This document shows, piece by piece, positions 1 to 64,000 of a stretch of DNA of 64,000 nucleotides; position 1 is the first letter of the stretch, and each line of letters starts with the position of its first letter. The notes beneath the pieces are model-generated. The model did no database searches. It was not told the DNA's origin and saw nothing but the letters and a program-made list of their open reading frames with translations. Source of the stretch: Chloroflexota bacterium (GTDB lineage: Bacteria > Chloroflexota > Dehalococcoidia > Tepidiformales > Tepidiformaceae); contig JACRBT010000020.1 of assembly GCA_016234445.1 (NCBI GenBank), positions 62,001 through 126,000 of the forward strand, given 5' to 3'. A program made the translations under genes and the position numbers.

Positions 1-1
1 G

Positions 2-142
2 GGGCGGACGGTCACGCTCGTCGTCGCCATCCAGAACGGGGTCGGGCCCACAACCGGGCCGATGACGCTAACGGTGGAAGCGCCCCTCTACGGCGGCAAG
101 CAGACGGCCGGCAAGTACCAGCTCTTCCTGCCGACGCCCTGA
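2..142 (+). CDS. C-terminal end of an unknown protein (partial)
   Basis: Only the last 46 residues are inside the window, ending in a TGA. The visible part alternates hydrophobic and polar residues (TVTLVVAIQNG, MTLTVEAPLY, KYQLFLPTP), which suits a beta-rich extracytoplasmic domain. No family can be named. The stop is followed at once by a run of hairpin repeats like those found behind two other genes in this window, which supports a real gene end here. The frame is inferred from the stop and the codon usage. Confidence 0.5.
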   Translation, partial: GRTVTLVVAIQNGVGPTTGPMTLTVEAPLYGGKQTAGKYQLFLPTP

Positions 143-251
143 GCCCCTCACCCCTAGCCCCTCTCCCACTTCGTGGGCGAGGGGAATGCTGACTCTCCCA
201 CCTGCGGTGGGCGAGGGGAACGATGGCTCCCGCCTACGGCGGGTGAGGGGG
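143..251 (+). repeat. Three stop-adjacent hairpin repeats (family D)
   Basis: Three similar inverted repeats lie in a row at 161-184, 193-218 and 228-251. Each has a CTCCCRC arm, a short loop and a GYGGG(C/T)GAGGGG arm, preceded by a C-rich CCCCTCACCCC lead. The same lead and hairpin follow the stop codons at 35002 and 40807. They could form RNA hairpins at the 3' end and act as terminators or 3' stabilisers, although there is no T-tract. Confidence 0.6.
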
Positions 252-271
252 ATGCGGGCGTGGAGGGGCTG

Positions 272-2710
272 CTAGCGGCGGACGACTTCGGACAGCACGG
301 CTTCGATGTCTTCGCGGCCGAAGGGCTTCACCATCACGCGGAGACTGTGCGCGGCCACCAGCGCCTGGACGTCGGGTGGGGTCGCATCGCCGGTGCAGAG
401 GACGATGCTGGGCACGATCCCCGGGGAGACGGCGGCGAGCGCATCCACCACGTCGACCCCGGTTTCGCCGAGGAGACGGTAGTCGCAGAAGACGGCGTCG
501 TAGCTGCCGCCGGCGGCGAGCGCCGCTGCTTCGGCGGATGTCGCCGCCGCGTCACACTCATGCCCGAGCGACCGCAGGAGGCGCTGCGCGACCAGGCGGA
601 TCGCGGCTTCGTCGTCGACGACGAGGACGCGGAGCGAGGCCCCCCTGGGTTCCGGGGAGCTTCCCGTCGCGGCGACGCCGGAATGGCAGACGGGGAAGGT
701 CACCCGGAAGCGGGCGCCTTCGCCGGGCTTCGACGACACCTCAATGTGGCCGGCATGGGCCGTCACGATGGTGTGGGAGATGCTGAGGCCGAGGCCCGTG
801 CCGCGGTCCTTGCCGGTGCTGAAGAAGGGTTCGAAGATCCGCGCCTGGACGGTGGCATCCATCCCCTTGCCGTTGTCCTCGACTTCGAACCCGCCGGCCA
901 CTTCGCGCACGGTGATCCGCGGTGACGCGACGCCCCGGACCGCCCGCTCGGCGTTCGTCACCAGGTTGAGGAGCACCTGTGTCAGTTGCTGCGGGTCCGC
1001 CTCGACGATCGTCCCCTCCGCGGCAACGGCGAAGCTGACGTCGATCCCGAGCTTCAGCCACTCCGGCCGCCGCACGCGCTCCACATAGGCGAAGATGTCG
1101 CCGAAGTCCACGGTCGATCGCGCGCCCTCCGGCGGGCGGGCGATGAAGAGGAGGTCGCGGACGATGTCGCGTGCCCGGAGCGCCTCCCGCCTGATAATGC
1201 CGGCTTCTTCGCTGAGCCCCCCGATCGCCGGCGAGGATTCGAGCAGTTCCGAGAACCCGAGGATCGCCGTGAGGGGGTTGTTCAGTTCGTGGGCGACGCC
1301 CGAGATCATGGCGCCGAGGGCCGCCAGGCGCGCCGAGCGTTCGACCTCTTCGCGGCTACGTTCCCGCTCCGCTTCGTGCCGCACGACCTCCGTCACGTCG
1401 GTTGCCACCACCAGGAGCCGGTAGGAAGGATGGTCGAGCGGCACCATCTCGAAGTCCATCCAGCGCTGTTCGCCGTCGATGAGGATGTCCGAGCGGCCCG
1501 GCACCGTCTTCCCTTCGCGCACGGCGGAGGAGTAGGCGGCCCGGGCCAGTTCCGGGAGCGCGCCCTCGGTGTCGCCGCTGGCCGCGCGCTGCCAGGTCGG
1601 GGCCAGCGCCTGGACGATCTGTTCGCCGCACTCGTTGGCGTAGACGCGGACAAAGTCGCGGTCCAGGAGGATGACTGCATCTGAAAGCGTCCGGAGGAGG
1701 AGGTCGTAGAGCGCGCTTTCCCGGGCCGTCCGCTGGGCGTTGCGGATGTTTTCCATGGCCGGACCGAGGATCCGGGCGAGGACCTGGAAGAGCTGGAGCT
1801 CGCGGTCGCTGAAGGCGAAGCCTGCCTGCGTGGAACCGATGAGGACGAAGCCAATGTCGCCGCCACCGGAACGCGCGGCCGTCAGGCTGATCGCGTGGAT
1901 CCCCATGGCGGTCATCAGCGGGGTCGTGCCGTCGGAGGGCGCCTCGACCGCGGCCACCTGGCCATGCTTGAGGGCCGCCAGTTCGTGCTCGCGAGGGGTG
2001 ACCCGGATGTCGGGGCCGCGCGGGTTCGGGTAGACGACCTCGCCGTCTTCGAGATAGCCGAGTGCCACCACCGGACCGGGAACGATCGTCCGCAGGGGCC
2101 GGTGGAGTGCCCGCACGAGCGCAAGGACCGACGATTCCCGCGCCGCCGCCGCGGCGACGTCGGCGATGACTTTCTGTTCGGCGACGTCGCGCTCGGCGGC
2201 GGCGAGCTGGGCTTCTTGCCGCGCCGCCGAGGCGATCCAGCCGGCGGCGGTCTGGAGGAAGGCCGTTTCCTCGGCGGAGAAGGGCTCGTTCTTGAGGCGG
2301 CCGATGGTGAGGGCGCCAAGGAGCTTTCCGTCTTCGACCAGGGCGATCACCCAGGCGCGCTCGATGCCTCCCTCGGCGAGCAGCCGGGAAACGTGCCCGG
2401 GAGCGTGGCGGGGGATGAATTCGACTCCACCGGGAGCCATGGCCAGGCCCGAGAGGCCGGCTTCTTCCAGCGTGAAGCCGCGCGTTCCATTCGGCGGCGT
2501 CGTCCAGGCCGGGTAGGACCCGACGACCTGGAGGTGTTGGCCGCTCGCATCCACCACCGTCAGCGAGGCCCAGTCGAAGCTGGCCAGTTCAAGGAGGCGG
2601 CGGGCGAACTGTTCGAAGACCGCCGCCAGGCTGCGACGGCCGATCACAAGTCCCGCCAGGTCGAGGAGGATCTCCCTGCGGGCGGTAGAGAGCGCGGGTT
2701 CTGAGCCCAT
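272..2710 (-). CDS. Hybrid sensor histidine kinase with GAF, PAS and receiver domains
   Basis: About 812 residues. The order is two GAF-like regions (about 20-170 and 195-330), a PAS-like region (about 350-450), a HisKA dimerisation helix with SGVAHELNNPLTAI carrying the phospho-accepting His, and a HATPase domain with N box LLNLVTNAERAV, G1 VEDNGKGM, F box IFEPFFST and G2 GTGLGLS. A C-terminal receiver follows, with VVDDE, the phospho-acceptor in FCDYRLLG and the MVKPFG lysine. There is no clear membrane segment, so it is probably a cytosolic sensor. I chose the ATG at 2710 (MGSEPALS), not the longer GTG-started frame, because similarity to kinase input regions begins there. No cognate separate regulator is adjacent. 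The signal sensed is unknown. Confidence 0.9.
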   Translation of the reverse strand: MGSEPALSTARREILLDLAGLVIGRRSLAAVFEQFARRLLELASFDWASLTVVDASGQHLQVVGSYPAWTTPPNGTRGFTLEEAGLSGLAMAPGGVEFIPRHAPGHVSRLLAEGGIERAWVIALVEDGKLLGALTIGRLKNEPFSAEETAFLQTAAGWIASAARQEAQLAAAERDVAEQKVIADVAAAAARESSVLALVRALHRPLRTIVPGPVVALGYLEDGEVVYPNPRGPDIRVTPREHELAALKHGQVAAVEAPSDGTTPLMTAMGIHAISLTAARSGGGDIGFVLIGSTQAGFAFSDRELQLFQVLARILGPAMENIRNAQRTARESALYDLLLRTLSDAVILLDRDFVRVYANECGEQIVQALAPTWQRAASGDTEGALPELARAAYSSAVREGKTVPGRSDILIDGEQRWMDFEMVPLDHPSYRLLVVATDVTEVVRHEAERERSREEVERSARLAALGAMISGVAHELNNPLTAILGFSELLESSPAIGGLSEEAGIIRREALRARDIVRDLLFIARPPEGARSTVDFGDIFAYVERVRRPEWLKLGIDVSFAVAAEGTIVEADPQQLTQVLLNLVTNAERAVRGVASPRITVREVAGGFEVEDNGKGMDATVQARIFEPFFSTGKDRGTGLGLSISHTIVTAHAGHIEVSSKPGEGARFRVTFPVCHSGVAATGSSPEPRGASLRVLVVDDEAAIRLVAQRLLRSLGHECDAAATSAEAAALAAGGSYDAVFCDYRLLGETGVDVVDALAAVSPGIVPSIVLCTGDATPPDVQALVAAHSLRVMVKPFGREDIEAVLSEVVRR

Positions 2711-2846
2711 CGGGCCTGCCCTGGTTAGCGGAATCTTAGAATCATGCCACCCGGCGGCAAGTGTTCCTATCAGGGGGAACCCTACCGCGACCGCGCCGCC
2801 GCCCGCCATCGAAACCGGCCCCACGGTACCTAGCCCGGCGATTCGC

Positions 2847-2852
2847 TACACT
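2847..2852 (+). promoter_or_regulatory. -10 box of a likely leaderless promoter (TACACT)
   Basis: TACACT ends 8 nt before the ATG at 2861, so transcription would begin about at the start codon. No Shine-Dalgarno sequence is visible between them. No convincing -35 box is seen. Confidence 0.5.
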
Positions 2853-2860
2853 CGATAAGC

Positions 2861-3718
2861 ATGACGCCCGAATCTCGCTACTACTTCTCGCAACGCCTGA
2901 AGATGCACTACCTCGTCTGGGGCGACGAGTCGAAGCCGCCCCTCCTCCTCGTCCACGGCACCCGCGACCACGCCCGATCGTGGGACCGCACCGCCGAAGC
3001 CCTCAGCGACCGCTACTGCGTCTATGCCCCGGACCTTCGCGGCCACGGCGACTCCCAGTGGTCCATCGGCGGCGACTACTCGATCATCGACTATGCCCTC
3101 GACATTCACGCCCTCGGCGAAGCGATCGGCCGCGCCCCCTACACGATCATCGGGCACTCCCTCGGCGGCGGCGTCACGCTCCAGTACGCCGGCGCCTTCC
3201 CCGAGAAAGTGTCGAAGGTCGTCACGATCGAGGGCCTCGGGGGGCTCGGCTGGGCGAGCGGGGTCCGCCGGCCAGCGCACGTCCGCATGCGCCAGTGGGT
3301 CGAAAGCATGCGCAAGCTCGAACAGCGGCGCCTTCGCAGCTATGAGGACATCGACACGGCCACCGAACGGATGATGGAGGCGAACCGCCACCTTTCGCCC
3401 GAACTCGCCCGCCACCTCACCGTTGAGGGCGTGAAGCCGGCAGACGACGGCGGCGTCACCTGGAAGTTCGACAACTTCACCCACGCCGGTTCACCATACG
3501 AATTCAACATGGAAGACGCGCGCGACCTCTGGAACCAGATCCGCTGCCCCCTCCTCATCATCTGGGGCGAGGAGAGCTGGGGCGTGCGCAACGGGGACCT
3601 CGACCTGAGCGCCTTCCACGACTACCGCTACGAGAAGGTGGCGAAGGCGGGCCACTGGGTGCACCACGACCAGTTCGACGTGTTCATCGGGCTGGTGAAC
3701 GGGTTCCTGGCCGAATGA
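2861..3718 (+). CDS. Alpha/beta hydrolase
   Basis: 285 residues, a complete single-domain alpha/beta hydrolase. The oxyanion-hole region is LLLVHGTRDH, the nucleophile elbow is GHSLGG with Ser100, the probable acid lies in the strand LLIIWGEESWGV, and the catalytic His is in AGHWVHHDQ near the C terminus. No signal peptide is seen, so it should be cytosolic. The substrate cannot be predicted: epoxide hydrolases, haloalkane dehalogenases and esterases share this fold. The stop overlaps the start of the next gene by 4 nt (ATGA), which indicates co-transcription and translational coupling. Confidence 0.9.
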   Translation: MTPESRYYFSQRLKMHYLVWGDESKPPLLLVHGTRDHARSWDRTAEALSDRYCVYAPDLRGHGDSQWSIGGDYSIIDYALDIHALGEAIGRAPYTIIGHSLGGGVTLQYAGAFPEKVSKVVTIEGLGGLGWASGVRRPAHVRMRQWVESMRKLEQRRLRSYEDIDTATERMMEANRHLSPELARHLTVEGVKPADDGGVTWKFDNFTHAGSPYEFNMEDARDLWNQIRCPLLIIWGEESWGVRNGDLDLSAFHDYRYEKVAKAGHWVHHDQFDVFIGLVNGFLAE

Positions 3719-4485
3719 ACGCGCGTTGGCGGGCCGCCGTTGTGTTCGCCTTCGCTGTGGGGCTGCTGGCCGTTGCCGCGGCCTGTGGCGGGGGTGACGA
3801 CGACGCCAGCACGCCCACCGGCGGGAGCTCTCCGGGGGCGGGCACGACCACGGCGGCGCCCACCTCCGCGTCTTCGCCATCGACCGACGCCGTCCTCGCC
3901 GCCATCCAGCAGCTGGCCATCCCGGCGGGCCTCGCCGAGGGCCGGACGTTGGGCAAGAGCGACGCGCCGGTGCGGCTCACCATGTGGGAAGACTTCCAGT
4001 GCCCCTTCTGCCTGAAGTACACCGCCCAGATCGAGCCGACGATCGTCGACGAGTTCGTGAAGACGGGGAAGGTCCGGATCGAGTTCCGCCAGTGGCCCAT
4101 CCTCGGGCAGGAGTCGCTGAACGCGGCCATTGCCAGCCAGTGCGCGGCCGAGCAGAAGAAGTTCTGGGAGTATCACCGGGCGCTCTTCCTGATCCAGGCG
4201 GAAGCCGGGCAGCACCTGAACGAAAAGCTCAACGCCGGCCGCTTTAGCGACCCGGCCTTGCTCGGCATCGCCGACAGGGTTGGGGTCGACACCCGGACAT
4301 GGGTGGCCTGCTACCAGGCGAAGGACTACCTCGCGACAACCCAGGAAGACGCCCGCGCCGCCCAGACGGCGGGCCTCAAGGGGACGCCCGGATTCGCCAT
4401 CAACGGCGCCGCCATCCAGACGCCGGCCTCGCTCGACGCCTGGCGCAAGCTCCTCAACGACGCGGTGGCGAAAGCGAAGCAGTAG
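3715..4485 (+). CDS. DsbA-like thioredoxin-fold lipoprotein
   Basis: 256 residues. A signal peptide ends in a lipobox (AVAAAC), so the protein should be lipid-anchored on the outer face of the membrane. A Ser/Thr/Pro-rich linker follows. The thioredoxin_4/DsbA-type domain has the redox motif CPFC at Cys96-Cys99 (WEDFQCPFC), and the cis-Pro loop is probably KGTPGFAING. The family makes or isomerises disulfides in exported proteins. It is translationally coupled to the hydrolase upstream. The last 32 nt overlap the convergent ORF6N gene. Confidence 0.9.
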   Translation: MNARWRAAVVFAFAVGLLAVAAACGGGDDDASTPTGGSSPGAGTTTAAPTSASSPSTDAVLAAIQQLAIPAGLAEGRTLGKSDAPVRLTMWEDFQCPFCLKYTAQIEPTIVDEFVKTGKVRIEFRQWPILGQESLNAAIASQCAAEQKKFWEYHRALFLIQAEAGQHLNEKLNAGRFSDPALLGIADRVGVDTRTWVACYQAKDYLATTQEDARAAQTAGLKGTPGFAINGAAIQTPASLDAWRKLLNDAVAKAKQ

Positions 4486-5011
4486 GGGCCGCGGCGTCCG
4501 GTTCCCGGGTCGGGAATCCGAGCGGCTTCCGTGACGGGACCGGGTTGGGCGGCATCAGGTCACTGATCGCCGTGAAGATGAGGGAGACGCGGTGTTCGAG
4601 GTGGCCGACGCGCTCGGCGAGTTCGTCGCGGCTGGAGAGAAGCGCCCGCAGCTGGACGAAGGCGCGCATGATTTCGATGTTGACCTGGACGGCGCGGGGG
4701 CTGCGAAGGACGCTCGAGAGCATGGCGACGCCCTGTTCGGTGAAAGCGTAGGGCAGGTAGCGCCGCCCGCCCTGACCCCCGTTTGAGATCACAGTTTGTG
4801 ATCTCAAGATCGCCGCCTCCTCAGCGGTCAGCTGGAACATGAAGTCTTCAGGGAAGCGTTCGGGGTTCCGCTTCACGGCTTGGATGAGTGCCCGCGTCGA
4901 CACGCCATAGAGGCCGGCGAGGTCTGCGTCCAGCATCACCCGGAGACCGCGGACGACAGCGATCGAATGCTGGATGTGCTCAGGCGCGACGATGGCGGTC
5001 CCGTCAGTCAT
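4454..5011 (-). CDS. ORF6N domain-containing protein
   Basis: 185 residues. The N-terminal 100 match the ORF6N pattern: VVRGLRVMLDADLAGLYGVSTRAL, then VKRNPERFPEDFMFQLT, then YAFTEQGVAMLSSVL. This domain is a KilA-N-related putative DNA-binding module found in phage and chromosomal proteins. A helical region (RDELAERVGHLEHRV) and a Pro-rich tail follow. The gene lies between the DsbA-like gene (32-nt convergent overlap) and the repeat cluster beside the first Y1 transposase. It could be a mobile-element or phage remnant. Function is inferred only from the domain. Confidence 0.85.
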   Translation of the reverse strand: MTDGTAIVAPEHIQHSIAVVRGLRVMLDADLAGLYGVSTRALIQAVKRNPERFPEDFMFQLTAEEAAILRSQTVISNGGQGGRRYLPYAFTEQGVAMLSSVLRSPRAVQVNIEIMRAFVQLRALLSSRDELAERVGHLEHRVSLIFTAISDLMPPNPVPSRKPLGFPTREPDAAAPTASLSPPRR

Positions 5012-5065
5012 GCCGCGTACCCTACACGAACCCGCGGCGACCGCCTACGGCCGCCGGTCACGGTG

Positions 5066-5250
5066 CCATCCGCACCGCGACTGGAAAGGAGCGGCGTCGC
5101 CACCCCCAACACACCATCTCCCACCGCCAGCCCACCCGCCATCCGCACCGCGACTGGTAACGAGCGGCGTCGTTGCACGCTTCACACCATCGTCGGCCGT
5201 CAGCCCGCGCACCATCCGTACCGCGACTGGAAAGGAGCGGCGTCGCCACC
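5066..5250 (+). repeat. Three family A (GGAG-type) REP copies, 3' side of RAYT1
   Basis: Three copies of about 38 bp lie at 5066-5104, 5139-5176 and 5212-5250. They share CCATCCG(C/T)ACCGCGACTGG, then (AAA/TAA)(G/C)GAG, then CGGCGTCG. The GGCG-T-CGCC palindrome follows a GGAG tetranucleotide, the foot type described for REP sequences recognised by Y1 transposases. All three point towards the transposase gene. A fourth copy lies on its other side in opposite orientation. Confidence 0.85.
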
Positions 5251-5270
5251 GCCAACACCCATCCCCGCCT

Positions 5271-5768
5271 TCACTGCCCATCCGTCACATACCGGCATGC
5301 CAGTTCGACGCTCTCCTCAGTCCACAAGTACCGCGTGCTCCCATGCCGCGACCACACCTTCTGTCCCTGCCTCCGCTCGCCCGCCTCGATCAGCGCCCTC
5401 GTCGCCCACCGCTTCAGCGAACCCATCACCACCTCCGGCTCGACCTCACTCCGCATTACCACATGGACGTGCTCGTTGCGGACGTTCAGCGCCAGCAGCT
5501 CCCAGCCGGTGTGCACGCACCGCTCGCCGATGGCCCGGGTCACGGTGGCTCGGTCTCCATCGCTCAGGAACCCTGGGCTCTGGCGAAGGCGTTCGCCCTC
5601 GACCTGCTCTCTCCACGGGTTCGCGGGGAGCGGTTCCGTCCCGGCGACATTGTGGGAACGATCCACCGAGCCCCGCGCGTCGCCGTGAAGCCACGTCCCA
5701 TAGCACCGGAAGCTGATGAAGTAGGCGAGCGGTATACCTGGTGGCGAGGGACGGCCGGGCGGCGGCAT
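5271..5768 (-). CDS. REP-associated Y1 transposase (RAYT1, IS200-like)
   Basis: 165 residues. The Y1/HUH signatures are His100-Val-His102 (RNEHVHVVM) and the catalytic Tyr160 in ELACRYVTDGQ. The N-terminal PLAYFISFRCYGTWLHGDARGS block is typical of chromosomal IS200-like/RAYT proteins. These single-strand nucleases cut and join DNA by a 5'-phosphotyrosine link, and RAYTs act on REP hairpins. I placed the start at the ATG at 5768, because a TACCAT box ends 6 nt before it. The gene lies between three family A repeats (5066-5250) and an inverted fourth (5827-5865), as in known REPtrons. All catalytic residues are present, so it may be active. Mobilisation of the repeats is inference. Confidence 0.88.
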   Translation of the reverse strand: MPPPGRPSPPGIPLAYFISFRCYGTWLHGDARGSVDRSHNVAGTEPLPANPWREQVEGERLRQSPGFLSDGDRATVTRAIGERCVHTGWELLALNVRNEHVHVVMRSEVEPEVVMGSLKRWATRALIEAGERRQGQKVWSRHGSTRYLWTEESVELACRYVTDGQ

Positions 5769-5774
5769 GCGGGG

Positions 5775-5780
5775 ATGGTA
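5775..5780 (-). promoter_or_regulatory. -10 box of RAYT1, leaderless arrangement
   Basis: On the minus strand TACCAT is followed by CCCCGC and then the ATG. The second Y1 transposase has TATCCT, the same CCCCGC and then GTG. The shared six-base spacer suggests a conserved promoter for the two transposases. Confidence 0.5.
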
Positions 5781-5826
5781 CCGGATAGGGAAAGAGGCTG
5801 GCGGTTGGCGCAACATGGTCGTCGAG

Positions 5827-5865
5827 CGTTGCGACGCCGCTCCTTACCAGTCGCGGTGCGGATGG
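5827..5865 (-). repeat. Family A REP copy, 5' side of RAYT1, inverted
   Basis: Read on the minus strand this has CCATCCGCACCGCGACTGG, then TAAGGAG, then CGGCGTCGC, matching the copies at 5066-5250 but in opposite orientation. With them it brackets the transposase gene. Confidence 0.85.
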
Positions 5866-5918
5866 AGGGTGTGCGGGTGGGGCGCGGTACGGATGCGCGC
5901 GGCGAGTGCTACAGACCC

Positions 5919-6569
5919 CTACAGGATCCCCGCCTTCCTCGCATCGTCGAGGAAGCGCTGGATGCCCACGTCCGTCAGCGGGTGCTTCATCATCTGGGGG
6001 AGGAGCGTGGGAGGGATGGTGGCGATGTGCGCGCCGGCGAGGGCCGCCGCCGTGACATGGAGTGGGTGGCGAAGGCTCGCAGCGAGGACCCGCGCGCTCA
6101 GCCCGTAGCTTTCGAAGACGGCCACGCACTGCCGGACCATCTCCATCCCGTCTTCGCCGACGTCGTCCAGGCGGCCGACGAACGGGCTCACGAAGGTGGC
6201 CCCCGCGAGCGCCGCCAGCAGCGCCTGGTTCACGGAGAAGATCAGCGTCGTGTTGATCCGGATGCCTTCGCTGCTGCAGCGGTGGATCGCCTCCAGCCCC
6301 TCCTCGTCGATGGGGATCTTGACGACGACGTTCGGGTGCCAGGACGCCAGTTCCCGCGCTTCCAGCACAAGGTCGTCCGCCTTCCGGGAGACGCACTCGG
6401 CGCTGATCGGGCCATCGATGACGGACGCGATCTCCTGGACGCGCTCGCGGTAGCTGACCCCGCCTTCCTTCGCGAGCAGGCTCGGGTTCGTGGTTACGCC
6501 GGAGATGACGCCATAGCGGGCGGCAGCGCGGACGTCGGCGATGGAGGCGGTGTCGAGGAAAAGCTGCAT
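5919..6569 (-). CDS. fsa: Transaldolase / fructose-6-phosphate aldolase family protein
   Basis: 216 residues, the usual length for the short FSA/TalC subfamily. It starts MQLFLDTA and has GVTTNPSLLAKEG, the Schiff-base Lys84 in VVVKIPI, GIRINTTLIFS and SPFVGRLDD. The family transfers or cleaves dihydroxyacetone or three-carbon units on sugar phosphates in the cytosol. From sequence alone I cannot say whether this is a true transaldolase or an F6P aldolase. The ATG at 6569 was chosen over a longer frame because it begins the conserved first strand. A GGAG lies upstream, and a TACGAT box lies about 28 nt before the start, so this gene has a normal leader. Confidence 0.9.
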   Translation of the reverse strand: MQLFLDTASIADVRAAARYGVISGVTTNPSLLAKEGGVSYRERVQEIASVIDGPISAECVSRKADDLVLEARELASWHPNVVVKIPIDEEGLEAIHRCSSEGIRINTTLIFSVNQALLAALAGATFVSPFVGRLDDVGEDGMEMVRQCVAVFESYGLSARVLAASLRHPLHVTAAALAGAHIATIPPTLLPQMMKHPLTDVGIQRFLDDARKAGIL

Positions 6570-6681
6570 GGACGGCGGGCTCCGTGGGGTGTGCCGCCAT
6601 CGTACAGGGGGCATGCGCTTGCCGGGCCGCGACGCCGCGATCTTTGCGTCCGCGCCCGCGTTACGTCCGCCCGCCGTGCGC

Positions 6682-6687
6682 TAAGCT
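6682..6687 (+). promoter_or_regulatory. -10 box (TAAGCT) 6 nt before a GTG start
   Basis: TAAGCT ends 6 nt upstream of the GTG at 6694, and no ribosome-binding site fits in the gap. This is consistent with a leaderless mRNA. Confidence 0.45.
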
Positions 6688-6693
6688 GGCCTC

Positions 6694-7227
6694 GTGCCCA
6701 GCGTCACCGTCCGCGCCGAAACCGAAGCCGACCACGCAGCCATCGCCCGGGTGGTCGGCGCCGCCTTCTCGCCCGGCGAAGGCGAAGTGCGGCTGGTCGA
6801 TGCGATCCGCCGGGCGCCCGGGTTCGACCCCCGCCTCTCGCTCGTAGCCGAAGACGACGGCGCCGTCATCGGCCACCTCCTCTTTTCGCCTTGCCTCATC
6901 GAGACCGCGACCGGCGGCATCCCGGCGCTGGCGCTCGCCCCGCTGGCCGTGATCCCCGGCCACGAACGTTCCCGCGCGGGGACCGCGCTCATGCAGGAGG
7001 GGCTCGCCGAAGCCGCGCGGCTCGGCCACCGGATCGTCATCGTCCTCGGGCACCCGAAGTACTACCGCCGCTTCGGTTTCCGCCCCGCCCGGCCGCGGGG
7101 GGTGGCCGCGCCCTGGCCCGTCCCGGACGCCGTCTTCCAGGTGCTCGAACTGGCGCCTGGCGCGCTCGAGGGCGTCGCCGGGACCGTACGCTACCCCGCC
7201 GCCTTCGACGCAGACGTCACCCCGTAG
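6694..7227 (+). CDS. GNAT family N-acetyltransferase
   Basis: 177 residues from a GTG start. It begins with a typical GNAT strand (VTVRAETEADHAAIARVV). It then has the acetyl-CoA-binding segment LAPLAVIPGHERSRAGTALM and the later strand RIVIVLGHPKYYRRFGFRPA, as in YhbS-like acetyltransferases. The family moves an acetyl group from acetyl-CoA to an amine. The substrate is unknown. There is no signal peptide. Its promoter is of the leaderless type. Confidence 0.88.
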   Translation: MPSVTVRAETEADHAAIARVVGAAFSPGEGEVRLVDAIRRAPGFDPRLSLVAEDDGAVIGHLLFSPCLIETATGGIPALALAPLAVIPGHERSRAGTALMQEGLAEAARLGHRIVIVLGHPKYYRRFGFRPARPRGVAAPWPVPDAVFQVLELAPGALEGVAGTVRYPAAFDADVTP

Positions 7228-7259
7228 CCGCCTTCTCCCCGCGTTTCCCGTCGCTGCGC

Positions 7260-7265
7260 TACCCT
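7260..7265 (+). promoter_or_regulatory. -10 box (TACCCT) 6 nt before an ATG
   Basis: TACCCT ends 6 nt before the ATG at 7272, in the leaderless spacing. It lies just after the previous gene, so this lipoprotein gene can be transcribed on its own. Confidence 0.45.
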
Positions 7266-7271
7266 GAGGCA

Positions 7272-8264
7272 ATGCGCCGCTTCCTCCTCCCGTCCGCCCT
7301 GGCCGTCCTCGTCGCCCTCCCGCTGGTTGCCTGTGGCGGCGGTGACGACAGCGGCGACCCGACGAAGTTCCCGACCTCCACCGACCCCGCCCAGGCGGTG
7401 CCCACCGGCCAGCGCAACACCATCAACGTGGTCATCGCCGGTTCCGACTGGTACGTGGGCGAGAACAACTTCGTCTTCGGGATCACCGACCTCAAGGACA
7501 ACCCCCAGGGCGGGGCGAAGGCGACCGCCACCTTCTTCGACCTTCGCGACCCGGCGAACCCGAAGCCGGTGTTCACGGCGGAGGCCGTCGCCAGCGCCCC
7601 CGGCGTCGGGCCGAAAGTGGAAGTGAAGCACGCCAACGGCGAGACGCACGTCCACGGCGGCGTCGAAGAGGACCGCGTCGGCTATTTCGTGACCGTGAAC
7701 TTCGACCACCCCGGCTTCTGGGGCCTGATCGTCGAAGCGACCCTGAAGGACGGGACGAAGGGCGTGCGCGACGTCGGCTTCCAGGTGAACGCGAAGCCGA
7801 CCATCATTTCGCCCGGGCTGAAGGCGCCGAAGAGCGACAACCTGACGAAGAAGGAAGTCACCGACATCCGCCAGATCGACTCCGGGACGCCGGCGAACGA
7901 CATGCACGACGTCAAGATCAAGGACGCGATCGCTGCCGGGCGGCCGCTGGTGGTGGTGTTCTCGACGCCCGCCTACTGCACGTCGCGCTTCTGCGGCCCC
8001 GTCAACGAAGAGGTCGAAGCGCTGCAGGCGACCTATAAGGACCGCGTCGACTTCGTCCACATCGAGATCTGGAAGAGCTTCGAGAAGCGCGAACTGAGCC
8101 CCACGGTGAAGGAGTGGATCGTCCGCGCCGACGGCGGCCTGAGCGAACCCTGGGTCTTCGTCGTCGACGCGAAGGGGACCGTCTACGACCGCTGGGAAGG
8201 CCCCGTCGCCCGCAACATCATGGAGCCGTCGGTGAAAGCGGTCGCCGAGGGGAAGACGCGGTAG
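7272..8264 (+). CDS. Thioredoxin-fold lipoprotein with CxxxxC
   Basis: 330 residues. A signal peptide with lipobox LVAC directs it to the outer face of the membrane. The middle part (about 50-185) is beta-rich and looks Ig-like, with HANGETHVHGGVEEDRVGYFVTV. The C-terminal part has a thioredoxin-like strand order, VVVFSTPAYCTSRFCGPV, with Cys236 and Cys241 four residues apart instead of the usual two, and WVFVVDAKGTVYDRWEG. It may be a redox or metal-linked protein; His-rich VKHANGETHVH could bind metal. It is not obviously co-transcribed with the acetyltransferase. Confidence 0.8.
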   Translation: MRRFLLPSALAVLVALPLVACGGGDDSGDPTKFPTSTDPAQAVPTGQRNTINVVIAGSDWYVGENNFVFGITDLKDNPQGGAKATATFFDLRDPANPKPVFTAEAVASAPGVGPKVEVKHANGETHVHGGVEEDRVGYFVTVNFDHPGFWGLIVEATLKDGTKGVRDVGFQVNAKPTIISPGLKAPKSDNLTKKEVTDIRQIDSGTPANDMHDVKIKDAIAAGRPLVVVFSTPAYCTSRFCGPVNEEVEALQATYKDRVDFVHIEIWKSFEKRELSPTVKEWIVRADGGLSEPWVFVVDAKGTVYDRWEGPVARNIMEPSVKAVAEGKTR

Positions 8265-8277
8265 GGCGAGGGGGGGC

Positions 8278-8532
8278 CTATCGCCCCTTCAGCGCGAACG
8301 GCACCGCGCTGGTCGCAATCAGCAGCACCGCCACGACGGCCGACCCCACATCCCCGCCGCTTGCCGCGGTGCTCGCGACGGAAGCGACGGCGAAGACGGC
8401 CACGCCCCCAAGCCGAATGAACTCACGGGCGGGGGACTCTGTCTTGAGGTAGGTGGTGAGCCCGAAGGCTACGCACATCGCGCCAGTGCCGAGGGCTATC
8501 CCGAGGACCCACACTGCCGTGTCGATGTCCAA
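8278..8532 (-). CDS. Small membrane protein of unknown function
   Basis: About 84 residues with three hydrophobic stretches (VWVLGIALGTGAMCVAFGL, GGVAVFAVASVAS, SAVVAVLLIATSAVPFAL), so it is predicted to be integral to the membrane. The start is uncertain. A TTG at 8532 has AGGAG right against it, and a GTG at 8514 is possible. It lies 16 nt downstream of the next minus-strand membrane protein gene, probably in the same transcript. No family recognised. Confidence 0.55.
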   Translation of the reverse strand: MDIDTAVWVLGIALGTGAMCVAFGLTTYLKTESPAREFIRLGGVAVFAVASVASTAASGGDVGSAVVAVLLIATSAVPFALKGR

Positions 8533-8548
8533 CTCCTGCTGATACCGC

Positions 8549-9055
8549 CTACAGTGGCTGACTCAGGTTGTAGACAAAAGTGACGGCGAAACCCGCCGCG
8601 CCGGCGAGAAGCAGCGTCTTTGCGACAGTGCCCCGCCGTGTGGTTGCCGTCACGATGTCTCTCAACGAGCGAGCGTCCGCCAGTACCCAGCCGGAGACCG
8701 CAACCAGAACAGAGGCGCCGCCGTATGACCGAGCGATCAGCGCGACCGGCGTGAGGCCGAGCACCCCCACCGCCAGCCAGCTTCTCCGCTCGGCAGACCA
8801 GGCTCGGGCGCCCTTCTTCTGGCCTGAATCCTTCCGCGTCAGTGTTCTCGTGAGGTCGCCCCGCCACCAGGCCCTGCCCACAATGACGGACAAGATGGCC
8901 GTGCCCACGATGATCGGCTGCAGCTCCGCAGAGATTGCACCCCACACGCCGAGGCAGCCGACGAGGGCGATCACTAAGACGTCCCTCGTGCCGAGCCCTC
9001 GCAAGAGACGATGCCAGGCAGCCACCGCGAAATCTCCCGCCGTCTTCAAACGCAT
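8549..9055 (-). CDS. Membrane protein of unknown function
   Basis: 168 residues with about four hydrophobic segments (VLVIALVGCLGVWGAI, IIVGTAILSVIVGRAW, WLAVGVLGLTPVALIA, TLLLAGAAGFAVTFVY) and a basic cytoplasmic loop. An ATG at 9055 has GGGGA just before it and a TAGGAT box 12 nt upstream. It probably forms a two-gene unit with the small membrane protein downstream. No family recognised. Confidence 0.65.
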   Translation of the reverse strand: MRLKTAGDFAVAAWHRLLRGLGTRDVLVIALVGCLGVWGAISAELQPIIVGTAILSVIVGRAWWRGDLTRTLTRKDSGQKKGARAWSAERRSWLAVGVLGLTPVALIARSYGGASVLVAVSGWVLADARSLRDIVTATTRRGTVAKTLLLAGAAGFAVTFVYNLSQPL

Positions 9056-9162
9056 TCCCCGTCCATCATCCTACCCGCAGGCCCCTGCGCGGGAGGGGCA
9101 TCCGGTGACAGATGCGGGTCGGTTCGCGGCGTCGTGGGGCGCGCGCCGGGCCTCTCCCCCCA

Positions 9163-10194
9163 TCAGGCACAGCCCCCGTCAAAGCGCGGCCAGCGTTCCG
9201 CCCGGCCGCCCGCGGAGATGAAAACGGCGTCGGGGTCGGACGCGGCAGTCCAGAGTTGGCGCTTGCCGCTGCGATAGCCAGTGGCCTTCGCATCGCTCGG
9301 GAGGCGGGCGTTGCGGTCGAAGGGGCCGGCCGTGTGGTCCGCGAGGATGCCGAAGGGGTCCCCCGCGTAGGTCTTGCCCCGGAACTGGAGGAAGACGATC
9401 GTTTGCCAGTCGCAATGCTCGGGGCCTTGCCACTGGGAGATCACATCGCCCGGAAGCGTCTCTCCGCGGCTGCCGGTCCAGGGTGCTGGGGCGACAGGCG
9501 TGGGCAGACGGCCGGGTGCGGGTGTTGGAGCGGTGGCGGCGCGGGCCCCGGTGGCCTTCTCGTCGATGATGAAGGCGATTTCCAGGGCGGCATCCAGGGG
9601 GTCTCCGGTTGACGCCGGGACTTCGACCCGCGCGACCAGGTTGTCCCGGCGGAAGAGGAGACCGGGGACGAACTGGCCCGGGTGCTGTTTGAAGCCCTCG
9701 TAGAGGATGGCCTCCTCCCCGGGCAACCGCAGATCCGTCACCGCGACGCGCATGGGGAGCAGCTCGGCCCGGGCGGCGAACGCTTCGCGCGCCCCGGACT
9801 CGGTATCGAAGAGCGAGATAGAGATGCGCGCGTAGCGATCCCTCCCGTCCAGGGTTTCGCGGAGGTGGCTGTCGAAGCCCCAGGCAGCGAACCTCCCCCG
9901 GGACTCCGTGATGTCGTGCGCATCGGTGATGCCGAGGGCGCGATACTCCTCGATGAGCGCTATCTCGGCGTAGCTGATCGAGTAGAAGTCACTGCCGGGG
10001 TGGATGTCGGCGCGGCTGAGGGCCTCCACGATAAACTTGTCACCGCTGTCGCTGTCCTCGGCGAGGATGCCGTAGCGGCTCGCGGGACCCTCGATGGGCC
10101 CGGGGTGGCCGGACTCTTTGCCACAGGCAACGAGCGACAGCTGGGCCGCGAGGCAAAGGCCTGCCGTGACCGTCCACCATCGCCCGCTGCGCAT
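9163..10194 (-). CDS. Lipoprotein of unknown function
   Basis: 343 residues. The signal peptide ends in lipobox LVAC followed by GKES. The body (about 40-210) looks like a globular mixed domain with DSDSGDKFIVEALSRADIHPG. A Pro-rich linker (PTPAPGRLPTPVAPAPW) and a C-terminal domain of about 90 residues with two Cys (EHCDWQTIVFL, FDGGCA) follow. The C-terminal pattern of a value checked against a display of an item resembles short domains at the end of other Chloroflexota lipoproteins, but this is only an impression. It is a single gene with a leaderless-type promoter. Confidence 0.65.
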   Translation of the reverse strand: MRSGRWWTVTAGLCLAAQLSLVACGKESGHPGPIEGPASRYGILAEDSDSGDKFIVEALSRADIHPGSDFYSISYAEIALIEEYRALGITDAHDITESRGRFAAWGFDSHLRETLDGRDRYARISISLFDTESGAREAFAARAELLPMRVAVTDLRLPGEEAILYEGFKQHPGQFVPGLLFRRDNLVARVEVPASTGDPLDAALEIAFIIDEKATGARAATAPTPAPGRLPTPVAPAPWTGSRGETLPGDVISQWQGPEHCDWQTIVFLQFRGKTYAGDPFGILADHTAGPFDRNARLPSDAKATGYRSGKRQLWTAASDPDAVFISAGGRAERWPRFDGGCA

Positions 10195-10201
10195 GGGGAG
10201 A

Positions 10202-10207
10202 ACTCTA
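10202..10207 (-). promoter_or_regulatory. -10 box (TAGAGT) 7 nt before an ATG
   Basis: On the minus strand TAGAGT is followed by TCTCCCC and the ATG at 10194. The spacing fits a leaderless start. Confidence 0.45.
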
Positions 10208-10259
10208 CACCCGGCCGGTAAAGGCCTCGCCGTCGCGCCCCGCGCTAGCCCGTAGCCCC

Positions 10260-11507
10260 CTACGAAACCAGCACCCGCAGCTCCACCAGGCCCCGGAAGG
10301 CCGGGATCTGGCGGTGTTCGATCTTCGCCGACGGGTCGAGCCGCAGCTTCGGGAAACGCTGGATGAGCGCCAGGATCGCGGTCTGCGCTTCCAGCCGGGC
10401 CAGCGGCGCGCCCAGGCAGTAACGCCGCCCGCCCCCGAAGGAGACGTGGTTGATCTCCTCGCGGGTGACGTCGAAGTGGTGCGGGTTCGGGTGGACCGAG
10501 GGGTCGTGGTTCGCCGCCGCCAGCGAGACGCCGATGCTCTGGCCGGCCTGCACCGGGCAGCCCCGGATCTCCATGTCCGTCAGCGTCGTCCGCCCCGACT
10601 GCACCACCGGCGGGTCGTAGCGGATCATCTCCTCGACCGCGTTCACGATCAGCGAGGGGTCGTTTCGCAGCTTTTCGAGTTCGGCCGGGTTGTCGAGCAG
10701 CGCCAGGACGCCGTTGCCGATGAGGTCCGTCGTCGTCAGGTTGCCCGCCGCGAGGAGCAGCGAGGTCATCGTCACCACTTCCTCGTCGCTCAGCATCTGG
10801 CCGTGCTCCTCCGCCTCGATCATCGCCGTGAGGAGGTCATGACGGCGGTCCTTGCGGCGCTCGGCGACGGCCTTCACCAGGTAGGCGTTCTGCTCGCGGC
10901 CCGCCTTTTCGACCTCCGCCCGCTTTTCGTCGGAAAGGAACGGATTGAAGCCCTGGATGCCAATGTCGGACCACTTCTTGAACTGCTTCTGGTCCTTCGG
11001 GTCCACGCCCAGCATCTCGGCGATGACGATCGTCGGGAGCGGCGCCGAGAAGTCGGCGATGACGTCGAAGCCGTCGCGGCCCTCCAGCCCGTCGAGGAGC
11101 TCGCTGGTGATCGCCCGGATGCGCGGCCCCATGGCGTCGACGGCGCGGGGGGTGAAGGCCTTGTTCACCAGCCCGCGGAGGCGGTCGTGGTGGGGCGGGT
11201 CCTGGAAAAGCATGCTCGGTTCGGCGTCGGTTTCCGCCAGCCGTTGCGCCCGCATCCGCCCGGCGACGCTTTCGTTCTTCGACTTCCGGGGGTCGACCGA
11301 AAGCTCGCGATTGTGGAGGACGGCCGTGACGTCTTCGTGGCGGGTGAGCACGTGGGTGCCCATCAGGGCGTTGTAGTGGACCGGCTCGCGTTCGCGCAGT
11401 TCGTCGAGGATCGGGTGAGGGTCCTCACGGAAGGCGGGGTCCAGCGGCATGAGCTGGATGCCCGTGGGGACGGGCTTCGCGGCGGCGGGGTCATTCGTTG
11501 CGGTCAT
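10260..11507 (-). CDS. Cytochrome P450
   Basis: 415 residues, the normal size for a soluble bacterial class I P450. It has the I-helix LLLAAGNLTTTDLIGNG, the ExxR motif in VEEMIRYDPP and the heme loop FGGGRRYCLGAPLA with the axial Cys364. The I-helix has AAGNLTT where most P450s have an acid-Thr pair (AGxDTT), so the proton-relay acid is an Asn. No ferredoxin or reductase partner is adjacent. Substrate unknown. A palindrome sits between its -10 box and start codon, which suggests repression by an unidentified regulator. Confidence 0.93.
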   Translation of the reverse strand: MTATNDPAAAKPVPTGIQLMPLDPAFREDPHPILDELREREPVHYNALMGTHVLTRHEDVTAVLHNRELSVDPRKSKNESVAGRMRAQRLAETDAEPSMLFQDPPHHDRLRGLVNKAFTPRAVDAMGPRIRAITSELLDGLEGRDGFDVIADFSAPLPTIVIAEMLGVDPKDQKQFKKWSDIGIQGFNPFLSDEKRAEVEKAGREQNAYLVKAVAERRKDRRHDLLTAMIEAEEHGQMLSDEEVVTMTSLLLAAGNLTTTDLIGNGVLALLDNPAELEKLRNDPSLIVNAVEEMIRYDPPVVQSGRTTLTDMEIRGCPVQAGQSIGVSLAAANHDPSVHPNPHHFDVTREEINHVSFGGGRRYCLGAPLARLEAQTAILALIQRFPKLRLDPSAKIEHRQIPAFRGLVELRVLVS

Positions 11508-11531
11508 GACATCGTGCTCCAGTCGTCAAAG

Positions 11532-11554
11532 ACGAACGATATTCGTGGATTCTA
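11532..11554 (-). promoter_or_regulatory. P450 promoter with operator-like palindrome
   Basis: On the minus strand TAGAAT (11549-11554) is followed at once by ACGAATATCGTTCGT (11532-11546). That is a 5-5-5 inverted repeat (ACGAA/TTCGT). It lies where a repressor would block transcription of the P450 gene. A CTGGAG ribosome-binding site follows nearer the ATG. Confidence 0.45.
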
Positions 11555-11604
11555 CGTCGAACCGGAGCGCGTGTGTAGAGGCAAATGCGTAAAGAAAGGC
11601 GCGG

Positions 11605-12405
11605 CTATCCCCGGTCTTCCGCCCAGGCCGCCCCGGCGCCCTTCGCCACAAAGCGGCCGAGGCCCGGCGCCGGCAGGTGGCTCGCCCCGACCAGGCCGCC
11701 TTCGCGCACCAGCCGTTCGAGGATCTTCAGGCGCGTCTGGCGGGCAATGCCCCGGTCCCAGTCGAACGTGTTGACGAGGTCCGGGTCCTCCACGTCGGCC
11801 TTCGAAATCACGACGTCGCCGAGGATGAAGCCGCGCTCGCCGCCGGAGCTGATGACGATGCTCGTGTGGCCCGGCGTGTGCCCCGGGGTGGGGATCGCCG
11901 TGAGCGACGGCGCCAGCGTGTGTTCGCCTTCGATCAGCTCCATGCACCCCATCGCCTCCAGCGGGACGACGTCGCGGACGAACGAATCCGGCGGCGGCGT
12001 GGCGTTGCCGTAGTGCTCCCAGTCGGCCCGGGGGACGTGGTAACGCGCCTTCGGGAAGAGGGGCTTGCCGGTCGCGCGGTCCAGGTTCCAGCCGGTGTGG
12101 TCGCCGTGGAGGTGGGTGAAGACGATCGCGTCGATCAAGGCGGGGTCGACCTTCGCCGCGGCCAGCTCGGCCATGAGCCGCCCCTGGAACTCTGGCCCCC
12201 AGCCAGTGTCGACCAGCACCGAACGGCTGCCGTCGACGAGCAGGAAGCAGCCGAAGTTGAGCGGCACCCGCCCTTCGGCATCGAAGTATCCGCGGAAGCG
12301 GTCGAGCGCCGCGCCCGCCTCCGGGTAGACCGCCGTGGCCGCGTAGGGCATGACGTTGTCCACCAGCGCCACCACGTCGACATTGCCAACTCGCCGTCGT
12401 TCCAT
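11605..12405 (-). CDS. MBL-fold metallohydrolase
   Basis: 266 residues from the ATG at 12405, which has AGGGA six bases upstream. The metal-binding motif is FTHLHGDHTGWN, followed by a downstream His in TPGHTPGHTS and an Asp in LGDVVIS, so a binuclear zinc site is expected. The arrangement SFVRDVVPLEAMGCMELIEGEHTL is typical of quorum-quenching-lactonase-like and related MBL hydrolases. Probably cytosolic. Substrate is not predictable. It diverges from the phasin-like gene. Confidence 0.88.
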   Translation of the reverse strand: MERRRVGNVDVVALVDNVMPYAATAVYPEAGAALDRFRGYFDAEGRVPLNFGCFLLVDGSRSVLVDTGWGPEFQGRLMAELAAAKVDPALIDAIVFTHLHGDHTGWNLDRATGKPLFPKARYHVPRADWEHYGNATPPPDSFVRDVVPLEAMGCMELIEGEHTLAPSLTAIPTPGHTPGHTSIVISSGGERGFILGDVVISKADVEDPDLVNTFDWDRGIARQTRLKILERLVREGGLVGASHLPAPGLGRFVAKGAGAAWAEDRG

Positions 12406-12505
12406 TGTCCCTGAATCCCCGTTTCGTGTGGTGTGGCCGCCGGGGAAAAGGTACCGCGCGCGGCGGCGGTTGGCCATCGGAGGCCGCGACTCTTCCCCGG
12501 TGGTG

Positions 12506-12511
12506 TAGCAT
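12506..12511 (+). promoter_or_regulatory. -10 box (TAGCAT) 6 nt before an ATG
   Basis: TAGCAT, six bases, then ATG at 12518. This is the leaderless spacing and there is no ribosome-binding site. Confidence 0.45.
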
Positions 12512-12517
12512 TCCCAC

Positions 12518-12886
12518 ATGACACAGCCGCAGCCCTTCGGAGACATCCTTGGCGCCTGGAAAAAGGCGACCGACGACTACCTCGCCACCTGGGGCAAGAC
12601 CTTCGAACAACTGACCGGCACCGACCAGGCAGCCGAAGCCCAGCGCGAGGCGACGAAGACCTTCCTCGGCGCCCAGGCGGCGATGTCCGAGCAGGCGCGC
12701 CAGGTCTGGGGGCCGATGATCGAAGCCGCAGGCGCCGTGCCGATCACCGAGTTCCGGCGGCTGATGGACCAGGTCCAGACCGTCCTCCTCCGCCTCGACC
12801 GGATCGACGACGCCCTCCGCGACCTCAAGGCGGCCAACCCCGCGCCCGGGAAGCGGAAGGCCAGGAAGAAGGCGGGCGAGGAGTAG
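12518..12886 (+). CDS. PhaE/phasin-like protein
   Basis: 122 residues, nearly all helical, with a Lys/Arg-rich tail (KRKARKKAGEE). The C-terminal heptad-like stretch LMDQVQTVLLRLDRIDDALRDLK resembles the end of class III PHA synthase subunit PhaE and of phasins. It would bind PHA granules or the PhaC subunit. It is much shorter than typical PhaE (over 300 residues). The link is supported by the phaC gene 0.7 kb downstream on the other strand. The call is inference from composition and context. Confidence 0.6.
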   Translation: MTQPQPFGDILGAWKKATDDYLATWGKTFEQLTGTDQAAEAQREATKTFLGAQAAMSEQARQVWGPMIEAAGAVPITEFRRLMDQVQTVLLRLDRIDDALRDLKAANPAPGKRKARKKAGEE

Positions 12887-12939
12887 CCTGCGCCGTGGGA
12901 TCCCCGGCGTAGCTGCTACACTGGCCCTGAGGCGAAGGC

Positions 12940-13578
12940 ATGGCGATCGCACCCACAACTCCCGCCGCGCTCCTCCCGCCGCTGGAAAACGGCGACCGGC
13001 TGACGCGCGCCGAGTTCCACCGCCGCTACGAGGCACGGCCAGACCTCCGCAAGGCCGAACTCATCGAGGGGGTCGTGCACGTGCCATCACCCGTGCGGGC
13101 TCGCGATCACGGGCAGCCGGAAGCGCTTCTTGGCGGCTGGCTTTCCCACTATTGGGCCGGGCATCCGGAGCTGTCGCTCGTGCACAACGCGACCGTACTC
13201 ATCGACCTGGACAACGAAGTCCAGCCCGACCTGAGCCTTCGCCGGGCCGAAGGCGGCGCCAGCCAGATCACTGCGGAAGGCTACATCCAGGGCCCGCCGG
13301 AGCTCGTCGCCGAGATCGCCGCCAGCTCTGCCTCCATCGACCTCCACGCGAAGAAGAACGTCTACCGCCGCAACGGCGTCCAGGAGTACCTCGCCTGGCG
13401 GGTGTACGACAACGCGGTCGACTGGTTCTCCCTCCAGGAAGGCGACTATGTCCGCCTCGACCCCAGCAGCGCAGGCATCATCGAAAGCGGCATCTTCCCG
13501 GGCCTCCGGCTCGACGTGGCGAAACTCCTGGCCGGCGACCTCGCTGGCGTCATCGCCGCCCTCGACGCCCCGGGATAG
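12940..13578 (+). CDS. Uma2 family (DUF820) putative endonuclease
   Basis: 212 residues with the restriction-endonuclease-like core of Uma2 proteins: AELIEGVVHVPSP, VQPDLSLRR (the PD motif), PELVAEIAASSASIDLHAKKNVYRRNGVQEYL with the ExK-like element, and a hydrophobic C terminus. These PD-(D/E)xK proteins occur in many copies in cyanobacteria and Chloroflexota, and their role is unsettled. A TACACT box lies at 12917-12922. The gene separates the PhaE-like gene from phaC and may be a late insertion there. Confidence 0.88.
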   Translation: MAIAPTTPAALLPPLENGDRLTRAEFHRRYEARPDLRKAELIEGVVHVPSPVRARDHGQPEALLGGWLSHYWAGHPELSLVHNATVLIDLDNEVQPDLSLRRAEGGASQITAEGYIQGPPELVAEIAASSASIDLHAKKNVYRRNGVQEYLAWRVYDNAVDWFSLQEGDYVRLDPSSAGIIESGIFPGLRLDVAKLLAGDLAGVIAALDAPG

Positions 13579-13590
13579 GGACTCGCGCCC

Positions 13591-14643
13591 TCAGTCGTCG
13601 TGGTCCTGGAGCCAGCGGATGACGCCGGGCCAGACGTCGCCCCGGGCGCGGCGGCCCGCGATCACGGAGATGTGGCCCCCGGGCAATTCAAGGAAGGTCT
13701 TGTCCTTGCTCCCGACGTGGTCGACCAGCGCTTTCGCGCTCGCCGGCGGCACGATCTCGTCGCCCTTCGCGCCGATGCAGAGCAGGGGCACGGTGATGTC
13801 GCGGAGGTTGATGGCTTCGCCCATCACCCGGAACTTCCCCTGGATCAGCTCGTTGCCGCGGTAGAAGTGCTGCACCCACTGGCGGAAGAACTGCTTCGGC
13901 AACGGCACCCATTCGCTCGACCAGCGGTTCATCGCCCGGTAGCCGGTCATGAAGCCGGGGTCGTCGAGCTTCGTCATCACCGTCGCCATCAGCTGAGCGT
14001 CGGCCATCGGGTTCATCATCTTGAAGCCGGAACGGACGAATTCGGCCGGCATCAGGTCGAAGGTCTCGACCACGGCGTCGACGTCGAAGTGGCCCTCCGC
14101 GGTCATCGTCGGGAAGTCACCCTCGCCGAAGTCGATCGGGCCGACCATCGTCAGGAGGTTCTTAACCGGCAGCGACGGGTCGGCGGCAAGGGCGGAAACG
14201 CACATCGGCACGCCCATGCAGTAGCCGAACAGCGTGGCCGACTCAGCCCCGGCGTGGGCGAGGGCCTGGCCCAGGAGCGCCGGGACCATGCCGGCGATGA
14301 CGTCGTCCAGCCCCATGTCGCGGTCTTCGGGCCCGAACACACCCCAGTCGCAGAGGTAGAAGGGGACGCCCTGTTCGGCGAGGTATTCGACGAACGACTC
14401 GCCGGGGCGAAGGTCGAAGATGTAGGGGCGGCTGATGCCGAGGTAGGGGAAGAGCACCAGCGGCGTCTGGAGGCGGCCGCCGTCGCGGGGGGGGTAGTAG
14501 TAGAGGCGGGCCTTGCCGCGAAAGCCGACGGCGACCCGGCGCGACTGGGCGATCGGCGCGGGGGTGCCCAGCGTCACTTCCCGGATGCCATGCGCCAGGC
14601 GGAGGAGTTCCCGCTCCAGCTCCTGTCCTTCTGCTTCGCTCAT
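13591..14643 (-). CDS. phaC: Poly(3-hydroxyalkanoate) synthase, class III PhaC-like
   Basis: 350 residues, the class III PhaC length. The lipase-like box is GYCMGV with the catalytic Cys142. The Asp lies in IGAKGDEIVPP and the His in LPGGHISVIAG. Other PhaC features are PLVLFPYLGISRPYIFDLRPGESFVEYL and the WSSEWVPLPKQFFRQWVQHFYRGNELIQGK block. It polymerises hydroxyacyl-CoA to PHA on granules. Class III enzymes need PhaE, and the short helical protein at 12518 is a candidate. It has a TAGACT box and a 28-nt leader. The downstream gene (Uma2) is convergent. Confidence 0.88.
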   Translation of the reverse strand: MSEAEGQELERELLRLAHGIREVTLGTPAPIAQSRRVAVGFRGKARLYYYPPRDGGRLQTPLVLFPYLGISRPYIFDLRPGESFVEYLAEQGVPFYLCDWGVFGPEDRDMGLDDVIAGMVPALLGQALAHAGAESATLFGYCMGVPMCVSALAADPSLPVKNLLTMVGPIDFGEGDFPTMTAEGHFDVDAVVETFDLMPAEFVRSGFKMMNPMADAQLMATVMTKLDDPGFMTGYRAMNRWSSEWVPLPKQFFRQWVQHFYRGNELIQGKFRVMGEAINLRDITVPLLCIGAKGDEIVPPASAKALVDHVGSKDKTFLELPGGHISVIAGRRARGDVWPGVIRWLQDHDD

Positions 14644-14710
14644 CGCCCTGCCCCCGGGGAAAGATGGCCGCAGTCTACCACCGCTGCCGGGCCGTCCGCG
14701 TTCTGGGGCC

Positions 14711-15076
14711 CTACCCGCCGGCGAGCTTCGCCCGGAACCCCATCGCCGTCAGCTTTTCGAGCAGCCGGTCGCGGTGGTCGCCCTGCACTTCGAGGACGCG
14801 ACCCTCCCGCGCGCCGCCCGCGCCGCAATGCTGCTTCAGGGTGCGAAGGATGGTGTCGAGCTCGGCTTCGGAGCCGGGCAGGCCGGTGACCGTCGTTGCG
14901 GTCTTGCCCTTGCGGCCGCGGCTGTCGCGCTGAATGCGGACAACGCCGTCGTTCGGGGGCGCCGGCGGGGGACGCTGAGGTGCCGCCTTCCCTCGCGCGG
15001 GGACCGGGGGCCGGTTGTCGCGGACGCGCCCGCCGTCGGTGGAATAGACCAGGCGGGAGTCGCCGTCGTGGTTCAT
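14711..15076 (-). CDS. yciH: SUI1/YciH family translation initiation factor
   Basis: 121 residues. A basic, Pro-rich N terminus is followed by the SUI1 domain: VVRIQRDSRGRKGKTATTVTGLPG, then LDTILRTLKQHCGAGGAREGRVLEVQGDHRDRLLEKLTAMGF. This is the bacterial relative of eIF1, thought to affect start-codon selection. Given the many leaderless-type starts in this window, its presence is worth noting. It follows the DUF-like gene at 15098 by 21 nt, probably in one transcript. Confidence 0.92.
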   Translation of the reverse strand: MNHDGDSRLVYSTDGGRVRDNRPPVPARGKAAPQRPPPAPPNDGVVRIQRDSRGRKGKTATTVTGLPGSEAELDTILRTLKQHCGAGGAREGRVLEVQGDHRDRLLEKLTAMGFRAKLAGG

Positions 15077-15097
15077 GGGCTGGCCGCGGACGGCCGC

Positions 15098-15619
15098 TTA
15101 GCCCGCCTTCTGGCCGACGCGGACGCCGAGTTCGTGGAGGAGGTGGCGGTATTCGGCGACCGTCGTCTCCGGGAGGTGGTTGTCCTTCAGCTGGCGGGCG
15201 ACGTCGGGCCGGTGGGGGTTGTAGCCGCGCGCTTCGAGGGTCGCGAGTTCGCGCCCGGCGATGCCGAAGTACTCTTCGAGGCCGCGAGTGGTGTGCGAAA
15301 GGCGCGTCACCGCCTGGGCGCGGCTCGTCTCGACCTCCGCGACGCTGCCGCCGCCGAGGTGGGCGATGAACTCCTCGAACTGCTCGTCGCTCATCTCCGC
15401 GGCGGCCTTCCCCAGTTGTTCGCGGAAGCGGGCGGCCCGGGCGACGGGGTCGACGCCGACGGGGACGAAGCGGACGGAACTCTGGAGGCCGGCCTCGAGG
15501 CCGAGGGCGACGTCGCTGAAGTAGCGGATCCTCCCGATGGCAACGTTGAGGGCGGCGACGTGCGAGACGTAGGCGTCGTAGGGCGAGGCAAGTTTCCAGA
15601 CGAGCGAAGGCAGGGCCAT
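15098..15619 (-). CDS. Conserved-looking protein of unknown function
   Basis: 173 residues from the ATG at 15619 (MALPSLVWKLASPY). It is mostly helical, with a central FREQLGKAAAEMSDEQFEEFIAHLGGGS. No motif or membrane segment is seen. It lies 21 nt upstream of yciH on the same strand, so it is probably co-transcribed with it. A longer GTG-started form to 15658 is possible. Confidence 0.6.
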   Translation of the reverse strand: MALPSLVWKLASPYDAYVSHVAALNVAIGRIRYFSDVALGLEAGLQSSVRFVPVGVDPVARAARFREQLGKAAAEMSDEQFEEFIAHLGGGSVAEVETSRAQAVTRLSHTTRGLEEYFGIAGRELATLEARGYNPHRPDVARQLKDNHLPETTVAEYRHLLHELGVRVGQKAG

Positions 15620-15681
15620 GGCAGCAACCCCGGGCGATGGCTGCGCCCATGGTACCACCGGCGGCGAGGGGGCGGGGGGTC

Positions 15682-16713
15682 TTACATCCCGTCCTCGAAG
15701 AAGTCGCGCTGGACATCGTTGCAGTCAAACAGGAGCGCGTCGTCGTTGCTGCTGTTGTTCCACACCGGGCTGGCACTCCACCAGAGCGTCGCCTGCGTGC
15801 CCGCAAAGGCCGGCACATCCGAGCTGATCACCACGTTCCCCGTCCCAACGTAGTCGGCCGGGAAGTCGAACCGCTGGTTGCCGGCCTGGCTGATGACGTA
15901 CCAGCCGGTCATCGGCCCCTGCGCGTTCACGGTGACGGTCTCTGCGACCTTGTCGAGGGCGATGATGTCGCCGGTCGATCCGCCGCAGGTCGCGGATGGG
16001 GAAGTCGCCGTGGGCGTGGCCCCGCTCCCGCCGCAGGAAATGCCGCTCACGTCCAGGATTGGATGGAGTTCGATCCCGTTCGGGGCCACGCCTCGCTGTC
16101 CATGGATCTCATCCCAGAAGCCGACGCCGACGAACGTCGCCGTCCCCGTGAGCGCCTTGAACGACGTCGTGGGCCCGCCGCAGGCCGCTTCGAACGCCTG
16201 CCTTGCCGCCTGCATCTCGGTCTTCTTCGCCGACCGGTTCGGGCCCTCGCAGGCGACGTCCGGCAACTCCACGATCATCGTGTGGGTGACGTCCGAGGGG
16301 TCTGCGATGACCAGGTGGATGTCGCGGTCGTCCTCTCGCTTCATCTCCACCAGCCGCGCGGTCACCCGGTACGTCGTGAACTCCAGCGGCGAGATCCGGG
16401 GGGTGTGGTCCCCGATCGCCGGCGCCGCCATCGCCCGCAGCGCGTCCACGGTTGTGTCCACCGGGGTGTAGTTCACAAAGACCGCTGGGGTGTCGGACAG
16501 GGTCTTCACGTCCCATCGTTCGACCCCGCACTGCAGCCCGAGCGGCCCGGGCGCCGAGTCCCCGGCAATGTTCGGGACGACGACGCTGTGGCCGCCGTCG
16601 CCCCGTGCGCTCGACCCTCCGCGAGAAGCACCGACGACGACGACCCCGGCCACCAGGGCACCGGCGGCGACAGCGGTCGCAATGAGGCGGCCGCGAGAGA
16701 CGCGTCTGGTCAT
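15682..16713 (-). CDS. Secreted protein with a C-terminal lamin-tail domain
   Basis: 343 residues. An N-terminal signal/anchor (RLIATAVAAGALVAGVVVVGA) is followed by a domain of about 190 residues with paired Cys (LQCGVERW, VACEG, AACGG, ISCGG) and the pattern LVEMKREDDRDIHLVIADPSD. The last 95 residues match the lamin-tail domain: GWYVISQAGNQRFDFP, VVISSDVPA, TLWWSASPVWNNSSNDDALLFD. Bacterial lamin-tail domains are extracellular Ig-like modules, often beside nucleases or phosphodiesterases. The N-terminal domain fits the small family found with LTDs in Chloroflexota, but this is inferred. Confidence 0.75.
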   Translation of the reverse strand: MTRRVSRGRLIATAVAAGALVAGVVVVGASRGGSSARGDGGHSVVVPNIAGDSAPGPLGLQCGVERWDVKTLSDTPAVFVNYTPVDTTVDALRAMAAPAIGDHTPRISPLEFTTYRVTARLVEMKREDDRDIHLVIADPSDVTHTMIVELPDVACEGPNRSAKKTEMQAARQAFEAACGGPTTSFKALTGTATFVGVGFWDEIHGQRGVAPNGIELHPILDVSGISCGGSGATPTATSPSATCGGSTGDIIALDKVAETVTVNAQGPMTGWYVISQAGNQRFDFPADYVGTGNVVISSDVPAFAGTQATLWWSASPVWNNSSNDDALLFDCNDVQRDFFEDGM

Positions 16714-16864
16714 CCCGTGACTCCGAGCAGCAGTCGCCGCCCGAGGTCACCATACAACTGCCCTGGTGGGGGGAGCCATAGCGACAACTTCTGTCGCGAT
16801 CCCACCCCGCTCCGCCCACAGCCTGCCGCCCGGTACACTGGGCTCACCACACCGGGAGCGCCCC

Positions 16865-18238
16865 ATGTCCCACTCCGAGGACCTCCACCGCGGCTCCACC
16901 ATCTTCCGCACCCTCCGGATCAAGACGGCCAACCGCGTCGGCGTCCTCGCCCGCGTCCTCACCGTCGTTGCCGAGCACGGCGCCAGCCTCGGCGACATCC
17001 GCACCGTCTCGATCGCCCCCCTCAGCCGCATCCGCGACATGGACATGGGCTTCACCGCCGCCGCCGAGATCGACCGCACCGTCGCGGCGATCAACGGGAC
17101 GGGCGAGGCCGAAGTCCTCGAAGTCCGCGACGAAGTCCTCGAACTCCACGTCGGCGGCAAGCTCGTCGTCGAATCGCGCTACCCCATCCGCTCCGAATCC
17201 GACCTCGGCCGCGTCTACACCCCGGGCGTCGGCGAAGTCTCCCGGCGGATCGCCGCCGACCCCTCGCTCGCGTCTCACTACACGATCAAGTCGAACACCG
17301 TTGCCATCGTCTCCGACGGCACGGCTGTGCTCGGGCTCGGGAACATCGGCCCCCTGGCGGCGCTGCCGGTGCTCGAAGGCAAGGCGGCGCTGCTTTCCCA
17401 GTTGGCCGGCGTCTACGGCATCCCGATTGTGACGAGCACCAGCGACCCCCACCGGATCGTCGACGCGGTCGAGACCATCGCCCCCACGTTCGGGCTCATC
17501 CAGCTTGAGGACATCGCCGCACCCGCCTGTTTCGGCGTCGAAGAAACGCTCTCCGGCCGCGGCGTGCCCGTCTTCCACGACGACCAGCACGGCACCGCCG
17601 CCGTCGTCCTCGCCGCCCTGATCAACGCCACGGAGATGGTCGACCGCGACCTTCGCGGCTGCGCCATCGGCTGCGTCGGGCTGGGCGCGGCAGGCAACGC
17701 GGTCACGAAAGCGCTGATGCGTTACACCGGCAACCCCGTCCGCGGGGCCGACCTCGACCCGGCCGCCGTCGGCCGCGTCGTCGCCGCCGGGGGCATCGCT
17801 TCCACCCTGGCCGAGATCATGGCCACCTGCGACGTCGTCGTCGCGGTCACGGGGAAGCGCGGGCTGATCGCGCCGGAGATGGTCCGGCCCGGCCAGATTA
17901 TCTTCGCCCTTTCGAACCCCTACCCGGAGATCGAAGTCAGCGTCGCGCTCGAGCGGGGGGCGACGCTCGCCACCGACGGCCGGTCGACGAACAACCTCCT
18001 CGCCTTCCCGGGGCTCTGCCGGGGCGGGCTCGATGCCGGCGTGCGGCGGTTCGACCCCGCCATCTTCGCGGCGGCTGCCGAGGCGATCGTTTCGATGACG
18101 CCCCGCGGGCATGTCCTGCCGTCGCCGCTGGACCCGGCGGTGCACCGGATGGTCGCGCGGGGAGTGGCGATGGCCGCGGTCACGGCCGGGGTCGCCTCCC
18201 GCCACGTCGACGAGGACTACATGCTCACCGGCCGGTAG
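16865..18238 (+). CDS. maeA: NAD-dependent malic enzyme with an N-terminal ACT domain
   Basis: 457 residues from the ATG at 16865. The ACT-like domain is at about 12-90 (TANRVGVLARVLTVVAEHGASLGDI). The malic N domain has VYTPGVGEVSR and IKSNTVAIVSDGTAVLGLGNIGP, and the metal-binding FHDDQHGTAAV. The NAD-binding domain has GLGAAGNAVTKALM. It decarboxylates malate to pyruvate with reduction of NAD(P). The ACT domain suggests amino-acid feedback. A TACACT box lies at 16834-16839, and GGGAG precedes the start. Confidence 0.92.
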   Translation: MSHSEDLHRGSTIFRTLRIKTANRVGVLARVLTVVAEHGASLGDIRTVSIAPLSRIRDMDMGFTAAAEIDRTVAAINGTGEAEVLEVRDEVLELHVGGKLVVESRYPIRSESDLGRVYTPGVGEVSRRIAADPSLASHYTIKSNTVAIVSDGTAVLGLGNIGPLAALPVLEGKAALLSQLAGVYGIPIVTSTSDPHRIVDAVETIAPTFGLIQLEDIAAPACFGVEETLSGRGVPVFHDDQHGTAAVVLAALINATEMVDRDLRGCAIGCVGLGAAGNAVTKALMRYTGNPVRGADLDPAAVGRVVAAGGIASTLAEIMATCDVVVAVTGKRGLIAPEMVRPGQIIFALSNPYPEIEVSVALERGATLATDGRSTNNLLAFPGLCRGGLDAGVRRFDPAIFAAAAEAIVSMTPRGHVLPSPLDPAVHRMVARGVAMAAVTAGVASRHVDEDYMLTGR

Positions 18239-18241
18239 GGC

Positions 18242-19117
18242 TCAGTCGTTGCCGCCGCGGAGCAGGTCCTCGACGTCGCGGAGGATGTCGTCCGCGTTCG
18301 GGAGGTCGGCGCCGCCCTCCTCGTCGGCCTCTTCGGTGGAACCGTAGTTCTCTTCCAGCGAGCGCACGTAGCCGGCGATCTGATCGTCCCCGCGCGAGGC
18401 TTCCTCGACGCGTTCGATGAAGCGCGAGGTCTCTTCGTCGAGGTCCCCGAGCGGCGGCGCGAGCCCGATGACGGGTTCGAGGGCGCGAAGGAGGGCGCGG
18501 GTCGCGGGCGGGTTCTCTTCGACGTTGAGGTAGTGGGGGATAGCGGCGGCGAGGCTGATGAGCGGCGCGTTGTAGGTCCGGAGGGCGTCGTGGATGACGC
18601 CGAGGATGCCCGTGGGGCCCTGGTACATCGAGCGCCCGAGGCCGAAGCGCTCCGCCAGCGCCGGGTCCGCGGAGGAGCCGTTGACCTGGATCGGCCGGGT
18701 GTGGGGCGCCGCCGCCGGGCGCGCGACCAGCGTGCAGACCAGCGACGGCGAGAACCGCGCGATCTCCTTCGCCAGGCGCTGCGCGAACGCCCGCCACTTC
18801 AGGTCCGGTTCCACCCCGCGGACGACGATGATGTCGTGGGCGGCGTCGCGCAGGCGGGCGGCAAAGGCTTCGTTGCGGGGCCAGTGGAGTTCGCGGATGC
18901 CGTTGTCGTCGAGCTTCACCGTCGGGCGGGTTTCGGTGAAGACGTAGTACTCCTCGGCGTCGACGCTGAGGAAGGGGTCGGCGTGGTAGGCCTCGATGAG
19001 GCGCGTGGCCGTGTCCGTCGTGACGGTGCCGGTGTCGCTCCAGCCGGTGAACGCCATCACCACCACGGGCGAGCGAAGTTCGCCGATGTCCGAGACCGAA
19101 AAGCCGTCGCTATCCAT
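18242..19117 (-). CDS. PAC2 family protein (proteasome-assembly-chaperone-like)
   Basis: 291 residues. It has VVMAFTGWSDTG, IIVVRGVEPDLKWRAFAQRL, GPTGILGVIHDALRTYNAPLISLAAAIPHYL and the pattern PATRALLRALEPVIGL, typical of the bacterial PAC2 family. The C terminus is acidic and helical (EEADEEGGADLPNADDILRDVEDLL). The family is conserved in actinobacteria and Chloroflexota, and its bacterial role is unclear. It is convergent with malic enzyme, with only 3 nt between stop codons, and has a leaderless-type promoter. Confidence 0.9.
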   Translation of the reverse strand: MDSDGFSVSDIGELRSPVVVMAFTGWSDTGTVTTDTATRLIEAYHADPFLSVDAEEYYVFTETRPTVKLDDNGIRELHWPRNEAFAARLRDAAHDIIVVRGVEPDLKWRAFAQRLAKEIARFSPSLVCTLVARPAAAPHTRPIQVNGSSADPALAERFGLGRSMYQGPTGILGVIHDALRTYNAPLISLAAAIPHYLNVEENPPATRALLRALEPVIGLAPPLGDLDEETSRFIERVEEASRGDDQIAGYVRSLEENYGSTEEADEEGGADLPNADDILRDVEDLLRGGND

Positions 19118-19123
19118 CCAAAC

Positions 19124-19129
19124 ATCATA
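19124..19129 (-). promoter_or_regulatory. -10 box (TATGAT) 6 nt before an ATG
   Basis: On the minus strand TATGAT, then GTTTGG, then ATG at 19117. Leaderless spacing, with no ribosome-binding site visible. Confidence 0.5.
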
Positions 19130-19176
19130 GCGCCCGCCCCGCTAAGACGGCTCCGGGCGTCCCCGCGGCAGCCGGT

Positions 19177-20445
19177 TCAGCCGACGAAGGCGCCCGCCGC
19201 CCGCAGTTTCGCCCGGAGCGACTGCACGTCCACGGCGGCCGGGGCCGCCCCGTGCTGGAGGGCGAGCGCGGCCGCGGTCCCGGCTGCTTCGCCGGTCGCG
19301 AAACAGGGCGGGATCTCTTTGGTCGAATGGTGGGCGCGATGGTCGGCGCTGATGCAGCGGCCGGCAGCGACGAGGTTGTCGGCGCCCGGCGGCAGCAGGG
19401 AACGGTAGGGGATGTTGTAGACCGCGCCGTACTTCGTCCAGTTGCCGGTGACCGCGATCGTGTCGTCGAAGGGCGGCGCGTCCATGTCTTCGCGCGAAAG
19501 GACGTAGCGCCCGGCCAGGCGGCGCGACTCCGTGATCCCGAGCGTCTGGGCGAACTGGGCGAGGTAGGCGCGTTCGAAGCCGGGCGCCTTGCCGCGCAGG
19601 CGGTCGACCTCCTCCCGGACGAGGCGGCGGCACTCGACCTCGGCGTAGGTCAGGTCGTCGGGGTCCGTGGCGTCGATATCGTGCCCGATCCGTTCGGCGG
19701 CCCCCCAGGGGTGGAGGTAGCCGGCGTTGTTGACCTCGCGGAAGTAGCGGAACTTCTGGGCGCTCGCTTCGGCGGCCTCGACGTCGACGTTCGCCGTCCG
19801 GAACCAGAGCCAGGGGTGGACGCGCTCGGATTCGGAGGGTTCCCCCGCGAGCGAGACGATGTCGCCGTCGCCAGTCGCGTCGACGACGGCGCGGCAGGCG
19901 ATCGCCTCGCGCCCGGCCTTCGACTCGAAGATGACGTGGGTGACCTGGCGGCCGTCGCGGACCACCCCCACCGCCCAGCGATGAAAGCGAAGGTCGACCC
20001 CTGCGTCCATCACCATCCGGTCGGCTTCGACCTTGAACTCCTCGGGGTCGTAGGCCACGGAGTAGCGGACGTTGTGGGGCCCGCCACCGTTGACGAGGCC
20101 GTACCGGCGGAAGTGTTCGACGCGGTCCTGGTCGGGCGAGCCCCACTCGTCGCGGGGCGGGAAGTAGCAGGCGTCGCGGGCGGCGAGGCGGTCGACCATC
20201 TCCTGGCAGAGGCCGGCGACGACCTGCTTGCCGCGGCCGTCGTCCATCGTCAGGAGCAGGATGATGAGGCCGTTGCTGGCGAGGCCCCCGAGCGAGCCGT
20301 AGCGTTCGACGAGCATCGCCCGGGCGCCACCACGGGCGGCGGCCACGGCGGCGGCGATGCCGGCGGTGCCCCCGCCGACGACAAGGACGTCGGTTTCGGC
20401 GATGACGGGGACGCGGCGTTCGGGCTCGACGATGAAGCTGGCCAT
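19177..20445 (-). CDS. FAD-dependent oxidoreductase
   Basis: 422 residues. The N-terminal dinucleotide-binding fold is VLVVGGGTAGIAAAVAAARGGARAMLVERYGSLGG. The body has AVVDATGDGDIVSLAGEP, and the C-terminal FAD contact is NLVAAGRCISADHRAHHSTKEIPPCFATGEAAGTAAAL. This is the FAD_oxidored/thiamine-biosynthesis-like group of large FAD enzymes seen in many environmental genomes. Substrate unknown. It starts at the ATG at 20445 with a TATGAT box 6 nt upstream and diverges from the small zinc-finger-like protein at 20524. Confidence 0.88.
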   Translation of the reverse strand: MASFIVEPERRVPVIAETDVLVVGGGTAGIAAAVAAARGGARAMLVERYGSLGGLASNGLIILLLTMDDGRGKQVVAGLCQEMVDRLAARDACYFPPRDEWGSPDQDRVEHFRRYGLVNGGGPHNVRYSVAYDPEEFKVEADRMVMDAGVDLRFHRWAVGVVRDGRQVTHVIFESKAGREAIACRAVVDATGDGDIVSLAGEPSESERVHPWLWFRTANVDVEAAEASAQKFRYFREVNNAGYLHPWGAAERIGHDIDATDPDDLTYAEVECRRLVREEVDRLRGKAPGFERAYLAQFAQTLGITESRRLAGRYVLSREDMDAPPFDDTIAVTGNWTKYGAVYNIPYRSLLPPGADNLVAAGRCISADHRAHHSTKEIPPCFATGEAAGTAAALALQHGAAPAAVDVQSLRAKLRAAGAFVG

Positions 20446-20451
20446 GGGCGA

Positions 20452-20457
20452 ATCATA
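20452..20457 (-). promoter_or_regulatory. -10 box (TATGAT) 6 nt before an ATG
   Basis: On the minus strand TATGAT, then TCGCCC, then ATG at 20445. Leaderless spacing. The region is shared with the divergent gene at 20524. Confidence 0.5.
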
Positions 20458-20523
20458 CGGCGCGGGCGTCCCGGCGACAGGGCGGCGTTCCGGTTGTCGC
20501 GGCGCGGGCCGGACACTCGGAAG

Positions 20524-21027
20524 ATGGCAAGAGGCAACGAAGAGCAGTGCGGGGCGACGACAGGTAAGGGGTGGCCCTGCCGGTACGGGCTGGAGCGATG
20601 CCCGCACGAAGCCCACGCAGGCGGCCGTCCCCGGCACGGGATCAACGCCCCCGGGCGGCGATCGCGTGCCGGCGGGCAGCGAGGACCCGCGGCGGCGGCC
20701 ACGCCTGCGGTCGCGGCCGAACCAGTGGCCGTCCCGCCGGCGATCGAAGCGCGGGACCTCCGGGCGCTCAGCTGGTGGCTGATCGAAGAGGTTGTCGCGG
20801 GCCGGGTGGTGGCGCCCGCCGGCGGCCTCGTCGCCTCGGTGATGCGCATCCTCATCGCCCTCGGGCCGGAGCCGCTTTCGAAGGAACAGGCGCTGCGCGA
20901 GGCGGCCCTCATCGGCCGGCTCATGGGCGGCCAACCTCCCCGCGACGAGGAAGAATGGGCGCTCGCCGAGTCGATCTTCGAGCCAGACGCGGTGGCCGAG
21001 TTCAGGCGCTGGGAAGAACGCGTCTAA
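20524..21027 (+). CDS. Small protein with a CxxTxxGxxC..C..H zinc-binding motif
   Basis: 167 residues. The N terminus has CGATTGKGWPCRYGLERCPHE, a Cys3His-type pattern seen in short putative zinc-binding modules. A basic, Ala-rich linker and a helical C-terminal half (ALSWWLIEEVVAGRVV, SVMRILIALGPEPLSKEQALREAALIGRLM) follow, resembling terminase-small-subunit or primase-helper helices, though I cannot assign it. It diverges from the FAD oxidoreductase. The upstream bases are GACACT then CGGAAG then ATG, a weak version of the leaderless pattern. Confidence 0.6.
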   Translation: MARGNEEQCGATTGKGWPCRYGLERCPHEAHAGGRPRHGINAPGRRSRAGGQRGPAAAATPAVAAEPVAVPPAIEARDLRALSWWLIEEVVAGRVVAPAGGLVASVMRILIALGPEPLSKEQALREAALIGRLMGGQPPRDEEEWALAESIFEPDAVAEFRRWEERV

Positions 21028-21065
21028 GGGTCAGGGGGAAATCGAGGAGGTGGCGGCGGCCCGGG

Positions 21066-21911
21066 TCAGGGGGTGGGCGTTGCGTCCGGGCCCGGGGTCG
21101 CCGTGGGCGAGGCGACGGGAGTCACCGGCGTGACCTCGCTGGTTTCGCCGACGGAAGCGGCGACGGCGTCGCTGACCGTCTTCTTCGTGGTCGCGACGGC
21201 GGGTTCGAGGGCCGGGTTGTGGGCGGCGGCGGCATCGAGGACTGCCACGGTGAGGGCGTCGAGGCTGCGGAGCTCCGCCTTCGTCACCTCGTCGATCTCG
21301 TGCGCCTGGGCCTGGTCGGCGAGGGAGCGGGCTTCCTTCTCCAGCCGGGCAAGGTCGCCTTCGGAGAGGTCGCCGCGGGAACTGAGCTTCTGGATCTCGT
21401 AGACGCGCGCCTGGGCCTGCTTCAGCTGGACGCCGACGCGGTCGTCGCCCCGGGAGAGGGCGTAGTCAAGGCGTTCGTTGGCGCGCTTGAAGGTGTAGTT
21501 CCAGTCGCCGGGGACGGCGTCGCCGGCTGTGACGAAGCCGAGGGTGAGGATGCCGACCGCGGCGGCGGAAGCGACCACGGAGGCGCCGGCGAAGGCAGTG
21601 CGGACGCGCGCGAACGGCGCCGGGGCGGGCGCCGCCGGCAGCGTGGGGGCGGCTGTGACAGGCTGGGCCGCTTCGCGGGCGGCGGCAAGGAAGCGGTTCT
21701 TGAGGGAGGCTTCGAAGAAGTAGCTGGGCTGTTCGGCGGTGTAGGTTGCGGCGAGGGCGCCGCTGAGGCCGAGCATCGGCGCCAGCCAGGCCGCGTCGTC
21801 GGGATAGAGCCCGAGCACGAAGTCGAGTTCGAGGCCGTCTTCGATGAGGGCCTGCGCTTCGGCGAAGGTTCGAGCGTCGTATCCCGGCTTGCGGTCGAGG
21901 AGGGATTTCAT
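21066..21911 (-). CDS. DUF5667-type membrane protein, probable anti-sigma partner
   Basis: 281 residues. The N-terminal 75 residues are helical and cytoplasmic (MKSLLDRKPGYDARTFAEAQALIEDG, FVLGLYPDD). One membrane segment follows at about 105-125 (GASVVASAAAVGILTLGFV). The outer part has DAVPGDWNYTFKRANERLDYALSRGDDRVGVQLKQAQARVYEIQKL, the DUF5667 pattern. A Thr-Pro-rich tail ends the protein. It overlaps the sigma gene by one base, so the two are translationally coupled and it is probably the anti-sigma factor. This is inferred from context. Confidence 0.82.
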   Translation of the reverse strand: MKSLLDRKPGYDARTFAEAQALIEDGLELDFVLGLYPDDAAWLAPMLGLSGALAATYTAEQPSYFFEASLKNRFLAAAREAAQPVTAAPTLPAAPAPAPFARVRTAFAGASVVASAAAVGILTLGFVTAGDAVPGDWNYTFKRANERLDYALSRGDDRVGVQLKQAQARVYEIQKLSSRGDLSEGDLARLEKEARSLADQAQAHEIDEVTKAELRSLDALTVAVLDAAAAHNPALEPAVATTKKTVSDAVAASVGETSEVTPVTPVASPTATPGPDATPTP

Positions 21912-22480
21912 CAGTCGCGCCGAATCATGGTTTGGAGTTTGGCGATGGCCTTATGCTGGAGCACTTTCACGTTGTTCTCGGACTTGTTCAGGGCCTGGGC
22001 GGTTTCGGCCACGGAAAGGCCGGCGCCGAAGCGGAGAGCGATGACCTGGCGTTGCGCTTCCGGGAGCTTTGCGGTGGCGACCCGGACGATTTCGATTTGC
22101 ATTTGCACTTCGATTTCGACCGTGTAGTCGGCGGCGCCGTCGGGGATGCTCTCGGTGAGCGGGGCCGTGGCGGTCCGGTTCTTTTCGCGGCGCACGTGGG
22201 AAACGAGTTCGTTGCGTGCGATGCGGAAGACCCATGCGCTGAAGGGGAGGCCGCGCCAACTGAAGCTCTGGATGTTGTTGACGATGCGGAGGAAAACCTC
22301 CTCGGTCACATCCTCGGCGTCTTCGGAGCTGCCGAGCCGGGCGACGATGTAGCGGTAGACCCTCGGGAAGTAGTGTTCGTAGAGGGCGGTGAGAGCATCC
22401 TGGCTGCCGCGCTTGGCGGCTTCGACGATGGTGAACTCGTCGAACTCCGGGACCAACTCTTCTACCGTGGGGATCGCCAA
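21911..22480 (-). CDS. ECF-type RNA polymerase sigma factor
   Basis: 189 residues from a TTG at 22480, with AGGGGG just upstream. Region 2 is ALYEHYFPRVYRYIVARLGSSEDAEDVTEEVFLRIVNNIQSFSW, and region 4 is KLPEAQRQVIALRFGAGLSVAETAQALNKSENNVKVLQHKAIAKL. Regions 2 and 4 are joined by a linker with no other domain, as in ECF sigmas. A strong AAAGGAGG lies at 22524-22531 with no in-frame ATG or GTG behind it, so the start is not fully settled. It is paired with the DUF5667 protein. Confidence 0.9.
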   Translation of the reverse strand: MAIPTVEELVPEFDEFTIVEAAKRGSQDALTALYEHYFPRVYRYIVARLGSSEDAEDVTEEVFLRIVNNIQSFSWRGLPFSAWVFRIARNELVSHVRREKNRTATAPLTESIPDGAADYTVEIEVQMQIEIVRVATAKLPEAQRQVIALRFGAGLSVAETAQALNKSENNVKVLQHKAIAKLQTMIRRD

Positions 22481-22984
22481 ACCAGCCCCCTGGGCCGCGC
22501 CGGAAATCGCGTAGTCCGAGCGTCCTCCTTTCGAGCATAGGCAGGCCTTCGCCTGTGTACTAGAGATAACGGTGCGCGTTCGAAAAGGTTAATTGCAGGG
22601 GGTGGCCCGCCGCAGCCGTTCCCGGATATTCACCTGATGGCCACTTTCGCCGATCGCGCGAGGGCAGCAGCCTCCATTTCCTGCCCCGTCGGCGGGACGG
22701 TGGGGCGGGGAACCGCGCGGTGTGCCAGGGGAGGCCCTTCCTCCCATCCCGGTGCCACGACTGTGAAGAAGTGGTTCCCCCGCGTGTCTGCAAGTTCGGC
22801 GCCTCGGATGTCACAGCGCGCCCCGCCGAGGGTCGTCTCCGGGCCTTCCCTGGCCCCAAACGGCGCCCGGACGCTGATTCCACACACCTGCCACCTGGCC
22901 GTCACGCAACCTTCCCGGCCAGGCCATCCCCGCCGGTCGTAGGAGAAGGTAGGGTCATGGGGAAGGGATCCGAGGGAGCTGCGA
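22481..22984. other. 504-bp gap between the sigma operon and the TadG-like gene
   Basis: No gene was found. On the sigma-gene side there is a small hairpin (CAGGC-CTTC-GCCTG, 22542-22555) and an AAAGGAGG. A family C repeat lies at 22751-22784. The rest, 22560-22750 and 22785-22984, shows nothing I can identify apart from the likely promoter region of the plus-strand gene. Confidence 0.6.
22751..22784 (+). repeat. Family C REP-like repeat
   Basis: GGTGCCACGACTGTGAAGAA, then GTGGTTCCCC. The same unit occurs at 29021, 58700 and 62634. It matches family A in CGACTG..AAGGAG..GG, so it is probably a distant relative of it. This copy has AAGAAG in place of AAGGAG. Confidence 0.7.
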
Positions 22985-24034
22985 ATGCGATCGTTTTTGA
23001 GCGGGATCTTGGGGCGGGGGACAGCTGCCGAACGCGGCCAGGCGCTCGCGCTCTTCGCCATGGGACTGGCCGGCTTCATCGGGCTGGTCGGTCTCTCCGT
23101 GGACATGGGCCAGATTGTCGTCGCCCGCACCGACCTCCAGAAGCTGGCTGACTCCGCCACCCTCGCCGGCGTGCAGGACCTGCCGAACGCCTCGAGCGCG
23201 ACGTCGTCCGCGAACACGTATGGCAAGGCGGGGGCGGCCGCGGGCACCAACATTTCCGTCACCATCAGCCAGACCTACGGCTCCAACGACACAATCGAGG
23301 TCACGGCCTCGCGCCGGGTCAACTACTGGTTCCTGAAGGCCGTCGGGCTGGACGGGATGACGGTGAGCGCGAGGGCAAAGGCCCGGGCGATGAACTACGC
23401 CGGCGGCGGGGGCCTCCTCCCCTGGGGCTTCATCGCCAGCAACGACAACAACAGCAAGCTGCTCCAGAACACGTGCTACACCGGCCAGTCCGGGGGCGTG
23501 CCGACCTTCCAGCAGGGCGTCGCCTGCACCATCAAGTACGGGGCCGGCACCAACTCCGGCGGTGACTTCGGCGCGCTCTCGCTCGACGGCAGCGGCGCCA
23601 GCGTCTACCGCGACACGATCAAGAACGGCAGCACCAAGACCATCAAGGTCGGCGACAAGATCGACAGCGAGACCGGGAACATGCAGGGGCCAACCGACCA
23701 GGGCCTCTCCGACCGCCTGGCTCTGCCCGCGCCAACGGGCTGCCCCGGCAACAGTTACAGCGACGTCCTGTCGGTCACGAACGGCGTGGCCAGCATCCGC
23801 CCCGGCTGCGAAAACAGCCCCAGGATCGGCATCATCCCCGTCGTCGACAAGATAGCAAACCCGCAAAAGTCCACCGTCCTCGGATTCGCCTTCGTCTATA
23901 TCAATGGCACGACCGGAAGTGGCGGCGGGACGAAGGTCGACGTCTACTTCGTCAAGTACGTCACCGAGCTCCCCAAGGGCGTCTACACCGGCACCACTGC
24001 CAGCGGCGCGACGGCGGTGAAGCTCGTCGAGTGA
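22985..24034 (+). CDS. TadG/TadE-like putative Flp pilus-assembly protein
   Basis: 349 residues. The N-terminal segment ERGQALALFAMGLAGFIGLVGLSVDMGQIVVARTDLQKLADSATLAG is the TadG-N (DUF2134-like) pattern: one transmembrane helix followed by the L-x-x-x-A-D-x-A-A-L-A motif. The rest is a secreted beta-rich domain with Cys pairs (NTCYTG, VACTIKYG, TGCPGNS, RPGCENS). No other Tad genes are in view, so its role in a pilus is uncertain. It is flanked by repeats on both sides. Confidence 0.8.
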   Translation: MRSFLSGILGRGTAAERGQALALFAMGLAGFIGLVGLSVDMGQIVVARTDLQKLADSATLAGVQDLPNASSATSSANTYGKAGAAAGTNISVTISQTYGSNDTIEVTASRRVNYWFLKAVGLDGMTVSARAKARAMNYAGGGGLLPWGFIASNDNNSKLLQNTCYTGQSGGVPTFQQGVACTIKYGAGTNSGGDFGALSLDGSGASVYRDTIKNGSTKTIKVGDKIDSETGNMQGPTDQGLSDRLALPAPTGCPGNSYSDVLSVTNGVASIRPGCENSPRIGIIPVVDKIANPQKSTVLGFAFVYINGTTGSGGGTKVDVYFVKYVTELPKGVYTGTTASGATAVKLVE

Positions 24035-24042
24035 CGGCGGGC

Positions 24043-24096
24043 GGCCCTCGGCTCTCGGCTCTCGGCTTTCGGCCCAGCTGTTAGCTGTTAGCTGTT
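24043..24096 (+). repeat. Two heptanucleotide tandem repeats
   Basis: Four GGC(C/T)(C/T)TC units lie at 24043-24070 (one with T for C), followed by three AGCTGTT units at 24076-24096. Both have a period of exactly 7, and both lie just behind the TadG-like stop codon. Confidence 0.85.
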
Positions 24097-24130
24097 AGGG
24101 AGAGTATCGCCGTGCGGCCCGGCCACAACC

Positions 24131-24259
24131 GGTAGCCGCGGGTAGGGATTCTGCCCGTGGCCGCACCGCCTGCCCGCCCTGCTCCGCGCCAGCCTCCACC
24201 CGTGCCGCGCGGCCTGCGCTCCATCCGCACCGCGACGGGCACGGAGCGGCGTCGCCCCT
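24131..24259 (+). repeat. Composite B+A REP unit
   Basis: A family B copy (24131-24198, GGTAGCCGCGG ... GGCCGCACCGCC ... GCGCCAGCCTCC) is joined by CCGTGCCGCGCGGCCTGCG to a family A copy (24221-24259, ending GGAGCGGCGTCGCC). The same fused order and joint occur at 28845-28964. Confidence 0.85.
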
Positions 24260-24299
24260 GACCCACGCCTCTCGCCGCGCCAGCCCCCGGATACCCGGC

Positions 24300-24327
24300 A
24301 CTCGGTACTCGGTACTCGGTACTCGGT
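24300..24327 (+). repeat. Heptanucleotide tandem repeat (ACTCGGT)x4
   Basis: Four perfect ACTCGGT units, with a partial fifth. They lie 12 bp downstream of the menA stop codon. Confidence 0.9.
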
Positions 24328-24339
24328 ACTCAGAACTCC

Positions 24340-25278
24340 CTACGCCCGTTCGATGATCGCGCCCGCCAGCAGCCCCACGGCCAGCACCGCCCCGAACCGC
24401 ATATGGAGCTGGGCCGAAAGAAACAGGGCCATGTTCAGCTTCCGCGGGTTCCCGCCGGCCCGGACCACGCGGACGACCGGGCGCGCCAGGGGAGCGGTCG
24501 CGAGCGCGACCAGCGCCGGCCAGGCCATCGCCCCCACCGCCACGGCAACGACGAGCGCCACGTAGGCTGCCCCGAGCAGCGCGTACATCTCCCGGTTCGC
24601 CCATTTCCGCCCGATGAGCGTGGCGATGGTCCGCTTGCCCACCTTCCGGTCGTGTTCGATGTCGCGCAGGTTGTTGGCGTGGAGGATGGCGGTGACCAGG
24701 AAGGCCACCGGCAGCGACGCCACCACCGGCTCCCAGTCCCACGATTCGGCCTGGACGAAGTACGCCCCGAGGACCATCACCGGCCCCATGAAGACGAAAA
24801 CGGTCGCTTCGCCGAGGGCCAGGTAGGCCAGGTGGACCGGAGCACCTGTATAGAGGAAGCCGGCGAGGACGCTGGCAACCCCCAGCCAGAGCAGGCTCCA
24901 CTCCGTCGTCGCGCACAGAACGAGGCCGATCGCTGCCCCCAGGACGAACGCGGCCACCCCCGCGGCGAGGATGCCCCTCGGCGGCACGATCCCGCGCTGG
25001 ATGAACCCGGCGGGGCCGAGCGACTCGGCGCTGTCGGCGCCCTTGCGGTGGTCGTAGTAGTCGTTCACGAAGTTCGTCCCGGCGTGGATGGCAACCGACC
25101 CCACGAGCGCGAGCAGCGCCTTCCACCAGGAGAAGACGTCGCCCGCCGCCAGCAGCGTCCCCACGACCACGGGGACGACCGAGGCCGTGAACGAGACCGG
25201 CCTCGACGCCTGCCACCAGAGGCGGAGGCCGGTTGGAGGGGCGGGGACGGCGGGAGGAGCAACGGGAGCGGCAGCCAT
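24340..25278 (-). CDS. menA: 1,4-dihydroxy-2-naphthoate polyprenyltransferase (UbiA family)
   Basis: 312 residues with about eight membrane helices. The polyprenyl-diphosphate-binding motif is NFVNDYYDHRKGAD, and the second Asp-rich motif is NNLRDIEHDRKVGKRT. These match MenA, which prenylates 1,4-dihydroxy-2-naphthoate on the way to menaquinone. No other men gene is nearby. The start is the ATG at 25278, with a TAAGCT box 8 nt upstream. The 3' side abuts a heptanucleotide repeat. Confidence 0.92.
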   Translation of the reverse strand: MAAAPVAPPAVPAPPTGLRLWWQASRPVSFTASVVPVVVGTLLAAGDVFSWWKALLALVGSVAIHAGTNFVNDYYDHRKGADSAESLGPAGFIQRGIVPPRGILAAGVAAFVLGAAIGLVLCATTEWSLLWLGVASVLAGFLYTGAPVHLAYLALGEATVFVFMGPVMVLGAYFVQAESWDWEPVVASLPVAFLVTAILHANNLRDIEHDRKVGKRTIATLIGRKWANREMYALLGAAYVALVVAVAVGAMAWPALVALATAPLARPVVRVVRAGGNPRKLNMALFLSAQLHMRFGAVLAVGLLAGAIIERA

Positions 25279-25286
25279 AGCCGCGT

Positions 25287-25292
25287 AGCTTA
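25287..25292 (-). promoter_or_regulatory. -10 box (TAAGCT) 8 nt before an ATG
   Basis: On the minus strand TAAGCT, eight bases, then ATG at 25278. Consistent with a leaderless menA transcript. Confidence 0.45.
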
Positions 25293-25378
25293 CCCGAGCG
25301 GCGGGGGAAGCGGGGCGCGCCCGACCCCGCTACGATGAGCGGCACACCACCCCTTCGCCAGCCGAGGAACCCGAACCC

Positions 25379-28300
25379 ATGAGCGTCACCTCCCTCCTTG
25401 TCGCCAACAGGGGCGAAATTGCCATCCGCGTCATGCGCGCCGCCGCCGAAATGGGCGTCCGCAGCGTCGCGGTCTATTCCGAAGACGACGAACGCTCGCT
25501 CCACACCCAGAAGGCCGACGGCGCCCGGGCACTCCGCGGCACCGGCGCTGCCGCCTACCTCGACATCGACCAGCTGATCGCGGCCGCGAAGGATGCGGGC
25601 TGCGACGCCATCCACCCCGGCTACGGGTTCCTCAGCGAAAACGCGACCTTCGCCCGCCGCTGCGCCGAGGCGGGACTGACCTTCGTCGGCCCAAGGCCGG
25701 AAACCCTCGACCTCTTCGGCGACAAGGGACAGGCCCGGGCGCTGGCCGAACGCGTGGGCGTCCCCGTCCTCCCTGGCACCTCAGGCCCGACGACCCTCGA
25801 ACAGGCCCACGCCTTCCTCGAATCGCTGGGCGCGGGCGGCGCCGTGATGGTGAAGGCCGTGGCCGGGGGCGGGGGCCGAGGCATGCGCCCCGTCCATCGC
25901 CCCGGCGACCTCGACGACGCCTACCGCCGCTGCCAGTCGGAGGCGCGCTCCGCCTTCGGCAACGGCGACGTCTACGTCGAACAGCTGATCCCCCACGCCC
26001 GCCACATCGAAGTCCAGGTGGTGGGGGACGGTTCGGGGCGCGTCAGCCACCTCTGGGAGCGCGAATGCAGCATCCAGCGGCGGAACCAGAAGCTCATCGA
26101 GGTCGCGCCGAGCCCAGGGCTGCCGCCGCTCCTCCGCGATCGGCTCACGGCCGCGGCGGTGAAGCTCGCCGAAGAAGCGACGTTCCTCAACATCGGCACC
26201 TTCGAATTCCTCGTCGACGCCGACGCCCACGACCTCGCGGCCTTCGCCTTCATCGAGGCCAACCCCCGGCTCCAGGTCGAACACACGGTGACCGAGGGCG
26301 TGACGGGGATCGACCTCGTGCGGACGCAGCTCCAGGTTGCCAGCGGCTGCACGCTTCGGGAGATGGGGCTCGAACAGGCGGAGGTGCCGGCCCCGCGCGG
26401 CTTCGCCATCCAGGTGCGGGTGAACATGGAGACGATGGACGCCGCCGGGAACGCCCGGCCCACCGGCGGCACGCTCACCGTCTTCGAGCCGCCCGCCGGG
26501 CCCGGCCTCCGCGTCGACACCTTCGGCTACGGCGGCTACACCACCAGCCCCAGCTTCGACTCCCTCCTCGCCAAGCTCATCGCCCACGCCCCCGGCGCCG
26601 ACTTCGGGGACGCGGTCCGCCGCGCCTACCGGGGCCTCTGCGAATTCCGGGTGGAAGGCGTGCGGACGAACATCCCCTTCCTCCAGAACATCCTCCAGCA
26701 CCCCGACTTCGCCGCGAACCGGGTCTACACGCGCTTCGTCGAAGAGCACATGGCCGAACTCGCGGTCACCCCGGCCGACGACGGCCACCGCAAACTCTTC
26801 TTCGAACAGCCCGCCGCCCCGCCCTCACTCCCCGCCGCCTCGACCCTCGCCGGGGCGAAGATCGACACCTCCGACCCGCTCGCCATCCTCCACCACGGCA
26901 AGGCGGAAGGCCCCGAACCCGAGGCGGCCGCGACGGCTCTCGCGGAAGCCCCGGCCGGTTCCGTCGCCGTCCGGGCGCCGCTCCAGGGCACCATCGTCAG
27001 CATCGACGTCCGCGAAGGCGACACGGTCCGCAAGGGCCAGCAGCTCTTCGTGATGGAGGCGATGAAGATGGAGCACGTCATCGCCGCCGAACGCAGCGGC
27101 CGCGTCCACGGCCTCGCCGTCGCCGTCCGCGACGCCGTCTTCGAAGGCCACCCCCTCGCCTTCATCGAAGTCGCCGAGGTGGAGACCGAGGAGGACCGCG
27201 CCCAGCAGGCTATCGACCTCGACCAGGTCCGCCCCGACCTCGCCGAAGTCCACGCCCGTCACCGGGCCGGCCTCGACGAAGCCCGCCCCGCCGCCGTTGC
27301 CCGCCGCCGCAAGACGAAGCAGCGGACCGCGCGCGAGAACGTCTACGACCTCTGCGACCCCGGCAGCTTCGTCGAATACGGCCCCCTCGTGATCGCGGCC
27401 CAGCGCCGCCGCCGGACGATCGAGGACCTCATCGAGAACACCCCCGCCGACGGCATGATCGCCGGCATCGGCACCGTCAACGGCGACCTCTTCGACGAGT
27501 CGAAGGCCCGCTGCATCGCCATGTCCTACGACTACACGGTGCTGGCCGGCACCCAGGGCACCCAGAACCACCGCAAGAAGGACCGCATGTTCGAACTCGC
27601 GGAGGAATGGCGCCTGCCGGTCGTCTTCTTCACCGAAGGGGGCGGCGGCCGCCCGGGCGACACCGACGGCGTCGGCGTGGCCGGGCTCGACTGCCTTGCC
27701 TTCAACTACTTCGGCCGCCTGAGCGGGCTCGTGCCCCTCGTCGGGATCACCTCCGGGCGCTGCTTCGCCGGCAACGCCGCCCTCCTCGGCTGCTGCGACG
27801 TCGTCATCGCAACGAAGGGTTCGAACATCGGCATGGGCGGCCCGGCGATGATCGAAGGCGGCGGCCTCGGCATCTTCCGGCCGGAAGAGGTCGGCCCCAT
27901 GGACGTCCAGGTCCCGAACGGCGTCGTCGACATCGCCGTCGAAGACGAACGGGAGGCCGTGGCCGCGGCGAAGAAGTACCTCTCCTACTTCCAGGGCCCG
28001 GTGGCGAACTGGGAGTGCGCCGACCAGCGCATCCTCCGGGGCATCATCCCCGAAAATCGCCTCCGCACCTACGACGTTCGCGCGGTCATCGAAACCATGG
28101 CCGACACCGGCTCCGTGCTCGAACTGCGGCGCCATTTCGGCCTCGGGATGGTGACCGCCTTCGCCCGGATCGAGGGCCGCCCCGTGGGCATTGTCGCGAA
28201 CAACCCCGTGCACCTCGCCGGGGCGATCGAAAGCGACGGCGCCGACAAGGCCGCTCGCTTCATGCAGCTCTGCGACGCCTTCGACATCCCCCTCCTCTTC

Positions 28301-28783
28301 CTCTGCGACACGCCCGGGATCATGGTCGGCCCGGAGGTCGAAAAGACCGCCCTCGTCCGCCACGCCGCCCGGATGTTCGTCACGGGCGCCAGCGTGACCG
28401 TGCCCTTCTTCACCATCGTCCTCCGCAAATCCTACGGGCTGGGGGCGCAGGCGATGGCCGGCGGCAGCTTCAAGGCCCCCTTCTTCGCCGTCTCCTGGCC
28501 CACGGGCGAATTCGGAGGCATGGGGCTTGAGGGCGCCGTGAAGCTCGGCTACCGGAACGAGCTCGCGGCCCTCGAAGACCCCGCCGAACGGAAGGCCCTC
28601 TACGACGAGATGGTGGAGCGCAGCTACGAGCGCGGAAAAGCCGTGAACACCGCCTCCCACTTCGAAATCGACGACGTGATCGACCCGATCGAATCCCGCC
28701 GCTGGATCTCCCGGACCCTGCGCTCTGTCCCCGCCCCCACCCGCACCACCGCCAAGAAGCGCCCCTGCATCGACACCTGGTAG
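25379..28783 (+). CDS. Single-chain acyl-CoA carboxylase (BC-BCCP-CT fusion)
   Basis: 1134 residues. The biotin carboxylase part (about 1-450) has LLVANRGEIAIRVMRAA, HPGYGFLSENA, KAVAGGGGRGM and FIEANPRLQVEHTVTE. The BCCP part has the biotin site EAMKMEH with Lys563. The carboxyltransferase part (about 620-1130) has GMIAGIGTVNGD, GGSFKAPFFAVSWPTGEFGGMGLEGAV and CDTPGIMVGPE. All three activities in one chain match the long-chain acyl-CoA carboxylase type described from Mycobacterium avium. Substrate unproven; acetyl-, propionyl- or long-chain acyl-CoA are possible. TACGAT lies about 42 nt upstream. Confidence 0.9.
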   Translation: MSVTSLLVANRGEIAIRVMRAAAEMGVRSVAVYSEDDERSLHTQKADGARALRGTGAAAYLDIDQLIAAAKDAGCDAIHPGYGFLSENATFARRCAEAGLTFVGPRPETLDLFGDKGQARALAERVGVPVLPGTSGPTTLEQAHAFLESLGAGGAVMVKAVAGGGGRGMRPVHRPGDLDDAYRRCQSEARSAFGNGDVYVEQLIPHARHIEVQVVGDGSGRVSHLWERECSIQRRNQKLIEVAPSPGLPPLLRDRLTAAAVKLAEEATFLNIGTFEFLVDADAHDLAAFAFIEANPRLQVEHTVTEGVTGIDLVRTQLQVASGCTLREMGLEQAEVPAPRGFAIQVRVNMETMDAAGNARPTGGTLTVFEPPAGPGLRVDTFGYGGYTTSPSFDSLLAKLIAHAPGADFGDAVRRAYRGLCEFRVEGVRTNIPFLQNILQHPDFAANRVYTRFVEEHMAELAVTPADDGHRKLFFEQPAAPPSLPAASTLAGAKIDTSDPLAILHHGKAEGPEPEAAATALAEAPAGSVAVRAPLQGTIVSIDVREGDTVRKGQQLFVMEAMKMEHVIAAERSGRVHGLAVAVRDAVFEGHPLAFIEVAEVETEEDRAQQAIDLDQVRPDLAEVHARHRAGLDEARPAAVARRRKTKQRTARENVYDLCDPGSFVEYGPLVIAAQRRRRTIEDLIENTPADGMIAGIGTVNGDLFDESKARCIAMSYDYTVLAGTQGTQNHRKKDRMFELAEEWRLPVVFFTEGGGGRPGDTDGVGVAGLDCLAFNYFGRLSGLVPLVGITSGRCFAGNAALLGCCDVVIATKGSNIGMGGPAMIEGGGLGIFRPEEVGPMDVQVPNGVVDIAVEDEREAVAAAKKYLSYFQGPVANWECADQRILRGIIPENRLRTYDVRAVIETMADTGSVLELRRHFGLGMVTAFARIEGRPVGIVANNPVHLAGAIESDGADKAARFMQLCDAFDIPLLFLCDTPGIMVGPEVEKTALVRHAARMFVTGASVTVPFFTIVLRKSYGLGAQAMAGGSFKAPFFAVSWPTGEFGGMGLEGAVKLGYRNELAALEDPAERKALYDEMVERSYERGKAVNTASHFEIDDVIDPIESRRWISRTLRSVPAPTRTTAKKRPCIDTW

Positions 28784-28792
28784 GGCGCTGCC

Positions 28793-28820
28793 GGCTGTCG
28801 GCTATCGGCTGTCGGCTGTC
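28793..28820 (+). repeat. Heptanucleotide tandem repeat (GGCTGTC)x4
   Basis: Four units, one of them GGCTATC, beginning 9 bp after the carboxylase stop codon. Confidence 0.9.
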
Positions 28821-28844
28821 GGGGACCGAGCCGCACCGCAACCC

Positions 28845-28964
28845 GGTAGCCGCGGCCCCCCGTGGCCGCATCGCCTGCCCGCCTCGTCCCGCGCCAGCCT
28901 CCATCCGTGCCGCGCGGCCTGCGCATCCATCCGCACCGCGACGGGCACGGAGCGGCGTCGCCGG
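28845..28964 (+). repeat. Composite B+A REP unit
   Basis: Family B at 28845-28902 (GTAGCCGCGGCCCCCCGTGG then CCGCATCG), the joint CCGTGCCGCGCGGCCTGCG, and family A at 28927-28964. The order, joint and spacing match 24131-24259, and both units follow a heptanucleotide repeat. Confidence 0.85.
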
Positions 28965-29020
28965 TCGCCCACGGCTGCCGCTACGCCAGCCCACGGGCCG
29001 CCGACGTGACATCGTGCCCC

Positions 29021-29112
29021 CGGGGGAGACCACTCCTTCACAGTCGTGGCACGGCGATCCAGGGCACTCGGACCCATCCGCACCGCGACGGGCACGGAGC
29101 GGCGTCGCCGGT
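29021..29112. repeat. Inverted family C plus family A
   Basis: A family C copy on the minus strand (29021-29055) is followed after 18 bp by a family A copy on the plus strand (29074-29112). The same C-minus/A-plus pairing occurs at 62634-62700. Confidence 0.75.
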
Positions 29113-29131
29113 CGCCCACGGCGAGCGGCCG

Positions 29132-30796
29132 TCACCGCTCCAGGTACGCGCTCGCCGCCCACCCGATCCGCCCATCCGGCGTCTCCACCCGGAGCATCGC
29201 CGGATCGACCAGGAACCCGGAGTCCGGCAGCAGTGCCCCGTCCGGCACGCAGGCGATGAACCGCGCCCCCGGGCTCGGGTCCTCGCGGACGTCCAGGCAG
29301 CCGCCGGGCGTGTTCACCCGGACGAACGTCCCGAACCTGGCGGCGACCACGTAGTTCGTGAACCCCCGGAACGGTGATTCCAGGAACGGCTCGGTCAGCA
29401 CCTCGACAACCCCGGACGAGAGGTGGATGAGCGCCGGGAGCGACCCCGCCCGCCCGACAGGGAGCTCGCGCCCCGCCGGCACAAGCCCGGCGGTGGCCAC
29501 CCCAACGGCGTTGGCATTGTCGACGGCGGCGACCGGGAACAGCCACCCCGGCGTCGTCGTCCCGGCGTGGAGGACGTTCCCCGCCGGCGAGACCGAGAAG
29601 GTGACGGTCGGGGACCCGCCAAACGCCACCCATCTCATGAACCAGCCGAACGGGCCGGGGACCAGGTTCGCGCTTCCCGCGCGAGGGAGGGTGAAGACGA
29701 TGCTGCCGTCTTCGTTCGCCACCGCCGTGCCCGTCAACCAGAAGACCCGGCCGTTGCTGTCCAGGAAGGGACGGACGCCATCCGTGCCCGGCTTCACGGG
29801 CGGCGTGAGCTCCCGCATGACCCCGTTCTCCCAGAGCTGCCAGCGAACGGCCCGCGTTTCCGTCGCCTCTTCCAGGAGCACGCGGCCCCCGCTTACCGCC
29901 ATGGCGCCCGTGCCTCCCGGCAGCGAGAACCCGCTCTCCCAGGTGGCGCCGCCGTCGCGGGAACGGTAGTAGGTGGCTTCGGAGTCCGCGGCACCCGTGC
30001 CGCTGTCGCAGGTGCCGCGCGTGCAGACGGCCACGACGATGTCGGAGCCATCCGCGTCCGCCGCCGCCGCGAGGACCGGCGTCGTCGCCCCCGGCAGCGG
30101 GAAGATGCGGTCGTAGCGCGTCACGCCGCCGAGGCGATAGACGCGGATCACCCCGGCGCTCGCGTAGAGGTTCGGGTCCAGGTACGAGTTGACGACGTAG
30201 AGGACCAGGTTCTCGGGGAAGGTCGTCAATTCGGTGACCTTCATCTCCGGCGCCGAGCGAGCGGTCACGGCGAACTGCGTGGGAGTTGGGCTCGCCGCCG
30301 GCGACGCCGCCGCGGTCTCGGTCGCGTCGATCTTCGCTATGGCGGTGAGAGCGCCCGGCACGGCCGCCGCAGAGAGCGTCGGCACGGGAAGGTCGCCCCC
30401 CGCTTCTTCCGCCGCCGGCCCATTCAGCGACCACGCCCACATCGCCGCGAAGATCGCCGCCCCGAGGAGCACCAGCCCGCCGCCGGCCCTCGTCACCAGC
30501 ACCGGCCAGCCCGTTCGCGCCGGTACCGGCTCGGGCCCACCGATCACCACTTCCCCGGCCTCGTTGCCGGAATCGGCGTTCTCCACCACTCCCACCGGGG
30601 CCAGGAGTTCTCCCCGTTCGCCCAACTCCAGCTTCCGGAGGATCCGCTGGACGCGCTCCTTCACCTCGCCGATGGGCACGCCCAGCCGGACGGCGATCTC
30701 GGCGTCGAGACGCCCCTCGCGGATCAGCGCGAGGATGTGCTGCTCCCCGGCAGTCAGGCCGTCGGCCTCCGGATCGAAGGCGCCGTTGTTCTCCAA
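29132..30796 (-). CDS. HTH-membrane-propeller protein
   Basis: About 554 residues from a TTG at 30796, with a GGGGAGGGGG site about 9 nt upstream. A TTG at 30871 would give 579. The N terminus has a LuxR-like helix-turn-helix: LTAGEQHILALIREGRLDAEIAVRLGVPIGEVKERVQRILRKL. One membrane segment follows (VLLGAAIFAAMWAWSL). The outside part is a repeat-rich beta region with sialidase-type YYRSRDGGATWESG. The C-terminal 60 residues (CLDVREDPSPGARFIACVPDG, GRIGWAASAYLER) look like an SH3-type domain. It may link an outside signal to transcription; that is inference. Confidence 0.75.
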   Translation of the reverse strand: MENNGAFDPEADGLTAGEQHILALIREGRLDAEIAVRLGVPIGEVKERVQRILRKLELGERGELLAPVGVVENADSGNEAGEVVIGGPEPVPARTGWPVLVTRAGGGLVLLGAAIFAAMWAWSLNGPAAEEAGGDLPVPTLSAAAVPGALTAIAKIDATETAAASPAASPTPTQFAVTARSAPEMKVTELTTFPENLVLYVVNSYLDPNLYASAGVIRVYRLGGVTRYDRIFPLPGATTPVLAAAADADGSDIVVAVCTRGTCDSGTGAADSEATYYRSRDGGATWESGFSLPGGTGAMAVSGGRVLLEEATETRAVRWQLWENGVMRELTPPVKPGTDGVRPFLDSNGRVFWLTGTAVANEDGSIVFTLPRAGSANLVPGPFGWFMRWVAFGGSPTVTFSVSPAGNVLHAGTTTPGWLFPVAAVDNANAVGVATAGLVPAGRELPVGRAGSLPALIHLSSGVVEVLTEPFLESPFRGFTNYVVAARFGTFVRVNTPGGCLDVREDPSPGARFIACVPDGALLPDSGFLVDPAMLRVETPDGRIGWAASAYLER

Positions 30797-31032
30797 GCCA
30801 GCGCACCCCCTCCCCAAGAATAACCCCGCCCGGGCGCCACCGGTTCCATTGGGCGCGTGGGGCTGGGGCAAACCAGCTGACGCCGCATGGACGGATCCCA
30901 GAAGAAGGACGACGATGTGATCGGGCCGGGAAGATTGACTCCCGCCCCAAAGGCGAGAATGATGCCGCTCCCTGGCAGGCGCAGGACTATCGCGAATCCG
31001 GGTCCGCGTTCCACCCGAAGGGACGGAGTTTC

Positions 31033-31278
31033 ATGGAGGCGGGGAAGCCTTGCTCCTACACAGGCCATGCCCGAGAGCAGATGCGCGCCCGCCGCATATC
31101 AGAGGACGGGGTGGAATACGTCCTGGCCAACTACGATACGCGTCGCCCCGCCCAGCCTCGTGTCAACGCGGCGCCAGCCGAGATCTACATCGGAACGTAT
31201 CGCGGAAGGCGGCTTCGCGTTTACGTCGAGATCGACACTGACCCGCCGCGCGTGAAGACGGCGGCATGGGAAGGCTGA
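31033..31278 (+). CDS. DUF4258 protein (toxin-like)
   Basis: 81 residues. It has YTGHAREQMRARRISEDGVEYVLANYDTR and GRRLRVYVEIDTDPPRVKTAAW, the DUF4258 pattern. Such proteins resemble small RNase-type toxins (RelE/MqsR-like fold) and often lie beside a DUF2283 or other small partner gene. The next gene starts 29 nt later and fits that pairing. No toxin activity is proven. The first residues are uncertain; an ATG at 31033 begins the frame. Confidence 0.75.
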   Translation: MEAGKPCSYTGHAREQMRARRISEDGVEYVLANYDTRRPAQPRVNAAPAEIYIGTYRGRRLRVYVEIDTDPPRVKTAAWEG

Positions 31279-31307
31279 CCGCCGCGCCTGGCGAAAGGAC
31301 CCAACTG

Positions 31308-31559
31308 ATGAAGTACCCACACCTGAGATTCGACCCGGAGGCAGACTGCCTCTACGTCAGGTTTGCGCCGGGCGAAGTCGCCGAGACGGTGTTCGTCGGC
31401 GAACTCCGCATGATCGACTACTCGAAGAACCGTGAGGTCGTCCTCGGGCTTGAATTCGTCAGCGCCAGCGGGGGCGTAGACCTCCGCGAGATGCCGTTCG
31501 CAGCCACGGTTGCCGCGCTCATCGGCGACAGCGGGTTGTCAATCCCCATCTACGCCTAG
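31308..31559 (+). CDS. DUF2283 protein (probable partner of the DUF4258 protein)
   Basis: 83 residues from the ATG at 31308 (MKYPHLRFDPEADCLYVRFAPGEV). The strand pattern (DCLYVRF, VFVGELRMIDYSKNREVVLGLEFVSASGGVDL) is that of DUF2283, a small beta-rich family often found next to DUF4258 genes. Probable antitoxin or regulator. It is probably co-transcribed with the DUF4258 gene. Confidence 0.8.
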   Translation: MKYPHLRFDPEADCLYVRFAPGEVAETVFVGELRMIDYSKNREVVLGLEFVSASGGVDLREMPFAATVAALIGDSGLSIPIYA

Positions 31560-31605
31560 CCTTCGCGCTCTCCCCGCCCCCGGTTCGCCTACTTGCGCCC
31601 GGTGG

Positions 31606-31669
31606 TATAGTGGCTTTCCTGCCCTGCGCCCACGGGGCACCCGGCGGACTTCCGGCGGACGGGCGCAGG
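31606..31669 (+). promoter_or_regulatory. Promoter with a structured leader before the PP2C-like gene
   Basis: A TATAGT box lies at 31606-31611, with TTCGCC 16 nt upstream. A 9-bp perfect inverted repeat follows (CCTGCGCCC 31623-31631, GGGCGCAGG 31661-31669). Inside it are two direct CCGGCGGAC copies (31641, 31652). The leader RNA would fold strongly between promoter and start codon. No known riboswitch matches. Confidence 0.4.
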
Positions 31670-31695
31670 CGGTTGCCAGGCCCCGAAGCCTATCT

Positions 31696-34191
31696 GTGAG
31701 CACAAGGACGGTCTCGCTCTTGACCGCACCCCTCCAGGTTGGCCAGTTCGCAATCGTTGACAGCGAACCGGTCGACCGCGGCCCCAATGCCGGGGTTTTC
31801 CACGGCAAAGGGCCAGCTGACGACCGAGCAGAGCTCTTCCTCGTCGCCGAAGGCACAACGCCTGCGGGCGAATCCTTCGCGGGCCACGTCGTTTCCACCC
31901 TCGGCCAGGCCTTCGCCACCATGGACATGAGCCTCACCGGCTCCCTCCGCCGTCTCTTCGCCGAAGCCGAACGCAACCTCCGCGACTGGAACCGCAAGAG
32001 CATCGCCCAGCACCGCGTCAGCCTCGGTCTCAGCTGCTTCGGGCGGCGCGGCGAACAGGCAGTCCTCGCCCAGGCGGGGCCGTCGGTCGCCTTCCACCTC
32101 CACAACGGCGTCGCCACCGCCTACTACTCCGACGAAGAACACGGCCGCCCCATCGGCCTCGGCGGCCCGGTCGAACCGCAGATGACGAAGCTCGACTTCG
32201 CCCTGGGCGACCGCGTCCTCCTGATCACGACCCCCGCCCTCGCCGAACTCGACGACGAAGTGATCGGCGGCATCCTCGCGCTCCCGGCCGCCCAGGTCCT
32301 GCCCGACCTCTACCATCGCCTCCAGCATCTCCGCCACCTGACGACGGTGCTCGTCATGCACGACCCTGCGACGGCGCAGCCGGGACCACCACAGCTCCCG
32401 CCGGGCGAGAATGAGTTCGTCATCGGCTCCGAAACGGACGGCGAAGCGGCGGCGGCCGTGGCCACGTCGACCGCGAACAACCCCTTCCAGCCCGCCCTCT
32501 TCATCGGTTCCGAACAACACGAAACCGCCGTCGACGCCGCCCGGCGCCAGCTCGCCGAAGTCACCCCCCGGCGGCGCGTCGAGACCTCCGTGCCCGCCAT
32601 CCTCACCGAGATCCCGGCCCCGCTCCGGCGCGCTTCCGGCGACGACACCCTCTCGCGGCTCGCGGCCGAACGCCGGAGCCGCGCCCAGCTCGGGGCAGCG
32701 TCGATCCCCGCCCAGGCGATGTCGTCGCGGCCGTCGTGGCGCACGAACCCCGGCGGCGGCAGCGGCAACGGGAACAGCGATTCGACCGGCGGCTGGGAAG
32801 TCCGCCGCCGTCACGGGAGGAAGGACAGCTTCTCCCGCGGCCTCGTGAAGGACGAGCCCCCGCCCCGCCCGCAGGCGACGGCCGCCGACGCCCCGCTCGC
32901 CGGCGACATGGCGGCGAGCCTCCGCGGCAATACCGGCTGGGCGGCCCCTTCCGGCGAGGCGATCGCGGCGGAAGCGGCCGGCTCGATCAATGGCGGCGGC
33001 CCGCTCGTCCGCGTCCGCGACTCCATGGGCGGCCGCTGGCGCGGGGAAGGGTCGCTTTCGCGCGGCCACCGGGCGGCGATTGGCGGGCAACTGCCGCCGA
33101 CGTGGCTCGTCATCCTCATCGGTCTTGGCCTGCTCCTCGGGCTCGTGGCGGTGCTCACGGTGCCCCAGATGCTCCAGGAAGAGTCGAGCCAGCGGTACGC
33201 CCGCCTGGTCGACAGCGCCCAGCGCCAGCTCGCCGCCGCCCGCGTCCAGCAGGACCCCGCGGCCAGGCGCACCGCCCTCACCGACGCCCAGGCGCTGCTC
33301 CTCGAGGCGAACGACTCCGAGCGTGCCGGCCCCCAGGTGGAACAACTCCTCGCCGACGTCGCCGCCGCGATCAAGGAGATGGACGCCGTCCGCAGCCCGG
33401 CCCGGGTGGAGACCGTCGCCAGCCTCGAACAGTTCGGCCAGAAGCCCGTCGCCGCCGCCCGGCTCGCCATCGGCCCGGACCAGGGGTTCATCCTCGACTC
33501 CCAACAGGTCATCGCCGTCAACTTCGCCGACGCCGAGCGCGCCGCCATCTTCGCCGAAGACAAGGAGGCGAAGCACGGCCGCCCGGTCGCCATCGCCTGG
33601 GCGGCGAACCCCGACAACAAGGGCGCCGCCCTCCTCATCGCCGACTCTTCCCGGAACCTCTGGGCGTGGTCGAAGAGCGGCGGGCTCCGGCAGCTGCCCT
33701 TCGCCGCGCCCCAGGACCTTGCCGCGACCGACATCGCCCTCCGCGCCCAGGAGCTCTACGTCCTCGACGCGGCGAAGAGCGTCGTCTATCGCTTCACCCC
33801 CGGCGAAGGCGGATTCGCCAACCCGCCGGTGAAGGCGATCGACAACGCCGCCCTCGCCCATGCCCGGCGGCTGATGGTGGACACGAGCGAGTATGTCACC
33901 GCCGACGAGGACGGCACCGTGCGGCGCTACTACGGCCAGCTTTCGCTGGAGCTTTCGGAAGCTGGCATCGACCGTCCCCTGATCGCCCCGGAGACGCCGC
34001 AGCCCTTCACGAACGGCGACCTCGCCGTCCTCGACGCCCCGAACAACCGCATCGTCGTCTTCCGCCGGGACGGGACGTTCTCCTACCAGTACCAGCACAA
34101 GGACTTCGCCTCGATGTCCGCCTTCGCGATGTACCAGGGCGTCGGCTACGTCTTCAGCGCCGGCCAACTCCGCCGCGTCACCTGGCAGTAG
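31696..34191 (+). CDS. PP2C-like pseudophosphatase-transmembrane-propeller protein
   Basis: About 831 residues, probably from a GTG at 31696; a TTG at 31720 is also possible. The N-terminal 240 residues have a PP2C-like shape (FLVAEGTTPAGESFAGHV, GLSCFGRRGEQAVLAQAGPSVAFH, LDFALGDRVLLITTPAL) but lack the metal-binding Asp motifs, so it is probably inactive. A long disordered basic linker follows, then one membrane helix (WLVILIGLGLLLGLVAVLTV). The outer part is helical and then a propeller-like beta region (FVYVL-type strands). A TAG stop at 34189-34191 lies inside a GTAG-foot repeat. Confidence 0.75.
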   Translation: MSTRTVSLLTAPLQVGQFAIVDSEPVDRGPNAGVFHGKGPADDRAELFLVAEGTTPAGESFAGHVVSTLGQAFATMDMSLTGSLRRLFAEAERNLRDWNRKSIAQHRVSLGLSCFGRRGEQAVLAQAGPSVAFHLHNGVATAYYSDEEHGRPIGLGGPVEPQMTKLDFALGDRVLLITTPALAELDDEVIGGILALPAAQVLPDLYHRLQHLRHLTTVLVMHDPATAQPGPPQLPPGENEFVIGSETDGEAAAAVATSTANNPFQPALFIGSEQHETAVDAARRQLAEVTPRRRVETSVPAILTEIPAPLRRASGDDTLSRLAAERRSRAQLGAASIPAQAMSSRPSWRTNPGGGSGNGNSDSTGGWEVRRRHGRKDSFSRGLVKDEPPPRPQATAADAPLAGDMAASLRGNTGWAAPSGEAIAAEAAGSINGGGPLVRVRDSMGGRWRGEGSLSRGHRAAIGGQLPPTWLVILIGLGLLLGLVAVLTVPQMLQEESSQRYARLVDSAQRQLAAARVQQDPAARRTALTDAQALLLEANDSERAGPQVEQLLADVAAAIKEMDAVRSPARVETVASLEQFGQKPVAAARLAIGPDQGFILDSQQVIAVNFADAERAAIFAEDKEAKHGRPVAIAWAANPDNKGAALLIADSSRNLWAWSKSGGLRQLPFAAPQDLAATDIALRAQELYVLDAAKSVVYRFTPGEGGFANPPVKAIDNAALAHARRLMVDTSEYVTADEDGTVRRYYGQLSLELSEAGIDRPLIAPETPQPFTNGDLAVLDAPNNRIVVFRRDGTFSYQYQHKDFASMSAFAMYQGVGYVFSAGQLRRVTWQ

Positions 34192-34308
34192 CCGCGGCCC
34201 CCCGTGGCCGCATCGCCGGCCGCGGATCGTCGGCGTCAGCCTTCGCGCCCCGTAGCCGTGGCCCCCCGTGGCCGCATCGGGGGCTACCAATGCCCCGCGC
34301 CAGCCTCC
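34188..34308 (+). repeat. Two family B (GTAG-foot) REP copies
   Basis: Copies begin at 34188 and 34251. Both have GTAGCCG(C/T)GGCCCCCCGTGG then CCGCATCG, and the second continues to CCCCGCGCCAGCCTCC. The TAG stop codon of the preceding gene is made by the repeat's own GTAG foot. Confidence 0.85.
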
Positions 34309-34420
34309 GGCCTCCGTCACTCTTGGGCGCCCCTCCCGAAAAGGCCCCTTACCATCCCTTACCCCCACCTCGTGCGTAATCCTAGTCAGCACCCATGCGC
34401 CCCGTGGGAGGAGCCAGGGA

Positions 34421-35002
34421 ATGACTATCGGGACACGATGGCTGCGCGCAGCCCCCGCCGCGCTCACCGCAGCCGCCGCGCTGCTACTCCTGGTATGGGG
34501 CCTCGCCGGCGGCGGCGAAAGCGCCCGGGCGGCGAATGCGAGCGTGAACGTTGGCCAGGGGGGTAACTTCTTCTCTCCGACGGACGTCACCATCGGCAAC
34601 GGCGAGAAGGTCACGTGGACCTGGGTCGGCGGAACCCACACGGTCACGGCGGACAGCGGCTCACCGTTTCCCAGCACCGCGATCAACTTGGGAAATCAGA
34701 CGTTTGAGTGGACTGCCACGGTGACCGACACCAAAATCGCGTACCACTGCAGCATTCACCCGAACAGCATGAAGGGCACGATTACCATCGGCACTCCGCC
34801 GCCCACCCCGACGAACACCCCCGTCCCGCCCACCAACACCCCGACGTCGTCGCCCACCTCCGCGACCGGCACGCCGTCGAACACGCCCACGAACACGCCA
34901 ACCCACACCCCCACAACCTCGCCCACCGCCACCGTCCCCTCGTCCCCGACCCCACCCGGCCCCCGCCACAAAGTCGTCGCCCCGGAAGCCGCCAAGAACT
35001 GA
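34421..35002 (+). CDS. Secreted cupredoxin (plastocyanin-like) protein
   Basis: 193 residues from the ATG at 34421, with GGGAGGAG upstream. The signal peptide is AAPAALTAAAALLLLVWGLAGG. The domain has VNVGQGGNFFSPTDVTIGNGEKVTWTW, GTHTVTAD and the type 1 copper loop YHCSIHPNSMKG (Cys, His, Met), with the first His in GTHTV. It should carry electrons or bind copper outside the cell. The C-terminal 80 residues are a Thr/Pro-rich tail (NTPTNTPTHTPTTS). The stop is followed at once by a family D hairpin. Confidence 0.88.
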   Translation: MTIGTRWLRAAPAALTAAAALLLLVWGLAGGGESARAANASVNVGQGGNFFSPTDVTIGNGEKVTWTWVGGTHTVTADSGSPFPSTAINLGNQTFEWTATVTDTKIAYHCSIHPNSMKGTITIGTPPPTPTNTPVPPTNTPTSSPTSATGTPSNTPTNTPTHTPTTSPTATVPSSPTPPGPRHKVVAPEAAKN

Positions 35003-35066
35003 CCCCTCACCCCCTGGCCCCCTCTCCCGCTTCCGCGGGCGAGGGGGTCGCGCGTCCGCGGACGCG
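35003..35066 (+). terminator. Family D hairpin and palindrome after the cupredoxin gene
   Basis: Directly after the TGA comes CCCCTCACCCCCTGGCCCCC, then a CTCCCGC-TTCC-GCGGG(CGAGGGG) hairpin at 35023-35047. A perfect 16-bp palindrome CGCGTCCGCGGACGCG follows at 35051-35066. The hairpin matches those after 142 and before 40807. Terminator function is inferred from position. Confidence 0.5.
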
Positions 35067-35070
35067 GCTC

Positions 35071-35133
35071 CTCCCTCCTCCCTCCTCCCTCCTCCCTCCT
35101 CCCTCCTCCCTCCTCCCTCCTCCCTCCTCCCTC
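35071..35133 (+). repeat. Heptanucleotide tandem repeat (CTCCCTC)x9
   Basis: Nine perfect CTCCCTC units. On the minus strand the GGG runs are separated by four bases, a pattern able to form a G-quadruplex. It ends 3 bp before the TACCAT promoter box of the next gene, so length changes could alter its expression. Confidence 0.95.
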
Positions 35134-35136
35134 CTG

Positions 35137-35142
35137 TACCAT
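35137..35142 (+). promoter_or_regulatory. -10 box (TACCAT) 7 nt before an ATG
   Basis: TACCAT, seven bases, ATG at 35150, with the nine-unit repeat in the -35 position. Leaderless spacing. Confidence 0.5.
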
Positions 35143-35149
35143 TCGCCGC

Positions 35150-36352
35150 ATGGCCGCACCCCTCCAGGGCATCACCGTCGTCGAAGCGGCGAACTACGTC
35201 GCCGGGCCCAGCGCCGGCGCCCTCATGGCCGACCTCGGCGCCGACGTCATCAAGCTCGAACCCCCCGGCGGCGAGGTCATGCGCGGCGTCCAGCTCACCC
35301 CCGAAGGCCAGCCCGAACGCCCGAACTACCTCTTCGAACTCGAAAACCGCGGCAAGCGCTCCGTCACCGTCGCCCTCGACCAGCCCGGCGCCGCCGAAAT
35401 GGTCCACCAGATCCTCGCCCGCGCCGACGTCTTCCTGACGAACATGTACGGTTCGCGGCTGCGGAAATACGGCCTCGCGCCCGAAGACGTCCACGCCCGC
35501 AACCCCCACATCATCCACGTCTCGGTGACCGGCTACGGCATCCACGGCCCCGAAGCCGACCGCCCGGCCTTCGACTTCGCCGCCTTCTGGGCGCGCTCCG
35601 GGATCATGGGCGTCATCGGCCACCCGGGGCAGCCGCCCGTCCTCAGCCGCATCGCCCAGGGCGACCACACGACCGGCCTCAACGCCCTCGCCGCCACCCT
35701 CGCCGCCCTTCGCCTCCGCGACCTCACCGGCCAGGGACAGGTTGTGGAAGTGGCCCTCCAGCAGACCGGCGTCTACACCATCGCCACCGACATGGCCCGC
35801 GCCCTCATCGACCGCCGCCAGCCGGCACGGATGGACCGCGACGCCCCGCCCAACCCGCTCTTCAACTGTTACGAAGCCAGCGACGGCCGCTGGATCATGC
35901 TCGTCCACATGACCCCGGACCCCTACTGGCCGCGCCTCTGCCGGGCCATCGGCCGCGCCGACTGGGAAACCGACCCCGCCTACACAACCATGAAGGGCCG
36001 GGCCGCGGACTGCGCCGCCCTCGCCCGCGGGATCACGAAGGTCTTCCACCGCCACGATTCGGCCCATTGGGCGAAGACGCTCGACGCCCACGGGCTCATC
36101 TGGGCGCCGATGGCGGAACTCCCGGAGGTTATCGACGACCCCCAGTTACGGGCGATGAACGCCTTCCAGGTGATCGACCACCCCCTCGGCCAGATCGAAA
36201 CCGTCGGCACGCCCTTCTACATCCGCGAAGCCGACATCCGGGTCCGGGGCGCCTCGCCCAGCGCCGGCGAACACACCCACGCCGTCCTCACCGCCGCCGG
36301 CCTCAGCGAAGAGCGCATCGCCGAACTCGCCGCCGCGGGGGTGTTGGGGTAG
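35150..36352 (+). CDS. Family III CoA-transferase (CaiB/BaiF)
   Basis: 400 residues. The N-terminal GITVVEAANYVAGPSAGALMADLGADVIKLEPPGGEVMR and the later RPAFDFAAFWARSGIMG (with the Asp expected to be catalytic) are typical of CaiB/BaiF CoA-transferases, as are ENRGKRSVTVAL and FNCYEASDGRWIML. These move CoA between carboxylic acids via an aspartyl-CoA link. Substrate unknown. It is followed by the REP cluster that surrounds the second Y1 transposase. Confidence 0.92.
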   Translation: MAAPLQGITVVEAANYVAGPSAGALMADLGADVIKLEPPGGEVMRGVQLTPEGQPERPNYLFELENRGKRSVTVALDQPGAAEMVHQILARADVFLTNMYGSRLRKYGLAPEDVHARNPHIIHVSVTGYGIHGPEADRPAFDFAAFWARSGIMGVIGHPGQPPVLSRIAQGDHTTGLNALAATLAALRLRDLTGQGQVVEVALQQTGVYTIATDMARALIDRRQPARMDRDAPPNPLFNCYEASDGRWIMLVHMTPDPYWPRLCRAIGRADWETDPAYTTMKGRAADCAALARGITKVFHRHDSAHWAKTLDAHGLIWAPMAELPEVIDDPQLRAMNAFQVIDHPLGQIETVGTPFYIREADIRVRGASPSAGEHTHAVLTAAGLSEERIAELAAAGVLG

Positions 36353-36374
36353 GAACCAGCGGCCCGGCGCAGCC

Positions 36375-36513
36375 GGTAGCCGCGGCCGCCCCTGGCCGCA
36401 TCTCCCGCCACCCATGCCCCGCGTCAGCCTCCACCTCCCGTACGGCCCGGCGCAGCCGGTAGCCGCGGCCCCCGTGGCCGCATCGCCTGCTACCCATGCC
36501 TCGCGTCAGCCTC
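36375..36513 (+). repeat. Two family B copies, 3' side of RAYT2
   Basis: Copies at 36375-36432 and 36458-36513, each GGTAGCCGCGGC..CCGTGGCCGCAT...CGCGTCAGCCTC. Both point towards the transposase gene. The last bases of the transposase gene (GCGTCAGCC, 36540) are themselves like the end of a third copy. Confidence 0.85.
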
Positions 36514-36541
36514 AACCTCTTCCCGCACGGCCCGCCCCGCG

Positions 36542-37000
36542 TCAGCCTTCCCCCACCCACGTCGCCACCCACCGCCAATCGTCCGAATCACCCACCAACC
36601 CGGCTCCCACCGGGTTCGCCAGGATGTATCCCAACACCTCCCCAAACTCCCGGTCGTCCCGAATGCGCCGGTCGAAGAACCCCGGCTGCCACAGCGCCGC
36701 CCGGCTCCGGTGCCCCCACGCTACTCTCGTCGAAAACGACTTGAAACTGTTCGCCCACTGGATCACGGTGCGGCCTGACGGCGAGAGCAACATGTGAAGG
36801 TGGTCGGGCATCAAGCAGGCGGCGTAGAGCGTCGCCGCCTCGCGTGAAGTCGGATTGGTCAGCACTCCCCACACAGCGTCGCCCAGCAACCTGTCCGAGA
36901 ACGGAGCCTCGCCTGGCATCGCGCGGATGACGACGTGGAAGACGTTCGAATCGTCTCCGTAAGCCCCGTGGGGAAGGCGGATAGTCTTGGGGATCTGCAC
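36542..37000 (-). CDS. REP-associated Y1 transposase (RAYT2)
   Basis: 152 residues. The HUH motif is His67-Leu-His69 (CLMPDHLHMLLSP), followed by WQPGFFDRRIR, a typical RAYT block, and the catalytic Tyr125 in GYILANPVGAGLV. It differs from RAYT1 throughout, so it belongs to another subgroup. The GTG at 37000 was chosen because the TATCCT box ends 6 nt before it and the upstream frame runs into repeats. It lies between two family B copies on each side, in inverted orientation. Whether it moves these repeats is inference. Confidence 0.88.
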   Translation of the reverse strand: MQIPKTIRLPHGAYGDDSNVFHVVIRAMPGEAPFSDRLLGDAVWGVLTNPTSREAATLYAACLMPDHLHMLLSPSGRTVIQWANSFKSFSTRVAWGHRSRAALWQPGFFDRRIRDDREFGEVLGYILANPVGAGLVGDSDDWRWVATWVGEG

Positions 37001-37006
37001 GCGGGG

Positions 37007-37012
37007 AGGATA
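37007..37012 (-). promoter_or_regulatory. -10 box of RAYT2, leaderless arrangement
   Basis: On the minus strand TATCCT, then CCCCGC, then GTG. The spacer is identical to that of RAYT1 at 5768. Confidence 0.5.
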
Positions 37013-37044
37013 CGCCGGTTCGCGCCCGGCCGCGCGGAGGGGGT

Positions 37045-37166
37045 GGAGGCTGGCGCGAGGCATAATACCCCGGCGATGCGGCCACGGGGGGCCGCGGCTA
37101 CCGGAGTGTGGAGGCTGGCGCGGGGCGTACGTAGCGTCGGATGCGGCCACGGGGGGCCGCGGCTAC
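37045..37166 (-). repeat. Two family B copies, 5' side of RAYT2, inverted
   Basis: Copies at 37045-37102 and 37110-37166 on the minus strand, each ending in GGTAGCCGCGGCCCCCCGTG on that strand. They mirror the copies at 36375-36513 and bracket the gene. Confidence 0.85.
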
Positions 37167-37171
37167 CGGGT

Positions 37172-37510
37172 TTACCCGGACCAGCGGCCGGCCCAGTCGT
37201 CGAGGGCGCGGACGATGGATTCGAGTTCGCGGCCCTTTTCCGTGAGCGCGTATTCCACCCGGATGGGCACTTCCGGGTGCACCGTCCGGACGACCACGCC
37301 TTCGTGCTCGAGTTCGCGCAGGCGTTCCGAGAGCAGCCGGTCGGAAAGCCCCGGCACCTTCGCCAGGAGTTCGCTGAAGCGCATCGGCCCGCCCAGCAGG
37401 AGCCGGACGATCGCCCCGGTCCAGCGGCGGCCGACAAGTTCGACCGCGGCCTGGAAGACCGCGCAATAGTTCCATTCGGTCTCGGCGCCATGTCCCGTGG
37501 GGGCTGTCAT
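37172..37510 (-). CDS. HxlR family transcriptional regulator
   Basis: 112 residues, a winged helix with CAVFQAAVELVGRRWTGAIVRLLLGGPMRFSELLAKVPGLSDRLLSERLRELEHEGVVVR and RVEYALTEKGREL. The conserved Cys16 region (NYCAVF) is a candidate redox switch. HxlR proteins often respond to aldehydes, quinones or thiol stress. It diverges from yceI, and the gap of 118 bp holds inverted and direct repeats. Its promoter has TAAGAT 6 nt before the ATG. Confidence 0.92.
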   Translation of the reverse strand: MTAPTGHGAETEWNYCAVFQAAVELVGRRWTGAIVRLLLGGPMRFSELLAKVPGLSDRLLSERLRELEHEGVVVRTVHPEVPIRVEYALTEKGRELESIVRALDDWAGRWSG

Positions 37511-37516
37511 GCCTCC

Positions 37517-37522
37517 ATCTTA
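37517..37522 (-). promoter_or_regulatory. -10 box (TAAGAT) 6 nt before an ATG
   Basis: On the minus strand TAAGAT, then GGAGGC, then ATG at 37510. The GGAGG could instead serve as a ribosome-binding site, so leaderless status is less certain here. Confidence 0.4.
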
Positions 37523-37539
37523 CACCGTCGCCAACTTTT

Positions 37540-37620
37540 GGATAGCCACTTGCACAAAGTAAGCGACCGATGATAGGATAGCCACATCAGGTAAGCCGCT
37601 TACCGAACCATAGCAAGGAG
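37540..37620 (+). promoter_or_regulatory. Operator region between hxlR and yceI
   Basis: It has a near-perfect inverted repeat GGTAAGC-C-GCTTACC (37590-37604), a half-site AAAGTAAGC (37556), and two direct GGATAGCCAC copies 36 bp apart (37540 and 37576). A ribosome-binding site AAGGAG (37615-37620) lies 8 nt before the yceI start. The pattern fits control of yceI and possibly of hxlR itself by the HxlR protein. Confidence 0.6.
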
Positions 37621-37628
37621 AACCTCAC

Positions 37629-38153
37629 ATGCCCTGGAATGTCGATCCCGCCCACAGCTCCGTCGGATTCGGTGTCCGCCACATGGTCATGAGCACCGTC
37701 CGCGGCCAGTTCAAGGACTACGCCGTCGCCGCTGAAGTCGACGAAAACGACCTCAGCCGCTCCACCGCCACCGTCACCATCCAGGCCGCCAGCGTCGACA
37801 CCGGCGCCGCCGACCGCGACGCCCACCTCCGCTCCGGCGACTTCTTCGACGTGGAGAACTATCCCGTCATCACCTTCGCGACGAAGCGCCTCGAGCCGAA
37901 GCGCGACGGCGACTACCGCCTCATCGGCGACCTCACCATCCGCGGCGTGACCCGCGAAGTCGCCCTAGACGCCGAGGTGACCGCGCCCCTCAAGGACCCG
38001 TGGGGCAACACCAAGGCCGGCCTCAGCGCCGAAGGCAAGATCAACCGCAAGGACTTCGGGCTCGGCTGGAACGCCGTCCTCGAAGCGGGCGGGCTCGTCG
38101 TCGCCGACACCGTGAAGCTCGCCATCGACCTCGAACTGGCGAAGGCCGCCTAG
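37629..38153 (+). CDS. YceI family protein
   Basis: 174 residues without a signal peptide. It has MPWNVDPAHSSVGFGVRHMVMSTVRGQF, VTIQAASVDTGAADRDAHLRSGDFFDVENYPVITFATKRLE and FGLGWNAVLEAGGLVVADTVKL, the YceI lipocalin-like barrel that binds polyisoprenoid or amphiphilic lipids. It has a normal leader with AAGGAG. It is divergent from the HxlR regulator and is probably its target. Three tandem family B repeats lie behind it. Confidence 0.93.
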   Translation: MPWNVDPAHSSVGFGVRHMVMSTVRGQFKDYAVAAEVDENDLSRSTATVTIQAASVDTGAADRDAHLRSGDFFDVENYPVITFATKRLEPKRDGDYRLIGDLTIRGVTREVALDAEVTAPLKDPWGNTKAGLSAEGKINRKDFGLGWNAVLEAGGLVVADTVKLAIDLELAKAA

Positions 38154-38268
38154 CCCTTCGCGCCGGACGAACCACATCGCGGCGAACGCGGGAGGTTGTT
38201 CCTGCGTTCGCCGCGATGGTCCTTATGCCTGCATCGCCCCGATGTAGGCCGCGGGTACCGGGGACGGT

Positions 38269-38460
38269 GGAGGCTGACGCGAGGCGAACGTAGCGTCGGA
38301 TGCGGCCACGGGGGCCGCGACTACCGGGGGCGGTGGAGGCTGACGCGGGGCATACGTAGCGTCGGATGCGGCCACGGGGGGCCGCGGGTACCGGGGGCGG
38401 TGGAGGCTGACGCGGGGCGTAGGTGACGTCGGATGCGGCCAATCCCTACCCGCGGCTACC
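38269..38460 (-). repeat. Three tandem family B copies
   Basis: Copies begin (plus-strand coordinates) at 38269, 38335 and 38402, with a period of 66-67 bp. Each reads GGAGGCTGACGCG, then a variable middle, then GCGGCC..GGGCCGCG and (A/G)CTACC on the plus strand. This is the same repeat as around RAYT2, in inverted orientation. Confidence 0.9.
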
Positions 38461-38471
38461 CCGCCCCGGGA

Positions 38472-38846
38472 CTAGGCCTGCATCGCCCTGATGTAGGTCT
38501 GGAGGTCGAAGTAGTCCCGCCAGGCGCGGATCTTTTCGCCCTGGATCTCGAAGACGCCCGTGCAGGGGAGGGCGACCTGCTTCCCCCCGGCCAGGGTGCG
38601 GTCGACGCGCTCGGCGAAGACGACGTTCCCGTTCGCCGCGACGTTGAGGACCTCCCACTCGGTCTGCTGCCAGCCCCCGAGGAACCCGGCGATGGTCTTG
38701 CGGACGGCCTCGGCGCCAACCGCGGGCGGCCCGGGCATGTTGTGGTAGATGCCGTCCGGGGTGAAGTAGGCCATCAGCTCTTCGATGTCGAGCCGCGACC
38801 ATGCCGCGCAGAAATCGCGGACGACCTGTTCGGGGGTGCGTGCCAT
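38472..38846 (-). CDS. Limonene-1,2-epoxide hydrolase-like SnoaL-fold protein
   Basis: 124 residues, a complete small SnoaL/NTF2-like domain. Residues matching the limonene-epoxide hydrolase site are Tyr34 and Asn36 (IYHNMPG), Arg80 and Asp82 (ERVDR), and an Asp in WRDYFD (111 or 114). This set is more specific than the general SnoaL fold, and epoxide hydrolysis is a reasonable guess. Short chain, no signal peptide. It has CTGGAG near the start and a TACAAT box about 30 nt upstream. Confidence 0.8.
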   Translation of the reverse strand: MARTPEQVVRDFCAAWSRLDIEELMAYFTPDGIYHNMPGPPAVGAEAVRKTIAGFLGGWQQTEWEVLNVAANGNVVFAERVDRTLAGGKQVALPCTGVFEIQGEKIRAWRDYFDLQTYIRAMQA

Positions 38847-38974
38847 GGGTGTCTCCAGGGGGATGTCCTCGCTCGGGGCGATTGTACGCCGCCCGCCACC
38901 GCCCGCCGCAAGAATCTTTCCCCGTAGGCCCGCCGGGTGCGTAGAATCGAAGGACGGCCTCGCCGTCCCCCTCT

Positions 38975-40231
38975 ATGTACAACACCACCACGCTTCCCAA
39001 CGGACTCCGCATTGTCACGGGCGAAATGGCCCACACCCGCTCCGCCACCCTGAGCGTCTACGTGGGCGCCGGCAGCCGATACGAAACGGACGAAGAGGCC
39101 GGGCTTTCCCATTTCCTCGAACACATGCTCTTCAAGGGCGCCTCCCGCCGGCCCACCGCCAAGGACATCGCCGAGGCGATCGAATCGGTCGGCGGCATGC
39201 ACAACGCCGCCACCGACCGCGAAGTCACCGTCTACTACGCGAAAGTGCCCCACACGGCCGCCATGGAGACGATCGACATCCTCGCCGACATGGTCCGGGC
39301 GCCCGTCATGGACGCGAAGGAGCTCGAAAAAGAACGCCACGTGATCCTGGAGGAACTGGCGGCGATCGAGGACAGCCCGGCCGAGCTCGCCGGCATCCTC
39401 ATCGACGAGACCCTCTGGCCCCACCAGCCGCTCGGCCGCAACGTCGGCGGCACCGAGGAGAGCGTGAAGTCGCTGCCCCTCGCGGCCGTGAACCGCTACC
39501 TCCGCGCCCAGTACGTGCCTTCGAACATGGTCCTCGTCGCCGCCGGGAACGTCCGGCATGGCGAGGTCGTCGAGGCCGCACAGAAGTGGCTCGGCGACAT
39601 GCCCGCGGCCGCGCCCGGCCCGTGGTTCGGCATTCGCGGCCGCAACGGCGCCGACCGCATCGCCGTCCGCGAAAAGAGCACCGAACAGGCCCATCTCTGC
39701 ATCGCCTACCCGGCCGTCCCCCTCGGCCACCCGGACCGCTTCGCCCTCGACCTCCTCAGCACCATCCTCGGCGAGGGCATGTCCAGCCGCCTCTTCATGG
39801 AGCTGCGCGAGGAGCGGGCACTGGTCTACGACGTCCACACCTACCCGAGCGAGTTCCGCGACGCCGGCTCCTTCACCATCTACGCCGGCTGCGACCCCGA
39901 AAACGCCCGCCTCACCCTCGAAGTCGCCCTCGCCGAGACCGATAAGCTCCTCAAGGGCATGCCCGAGGCCGAGCTGGAGAAGGGCAAGCAGATGGCCCGC
40001 GGCCGCATCCAGCTGCGGATGGAGGACACCCGCGCCGTCGCCGGCTGGCTCGGCTCGCAGGCGTTGCTGCTCGACAAGATCGAGACCGTCGACGAGGTCG
40101 TCGCCCACATCGACGCGGTCACCCAGGACGACGTCCTCCGCGTCGGCCGCGAATTGCTCAAGCCGTCGCTGGCGACTCTCGCCGCCGTGGGGCCGTTCGA
40201 AGACCGCGACACGTTCGCGGGGCTGTTTTGA
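38975..40231 (+). CDS. M16 family zinc peptidase
   Basis: 418 residues. The inverted zinc motif HFLEH has His46, Glu49 and His50 (LSHFLEHMLFKGA), with a downstream Glu in NAATDREVTVYYAKV. The C-terminal half has the expected RERALVYDVHTYPSEF block. Processing peptidases of this family cut small peptides in the cytosol or at the membrane. It starts at an ATG with a TAGAAT box about 27 nt upstream. The next gene starts 1 nt after its stop, so the two are co-transcribed. Confidence 0.93.
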   Translation: MYNTTTLPNGLRIVTGEMAHTRSATLSVYVGAGSRYETDEEAGLSHFLEHMLFKGASRRPTAKDIAEAIESVGGMHNAATDREVTVYYAKVPHTAAMETIDILADMVRAPVMDAKELEKERHVILEELAAIEDSPAELAGILIDETLWPHQPLGRNVGGTEESVKSLPLAAVNRYLRAQYVPSNMVLVAAGNVRHGEVVEAAQKWLGDMPAAAPGPWFGIRGRNGADRIAVREKSTEQAHLCIAYPAVPLGHPDRFALDLLSTILGEGMSSRLFMELREERALVYDVHTYPSEFRDAGSFTIYAGCDPENARLTLEVALAETDKLLKGMPEAELEKGKQMARGRIQLRMEDTRAVAGWLGSQALLLDKIETVDEVVAHIDAVTQDDVLRVGRELLKPSLATLAAVGPFEDRDTFAGLF

Positions 40232-40232
40232 G

Positions 40233-40697
40233 ATGACCTCGCGGGCGTTCTTCGGCAAGCCCCAGGCCGGGTTTGTCGATGGCGGCACCCACATCACCGC
40301 CTACCTCGTGCCCGTTTACGAAGGCCGCCTGGTCGTCTTCGACGTCCGGGCGAAGGAAGCGCGCGGCCGCTGGCTGCCCTGGGACGTCCTCGACTTCGGC
40401 CAGAACCCCTACGAAGCGGCGAGCGCGCTGGCGGACAGCTGGTGCAACGGCGCGGTCGACGACCTTACCCTGGTCGACGTTATGTCGTTCGTTGTCCCCG
40501 GCGGCGGCTGGGAACTGGCGATCGTCTTCCGCGCCCGGCTCACCGAACTCCCCGGCGGCGACGACGCCCGCGAACCCTACCTCTACCCGGAAGGCCAATT
40601 CGACGCCATCGGCAACTTCGACCCCGTGGACCTCGACCGTTGGGTCCGCCCCCAGGCTCCCACGGCCACCCCGCCGCAGCCCCCGCTCCTCTTCTAA
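40233..40697 (+). CDS. Conserved-looking protein behind the M16 peptidase
   Basis: 154 residues, no signal peptide. The strand-helix order (THITAYLVPVYEGRLVVFDVRAKEARGRWLPWDVLDFGQNPYEAASALADSW then GWELAIVFRARL) is like a Nudix fold, but there is no Nudix box, so it would be catalytically dead if related. The tail ends in a Pro-rich stretch (TATPPQPPLLF). It is tightly coupled to the peptidase. The family assignment is a guess from strand order only. Confidence 0.6.
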   Translation: MTSRAFFGKPQAGFVDGGTHITAYLVPVYEGRLVVFDVRAKEARGRWLPWDVLDFGQNPYEAASALADSWCNGAVDDLTLVDVMSFVVPGGGWELAIVFRARLTELPGGDDAREPYLYPEGQFDAIGNFDPVDLDRWVRPQAPTATPPQPPLLF

Positions 40698-40751
40698 CCC
40701 ACGACCCGTCACCTCGCAGAACAGACAGCGCGCCCCCCGGGCCGCGCCGCC

Positions 40752-40806
40752 CCTCGCCTCTCCCTCGCCCGCGAAGCGGGAGCAGGGGGCCGGGGGGTGA
40801 GGCCCC
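40752..40806 (-). terminator. Family D hairpin after ridA
   Basis: On the minus strand, straight after the ridA stop codon, comes GGGCCTCACCCCCCGGCCCC then CTCCCGC-TTCG-CGGGCGAGGG. It has the same lead and hairpin as the elements at 143 and 35003. Confidence 0.5.
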
Positions 40807-41268
40807 CTACCGGCTCACCTCGAACAGGAACTCCACTTCCACCGGCACCCCGAAGGGCAGTTCCGCCACGCCGATCGCCACGCGCGCGTGCCGACCCGCC
40901 TCCCCGAAGACGTCGAGGAGGAGCTGCGAGGCACCGTTGATCACCGTCGGGTGCTCGATGAAACCGTCGGCGCTGGCGACGTAACCCCGCACCTGGACGA
41001 CCCGGGCAACGCGGTCGAGTGACCCGAGATGCCCCCGGACGATGGCGAGCGCGTTGATTGCGCAGACGCGGGCAAGGCCGGCTGCCTCGTCGAGGAGGAC
41101 GTTTTCGCCGCATTTTCCCCGGCGGAGCGGGCGGCCACCCTCGGTCGGCACCTGCCCCGAAACGAAAAGCAGGGGCCCCGTCTGCACCGCGGGGGAATAG
41201 AGCCCGGCAGGGGCGGGCGCGGGCGGCAGGTCGATCCCGAGTTCCCTGAGGCGGGCTTCGGCGCTCAC
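40807..41268 (-). CDS. RidA family protein (long variant)
   Basis: 152 residues, longer than typical RidA (about 125). It has LYSPAVQTGPLLFVSGQVPTEGG, CAINALAIVRGHLGSLDRVARVVQVRGYV and INGASQLLLDVFGEAGRHARVAIGVAELPFGVPVEVEFLFEV. This is the YjgF-like subgroup, which hydrolyses reactive enamines or imines. A GTG start overlaps the parB stop (GTGA), so it is translationally coupled to the parABS operon. A stop-adjacent hairpin follows the gene. Confidence 0.9.
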   Translation of the reverse strand: MSAEARLRELGIDLPPAPAPAGLYSPAVQTGPLLFVSGQVPTEGGRPLRRGKCGENVLLDEAAGLARVCAINALAIVRGHLGSLDRVARVVQVRGYVASADGFIEHPTVINGASQLLLDVFGEAGRHARVAIGVAELPFGVPVEVEFLFEVSR

Positions 41269-42209
41269 TCCGCCTCCTCCCCGAGGAGCTTCGTGACCAC
41301 GTTCTCGAACTCCTCGGCACTGAAGCATTCGATGACGATGCGGGCGCCCTTCTTCTGGGGCTGGACGGCCACGCGCGTGCTCAGCGCCCGGCGAAGGCGC
41401 GATTCGATGTCGGCGATGCTGGCGTCGCGGCGGGCCGTGGCGGCCCCTGCGCTGGATGCGGTCGCCGGCGCGGCAGCGAGAGTCCTGCGGACATAGCCCT
41501 CGGTCTCGCGCACGCTCAGCTTCTTCTTGACGACGTCGCGCCAGGCGTTGACCCGGCCACGGCCCTCCGGCAGTCCGAGCAGCGCCCGGGCGTGGCCCTC
41601 CGTGATCTCCCCGGCGACCAGGCTGCGCCGGATCTCGGATTCGAGCGCCAACAGCCGGAGCGCGTTCGCTACCGTCGCGCGGCTCTTGCCCACCCGCCGG
41701 GCGACATCCTCCTGGGTCAGGCCATACTCCTCGGTCAGGCGGCGGTAGGCCATCGCTTCTTCAATCGCGTTCAGGTCGGCGCGCTGGATGTTCTCGATCA
41801 GCGCCAGTTCGAGCAGTTCCGCGTCGGCGGCTTCCCGGACGACCACGGGCACGAGGTCCAGCCCCGCGAGGCGGGCGGCCTGGAGGCGCCGTTCGCCAGC
41901 GATGAGGCGGTAGCCCCCGGCGTCGTCCTTGCTCACGACGAGCGGCTGGATGATCCCGTGGCTGCGGATGGAGTCGGCCAGTTCGCGCAGCTTCTCGGGT
42001 TCGAAGTGCGTGCGCGGCTGCTCCGGGTTGGGCGAAATCAGGTCGATGTCCATCATCTCGGGCGCGTAGCGGCGAGGCTCGGCGGCTGGCGGCGGTGCCA
42101 CGACGGCCGGTTCCGGCGGTGGCGGCGCGGCTTCGGGCACGGCCGTGTTCGCGGCCCCCCCGAAGAGCGCGTCGAGCCCGCGCCCGAGCCCGCGTTTTGG
42201 TTGCGTCAT
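41265..42209 (-). CDS. parB: Chromosome-partitioning protein ParB
   Basis: 314 residues. The N-terminal RGLGRGLDALFGG, typical of chromosomal ParB, contacts ParA. The CTPase/ParB-N domain has IDLISPNPEQPRTHFE, RLIAGERRLQAARLAGL and ALIENIQRADLNAIEEAMAYRRL. The helix-turn-helix is GLTQEDVARRVGKSRATVANALRLLAL, followed by a dimerisation C terminus. It loads at parS and bridges DNA at the origin. The start overlaps parA (ATGA). Its target sites probably include the cluster at 47010-47086. Confidence 0.95.
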   Translation of the reverse strand: MTQPKRGLGRGLDALFGGAANTAVPEAAPPPPEPAVVAPPPAAEPRRYAPEMMDIDLISPNPEQPRTHFEPEKLRELADSIRSHGIIQPLVVSKDDAGGYRLIAGERRLQAARLAGLDLVPVVVREAADAELLELALIENIQRADLNAIEEAMAYRRLTEEYGLTQEDVARRVGKSRATVANALRLLALESEIRRSLVAGEITEGHARALLGLPEGRGRVNAWRDVVKKKLSVRETEGYVRRTLAAAPATASSAGAATARRDASIADIESRLRRALSTRVAVQPQKKGARIVIECFSAEEFENVVTKLLGEEAE

Positions 42210-42976
42210 ACCGTCACCCCCGTGCGTGTGAGCAATTCGACTGCGAGAGCGTCGTAGGCGGCCGCGGCCCGGCTGCCCGGGTCGTAGCGGAAGATTGACT
42301 GCCCGTGGCTCGGCGCTTCGCTGAGGCGCACCGCCCGGGGGATGATGGTCGCGAACGTCTCGGCGAAGTGGCTGCGGACTTCCTCGACCACCTGGGCGGC
42401 GAGGCGCGTCCGCGGGTCGAACATCGTCAGGACCACGCCGAGGACCGAGAGTCCCGGGTTGAGGTTCCGGCGGACGAGTTCGAGCGTCTCCATCAGGCGG
42501 CTGAGGCCCTCCAGCGCCATGTACTCGCACTGCACGGGGATGACGACCGTGTCGGCCGCGGTCAGGGCGTTGATGGTGAGCAGACCGAGCGAGGGAGGGC
42601 AGTCCACGAAGATGTATTCGTAGCTGTCGCGCAGGGGGTAGATCGCCGTCGAAAGCCGCCGTTCCCGGGCGAGGACGGGCACGAGTTCGACCTCCGCCCC
42701 GGCGAGGGCCGTGCTCGCTGGCATCACGTCGATGCCTTCGTCCGGGACGGCGACGACGCAGGTGCCGGGCTCGACCTCTTCGAGGAGGGCCTCATAGGTG
42801 CCGGCCTGGGCGTTCGGTTCGACCCCGGCGGCGCTGGTCGCGTTGCCCTGCGGGTCGAGGTCGACGAGGAGGATGCGGTGGCCCCGGCGCCCGACTGCGG
42901 CCGCGAGGGAGACGGCGGTCGTGGTCTTGCCGACTCCGCCCTTCTGGTTGACGAAGGTGATGACGCGCGCACTCAT
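42206..42976 (-). CDS. parA: Chromosome-partitioning ATPase ParA
   Basis: 256 residues. The deviant Walker A motif is KGGVGKTTT, the A' motif is LLVDLDPQGNATSAAG and the B motif is YIFVDCPPSLGLLT. The N terminus is the short chromosomal Soj type (MSARVITFVNQKGG). It drives origin segregation with ParB-parS. The ATG at 42976 overlaps the pfkB stop (ATGA), and the stop overlaps parB. Confidence 0.96.
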   Translation of the reverse strand: MSARVITFVNQKGGVGKTTTAVSLAAAVGRRGHRILLVDLDPQGNATSAAGVEPNAQAGTYEALLEEVEPGTCVVAVPDEGIDVMPASTALAGAEVELVPVLARERRLSTAIYPLRDSYEYIFVDCPPSLGLLTINALTAADTVVIPVQCEYMALEGLSRLMETLELVRRNLNPGLSVLGVVLTMFDPRTRLAAQVVEEVRSHFAETFATIIPRAVRLSEAPSHGQSIFRYDPGSRAAAAYDALAVELLTRTGVTV

Positions 42977-43800
42977 CGGGCGGCCACCTTCAGCCGGTCC
43001 TCGACCTGGGCGCGCGTGGGCACGCCGTCGAGCCCAACGGCTTCGGTGGCGATGGCCCCGGCCGCGAGGGCGAACTGGCACGATGCCGCGAGGTCGCCGG
43101 TCTCGGCCATCCGGACGATGAAGGCGGTGGCGAAACAGTCCCCGGCGCCGGTCGGGTCCACGGGGTTGGCCGGCAGCGGGTCGAGGTGGGTTTCGACGCC
43201 TTCGCGATACAGCGTCGCCCCCCGGTAGCCGCGGGTGACGAAGACGGTGGCGCCGCGGGACATGCAGAAGTGAGCGAGCGCGTCCGGGTCGGCGGTGTCT
43301 TCTTCGCTCAGGAAGAGAAACGCCCCCTCGACCGCGAACGGCTTGGCGCGGGCGATCGGGTCGTTCGCCGGGACGACGCGGCGGTCGGCGGCGACGCTGC
43401 GAAGCGCCCCCTGGAGGGAGACGGCGACGAACCGCGCCCGGAACCCGGGGATGGCGGCGAGCTCGTGGAAGGCGGGGGCGACGATGAGCGCGTCCGCGGC
43501 TGGCGGCAGGCCCATCGCCGCGGGCTTCAGTTCCGGACCCTCTTCGAGGAGCAGCTGGGTGCGGTCGCCGGACGCGTCATAGGTGTTGGCGTAGCGCGGG
43601 CACATCTCCGCCGCCACGGTGCGAAGCTCGATCCCTTCGAGGACGGCGCGGTCGTACCAGGGTGTGAGCGCCGTGAAGAGCGTGACCTCGGCGCCGAGGG
43701 CGAGCGCCGTCCGGGCAGAGTAGAGCGACGGCCCACCCGGCGCCCAGCGGCCGCCGGGAGCCCGGTCCTCCACCACGTTGCCAACGACGACGATCTGCGT
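42973..43800 (-). CDS. PfkB family sugar/nucleoside kinase, apparent ACG start
   Basis: 275 residues if started at 43800. The PfkB motifs are APGGPSLYSARTALALGAEVTLFTAL, MCPRYANTYDASGDRTQLLLEEGPEL and the C-terminal NPVDPTGAGDCFATAFIVRM with the catalytic Asp. The first strand reads TQIVVVGNVVEDRAPGG, whose natural start is an ACG codon at 43798-43800, 6 nt after AAAGGAG. The first canonical codon, a GTG at 43776, would remove this strand. The substrate is uncertain. It is part of the jag-pfkB-parA-parB transcript. Confidence 0.85.
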   Translation of the reverse strand, partial: TQIVVVGNVVEDRAPGGRWAPGGPSLYSARTALALGAEVTLFTALTPWYDRAVLEGIELRTVAAEMCPRYANTYDASGDRTQLLLEEGPELKPAAMGLPPAADALIVAPAFHELAAIPGFRARFVAVSLQGALRSVAADRRVVPANDPIARAKPFAVEGAFLFLSEEDTADPDALAHFCMSRGATVFVTRGYRGATLYREGVETHLDPLPANPVDPTGAGDCFATAFIVRMAETGDLAASCQFALAAGAIATEAVGLDGVPTRAQVEDRLKVAAR

Positions 43801-43822
43801 GGCTGGCTCCTTTCGCCCGACC

Positions 43823-44932
43823 CTAGTGGCGGGCGCTGATGACGACTTTGCGGTTGTCGCCTTCGCCGATGCTGTTGGTGGCGAGTTCCGGGTCGTCGGC
43901 GAAGAGGATGTGGACGAGCCGCCGTTCGGCCGGCGACATCGGTTCGAGCGTGATCGGCGAGCCCGTCTGGCGGACGCGGTCGGCCATCCGTGTCGCAAGC
44001 GCGACCACCTGCTCTTCCCGGCGGTGCTTGTAGTGCTCGACGTCGATGGTGACGCCCGGGCGGTCCGGGTACTGGCGGTTGACGATGAGGTTCACGATGT
44101 ACTGGAGGGAGAGGAGCGTGTCGCCCCGGCGGCCGATAAGGAGGCCAAGGTCATCACCGCTTATGTCAATCACGGCCAGTGCAGTGCCCAGCCCGTCGCC
44201 CGCCGTGAGCGGCTCGCGGATGGTCAGCTCGGCGTCGATGTCGAGGATCCGGAGGAGGTCGTCGACGATGTGGGCGGCGAAGTCCACTTCCTCGGCGTTG
44301 ATGTCGGCGGCGACGTAAGGCCCCTCTTCACGGCGGCGGCGTTCGCCCCTGCCGCCACCTTCGCCTCCCGGGCGCTCGCCACGGGGCTCCCGCGGGGGTC
44401 GCTCTTCCCGGGGCTGTGCCGCCCGGGGAGCGCGGCCGCCACGGCCTGCCGCCGGCGGCGGAGGCGTCCCCGTCTCTTCGGCGTAGCTCGGCGTCCGCAT
44501 GAAGTCTTCCGCGGTCAGCTTCGGGGTCGCGGCTTCCAGGCCTACGCGGGGAGCACGGTCGCCACGGCCGAAACGCCCGCGAGGGGCACGGTCGCCGCCG
44601 GCGGCCGGTTGCTGGGGTCCCCTGCCGCCTTCGCGGGGTGGCCGGCCGGCCTCGCGCGGGGGACGGCCCCCACCACGCTGGCCGCCGCCGCGCTGCCCGC
44701 CGCGGGGGATGCGTGTGTCCACGGAGGAGCGGTCGAACGGTTCCGGGGCGCGTGGGGTGGAAAGGCGCTCCACCCGGACGACTGCGTCCTTGGCGCCGCG
44801 GCCGAAAAGGCCCCCCTTGCGGCCTTCGTCCAGGACGACGAATTCGACCTCGTCCCGGGTGGCTCCGAGTTTGGCGAGTGCCCGGTTAAGGGCGTCTTCG
44901 ACGGTTTTGCCGCTTGCTTCGGCCTGGTCCAT
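43823..44932 (-). CDS. jag: Jag/KhpB RNA-binding protein
   Basis: 369 residues. The Jag-N domain is at 1-60 (GKTVEDALNRALAKLGATRDEVEFVVLDEGRKGGLFG). A long linker, about 70-215, is Arg/Gly/Pro-rich (RGG-type). The KH domain follows (LGLLIGRRGDTLLSLQYIVNLIVNR) and then the R3H domain (ATRMADRVRQTGSPITLEPMSPAERRLVHILFADDPEL). The linker is about 150 residues and much longer than in Bacillus Jag. Its start lies inside yidC (47-nt overlap). It binds RNA and is linked to YidC and cell-envelope control. Confidence 0.94.
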   Translation of the reverse strand: MDQAEASGKTVEDALNRALAKLGATRDEVEFVVLDEGRKGGLFGRGAKDAVVRVERLSTPRAPEPFDRSSVDTRIPRGGQRGGGQRGGGRPPREAGRPPREGGRGPQQPAAGGDRAPRGRFGRGDRAPRVGLEAATPKLTAEDFMRTPSYAEETGTPPPPAAGRGGRAPRAAQPREERPPREPRGERPGGEGGGRGERRRREEGPYVAADINAEEVDFAAHIVDDLLRILDIDAELTIREPLTAGDGLGTALAVIDISGDDLGLLIGRRGDTLLSLQYIVNLIVNRQYPDRPGVTIDVEHYKHRREEQVVALATRMADRVRQTGSPITLEPMSPAERRLVHILFADDPELATNSIGEGDNRKVVISARH

Positions 44933-45785
44933 TGCTAGTCCTCAATTCACGAGCAGGTTGGGAAGGGGCGGGAGCCGCGCCTGTGCCGGGGCTCTCCGCG
45001 GGCGATGCGGCGGCGGTGGGGCCGGGCCGCTTGAATACTGGTTCGATCTTCAGGAAAGGGAACCCGTAGGTGAGGATGTTGAAGCCGATGCCGACGAGCG
45101 AGTTGACCACCCAGTAGAGGCTGACGCCAGCAGGGAAACTGAGGGCGAAGAACGCGAACATCAGCGGCATCATGTAGGCCATCATCTGTTGCTGCGCCCG
45201 CGCCCGTTCGTCGGTGACAACGGTGACCGTGGTCTTCGTCTGCGCCCAGGTCGTCAGTCCCACCAGGACGACCAGGAACCCGGCCGCGCTCAGGAGGCCG
45301 GCCTGGTTCGGGGTGGAGCGCAGGTCGAAGCCGAGAAAGAAGTTGTTGATCGGCACCGCGTGCTGGATGTAGCTCCAGTTGTAGAGGTGGCTGCCAAGCG
45401 ATTCGAGGGCTTCCGGGGATTCGGGAAGGGTCCGCCGGATGGCGTAGAACAGCGCGATCAACACCGGGAACTGGAGAAGCATCGGCCCCAGGCAGCCGAG
45501 CGGGTTCACCCCGGCCTCGCGGTAGGCCTTCATCGTCTCTTCCTGCCGCCGCTTGGGGTCGCTGAACTTCTTGTTGATCTCCTGGACGCGGGGCTGGAGC
45601 GTCTGCATCGCCCGCGTCTGGTGCAATTGGCGGAGCGTCAGCGGGAAGGTCACCACCCGGATGATGACCGTGAACGCGATGATCGCGAGCCCGAAGCTGC
45701 CGAAGAGGACCTGGTTGAGGATGACCAGAAAATTGATCATCGGGTCCAGGAGCGCGACGGTGAAGAGGTCTCCGATCACCGCCAT
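44886..45785 (-). CDS. yidC: YidC/Oxa1 family membrane protein insertase
   Basis: 299 residues. The 60-kDa-type Oxa1 domain starts at once (no large periplasmic domain): LLDPMINFLVILNQVLFGSFGLAIIAFTVIIRVVTFPLTL, with the conserved Arg in the groove, and MKAYREAGVNPLGCLGPMLLQFPVLIALFYAI. The C terminus is basic and Pro-rich. The ATG at 45785 overlaps the stop of the propeller lipoprotein by one base. It inserts membrane proteins with or without SecYEG. Confidence 0.95.
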   Translation of the reverse strand: MAVIGDLFTVALLDPMINFLVILNQVLFGSFGLAIIAFTVIIRVVTFPLTLRQLHQTRAMQTLQPRVQEINKKFSDPKRRQEETMKAYREAGVNPLGCLGPMLLQFPVLIALFYAIRRTLPESPEALESLGSHLYNWSYIQHAVPINNFFLGFDLRSTPNQAGLLSAAGFLVVLVGLTTWAQTKTTVTVVTDERARAQQQMMAYMMPLMFAFFALSFPAGVSLYWVVNSLVGIGFNILTYGFPFLKIEPVFKRPGPTAAASPAESPGTGAAPAPSQPARELRTSNGPGRSKRQNRRRRP

Positions 45786-46921
45786 CACTTCGGCACCGCC
45801 GCGATTGGGATTTCGACCACCTGCCCGTTGGGCGTCGCCTGGAAGAGCCTGCCCTTCGTCGTCGCGATGATGGCCTTCCCCTCGAACCGCGTGCCGGCCG
45901 GCCCCGCGACCACGTTCGCCCGGATGGTGCCGACGTCCGCGAGGGGCACGGTGTTCTGGAGGGTGCCGTCGCCGAGCTTGAGGAAGTGGACCACAGGCTC
46001 GCGGTCGGCGATCACGAGTACGTCACCCACGATCGCGGGGCCTGACTTCACCTTGTGCCCGGCCGAGTAGGTCCACTTCGCCTGGCCTGACGTTATGTCG
46101 AGTGCATACACGTCGCCCGAGAGGTCCCCGAAGTAAGCGATCCCGTCCTTGAAGGCCGGCGTGTTCCAAACCCAGTCCGTAGCCTGGAACGGCCCCGAGA
46201 CCACAACCCCGCTGGTGGCGTCGAGGATGATGACCTTCTTCGAGAGCGTCGGGACGAAGAGCCGGTTCTCGCCGAGCGCCGTGAGCGACGCGATCGCGCC
46301 CTCGACCTTGAACTCCCAGCGCGTGGCGCCGTCGGCCATCGCCAGCGCCCGCACCTTCCCGCCCATGGTCGCGACGACCACGGTGTCGCCAACGCCCACC
46401 GGCGACGCCCAGATCCCGCTGCCGAGCTTCTTCGGCTCCTGCCAGCCCGCGGCGGGGTTTCCGGTGGCGGGGTCGAAGGCGTAGAGGTAGCCCTCGTCGG
46501 TGCCGACGAAGAGCCGGCCCCCGGCGAGCGTAGTCCCGTCGAGGACGTGGCCCTTGAGCTCCTTCGGCCCCCACGCAATCGAACCGTCCGCCGGGTTCAG
46601 GGCAAAGACGCCCTCGTCGTAGGCGGCGACGTAGAGACGGTCGCCATCGCGGACCGGCTCGCCGTAGGTCGCCTCGGGATTCAGGTCCTTCTGGTTGGCG
46701 AAGGCGGAGTTGGGGAACTGCCATGCCTGGGCGAGGGGATCGGAGAGCAGCGGGACCGCAACGAGGCGTTCCTTGCCCGGGTAGTAGTAGAGCGAGTCGG
46801 AATCGAAGGTAGGGGCGGCCCAGCCCTGGGGGTTGACGACGCCGCCGCAGGCCGAGAGGACGGCCGCGGCGAGGACGAGCAGGAGGGCGGCCCCGATCAG
46901 GCGGGGAGGTTTCACCGGCAT
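45785..46921 (-). CDS. PQQ-like beta-propeller lipoprotein
   Basis: 378 residues. The signal peptide ends in lipobox LSAC. Repeats with the W/G-rich propeller pattern (DGSIAWGPKELKGHVLDGTTLAGGRLFVGTDEGYLYAFDPATGNPAAGW and YFGDLSGDVYALDITSGQAKWTY) make a PQQ-type propeller of the BamB kind. It lies directly upstream of yidC with overlapping stop and start, so it is probably a partner in membrane or envelope protein insertion. I know of no such gene in the classical rpmH-rnpA-yidD-yidC set. The parS cluster lies in its upstream gap. Confidence 0.88.
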   Translation of the reverse strand: MPVKPPRLIGAALLLVLAAAVLSACGGVVNPQGWAAPTFDSDSLYYYPGKERLVAVPLLSDPLAQAWQFPNSAFANQKDLNPEATYGEPVRDGDRLYVAAYDEGVFALNPADGSIAWGPKELKGHVLDGTTLAGGRLFVGTDEGYLYAFDPATGNPAAGWQEPKKLGSGIWASPVGVGDTVVVATMGGKVRALAMADGATRWEFKVEGAIASLTALGENRLFVPTLSKKVIILDATSGVVVSGPFQATDWVWNTPAFKDGIAYFGDLSGDVYALDITSGQAKWTYSAGHKVKSGPAIVGDVLVIADREPVVHFLKLGDGTLQNTVPLADVGTIRANVVAGPAGTRFEGKAIIATTKGRLFQATPNGQVVEIPIAAVPK

Positions 46922-47009
46922 AGCGTATGGTGGCGCGATGCTACCGGCGAATCAACCGTCCCAGGCGGGATTCCCGGCATCCCCGGACACGAATCAGGTC
47001 CCGGAACGC

Positions 47010-47086
47010 TGTTTCACCGTCATGTTTGACGTGAAACATCCACGTTTTTCGGGCCCCTGTTCCACGGGAAACGCGACGGTGAAACA
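47010..47086. promoter_or_regulatory. parS: parS cluster with nested palindromes
   Basis: A 16-bp site TGTTTGACGTGAAACA (47023-47038) matches the parS consensus TGTTTCACGTGAAACA at 15 of 16 bases. A second, TGTTCCACGGGAAACG (47058-47073), matches at 13. Outside them lies a perfect 12-bp inverted repeat, TGTTTCACCGTC (47010-47021) and GACGGTGAAACA (47075-47086), each holding a perfect parS half-site. Four ParB contacts in 77 bp are likely. It lies upstream of the yidC-parAB operon. Confidence 0.85.
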
Positions 47087-47131
47087 TCCGCGCGGGCCTG
47101 CTACGCTCACAGCGAACGGTTGGAGGGCTGC

Positions 47132-47473
47132 ATGGACGACTTCGCGGCGGGCTACCTCATCGGCATCCTCGCCGGCGAAGGCCACTTCGGCGGCGATGGC
47201 CGCCAACCCCAGGTCACCATCCGTATGCACACCCGCCACGAACGGCTCTTCCACTGGCTCCTTGAAACGGTCCCCGGGAGCAAGCTCTACGGCCCCTACC
47301 ACCACGGCGGCCGCGACTACTACCAGTGGATGGCCCGCGGCACACCCCTCCGCGAAGTCGTCATCCCCCTCCTCCGCCAGCACTCCGCCGCCCTCGACGA
47401 CCACGTCGCCGCCAGGTTCACATCCATGTGCGACCGCTACGGGCTCTCGTCCCCGCCAGGAACGGGGTCGTAG
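47132..47473 (+). CDS. Single-motif LAGLIDADG-like protein
   Basis: 113 residues from the ATG at 47132, with TTGGAGGGC upstream. The motif YLIGILAGEGHFGGDGRQPQ resembles the LAGLIDADG helix and following loop. The rest, HTRHERLFHWLLETVPG, KLYGPYHHGGRDYYQWMARG and PLREVVIPLLRQHSAALDDHV, has the fold pattern of a half-domain homing endonuclease. It lies alone, not in an intron or intein, next to parS, and convergent with yidD (37-nt overlap). It may be a DNA-binding protein and not an active nuclease. Function unknown. Confidence 0.75.
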   Translation: MDDFAAGYLIGILAGEGHFGGDGRQPQVTIRMHTRHERLFHWLLETVPGSKLYGPYHHGGRDYYQWMARGTPLREVVIPLLRQHSAALDDHVAARFTSMCDRYGLSSPPGTGS

Positions 47474-47664
47474 CCGCGCCCTCCTCCCGGCCGGCAGCGC
47501 GCAAGCCGCCTCAGGGTCAGCCATCCCCCGCGCAGCGCCCCGTACCGGTCGATCGCCTCGTACCCGTAGCGCGAACAGCTCGGTTCGAACCTGCAGACGT
47601 TCGGCATCAGTCCCGCAATCGTCACCTGGTAGATTCGAATCAGCCAGAGAAGCGGGTATTTCAC
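47437..47664 (-). CDS. yidD: Membrane protein insertion efficiency factor YidD
   Basis: 75 residues. It has IRIYQVTIAGLMPNVCRFEPSCSRYGYEAIDRYGALRGGWLTLRRLARCRPGGG, the conserved YidD pattern with three Cys and the RC(R/H)P motif. Small, basic, probably membrane-associated. It assists YidC. It overlaps rnpA by 4 nt (ATGA). Confidence 0.95.
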   Translation of the reverse strand: MKYPLLWLIRIYQVTIAGLMPNVCRFEPSCSRYGYEAIDRYGALRGGWLTLRRLARCRPGGGRGYDPVPGGDESP

Positions 47665-48005
47665 TCTGCGCCCCCGTCCAAAAGCCCCGCCTTCCGCAAT
47701 CCCCGGACGAGCGCGGTCAGGAGCTCCGCGTAGGTCGCCGTCATCGCCCCCGCTCGCGCCGTCACGATGATGTCGTGCCCTGCGACCACCGGGATCCTCC
47801 GGGCCGCCTCCCGCAGCCGCCTCTTCACCCGGTTCCGGCGCACGGATTGCTTCGCCAGGCGCTTCCCGACCGCGAATCCCCAGCGCGCCGGCCCGCCCTC
47901 GTTCGGAATGTGCCGGAGAACGAGAAGAGGACCGCCAACGACGGTCCCCTTGCTGTATGCCGAGTCGAATTGCTGCCCTTTGCGGAGTCGCCGCTCGCGG
48001 TCCAT
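47661..48005 (-). CDS. rnpA: Ribonuclease P protein component
   Basis: 114 residues. It has RRLRKGQQFDSAYSKGTVVGGPLLVLRHIPN, GFAVGKRLAKQSVRRNRVKRRLREAARR (the RNR motif region) and DIIVTARAGA. It is the protein subunit of RNase P, which matures tRNA 5' ends. It follows rpmH by 36 nt and is coupled to yidD. Confidence 0.96.
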   Translation of the reverse strand: MDRERRLRKGQQFDSAYSKGTVVGGPLLVLRHIPNEGGPARWGFAVGKRLAKQSVRRNRVKRRLREAARRIPVVAGHDIIVTARAGAMTATYAELLTALVRGLRKAGLLDGGAE

Positions 48006-48041
48006 GGGCGCCTCCGGGGGTCAGCCCCCGATTCGACCTGT

Positions 48042-48185
48042 CTAGACGACGGTGAGGCGCTTGCGGCCCTGCAGGCGCCGCGCTTTCAGGACGAGGCGGC
48101 CGGCCCGCGAAGCCATGCGCTTGCGAAACCCGTGATTGCGCTTCCGGGGGATGGTGTGGGGCTGATAAGTGCGCTTGGTGGCCAC
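48042..48185 (-). CDS. rpmH: 50S ribosomal protein L34
   Basis: 47 residues, found by reading the minus strand. It starts with a GTG at 48185 with AAGGAGG about 6 nt upstream. It reads [22 protein letters not shown], then [20 protein letters not shown], the L34 sequence. It opens the rpmH-rnpA-yidD operon. Upstream, TACGAT may be its -10 box. Confidence 0.97.
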
Positions 48186-48262
48186 GCTGGCCTCCTTCGT
48201 TCGGACAAGGATGCGTGAACCGTTATCGTAACCTTACCCCCGGCTAACGGTCGAATCGGCCC

Positions 48263-50497
48263 TCATGGAGCGTAGGCGGCCAGGTAGTGGGCATAGTGCT
48301 CCATCACCGCCTGGACGTAGTGCTTCGTCTCCGCGTAATCCACTGCCTCCACGAAGTCGGCCGGCGGGAGCCCAGCCGCCGCCGCCGCCCACCTCGCCGC
48401 CGCGCCCGGCCCTGCATTGTAGGCCGCCAGCGCCGCATAGGGGTCACCGAACCTGCGAAGCTGGCCGCCGATGTAGTTTGCGCCGAATTCGAGGCTCACC
48501 GCCGGCCGGAAGAGGTCGTTCGCGCCGAACCCTTCGTAGCCAAGCGAGGCCGCGATCGCCTCGCCGGTCACGGGAATCACCTGCGTCAGCCCCAGCGCCC
48601 CCGCGGTCGACCCCGCCGCCGGGTCCCAGAAGCTCTCCTGCCGCACCAGCGCCGCCAGCCAGAGCGGGTCGACGCCGTTTTCGCGCGACACCGCGTCCAG
48701 CGTCGCGACGTAGGCCACCGGGTAGATCACCTTCAGGAGCGGCCGCGGCGCCTCCCAATCGCGCACCCCGAGCGAAATCCGAAGCCGCACTCCCAGCCGC
48801 GCCGCCAGGTCCACAAGCCCGAGCCCGTGTGCCTCCCGGATGACCCGGTAGAGCTCCCAGCCGCCCGCGCGTTCGGCATCGAGGGAAAGGAGTTCGCTCG
48901 CTTCACTCCGCAACCCCACCGCGACCAGGTCCGCGGCCGGCGACGGCGCCCCCGGCGCTGGCATCGCCCCCAGGAGAGGCCCCAACCATGCTTCCAGCGC
49001 CGCCCAGTCGGGGCCGGACAGGTCGCGCGCCGTGTAGCCGACGTTCGGAGCCGCGGTCCCGTTGAGCGCCCGTGCCGCCTCCATGGCGTGGAAGGCCAGC
49101 GGCTCGCTCTCCGCCGAGGCCCGGTAGGCCGCGTTCGCCGCCGCCCGGTCGCCTTCGTCGGCGTAGGCGCGTGCCTTCCAGTAGAGCAACCGGGCGCTCG
49201 CCGCCAGTTGCAGGCCATCCCAGGCAGCGACCGCCGCGGCCGGTTCCCCCGATGCCAGGAGCGTGTAGCCGGCCCGGAAGGCAGACTCCTCGGTGAACTC
49301 GCCCGGGGGACCGCTCTGCACCAGCGCGACATAACGTTGGCTGGCCCCTCGTGGGTCCCCGAGCGCCTCCGCCATCCGCGCCGCCCAATACCGGGCCCGG
49401 TGGGCGTACCGGTCGCTCGTCCCCTGCGCCGCCGCCCGGTCGTAGTTCTCCTGTGCGGCGCGGTAGTCGCCCAGATCCTCCAACGCGGCGCCGAGGTAGA
49501 AGTAGCGGAACGTCAGCTCCCCCGCCCTGAGGCCGCCCTCCCGGACGCCCACCGCGAGCACGTCGCGCGCCTCCGCCAACATCCCCCGCCGGTAGTACAC
49601 GAAGCCCTCCGTCCCCGCGTCAGCCGGCTGACCCGCCGCCCGGAGCGCGTCCAGCGCCCCCAGCGCGTACACCGACCCCGGCGACCCCGCCACGAGAGCC
49701 TGCCACTGCGCGACCGCCAGGCCGCTCTCCCCCGCCTCCGCGGCCACCGCCGCCAGCCGTGAATGATCCGCGGGCAAGTCCGTCAGGGCCGCCAGTTCGG
49801 TCAGCCAGCGGATCTGCCCGGGCACGTCACCGGCTCCCAGCGCGACCTCGGCCCGCTCCCGGAGGATGGCCACGTAGAGCGACGACGGGGTCGCCGGCGA
49901 CGCGAGGAGGGTGTCCCAGGCCGCGTTCGCCGCGCTTGCGGGACCCACCCGTGCCGCCGCCCGCGCGTATTCGTGCCTTACATAAGGTAGTAGTGTCCCG
50001 GTGTTGGCGATGCTCGCCGGCCGGAGCACAGCCTCGGCCTCGATCCATCCGCCGGCGTCGTTCAGGCGCCGCCCGAGCAGGTAGGCGGCCCGCAGCCCCG
50101 CCGGCGTCGTCACCGGCGCCGCCGCGACCGCGTCCCGCAGGCGCCGGATGGCGTCCGCACCGCGCCCCACCTCTCCCAGCGCCACCGCTTCCCCCACCAG
50201 CGCGTCCGCCCGCCCGGGACTCGCACCTGGCTCCGCGGCCGCCACCGCCGCCCAGGCGACCGCCGCCTCCGCATAGCGGCCCTCCGATAAGAGCCGGGCC
50301 GCGCGTTCGGCCGTTGCCGGCACGGGCGTCGCCGTCGGCTGTGGCGATGGCGACACCTCCGCGGTTGGCGTCAGCGCGACGGCCGATGGCTCGACCGTGG
50401 CCTCGGCCGTGGGGCGTGCCCGCCCCGTGCAGGAAGCGGCAAGGAGGGCCGCGAGCACCACAGCCAGGGCGACCCCGGCCGGTTTGCATCTGGGCAT
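48263..50497 (-). CDS. Lytic transglycosylase lipoprotein with TPR-like domain
   Basis: 744 residues from the ATG at 50497. The signal peptide ends in lipobox LAASC. A long helical region of TPR-like repeats follows (AERAARLLSEGRYAEAAVAWAAVAA, YRAAQENYDRAAAQG). The C-terminal SLT domain has LWLAALVRQESFWDPAAGSTAGALGLTQVIP with the catalytic Glu621, and AALAAYNAGPGAAARW. It cuts glycan strands of peptidoglycan, as Slt70 does. It diverges from the alanine racemase gene, which makes a peptidoglycan precursor. Confidence 0.92.
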   Translation of the reverse strand: MPRCKPAGVALAVVLAALLAASCTGRARPTAEATVEPSAVALTPTAEVSPSPQPTATPVPATAERAARLLSEGRYAEAAVAWAAVAAAEPGASPGRADALVGEAVALGEVGRGADAIRRLRDAVAAAPVTTPAGLRAAYLLGRRLNDAGGWIEAEAVLRPASIANTGTLLPYVRHEYARAAARVGPASAANAAWDTLLASPATPSSLYVAILRERAEVALGAGDVPGQIRWLTELAALTDLPADHSRLAAVAAEAGESGLAVAQWQALVAGSPGSVYALGALDALRAAGQPADAGTEGFVYYRRGMLAEARDVLAVGVREGGLRAGELTFRYFYLGAALEDLGDYRAAQENYDRAAAQGTSDRYAHRARYWAARMAEALGDPRGASQRYVALVQSGPPGEFTEESAFRAGYTLLASGEPAAAVAAWDGLQLAASARLLYWKARAYADEGDRAAANAAYRASAESEPLAFHAMEAARALNGTAAPNVGYTARDLSGPDWAALEAWLGPLLGAMPAPGAPSPAADLVAVGLRSEASELLSLDAERAGGWELYRVIREAHGLGLVDLAARLGVRLRISLGVRDWEAPRPLLKVIYPVAYVATLDAVSRENGVDPLWLAALVRQESFWDPAAGSTAGALGLTQVIPVTGEAIAASLGYEGFGANDLFRPAVSLEFGANYIGGQLRRFGDPYAALAAYNAGPGAAARWAAAAAGLPPADFVEAVDYAETKHYVQAVMEHYAHYLAAYAP

Positions 50498-50577
50498 CAC
50501 GCTCCCGATGCTAGGCTGCGAGCCCCAGGCCCGGCAATCATTCGCCCGGCACAGCGGAAAGGTCCGGTCCGTCCCCC

Positions 50578-51747
50578 GTGCAGCCATCCTCCACACCCCA
50601 TCCGACCCTGGCCGAGGCCACGCGCGCCCGCAACGCCTGGATCGAAGTCGACCTCGACGCGATCGAGGCGAACGTCCGCGCCCTCCGGGGATGGATCGGG
50701 CCCGGCGTCGAGCTCATCGCGGTGGTAAAGGCGAACGCCTACGGCCACGGCGTCGAGGGCGTCGCCCCCGCGCTCGAACGGGCCGGCGTCGACCGCCTCG
50801 CCGTCGTCTGGATGCCGGAGGCCCTGGGCTTGCGGGCGCTCGGGCTGACCCTGCCCGTGCTCGTCCTCGGCCACGCCTTCCCGGAGGACGCGCCCGCGGC
50901 CGTGGAAGCGTCAATCACCATGACCTGTCACTCCCGTGAACTCGGCCGGGCGCTCTCGCTCGCCGCCGTCGCCGCCGGCAAGACCGCCACCGTCCACGTC
51001 AAGGTCGACACCGGCCTCCACCGCTTCGGCGTCGCCCCCGATGAAGCCGTCGCCCTCGCCGAATTCCTTCGCACCCTCCCGGGGGTCGAGGTCGAGGGCC
51101 TCTGGACGCACATGGCCAACGCGGACGAGGCCGACGACAGCTTCAGCAGCCGCCAGCGGGCGGTCTTCGAAGCGACGGTGAAGCGCCTCCCCTGGGTCCC
51201 CTATCGCCACACAGCGAACTCGGCCACCGCCCTCCGCCGCGGCGAACTGCGTTACGAAGGCGTCCGCAGCGGCCTCGCCCTGCGCGGGGTGCTCCCCCCG
51301 AATTCGCCCGGCCCGGACCTCCAGCCGATCCTCGCGCTCAAGGCTCGCCTCGCCCGCGTCCACGCGATCGAACCCGGCGAAGGCGTCAGCTATGGCCTCG
51401 CCTGGAAAGCCGGCGCCGCCTCGCGCATCGGCCTCGTGCCCGTTGGCTATGCTGACGGCTGGAAGCGCCAGCTCGGGACGGCCGGCGGGCGCGTGCTCGT
51501 CGCCGGCGTCCCCTGCCCGATGGTCGGGCGCGCCGCGATGGACCAGTTCATGGTCGACGTGACCGCCGTCCCCACCGCCGCCGAGGGCGACGAGGTCGTC
51601 CTCATCGGCGACCAGGGCGGCGAACGGATCACCGCGGACGAAGTCGCGGCCCACGCCGGGACCATCAGCTGGGACGTGGTCGCACCGCTGGGCGCCCGGC
51701 TGCCCCGGCTCTTCCACCGCGGCGGGCTGGTCGAACTGGTGATCTAA
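50578..51747 (+). CDS. alr: Alanine racemase
   Basis: 389 residues from a GTG at 50578. The PLP lysine is Lys51 (AVVKANAYGHG), and the second catalytic residue is Tyr272 (GEGVSYGLAWKA). It also has KVDTGLHRFG and YEGVRSGLALRGV. It makes D-alanine for peptidoglycan. It is divergent from the lytic transglycosylase. Confidence 0.95.
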   Translation: MQPSSTPHPTLAEATRARNAWIEVDLDAIEANVRALRGWIGPGVELIAVVKANAYGHGVEGVAPALERAGVDRLAVVWMPEALGLRALGLTLPVLVLGHAFPEDAPAAVEASITMTCHSRELGRALSLAAVAAGKTATVHVKVDTGLHRFGVAPDEAVALAEFLRTLPGVEVEGLWTHMANADEADDSFSSRQRAVFEATVKRLPWVPYRHTANSATALRRGELRYEGVRSGLALRGVLPPNSPGPDLQPILALKARLARVHAIEPGEGVSYGLAWKAGAASRIGLVPVGYADGWKRQLGTAGGRVLVAGVPCPMVGRAAMDQFMVDVTAVPTAAEGDEVVLIGDQGGERITADEVAAHAGTISWDVVAPLGARLPRLFHRGGLVELVI

Positions 51748-51786
51748 GCGGCGCTGGTACACTGCCCCAGCAGGGGACAGAACGAC

Positions 51787-53484
51787 GTGACCCAGTTGCT
51801 GCGCCGGGGCAACGCCATGAGGGACCGCGGAGAGACGCAGGTCTTCCGGCTGCTCTGGGTCTTCCTTTCGGAGACCTCGGTGGGGCGGACGCCGCGGTTC
51901 CAGCACCTCATGGTCTCCCGGTTCTTCTCCGACGCCGCCCAGGAGTCGCTGACCTACGGGGCGCTGGTCGCCGTGGTCCAACGGGGCGGACACCCGGCCG
52001 AAGTCGCCCTCGTGGGCGTTTCCCGCCTGTTGCCGCCGGCGCTCTTCGGGCTCTATGGCGGCGCCGTCGCCGATGCCACCCTGAAGCGAGTCGCCCTCGG
52101 CCTCGGCTACGCGCTCCAGGCCCTCCTCTGCTTCGTCGTCCCGTCCTTCTTCGGGACAGGCGTCCTCGACGTGATGTTCCTCCTCTTCGCCGTCCACACC
52201 CTCGGCCAGCTTTCCGGCCCGGCCGAATCCTCAATCGTCCCCTTCGTCACCACAGAGGACCAGTTCGCGAGCGCGACTTCGCTGCTGCACCTCGTCTCCG
52301 CCGTCGGCACTTCCTTCGGCACCGCCCTCCTCGCGCCAATCCTCGTCAGCGCCTTCGGCATCGAGCCCCTGATGTACGTGGCCGGCGTCATGCTCCTCCT
52401 CGCCTCGACCCGCGTCTTCCGGATGACCACGACCGAAAAGGGCCGCGCCTTCAGTCCCCGCCGCCGTCGCAGCGTCCGCGGCGCCATCGCCTGGGTGGCG
52501 GGCGAACCCGCCGTCGCGACGATGATCGCCGTCGCCGTCGTGGCCGGCACGGCCAACACCGTGGTCTCGATGATGGGCCCGTCGTACGTCTCCGAAGTGC
52601 TCCACCAGAACGCGGCGAACTCCGTCTACGTCTTCGCCCCCTCCGCCGTCGGGCTCTTGCTCGCCGTCGTCCTGCTGCCGGCAGCGGTGAAGCTGCTGGG
52701 CGAACGGCGCGGCGCGATGATCGGGCTCAGCCTCGTCGCCGCCTCGCTCATCGCCCTGGGCCGAATCGACAACGCAACCGACCTGTTCGAGCCGATCAAC
52801 CCGGTCCGCCTTTTCGACACCTTCGGGCTGGCCGTCGACGACCGCCTGGGCGCCACCGCCCTCGTGGCCATCGTCCTCGGATTCGGGGGCGCCCTCACCA
52901 GCGGCTGCGTCCAGACCTACATCAACCGCCGCGTCCCCCGGAGCTACCAGTCCCGGACCTTCGCGATGCAGAGTTCGCTGCGCAACGGGGTGGCGATCGC
53001 ACCCCTGCTGGGGATGGGCGCCGCGGCCTCGGCGTTCGGCGTCGAACGCGTGTTTGTGGTGTTGCCGTTCATCCTCGTCGCTGCGGCGGTCGGGCTCCTC
53101 CAGGTCAGCTCCCGGCTTGCGGGGGCCGGGGCGCAGCACGGCGGGGTCGTCCTCTCCTCGTTCTGGGACGAACCGCCCTACGAGGGCGAGTCGGCCTCGG
53201 GCGAAGCTGGCGTCGTCACCGGCATCATCCTCGAGATGCCCGGGGGCACCGAGGCCGAATACGCCGCGGCCACGGCGGCGCTGGCCGCGAAGGGTCTCTG
53301 GCCACCACCCGGGCGCCTGTCCCACCTTGCCGGGCCGGTCGAAGGCGGCTGGCGGATCGTCGAGACCTGGGAGTCGGAACAGGCCTTCGCCGCCCAGCGC
53401 GCTGCCTTCATCGAGGCCGCGAAAGCAGCCGGCCTGCCCCTCGCCGAACCCCAGTCCTGGACCGTCTTCCGCAGCGAAACCTGA
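51787..53484 (+). CDS. MFS transporter fused to an ABM-like domain
   Basis: 565 residues from a GTG, with a TACACT box at 51758-51763. Residues about 30-470 are a 12-helix MFS-type carrier (MVSRFFSDAAQESLTYGALVAVV, GLYGGAVADATLKRVALGLGYAL). From about 475 a soluble domain follows: VVTGIILEMPGGTEAEYAAATAALA, LWPPPGRLSHLAGPVEGGWRIVETWESEQAFAAQRAAFIEAA. That matches a dimeric alpha/beta-barrel of the antibiotic-biosynthesis-monooxygenase type. The fusion is unusual. Substrate unknown. Confidence 0.85.
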   Translation: MTQLLRRGNAMRDRGETQVFRLLWVFLSETSVGRTPRFQHLMVSRFFSDAAQESLTYGALVAVVQRGGHPAEVALVGVSRLLPPALFGLYGGAVADATLKRVALGLGYALQALLCFVVPSFFGTGVLDVMFLLFAVHTLGQLSGPAESSIVPFVTTEDQFASATSLLHLVSAVGTSFGTALLAPILVSAFGIEPLMYVAGVMLLLASTRVFRMTTTEKGRAFSPRRRRSVRGAIAWVAGEPAVATMIAVAVVAGTANTVVSMMGPSYVSEVLHQNAANSVYVFAPSAVGLLLAVVLLPAAVKLLGERRGAMIGLSLVAASLIALGRIDNATDLFEPINPVRLFDTFGLAVDDRLGATALVAIVLGFGGALTSGCVQTYINRRVPRSYQSRTFAMQSSLRNGVAIAPLLGMGAAASAFGVERVFVVLPFILVAAAVGLLQVSSRLAGAGAQHGGVVLSSFWDEPPYEGESASGEAGVVTGIILEMPGGTEAEYAAATAALAAKGLWPPPGRLSHLAGPVEGGWRIVETWESEQAFAAQRAAFIEAAKAAGLPLAEPQSWTVFRSET

Positions 53485-53541
53485 CCTGCGGCGGCGCTCG
53501 CTCCCCGAAAAGTGGTAGCCTTGGGTGGCTCAGGAGGCGCC

Positions 53542-54006
53542 ATGTTCACGAAGATCCTCGTCCCGCTCGATGGCAGCGACGAAGCCGAAGCCGCCCTCGA
53601 GGTTGCCGCGGAGATCGCCCGGCGCTTCGACTCCCAGGTCGTCCTCCTCGAAGTGACGCCGGGCTACGGCCCCGCCCTCGCCGCGACCGCCGCCGAGGCC
53701 TTCGGCGCATCCGGCTCGGTCGCCGCCGCCATCGAGATGGAGAAGGCGGCAGAAGTCACGGCCAGCTCCTACCTGGATGCTGTCAACGAGGAATACGGCG
53801 GCAAGTGGCAGACCATCGTCGCCGAGGGAGACTCGGCCGAAGCCATCGCCGCACAGTGCGAAGCCACCGGCGCCGACCTCATCGTCATGTCGACCCACGC
53901 CCGCAGCGGTTTCGCCCGCCTCTTCCTCGGGAGCGTCGTGGACGACGTCATCCGCCGGGCCAGGGGCGTCCCCGTCCTCGTGGTCCACGCCGAGGACGAA
54001 GAGTGA
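53542..54006 (+). CDS. Universal stress protein (UspA family)
   Basis: 154 residues from the ATG at 53542, with CAGGAGG upstream. It has MFTKILVPLDGSDEAEAALEVA, VAEGDSAEAIAAQCEATGADLIVMSTHARSGFARLFLGSVVDDVIRRARGVPVLVV. The Gly-rich loop (ARSGFARLFLGSV) fits an ATP-binding UspA. It overlaps the next gene by 4 nt (GTGA). Confidence 0.93.
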   Translation: MFTKILVPLDGSDEAEAALEVAAEIARRFDSQVVLLEVTPGYGPALAATAAEAFGASGSVAAAIEMEKAAEVTASSYLDAVNEEYGGKWQTIVAEGDSAEAIAAQCEATGADLIVMSTHARSGFARLFLGSVVDDVIRRARGVPVLVVHAEDEE

Positions 54007-54461
54007 CCTCCCCGGCATCCTCGGCCCGGCCCTTCGCCCGGATCGAGGCGGAGTTCTTCCGGGCCCTCAACGCCTGCGTCGAACCGGTCGTGCGGGCCGG
54101 CGCCGGCTCGCCCGGCCTCGTCCCCGTGGGGATGGTCGTCGTCGAAACCGTCGGCGCCCGGACGGGCACGCCGCGGCCGGTGCCCCTGGTCGCGACGCTG
54201 CTCGAAGGCTGCCTGATCGTGAGCACCGTCCGGGGGCGGCAGTCGCGCTGGATGCGCAACCTCAAGGCCCACCCGCGTGTCCGCTACTGGATCGCCGGCG
54301 AGGAGCACGCCGGGATCGCCCACGTCTTCGAGGGACACGAAATCCCTGCCTCCGCCGAGGCCTTGCCCCCACTCACCCGCACGGTCGCCACCCGGATGCT
54401 CGGCCCGGGGACCGCCTGGGGCTGGACCTTCGCCGTAATCCAGCCCGACGCCCCCGACTGA
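54003..54461 (+). CDS. Nitroreductase-fold F420/FMN-dependent protein (DUF385-like)
   Basis: 152 residues from a GTG overlapping the UspA stop. It has GMVVVETVGARTGTPRPVPLVATLLEGCLIVSTVRGRQSRWMRNLKAHPRVRYWIAGEEHAG, the pattern of the deazaflavin-dependent oxidoreductase (nitroreductase-like split barrel). F420 use is likely from the family but not proven. It is translationally coupled to uspA. Confidence 0.85.
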   Translation: MTSPASSARPFARIEAEFFRALNACVEPVVRAGAGSPGLVPVGMVVVETVGARTGTPRPVPLVATLLEGCLIVSTVRGRQSRWMRNLKAHPRVRYWIAGEEHAGIAHVFEGHEIPASAEALPPLTRTVATRMLGPGTAWGWTFAVIQPDAPD

Positions 54462-54531
54462 GCCCTCAGCGGCAAGCCGCGCGACCCCCGCTGGCGGTAC
54501 AATCGCCTCTCACTCAGGAGGGAGGCGCGGC

Positions 54532-55494
54532 ATGCGGTTCATCATCTACGGGGCGGGGGCAGTCGGCGGCGTGGTCGGCGGCAGGCTCGCCCAATACGGC
54601 AATGACGTTGTCCTGATCGCCCGCGGCGAACACCTCGCCGCCATCCGCGCCAACGGCCTCACCATCGCCTCGCCCGCGGACACCGTCACCGTCCAGGCGC
54701 CCGCCGTCGGCCATCCTTCCGAGATCGACTGGCAGCCCGGCGACGTCGCCGTCCTCGCGATGAAGACCCAGGACACCGGTCCCGCCCTCGAAGCCCTCGA
54801 AGCCGCCGCCGGCTGCGACATCCCCGTCATCTGCGTCCAGAACGGCGTCGAAAACGAGCGCCTCGCCCTCCGCCGCTTCGCCCGCGTCTATGCGACCTCC
54901 GTCATGCTCCCGGCGACCCACCTCGAACCCGGCGTCGTCCAGGCCGACTCCGCCCCGGTCAGCGGCATCCTCGACACGGGCTGCTATCCCCACGGCACCG
55001 ACGACGTCTGCGAGGCCTGGTGTGCCGCCCTCGAACGCTCCACCTTCAGCGCGAAACCCGAGCCCCGGCCGATGTGGCGCAAGTACACGAAGCTCCTGAT
55101 GAACCTGGGCAACGCCTTCCAGGCCATTTGCGGCGCCGGGGCCGACGGCCGCGAACTCCTCGCCCGGGCCCGCCAGGAAGGCATCGCCTGTTACCGCGCC
55201 GCCGGGATCGAATTCGCGACCGAAGAGGAAGACCGCGAGCGCCGGGGCACGCTCATCCGCGTCGGCCCTATCGCCGGGAAGGTGCGCGGCGGCGGCTCCT
55301 CGTGGCAGAGCATGGTCCGCGGCAAGACCAGCATCGAAGCCGACTACCTCAACGGCGAGATCTGCCTGCTGGGCCGCCTCCACAGCATCCCGACGCCGGT
55401 CAACGCCCTCCTCCGGGAGACGGCGAACCGCATGGCCCGCGAAGGCCAGCCCCCGGGGACGCTCACCGTCGAGGACCTGCTCGCCCGGCTGTAG
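54532..55494 (+). CDS. Ketopantoate reductase family protein (ApbA/PanE)
   Basis: 320 residues. It has MRFIIYGAGAVGGVVGGRLAQYGNDVVLIARGEHL, VICVQNGVENERLALRR, and the C-terminal helix region SSWQSMVRGKTSIEADYLNGEICLLG with the conserved Lys/Glu. It reduces a 2-oxo acid such as ketopantoate with NADPH. PanE proper or a paralogue cannot be told apart. It has a TACAAT box at 54498 and an AGGAGGGAGG ribosome-binding site. Confidence 0.9.
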   Translation: MRFIIYGAGAVGGVVGGRLAQYGNDVVLIARGEHLAAIRANGLTIASPADTVTVQAPAVGHPSEIDWQPGDVAVLAMKTQDTGPALEALEAAAGCDIPVICVQNGVENERLALRRFARVYATSVMLPATHLEPGVVQADSAPVSGILDTGCYPHGTDDVCEAWCAALERSTFSAKPEPRPMWRKYTKLLMNLGNAFQAICGAGADGRELLARARQEGIACYRAAGIEFATEEEDRERRGTLIRVGPIAGKVRGGGSSWQSMVRGKTSIEADYLNGEICLLGRLHSIPTPVNALLRETANRMAREGQPPGTLTVEDLLARL

Positions 55495-55512
55495 GTGCCG
55501 CCCCTGCCTCCG

Positions 55513-56034
55513 CTACTCGCCGTCCCCATCCCACAGCGCGACATAAGGCAGGTTTCGCCAGCGCTGGTCGTAGTCCAGCCCATAGCCGACCACGAACTCT
55601 TCGCCGATGTCGAAGCCGTCGTACTTCACCCCCGTCAGCCAACGGGGCGAACACTTCCCCGGCTTCCGCAACAGCGCGCAGACCTCGACGCTCGCCGGCC
55701 GCTCCCACCGCAGCGCGGTCATCACCGCGTCCAGCGTCACCCCGCGGTCGATGATGTCCTCGACCACGACGACGTCCGCGCCCGCAAGCCCGCCCGGGAC
55801 GTCGCCCTGAATGCTGGGCTGGCCGGGGCCCGTGCCCTGGTAGCTCCGCACGTCGAGCATCCCCACCCGCAGCGGCAGGTCGATGGCACGCATGAGGTCG
55901 GCGAGGAAGCAGACGGCCCCGCGCATGATCCCGACGAGGACCAGGTCGCCTGACTCGCGGTAGTCGGCGGTGATGGCGGCGCCGAGTTCGCGCACCCGGG
56001 CGGCGATCGTCGCTTCGTCGAGGAGGACCTTCAC
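55513..56034 (-). CDS. hpt: Hypoxanthine phosphoribosyltransferase
   Basis: 173 residues from a GTG at 56034. It has LVLVGIMRGAVCFLADLMRAI, the PRPP motif VVVVEDIIDRGVTLDAVM and YVVGYGLDYDQRWRNLPYVAL (written EEFVVGYGLDYDQ). It salvages hypoxanthine or guanine to the nucleotide. Convergent with the PanE-like gene. Confidence 0.94.
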   Translation of the reverse strand: MKVLLDEATIAARVRELGAAITADYRESGDLVLVGIMRGAVCFLADLMRAIDLPLRVGMLDVRSYQGTGPGQPSIQGDVPGGLAGADVVVVEDIIDRGVTLDAVMTALRWERPASVEVCALLRKPGKCSPRWLTGVKYDGFDIGEEFVVGYGLDYDQRWRNLPYVALWDGDGE

Positions 56035-56137
56035 GCCCTACAGTCTGCCAGCCGCCCCCACCAGCGTCTCGGCCAACTCCGCCAGCGCGGGTTCGACGCG
56101 TTAGCCCACGCCTGCGGCAGGGCAGGCGGCAGTCCTC

Positions 56138-56896
56138 CTACTCCCAGCGGAAGAACCGTACCGCGAGCACCGCCGACCCCGCGAGGAAGCCCACCGTGAT
56201 GAGGGCGTCCGTTGTCGCCCACCCAAACCCCAACCAGGCATCCTGCAGGAGCAGGTTGAGGTGGGTCAGTGGGAGCAAGTCGCTGAACCGTCGCATCGAA
56301 TCCGTCAACACGCCCCTTGGTGGCCCCGAGCCTGAGAGCATCATCATCGCGAAGAACAGCGCCAGTCCGGTGCCCTGGACCGCTCTCGCCGTCGGAAGGA
56401 CGGCGCCAAGAAACAGCCCGATCGAACTGAACGCCGCCACGCCGATGGCCGCCGCGATCACCGTCAGCGCCCAATCCGCCGGGAGCGCGGTGCCATACAC
56501 CAGGGTCGAAGTGGTCACGATCCCAACCGCCCCCGCGACCGCCATCCCGGCGCAAACCAGGACCTGGGCGCCGAGCACCACCGTCACCGAAAGGCCCGCC
56601 GCCCGATAACGCCGGAGCACCCCCGCCTCCCGGTACCCCGCCAACCGCAGCGGCAACGTCAGCAGGCCCGCCGAGGCCACAACCAGCCCAACGTATGTGG
56701 AGACGTAGAAGTCCGACGGACCAACCCCACGCCACACTCTCATCGCCTCGGGGTCGGTCGTTTCGACTTCGTTGCCGAACACCCCCACGAGGACGAACAG
56801 CATGAAGAACGGGAACGCGAACGCCACCACCAGCGCAAAGGGCTCCCTGACGAACAGTTTCACCTCCACCCAGGCCAGCTTTCGCACCCCTTTCAT
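56138..56896 (-). CDS. ABC-2 type transporter permease
   Basis: 252 residues with about six membrane helices (LVVAFAFPFFMLFVLVGVFG, TYVGLVVASAGLLTLPL, VTVVLGAQVLVCAGMAVAGAVG). It lies straight after the ATP-binding gene with a 4-nt overlap, so it is its partner. Exporter; substrate unknown (antibiotic or lipid exporters share the type). Confidence 0.9.
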   Translation of the reverse strand: MKGVRKLAWVEVKLFVREPFALVVAFAFPFFMLFVLVGVFGNEVETTDPEAMRVWRGVGPSDFYVSTYVGLVVASAGLLTLPLRLAGYREAGVLRRYRAAGLSVTVVLGAQVLVCAGMAVAGAVGIVTTSTLVYGTALPADWALTVIAAAIGVAAFSSIGLFLGAVLPTARAVQGTGLALFFAMMMLSGSGPPRGVLTDSMRRFSDLLPLTHLNLLLQDAWLGFGWATTDALITVGFLAGSAVLAVRFFRWE

Positions 56897-57831
56897 CGCG
56901 AGGAGCCCGCCAGTTCGCTGATGCCCAGGAACGCCTGTTCCAGTGTCGCTCGCTCGACCCGGAGGTCCAGCGGAGCGATCCCGTGGGCGATGAGCGCTGC
57001 TGCGACATGCGCCAGCAACGGCCCGTCCCCGGTCACCGTGAACCGTGCCCCCTCGCGCCGAACGCTGGCGGCGCCCGGGCAGCTGCTCAGCCAGGGGAGG
57101 TCATCCCCGTCGTAGCTGAAGTGCACCGTGCTGTGAGCGGCGAACCGCGCCACCAGCGCCGACGGCGTGTCGATCGCGACGATCCGCCCTCTCTTGAACA
57201 CCGCGATCCGGTCGCAAAGTTCTTCCGCCTCATCCATGAAGTGCGTCACCAGGACGATGGTCGTCCCCCGGCTGCGCACTTCCCGCACGAGGTCCCAGGC
57301 CGCCCGCCGGCCCGCCGGGTCCAGCCCGGTGGTCATTTCGTCGAGAAACACCACCTCCGGGTCGTTCACCAGGGCGAGGGCGACGAACAGCCGCTGCCGC
57401 TGGCCCCCCGAGAGGTCTGCAAACGCGGACGACCGTTTTTCCGCGAGACCCCACTCCTCGACCAGCTGCCGCCACTCCCGTGAACGCGGCGAGAGAGCCG
57501 CGAAGAGGTCGAGGGCTTCCCAGACACGCAACCGTTCGGGCAGGGCCGACTCCTGTAGCTGGCAGCCGATCCGGTGCCTCAGGGCGTCGCGCTGGGTCCC
57601 GGGGTCGAGGTTGAGCACCCTGACATCGCCAGCGTCGCGGTCACGCAGCCCCTGGAGGCACTCGACGGTGGTGGTCTTCCCCGAGCCGTTCTCCCCGATG
57701 ATCCCGAAGATCTCCCCTTCGCGGACTTCGAAGGAAACGCCGTCCACGGCCCGCACCCGCCCGTAGGACTTCGCGAGTCCGCTCACGACCACGGCTGGCT
57801 CGTCCCGGGCCCGGTAGCCTTCGGTCATCAT
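56893..57831 (-). CDS. ABC transporter ATP-binding protein
   Basis: 312 residues starting at ATGATG, with GGAGGG upstream. It has Walker A GENGSGKTTTV, the signature LSGGQRQRLFVALALVND, Walker B VVFLDEMTTGLD and the H-loop LVTHFMDEAEELCDR. The C-terminal 80 residues follow the DrrA/CcmA type. It is coupled to the permease by a 4-nt overlap. It powers export by the pair. Confidence 0.95.
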   Translation of the reverse strand: MMTEGYRARDEPAVVVSGLAKSYGRVRAVDGVSFEVREGEIFGIIGENGSGKTTTVECLQGLRDRDAGDVRVLNLDPGTQRDALRHRIGCQLQESALPERLRVWEALDLFAALSPRSREWRQLVEEWGLAEKRSSAFADLSGGQRQRLFVALALVNDPEVVFLDEMTTGLDPAGRRAAWDLVREVRSRGTTIVLVTHFMDEAEELCDRIAVFKRGRIVAIDTPSALVARFAAHSTVHFSYDGDDLPWLSSCPGAASVRREGARFTVTGDGPLLAHVAAALIAHGIAPLDLRVERATLEQAFLGISELAGSSR

Positions 57832-58035
57832 CCCTCCGGCAACGCCGGTCCTCCCCCCGAGGAGTAATCGCCCGTCGCCGGACTGATGATGCCCGGCAAG
57901 CCGCCGCAGGTAAACCAGCCCGGGCCCGTCGAGGGCCGCGGGGGCAAGATGCGAATGGGAACGCCCCCGCCAGTGGTGCCCGCACGCCCCCTGCGAGTAC
58001 CCTTGCGCCCACAGACAGCACCCGGGAGGCTCCAC

Positions 58036-58680
58036 ATGGAACGGATCACGGACGGCGACTTCGAAGTCGTGGTCGCTGGCCCCGCCGGCTTCGGCAACAA
58101 CATCTACGTCGTCGTCGACCACGCAACCGGCGCCGCCGCCTTCGTCGACGCGCCGGACGAGGTCGAACAGAGCATCGCCGCCGCCGAGGCCGCCGGCGCG
58201 AACCCGTCCCTCATCCTCCTCACCCACAGCCACGGTGACCACACCGCCAGCATCGACAAGCTGAAGGCGCGCTACGGCTGCAAGGTCTACGGCGACCCCC
58301 GTGAGCCCTGGCTCAAGCCCGGCCAGCTCGACGAATCGGTCGCCCACGGCGGGGAGGTCAAGGTCGGGAACCTCGGTTTCCGCGTCCTCAGCGTCCCCGG
58401 GCACACGCCGGGCAGCACGACCTTCCTCTGGGGGAAGCACGCCTTCGTCGGCGACACCCTCTTCCCCGGCGGCCCGGGGCGGACGGCCTCGAACGCGAAC
58501 CTCCAGCAGGAGATCGGCTCGATCACGACCCACCTCTACGCCCTCCCCGACGACACGGTCATCTACCCCGGCCACGGCGACCGCTCGACCATCGGCGCCA
58601 GCAAGGCCGAGTACGCGGTCTTCGCCGGCAAGCCTCACAACCCGGACCTCCACGGCGACGTGAACTGGCTGGAGAGCTGA
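58036..58680 (+). CDS. MBL-fold hydrolase, glyoxalase II-like
   Basis: 214 residues, with GGGAGG upstream. The motif is LTHSHGDHTASI, followed by VPGHTPGSTTFLWGKHAFVGDTLFPGGPGRT and VIYPGHGDRSTIG. These give two metal sites as in glyoxalase II or the lactonase-like group. Substrate unknown. A family C/A repeat pair follows. Confidence 0.9.
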   Translation: MERITDGDFEVVVAGPAGFGNNIYVVVDHATGAAAFVDAPDEVEQSIAAAEAAGANPSLILLTHSHGDHTASIDKLKARYGCKVYGDPREPWLKPGQLDESVAHGGEVKVGNLGFRVLSVPGHTPGSTTFLWGKHAFVGDTLFPGGPGRTASNANLQQEIGSITTHLYALPDDTVIYPGHGDRSTIGASKAEYAVFAGKPHNPDLHGDVNWLES

Positions 58681-58699
58681 CCAAGGCCGTCCCCGATTA

Positions 58700-58817
58700 G
58701 CCGTGCCACGACTGTGAAGGAGTGGTTCTTCGCCTGCCGCCCGGTGGGCCGAGAGCCGAAAGCCGCCAGCCGTGGGGGACCAGCGGCGCCACTCCCTCGC
58801 GGTCGCGGTACGGATGG
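58700..58817. repeat. Family C and inverted family A repeats
   Basis: Family C is on the plus strand at 58700-58734 (CCGTGCCACGACTGTGAAGG then AGTGGTTCTTCGCC). A family A relative is on the minus strand at 58779-58817 (CCATCCGTACCGCGACCGCG then AGGGAGTGGCGCCG). They lie between the MBL and sortase genes. Confidence 0.75.
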
Positions 58818-58911
58818 ACACCGGCATCGCCTTAACCACCGCTCCCCCGGCGCCGCCCGGCCCGGTACACTACCCCGGCGGTAATCGCCCCGCCGCTTCG
58901 AGGGCCTGCAC

Positions 58912-59682
58912 ATGACACACCCGCCGCACTTCTCCGTGGTCGTTGCCGCGGCCGCCGCCGTCCTGCTCGCGGCATCCGCCTGCGCCGGCGGCAACGCCCG
59001 CGACGAGGTCTACTCCTTCGACGTCATGAACCCCTCGCCCACCGTCGCAACGCCAACGCCAACGCCAACGCCGGAGCCCTCGCCCACCCCGTCGCCCACG
59101 GTCGAGCCGACCCCGACGCCGGCCCCTGCGCTCCAGGCTGCTTCCGGCGGCGGGACTTCGAACGAGGCGAGCACCGGGCCCGCTTACGCCCCGGCCGCGC
59201 CCCGGCGGTCGTCCGCGGCCGTGACCGGCTTCCGCATCCCCTCCCAGGGCGTGAGCGCACCGATCGAGAACATCGGCATCCTCGGCGACGGCACCCTCGA
59301 TTCGCCCCACAACCCCCACGCCGTCGGCTGGTACTTCATCTACGACTCCCCCGGCGAGCCCGGCAACGCCGTCTTCGCCGCCCACGTCGACTACTACCCG
59401 AACATCATCGGGCCGTTCAACCAGGTCGCCGCGCTCGGGGGCGGGGCCGAGATCCTCGTCTCCATGTCCGATGGCGCCGAGTACCGCTACCAGGTCGTCC
59501 GGAACACCCGCTACTCCGTCTACGACATCCCGATGGGCTACGTGATCTGGCCAGGCGACCGCCCCGGCGACGCCCAGTGGATCACGATGATCACCTGCGG
59601 CGGTGAGTTCCGGGCCACCACGTCCTACGGCGCCGGAGAATACCTCCAGCGCGACGTCGTCGTCGCCCGCCGGGTACAGTAG
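58912..59682 (+). CDS. Class F-like sortase lipoprotein
   Basis: 256 residues. The signal peptide ends in a lipobox-like ASAC. A Thr-Pro-rich linker of about 40 residues follows. The sortase domain has FRIPSQGVSAPIENIGILGDGTL, the catalytic His158 (FAAHVDYYP), Cys229 (MITCGGEF) and Arg247 (YLQRDVVVARR). The set resembles class E/F sortases. No substrate with a sorting signal was found in this window. A TACACT box lies at 58866-58871. Confidence 0.9.
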   Translation: MTHPPHFSVVVAAAAAVLLAASACAGGNARDEVYSFDVMNPSPTVATPTPTPTPEPSPTPSPTVEPTPTPAPALQAASGGGTSNEASTGPAYAPAAPRRSSAAVTGFRIPSQGVSAPIENIGILGDGTLDSPHNPHAVGWYFIYDSPGEPGNAVFAAHVDYYPNIIGPFNQVAALGGGAEILVSMSDGAEYRYQVVRNTRYSVYDIPMGYVIWPGDRPGDAQWITMITCGGEFRATTSYGAGEYLQRDVVVARRVQ

Positions 59683-59707
59683 CCCCCAGCGAGGAGGCCG
59701 GCTTTCC

Positions 59708-60169
59708 TTACTGGCCCGTGCCTTCCGAGAAGCTAAACCCGATCTCCTGGCAGACCGCGTCTTTCGCGGCGACGGCATCCAGGCGCTTCGCCGGGGCCGA
59801 CGGCGGCTCCAGGTTCTCCAGCGCCAGGAAGACGTCGCCGTCGCCTTCCTTCCAGTCTTTCATCAAGCCGGCGGCCTTCTTCACCTCGCGCACGTAGGTC
59901 GCCTGGAAGTCCTTCAGGTCGGAGGGCGCCTTCAGCTTGTCGAGCGCCTTTCCGTAGTCGGCCATGATCGGCGCGAGCTTGTGCATGCTCTCTGCCGGGG
60001 ACACCCCCTCTGCAAGGCCAAGCGCTTCGAAGTCCTGCTCGAACGCCTTCGTCGCCGCGCAGATCCCGGCGACGTACTCCTCGTCCGATCCGCCGCCGTC
60101 ACCGCCGCACGCGACCGCCAGCGCCGCAACCGCCGCCACGAGCGCGCCCAAACTCCACCATCGCACCAT
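59708..60169 (-). CDS. Lipoprotein of unknown function
   Basis: 153 residues. The signal peptide ends in lipobox LAVAC. The mature part is helical with two Cys (AGICAATKAF, DAVCQEIGF), perhaps a disulfide. It has GGAGGGAT before the ATG. No family recognised. Confidence 0.75.
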   Translation of the reverse strand: MVRWWSLGALVAAVAALAVACGGDGGGSDEEYVAGICAATKAFEQDFEALGLAEGVSPAESMHKLAPIMADYGKALDKLKAPSDLKDFQATYVREVKKAAGLMKDWKEGDGDVFLALENLEPPSAPAKRLDAVAAKDAVCQEIGFSFSEGTGQ

Positions 60170-60241
60170 GTCAATCCCTCCGCTTGCCGTACCGGCGTTG
60201 GCCCCGCGCCCTCATCCTATTCTCCCGGTACATGACGCTCG

Positions 60242-62206
60242 TCAGACCGACGCGGGCTCTGGTTCGCCCAGGTGCCCTTTGAACCACCCGAGGATCCGGT
60301 TCAGCACGTCCTCCCGGTGTTCGGGTGGCCCGATCCGGAGGAAGAGGTGCGACCCGCCCGGGTAGCGCGCCAGTTCCACTTCGCAGCCCGCCTTCTTCAG
60401 GGTCACGAACATCTGCTCCGATTGCCCCACCGGGCAGCGTTCGTCGGCCTCGCCCTGGATGATCAGCGTCGGCGTCTTCGTGTTGTGTGCCCGCTGCGAA
60501 GGCGAATGGGTCGCGTACCACTCGCGGTCCTCCCACGGCGGCCCGCCCCATTGCAGCGCCCCGAAGAAGTGCGAAATGTCGCTCGTCCCGAACATCGACT
60601 CCAGGTCGAAGCATGGCGCGCCGCAGACCGCCGCCTTGAAGCGGTGATTCTGGGCGATGGTCCACGCGGTCATGTAGCCGCCGTAGCTGTAGCCCCAGAT
60701 GCCCGTCCGCGCCGGGTCCGTGTAGGGCTCCTGGAGGGCGCGGTCCATCACCGCCATCAGGTCCAGGTAGTCCTCGCCGCCCCAGTCCTTCGTCACCCGC
60801 TGGGTGAAGTCGCGCCCGTACGAACTCGACCCTCGCGGGTTCGAAAAGACCACGACGAACCCGTTCGTGGCGAGGTGCTGCTGGATGGGGTTGAAGCCGT
60901 AGCCGTAGAACCCGTTCGGCCCGCCGTGGATATCGAGGATCACCGGGTACTTCTTCGCGGGGTCGAAGCCGGCCGGTTTCAACAGCCACGCCTCGATCGT
61001 CAGGCCCGCTCGGCTCACGTCGAAGCGCTCCCAGCCCGCAGGCGGCATCTCGGCGAAAACCGGCGCCGCGTAGCTGGTGACGAACCGCCGCGACCCTTCC
61101 TTCCGATCCCAGACGGCGATTTCGCCCATCGAGTCCAGGCTCGCGACCGACTGGGCGACGTAGCGGCGGGCGGCGTCGGTGCTGAAGCCGACACGGAGCT
61201 CCCGTTCCCCCTCGATCTGCTCGACGGCCCCCGTTGCGAGGTCGATGACATAAAGCCCCGCCGCGCCCGCGCGCACCGCCGGGAACAACACTCGCCGGTC
61301 GTCGAGCCAAACCGGCCGCGACGAGGGGACGATGGGCGGGAAGCCGGCGTCCGGGAGGCACTGGAGGTCGGTGGTCACCCGCCGCGTCTCCCCGGAGCCG
61401 AGGTCGTAGACGAAGAAGTCGGTCTGGGACGACGGCCAGGTGTCGCCGATGTAGACGATCCGCTTGCCATCGGGCGACCACGCGCAGGTGGCGACGACCC
61501 CGCCGTCGGGCGTGATGAAGCGGACCTCCGCCCCTTCGCCGTCCGCGGGGACCAGCCCCAGCCGCGAGACCATCCCGTTGTTCGTCGCCACGCCCACCGC
61601 CAGTTGGGCGCCGTCGGGCGACCAGGCCGCCGCCATGTGGTCGACCGCGGCGCCCGTGACCATCCGCTTCTTGCCCGTGGAAACGTCAACCACGTAGACC
61701 TGTGCACGGACGTCGTTGAGGTAGCCTCGGACGTCCTGTTTGTAGTCGATCCGGTTCGTCACCCGGACCACCGGCGCCGCGTCCTTCTTCGGCGGCTCGC
61801 CGTTCGGGTTCGCGGGATCGTACGCGGCTGTGAACAGCAGCCGCGTGCCGTCAGGCGACCAGGAAAGCTCGTTCATGTTGCCGTGGTGGCGCGTCACCTC
61901 GCGCGCTTCGCCCCCGGCCATCGGGATGACGAACAGCCCCACCTTCTCGACGCGGTCCGAGGTGAAGGCCAGCGACTGGCCGTCCGGCGACCACCGCGGG
62001 CTGGCGTTGACCTGTCCCGTCCAGGTCAGCCGCCGCGCCCCGGAGCCGTCTATCCCGCAGACCCAGACCTGCGTGTTCGCCTTCTTCGTCTCGCGGTCGG
62101 TGGTCGAGAGCGTGTAGGCGACAAGCGTCCCGTCCGGGGAGACCTGGGGGTCCCCCGCGCTCGTGAACCCATAGACCAGCGCCTCCGCGCTCAACGGCTT
62201 CGCCAT
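60242..62206 (-). CDS. S9 family prolyl oligopeptidase-like peptidase
   Basis: 654 residues from the ATG at 62206. The N-terminal half is a TolB-like propeller (DPQVSPDGTLVAYTLS, WSPDGQSLAFTSD repeats). The C-terminal half is the S9 hydrolase: GYSYGGYMTAW with Ser507, the Asp in IQGEADERCPVGQ and the His in YPGGSHLFLR. It cuts short peptides, probably in the cytosol as there is no signal peptide. It has a GGAGGG site and a TAGACT box upstream. Confidence 0.94.
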   Translation of the reverse strand: MAKPLSAEALVYGFTSAGDPQVSPDGTLVAYTLSTTDRETKKANTQVWVCGIDGSGARRLTWTGQVNASPRWSPDGQSLAFTSDRVEKVGLFVIPMAGGEAREVTRHHGNMNELSWSPDGTRLLFTAAYDPANPNGEPPKKDAAPVVRVTNRIDYKQDVRGYLNDVRAQVYVVDVSTGKKRMVTGAAVDHMAAAWSPDGAQLAVGVATNNGMVSRLGLVPADGEGAEVRFITPDGGVVATCAWSPDGKRIVYIGDTWPSSQTDFFVYDLGSGETRRVTTDLQCLPDAGFPPIVPSSRPVWLDDRRVLFPAVRAGAAGLYVIDLATGAVEQIEGERELRVGFSTDAARRYVAQSVASLDSMGEIAVWDRKEGSRRFVTSYAAPVFAEMPPAGWERFDVSRAGLTIEAWLLKPAGFDPAKKYPVILDIHGGPNGFYGYGFNPIQQHLATNGFVVVFSNPRGSSSYGRDFTQRVTKDWGGEDYLDLMAVMDRALQEPYTDPARTGIWGYSYGGYMTAWTIAQNHRFKAAVCGAPCFDLESMFGTSDISHFFGALQWGGPPWEDREWYATHSPSQRAHNTKTPTLIIQGEADERCPVGQSEQMFVTLKKAGCEVELARYPGGSHLFLRIGPPEHREDVLNRILGWFKGHLGEPEPASV

Positions 62207-62551
62207 GGCACACCGCCCTCCAGCAAGTGGCCGCGAGTCTACCACGGGGGCGTGGCGACTGTTCCCTGATCTCCCCGTTGGGGTTCCTCCCCGCCCACCT
62301 GTAGGGATTCCCCCCACAGCGACCCGTCTCCCCTATCAATTCCACCCGCGACCGCGAACCCCACCACCTTCGACACCACGTCCCCAACCCATCCCAACGC
62401 CCACCTCCAACACCACCCGGAGCGTGATTCGCACCTGCCGAACCGCGATCTCCACCATCCCAACGGCTCATCGCCCCCTTCGTCAGAAGAACCTCTAAGA
62501 GCCTGTAGGTTTCCTATGCTGTATCCGTGACCGGTTCTTCGGTACACGTCC
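62207..62551. other. Gene-free, C-rich stretch between the S9 gene and the repeats
   Basis: No gene or RNA was found. From about 62270 to 62500 the plus strand is strongly pyrimidine- and CCA-rich and low in T, unlike the neighbouring coding sequence. The region next to 62206 holds the S9 promoter. Nothing else was recognised. Confidence 0.5.
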
Positions 62552-62756
62552 CATCCGTACCGCGACCGCGAGGGAGCGGCGCCGGTCGTCTTACCACCAT
62601 GGTTCCCAGGGCCCGCTAGTGGAGGACACGCGGAAAACCACTCCTTCACAGTCGTGGCACGGCGAACCGCGGCCACGCCCCATCCGTACCGCGACCGGTA
62701 GCCGCGGCCGACCATGGCCGCACCGCCTGCCCGCCTCGATCCGCGCCAGCCTCATC
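62552..62756. repeat. Mixed A, C, A+B repeat cluster before obg
   Basis: Family A (plus, 62552-62587), family C (minus, 62634-62665), family A half (plus, 62680-62699) fused to family B (62698-62756, GGTAGCCGCGGCCGACCATGG then CCGCACCGCC). All three families lie within 205 bp. The C-minus to A-plus spacing resembles that at 29021-29112. Confidence 0.8.
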
Positions 62757-62831
62757 ACCCTCACGGCGCTGGGGCAACCGCTCCCACAACGCCCGGGCCT
62801 ATCGTCTACTGCCTGCGCTGTGGTCAGATGG

Positions 62832-64000
62832 ATGGACATGCTTGACGCGATAACCATCCAGGTGGCCGGCGGGACCGGCGGTCACGGCCTCACCAGCTTC
62901 CACCGCGAGAAGTTCGTCCCCAAGGGCGGGCCCGATGGCGGCGACGGCGGCCGCGGTGGCCGCGTCTACTTCCGCGCCGTCGACGACGTCTACACCCTCG
63001 AACAGTACCGCTCGAAGAAGAAGTTCCGCGCCGGCAGCGGCGGCAACGGCGGCCCGAACCTCCGCCACGGGGCCGTCGGCGATGACCTGACCCTCGAAGT
63101 CCCGGCCGGCACGGTGATCACCGACGAGGAGATGGGCGACGTCCTCGCCGACCTCGTCCATGTCGGCGACGAAGTGCTGGTGGCCCACGGAGGCCGCGGC
63201 GGCTGGGGCAACAAGCGCTTCGCCAGCAGCACGAACCAGGCCCCGAACTTCTCCCAGAAGGGCCACGACGGCGAACTCCTCAACGTCCGCCTCGAACTCC
63301 GCCTCCTCGCCGACGTCGGGCTCATCGGGCTGCCGAACGCCGGCAAGTCCACCCTCCTCGCCGCCATGTCGAACGCGAAGCCGAAGATCGCCTCCTACCC
63401 CTTCACCACCCTCGAGCCGATGCTTGGCGTCGTCCTCTCCGGCTACGACCGCTTCACGATGGCCGACCTCCCGGGACTCGTCGAAGGCGCGAGCGAGGGC
63501 TACGGGCTTGGCTTCGAATTCCTCAAGCACATCCGCCGCTGCCGGGTCCTCCTCCACCTCGTCGACAGCACCTCGCCCGACCCGGTGACCGACTTCGAGC
63601 TCATCGAAGGCGAACTCCGCGCCTACGACCCGACCCTCGACGAGGTCGCACGCGTCGTCGCGGTGACGAAGGTCGACCTCGACTGGGATGGCGCGCAGGG
63701 CTCAGCCGCCACGCTTTCGTCCCACCTGGGAAGGCCCGTGCGCCTGATCGCCGCCATCGTCCCGGATGGGAATACCGAGCCCGTCCCGGGCGGGAGCACC
63801 GGCGCGGCGGTCCCCGGCGGGAAGCTCCCATTTGGGACTGACGACCTCGCCGCCGAACTCATGGCCCTCGTCAAGACCGAACGCGCACGCGCCGACGAGG
63901 CCGCGGCCGCCGAACTCCACGTCATCCGCCCCGAGTCACGCGAACGCTTCACGGTCGAGCAGGTCGGCACCGGCGCCTACGCGGTCGAAGGCCAGCGCGT
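62832..64000 (+). CDS. obg: Obg GTPase (3' end cut by window)
   Basis: 390 residues visible, from the ATG at 62832 (MDMLDAITIQVAGGTGG); the ATG at 62838 is also possible. The Gly-rich Obg fold (GGPDGGDGGRGGRVYF, HGGRGGWGNKRFASSTNQAP) is followed by the G domain, with G1 GLPNAGKSTL, G3 DLPGLVEGAS and G4 TKVD. The C-terminal OCT-like region starts at about 375 (ERFTVEQVGTGAYAVEGQR). Between the G domain and OCT there is a Gly/Pro-rich insertion (VPDGN, VPGGS, VPGGK, LPFGT) in place of the usual G5 SA motif. Obg helps ribosome assembly. The end lies outside the window. Confidence 0.95.
   Translation, partial: MDMLDAITIQVAGGTGGHGLTSFHREKFVPKGGPDGGDGGRGGRVYFRAVDDVYTLEQYRSKKKFRAGSGGNGGPNLRHGAVGDDLTLEVPAGTVITDEEMGDVLADLVHVGDEVLVAHGGRGGWGNKRFASSTNQAPNFSQKGHDGELLNVRLELRLLADVGLIGLPNAGKSTLLAAMSNAKPKIASYPFTTLEPMLGVVLSGYDRFTMADLPGLVEGASEGYGLGFEFLKHIRRCRVLLHLVDSTSPDPVTDFELIEGELRAYDPTLDEVARVVAVTKVDLDWDGAQGSAATLSSHLGRPVRLIAAIVPDGNTEPVPGGSTGAAVPGGKLPFGTDDLAAELMALVKTERARADEAAAAELHVIRPESRERFTVEQVGTGAYAVEGQR
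63720..63837 (+). repeat. Five TCCC-N4-GGGA palindromes inside obg
   Basis: Twelve-base units TCCC-N4-GGGA lie at 63720, 63760, 63784, 63811 and 63826. The N4 cores differ (ACCT, GGAT, GGGC, CGGC, ATTT) while the arms are constant. The last four encode the Pro/Gly-rich insertion. This spacing and constancy are not expected by chance in 118 bp. Confidence 0.7.

Follow-up and report, generated by a model that had tools for sequence, protein, structure and literature searches.

The window, a 64-kb stretch of DNA (64,000 nucleotides) for which a Chloroflexota host is supported, as had been suspected from its letters, carries a confirmed open reading frame on the minus strand that encodes RAYT1, a Y1/HUH transposase of class 3 type (5271..5768, 165 aa). 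Translation from another in-frame ATG, at 5816, would lengthen the protein to 181 aa, but the start at 5768 is preferred because conservation among homologs starts at ‘PLAYFI’. The HUH codons lie at 5471-5463 and the catalytic tyrosine codon at 5291-5289. In the numbering of the 181-aa form, the HUH motif is H116-V-H118 and the tyrosine is Y176 within YVTDGQ; the alignment and an AlphaFold2 model built from four homologs place Y176 inside helix 167-179, 58 residues past the HUH motif. The core of the model is confident (block means mostly >85, residues 81 to 180), and its top Foldseek matches include the ISDra2 TnpA, the IS608 TnpA and the E. coli REP transposase 4er8, the best being 2xma and 2xm3 (IS200/IS605 TnpA). 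The Pfam Y1_Tnp profile matches with an E value of 5e-5, just above the cut-off. Thus, the original prediction of a Y1 transposase with an HVH motif and a catalytic tyrosine held, and the fold is Y1. The gene was missed by a simple codon model, which may reflect an unusual origin or decay.

RAYT1 has as neighbors an ORF6N-domain protein and a transaldolase. The ORF6N gene (4454-5011, minus strand) directly adjoins the repeat cluster described below; ORF6N-domain proteins are often phage-associated. A search of plasmids, phages and viral contigs returned no relatives, and hence nothing to indicate carriage by a phage or plasmid. A defense system was considered and rejected, as PADLOC gave no match.

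What flanks the gene? Downstream are three direct copies of a type A REP on the plus strand at 73-bp spacing: 5066..5094 (foot CCATCCGCA followed by the hairpin CCGC-GA-CT-GGAA-AG-GA-GCGG), 5139..5167 (inner stem with one mispair, CT-GGTA-AC) and 5212..5240 (foot CCATCCGTA). Upstream is one inverted type A copy (5837..5865, minus strand), its foot directed away from the gene, and a probable truncated REP with only the foot and first stem bases (5883..5895, minus strand; inverted match CATCCGTACCGCG). The three-plus-one arrangement had been correctly recognized. Its anatomy had not: the GGAG taken for a foot is the 3′ half of an internal mismatch plus stem, and the actual foot, CCATCCGYA, lies on the opposite side of the hairpin. 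Likewise, the proposed GGCG-T-CGCC hairpin occurs in two of the four copies here and in 12 of 91 RAYT1-type copies genome-wide, and is not conserved. Rfam had no match in the window.

Structure of the repeat

The conserved unit consists of a 5′ foot, CnG(A/T/C)(A/G), followed by a 20-nt hairpin with a 4-bp stem, two mismatched bases on each side (usually GA/GA), a 2-bp stem and a GNNA loop. The pairing was assessed on 164 copies gathered from stretches of the host genome with at most one mismatch to a pattern, CCRCGMCNGNNANNRAGYGG, that lets key pairing partners mismatch. Pair 8/13 occurs as T-A (76), C-G (47) or G-C (39), and 162 of the 164 copies have a Watson-Crick pair there, versus 59 expected from shuffling; pair 3/18 is G-C in 112 and A-T in 49. 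The G.A mismatch beside the outer stem is invariant (164/164), a G and an A that the search pattern had fixed, and A6.G15 switches jointly to C6.A15. Copies within the host genome are mutually related, such that the shuffle counts are not probabilities, and a test across genomes is more independent. For 32 REPs at RAYT loci of different genomes, some of which came from a structure-based scan, 98.4% of cells pair, versus 31-49% when the partners are slid, and five of the six pairs show two-sided changes. Among 22 distinct hairpins obtained from flank comparison alone, 129 of 132 cells are paired. The outer stems differ between genomes with pairing kept (CCGC, GCCC, ACAC, CCGG, ACCC, GCGC, CCAC). 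In the foot, across 38 REPs, C1 is found in 34, G3 in 37, A4 in 24 and T4 in 12.

Individual copies have unremarkable DNA folding energies (z about 0); it is therefore covariation, not stability, that supports the structure. The third loop base is free, unlike in the RNA GNRA rule. GNNA loops are favored in DNA hairpins, a preference for which the literature search returned no confirmation. One Chloroflexota relative (locus L178) seemingly has a three-base GNA loop in place of GNNA. The present analysis resolves the architecture of the repeat in finer detail than the main text of the paper that proposed class 3 (PMC6006769), a text that gives no detailed class 3 hairpin architecture.

Repeat population of the host genome

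The pattern has 155 exact matches across the host genome, compared with none for a reversed-pattern control, and there are only two transposase genes. This is the picture of many dispersed repeats and few genes that the original prediction had anticipated; the repeats are also found away from the RAYT1 locus. The host assembly is a 20-contig genome that breaks at repeat clusters, with clusters seen at contig ends at C1:88, C5:29, C6:24, C9:27, C10:409636 and C18:72. The repeats therefore probably break the assembly, and the real copy number may exceed the count.

The repeat unit is ~25 bases (foot plus hairpin), and beyond roughly −10 to +23 relative to the core the copies are no more conserved than background. 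Two feet account for most of the copies: foot I (CATCCGYA) for 91 of 164 and foot II (CGCCGTG) for 66, with seven fitting neither cleanly. Foot-I copies carry one of three tips, namely A (CT-GGNA-AG), B (CG-GGNA-CG) or C (CC-GCNA-GG). Foot-II copies are of type D (CC-GTNA-GG), type E (stem CCAC/GTGG, tip CT-GTNA-AG) or type F, in which GC/AA replaces GA/GA. The two genes differ in the repeats beside them. All four copies flanking RAYT1 are foot-I type A (foot CCGYA), whereas RAYT2, a paralog on another contig with 53-56% identity and the tyrosine motif YVSEGQ, is flanked only by foot-II copies of types D and E (CCGTG; CGTG in one copy). Hence, two paralogs in one genome appear, from their flanking sequences, to split their targets by foot. 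The foot-II repeats beside RAYT2 also contain a C-terminal relic of a third transposase gene (‘DISEARAYVLETQGPDLP’, L053 ~360-430, C1:257160-257230).

Within the window, the core pattern has seven matches versus 0.01 expected from shuffles, and several copies are far from RAYT1. A foot-II-like hairpin, CCAC...GTGG with AA replacing GA, lies at 22755..22774 on the plus strand (C9:84755), and a dispersed foot-I REP with a type B tip (CG-GGCA-CG) at 24230..24249, also on the plus strand. A three-hairpin cluster opens with a foot-I type B copy (28936..28955, plus strand), continues with an inverted foot-II type E copy (CCAC-GA-CT-GTGA-AG-GA-GTGG; 29030..29049, minus strand) and ends with another foot-I type B copy (29083..29102, plus strand), the feet of the last two facing each other at 53 nt. 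Two inverted pairs follow: 58706..58808, with type E at 58706-58725 (plus) and foot-I type C at 58789-58808 (minus), and 62560..62657, with foot-I type C at 62560-62579 (plus) and type E at 62638-62657 (minus).

Such combinations recur genome-wide, including in arrays (for example, on contig C16). Foot-II D or F copies form inverted pairs with E copies at 88-90 nt in 12 of 14 cases, with a spacer that is only partly conserved, and foot-I and E copies have their feet facing at 52-59 nt in 14 cases. Where flanks are locally duplicated (C8:171856-172203 and C1:268781-269276), the copies differ mainly in the tip (A versus C, B versus C), as though the 8-nt tip had been swapped and foot and stem retained. 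Separately, 36 of 51 foot-I clusters lie on the strand whose flanks are lower in G than in C (p ~0.005, one of several tests), a bias that type E lacks and that could be related to the replication strand.

Repeat copies are almost always intergenic (146 of 150), even though ~81% of the sequence is coding by the simple codon model. Could the repeats be retained for an RNA or host function, as terminators, mRNA ends or protein binding sites, with the transposase incidental? Their intergenic location would fit, as would some excess in convergent gaps, which hold 35 of 142 copies versus 16% of intergenic bases. However, 51 of the 142 lie in divergent-gene gaps, where transcripts do not end; the loop, with its free third base, does not follow the RNA rule; and the repeats are missing in relatives without the gene. 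We consider this explanation very unlikely.

Class assignment and occurrence in other genomes

The class 3 TnpAY1 proteins date from 2018, when a set of 24 proteins was put forward as possibly intermediate between insertion sequences and domesticated REP transposases; their reported hosts are mainly Planctomycetes, Acidobacteria and Proteobacteria, and Solibacter usitatus has about 600 class 3 hairpins (PMC6006769). Set against that published description, RAYT1 fits this little-studied class, by its tyrosine motif and the foot of its repeats, rather than the gamma-proteobacterial RAYTs. First, RAYT1 and RAYT2 both carry Y----Q, with Y and Q invariant in four aligned proteins (class 3 signature YV[VI][AENY]EQ). 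Second, the N-terminal AYFI.F..G...HGD.RGS.DR is conserved in the same four proteins, a match by description to the extended N-terminal region of class 3 (155-aa profile). Third, as for class 3 (PMC6006769), the protein combines an HUH motif with a length of about 165-180 aa, and the gene is flanked by several atypical hairpins that have a CnGA-like 5′ foot and occur in high copy alongside few genes. There are also differences from the published class (PMC6006769). The host is a member of the Chloroflexota; the feet read CCGYA and CCGTG instead of CnGA, such that CnG is retained and the fourth base is C or T in the host genome (CnGY); and at the W[TA] consensus position RAYT1 has WS (WSRHGST), its relatives having WA, WT or WS ahead of RHGST.

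The other two classes share features with RAYT1. Like the IS200/IS605 TnpA proteins of class 1 (ISDra2, IS608), it has the fold and a glutamine after the tyrosine, and those elements have end hairpins with 5′ guide tetranucleotides. Unlike them, it has no adjoining tnpB and no near-identical copies, the two copies being 53% identical, and the glutamine is one residue further from the tyrosine (Y----Q, not Y---Q); the NCBIfam IS200 profile scores 24.9 bits against a cut-off of 55. As for class 2, the original prediction had placed the locus with the REPtrons of gamma-proteobacterial RAYTs. A canonical system of that type (class 2, Bertels group 2/3) would account for the general layout of one gene, flanking REPs and many dispersed copies, and also for the REP pairs; TnpAREP/RAYT proteins of E. 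coli, Stenotrophomonas and Marinomonas likewise share the Y1 fold (4er8) and the 5′ foot plus hairpin. Yet neither the class 2 motif Y---NP nor a GT[AG]G foot (GTAG or GTGG) was found in RAYT1 and its repeats (YVTDGQ; CCGYA/CCGTG), and the foot differs in both position and sequence from the one originally described. The NCBIfam REP-associated transposase profile scores 20.4 bits against a cut-off of 80, and the hairpin, fixed at 20 nt with a GNNA loop and a GA/GA mismatch, is unlike that of class 2. The REPtron-like layout therefore stands, and the gamma-proteobacterial type is largely refuted and highly improbable.

How widespread is the class 3 type? A search with a single protein across the phylum found the host genome only, and a peptide-pattern scan with narrow patterns returned two relatives only. 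With a four-sequence profile, 13 of the 38 host-family genomes proved to have genes of class 3 type, so the poor return of the single-protein search reflects low sensitivity and sampling. The profile also detected such genes in 23 of the 247 genomes from the phylum to which L074 belongs (provisionally taken as Acidobacteriota). Recent transfer from Acidobacteriota-like genomes was considered and is unsupported, the two groups being separate, weakly, on the tree. Comparing 5′ and 3′ flanks by sequence alone revealed inverted repeats at most class 3 loci, in the form of a CnG(A/T/C)(A/G) foot plus a 20-nt hairpin with the foot outward on both sides. The genome of L074 has 69 matches to its own repeat version, many in inverted pairs, and in G568, another genome with the gene, the version bordering its own gene is dispersed in 29 copies. 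At two loci, L111 (G459) and L185 (G565), the transposase gene has one in-frame stop (TAG and TGA) with the flanking hairpins still present; these are likely to be decaying copies.

Gene and repeat occur together. In the host family, at least four repeat matches, counted with one of two patterns, are found in 12 of the 13 genomes with the gene, and in none of the 25 genomes without it, where the maximum is three over both patterns combined (G599 being counted by the second pattern only). Fisher's test gives an estimate of about 5e-9, with the threshold of four set afterwards. The exception, G550, has a gene adjoined by a different hairpin. G567 and G578, in which no transposase gene was found, have one copy each (CCGAACCGCGACCGGGAGGGAGCGG), which may be left over from a system that this genus has lost. 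Four regions of G561, a genome in which no transposase gene was found, match REP-bearing loci of G568 and have zero repeat copies; the two genomes differ by a block of about 450 nt rather than by a clean insertion. Judged from sequence, this is a comparison of matched regions with and without the repeat, and it does not give the route by which the repeats arrived. A clean empty site was sought in this comparison, with the nearest RAYT-free genome of the donor genus; at ~79% DNA identity, homology breaks near the repeats and gives no precise insertion.

A rival reading is that the gene and its two outward feet are themselves a mobile unit, in effect an IS200-type insertion sequence without tnpB, with the dispersed repeats as remnants or internally deleted copies. 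The foot-out inverted ends conserved around class 3 genes, the two to five gene copies in several genomes and the C-terminal relic beside RAYT2 would all suit such a unit. However, RAYT1 and RAYT2 are divergent, unlike the copies of an active insertion sequence, and the dispersed copies have hairpin and foot only, with no gene sequence. On balance, we regard a mobile gene unit as unlikely.

Proposed mechanism and implications

RAYT1 is very probably a class 3 TnpAY1 (HUH, single-tyrosine) transposase acting with cognate REPs, each a CnGHR foot (here CCGYA) and a 20-nt single-stranded DNA hairpin; cleavage and mobility are ascribed to it by analogy. For E. coli REPs, two stem mismatches are needed for activity and the foot is essential, and in Marinomonas a change of foot shifts the cut site (PMC8266576). 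The conserved tandem mismatch and foot of the RAYT1 repeats are consistent with that model. By analogy with TnpAREP and IS200/IS605, when the locus is single-stranded the enzyme would bind the hairpin by shape and the foot by sequence, and the foot would serve as a guide that selects a nearby cleavage site. The tyrosine would then become joined to the 5′ end and the strand would be handed to a new site. Strand transfer of this kind would spread single REPs or REP pairs, with the transposase gene itself staying at low copy (one or a few per genome).

A broader proposal is that all class 3 enzymes read one DNA shape, a 20-nt hairpin with a GNNA loop and a tandem mismatch (GA/GA, co-changing to GC/AA or CT/GG) in which stem and tip are free to covary; that the foot (CCGYA or CCGTG) is the main feature by which two paralogs distinguish their repeats; and that the repeats of both enzymes become linked, with set spacings of about 53 and 89 nt, as mosaic elements. 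We offer this combination tentatively, as a possibility to be taken seriously.

The system is of a known kind with a clearer repeat structure: a REPtron-like class 3 TnpAY1 in Chloroflexota, a phylum for which the literature search found no earlier report of such a system; nor did it find experimental work on class 3. Many more class 3 loci are now available, in two lineages, together with an explicit, covariation-supported hairpin. With two paralogs that appear to divide their targets by foot within one genome, short oligonucleotides would allow a direct test of whether the foot acts as a guide sequence and of what the stem mismatch does.
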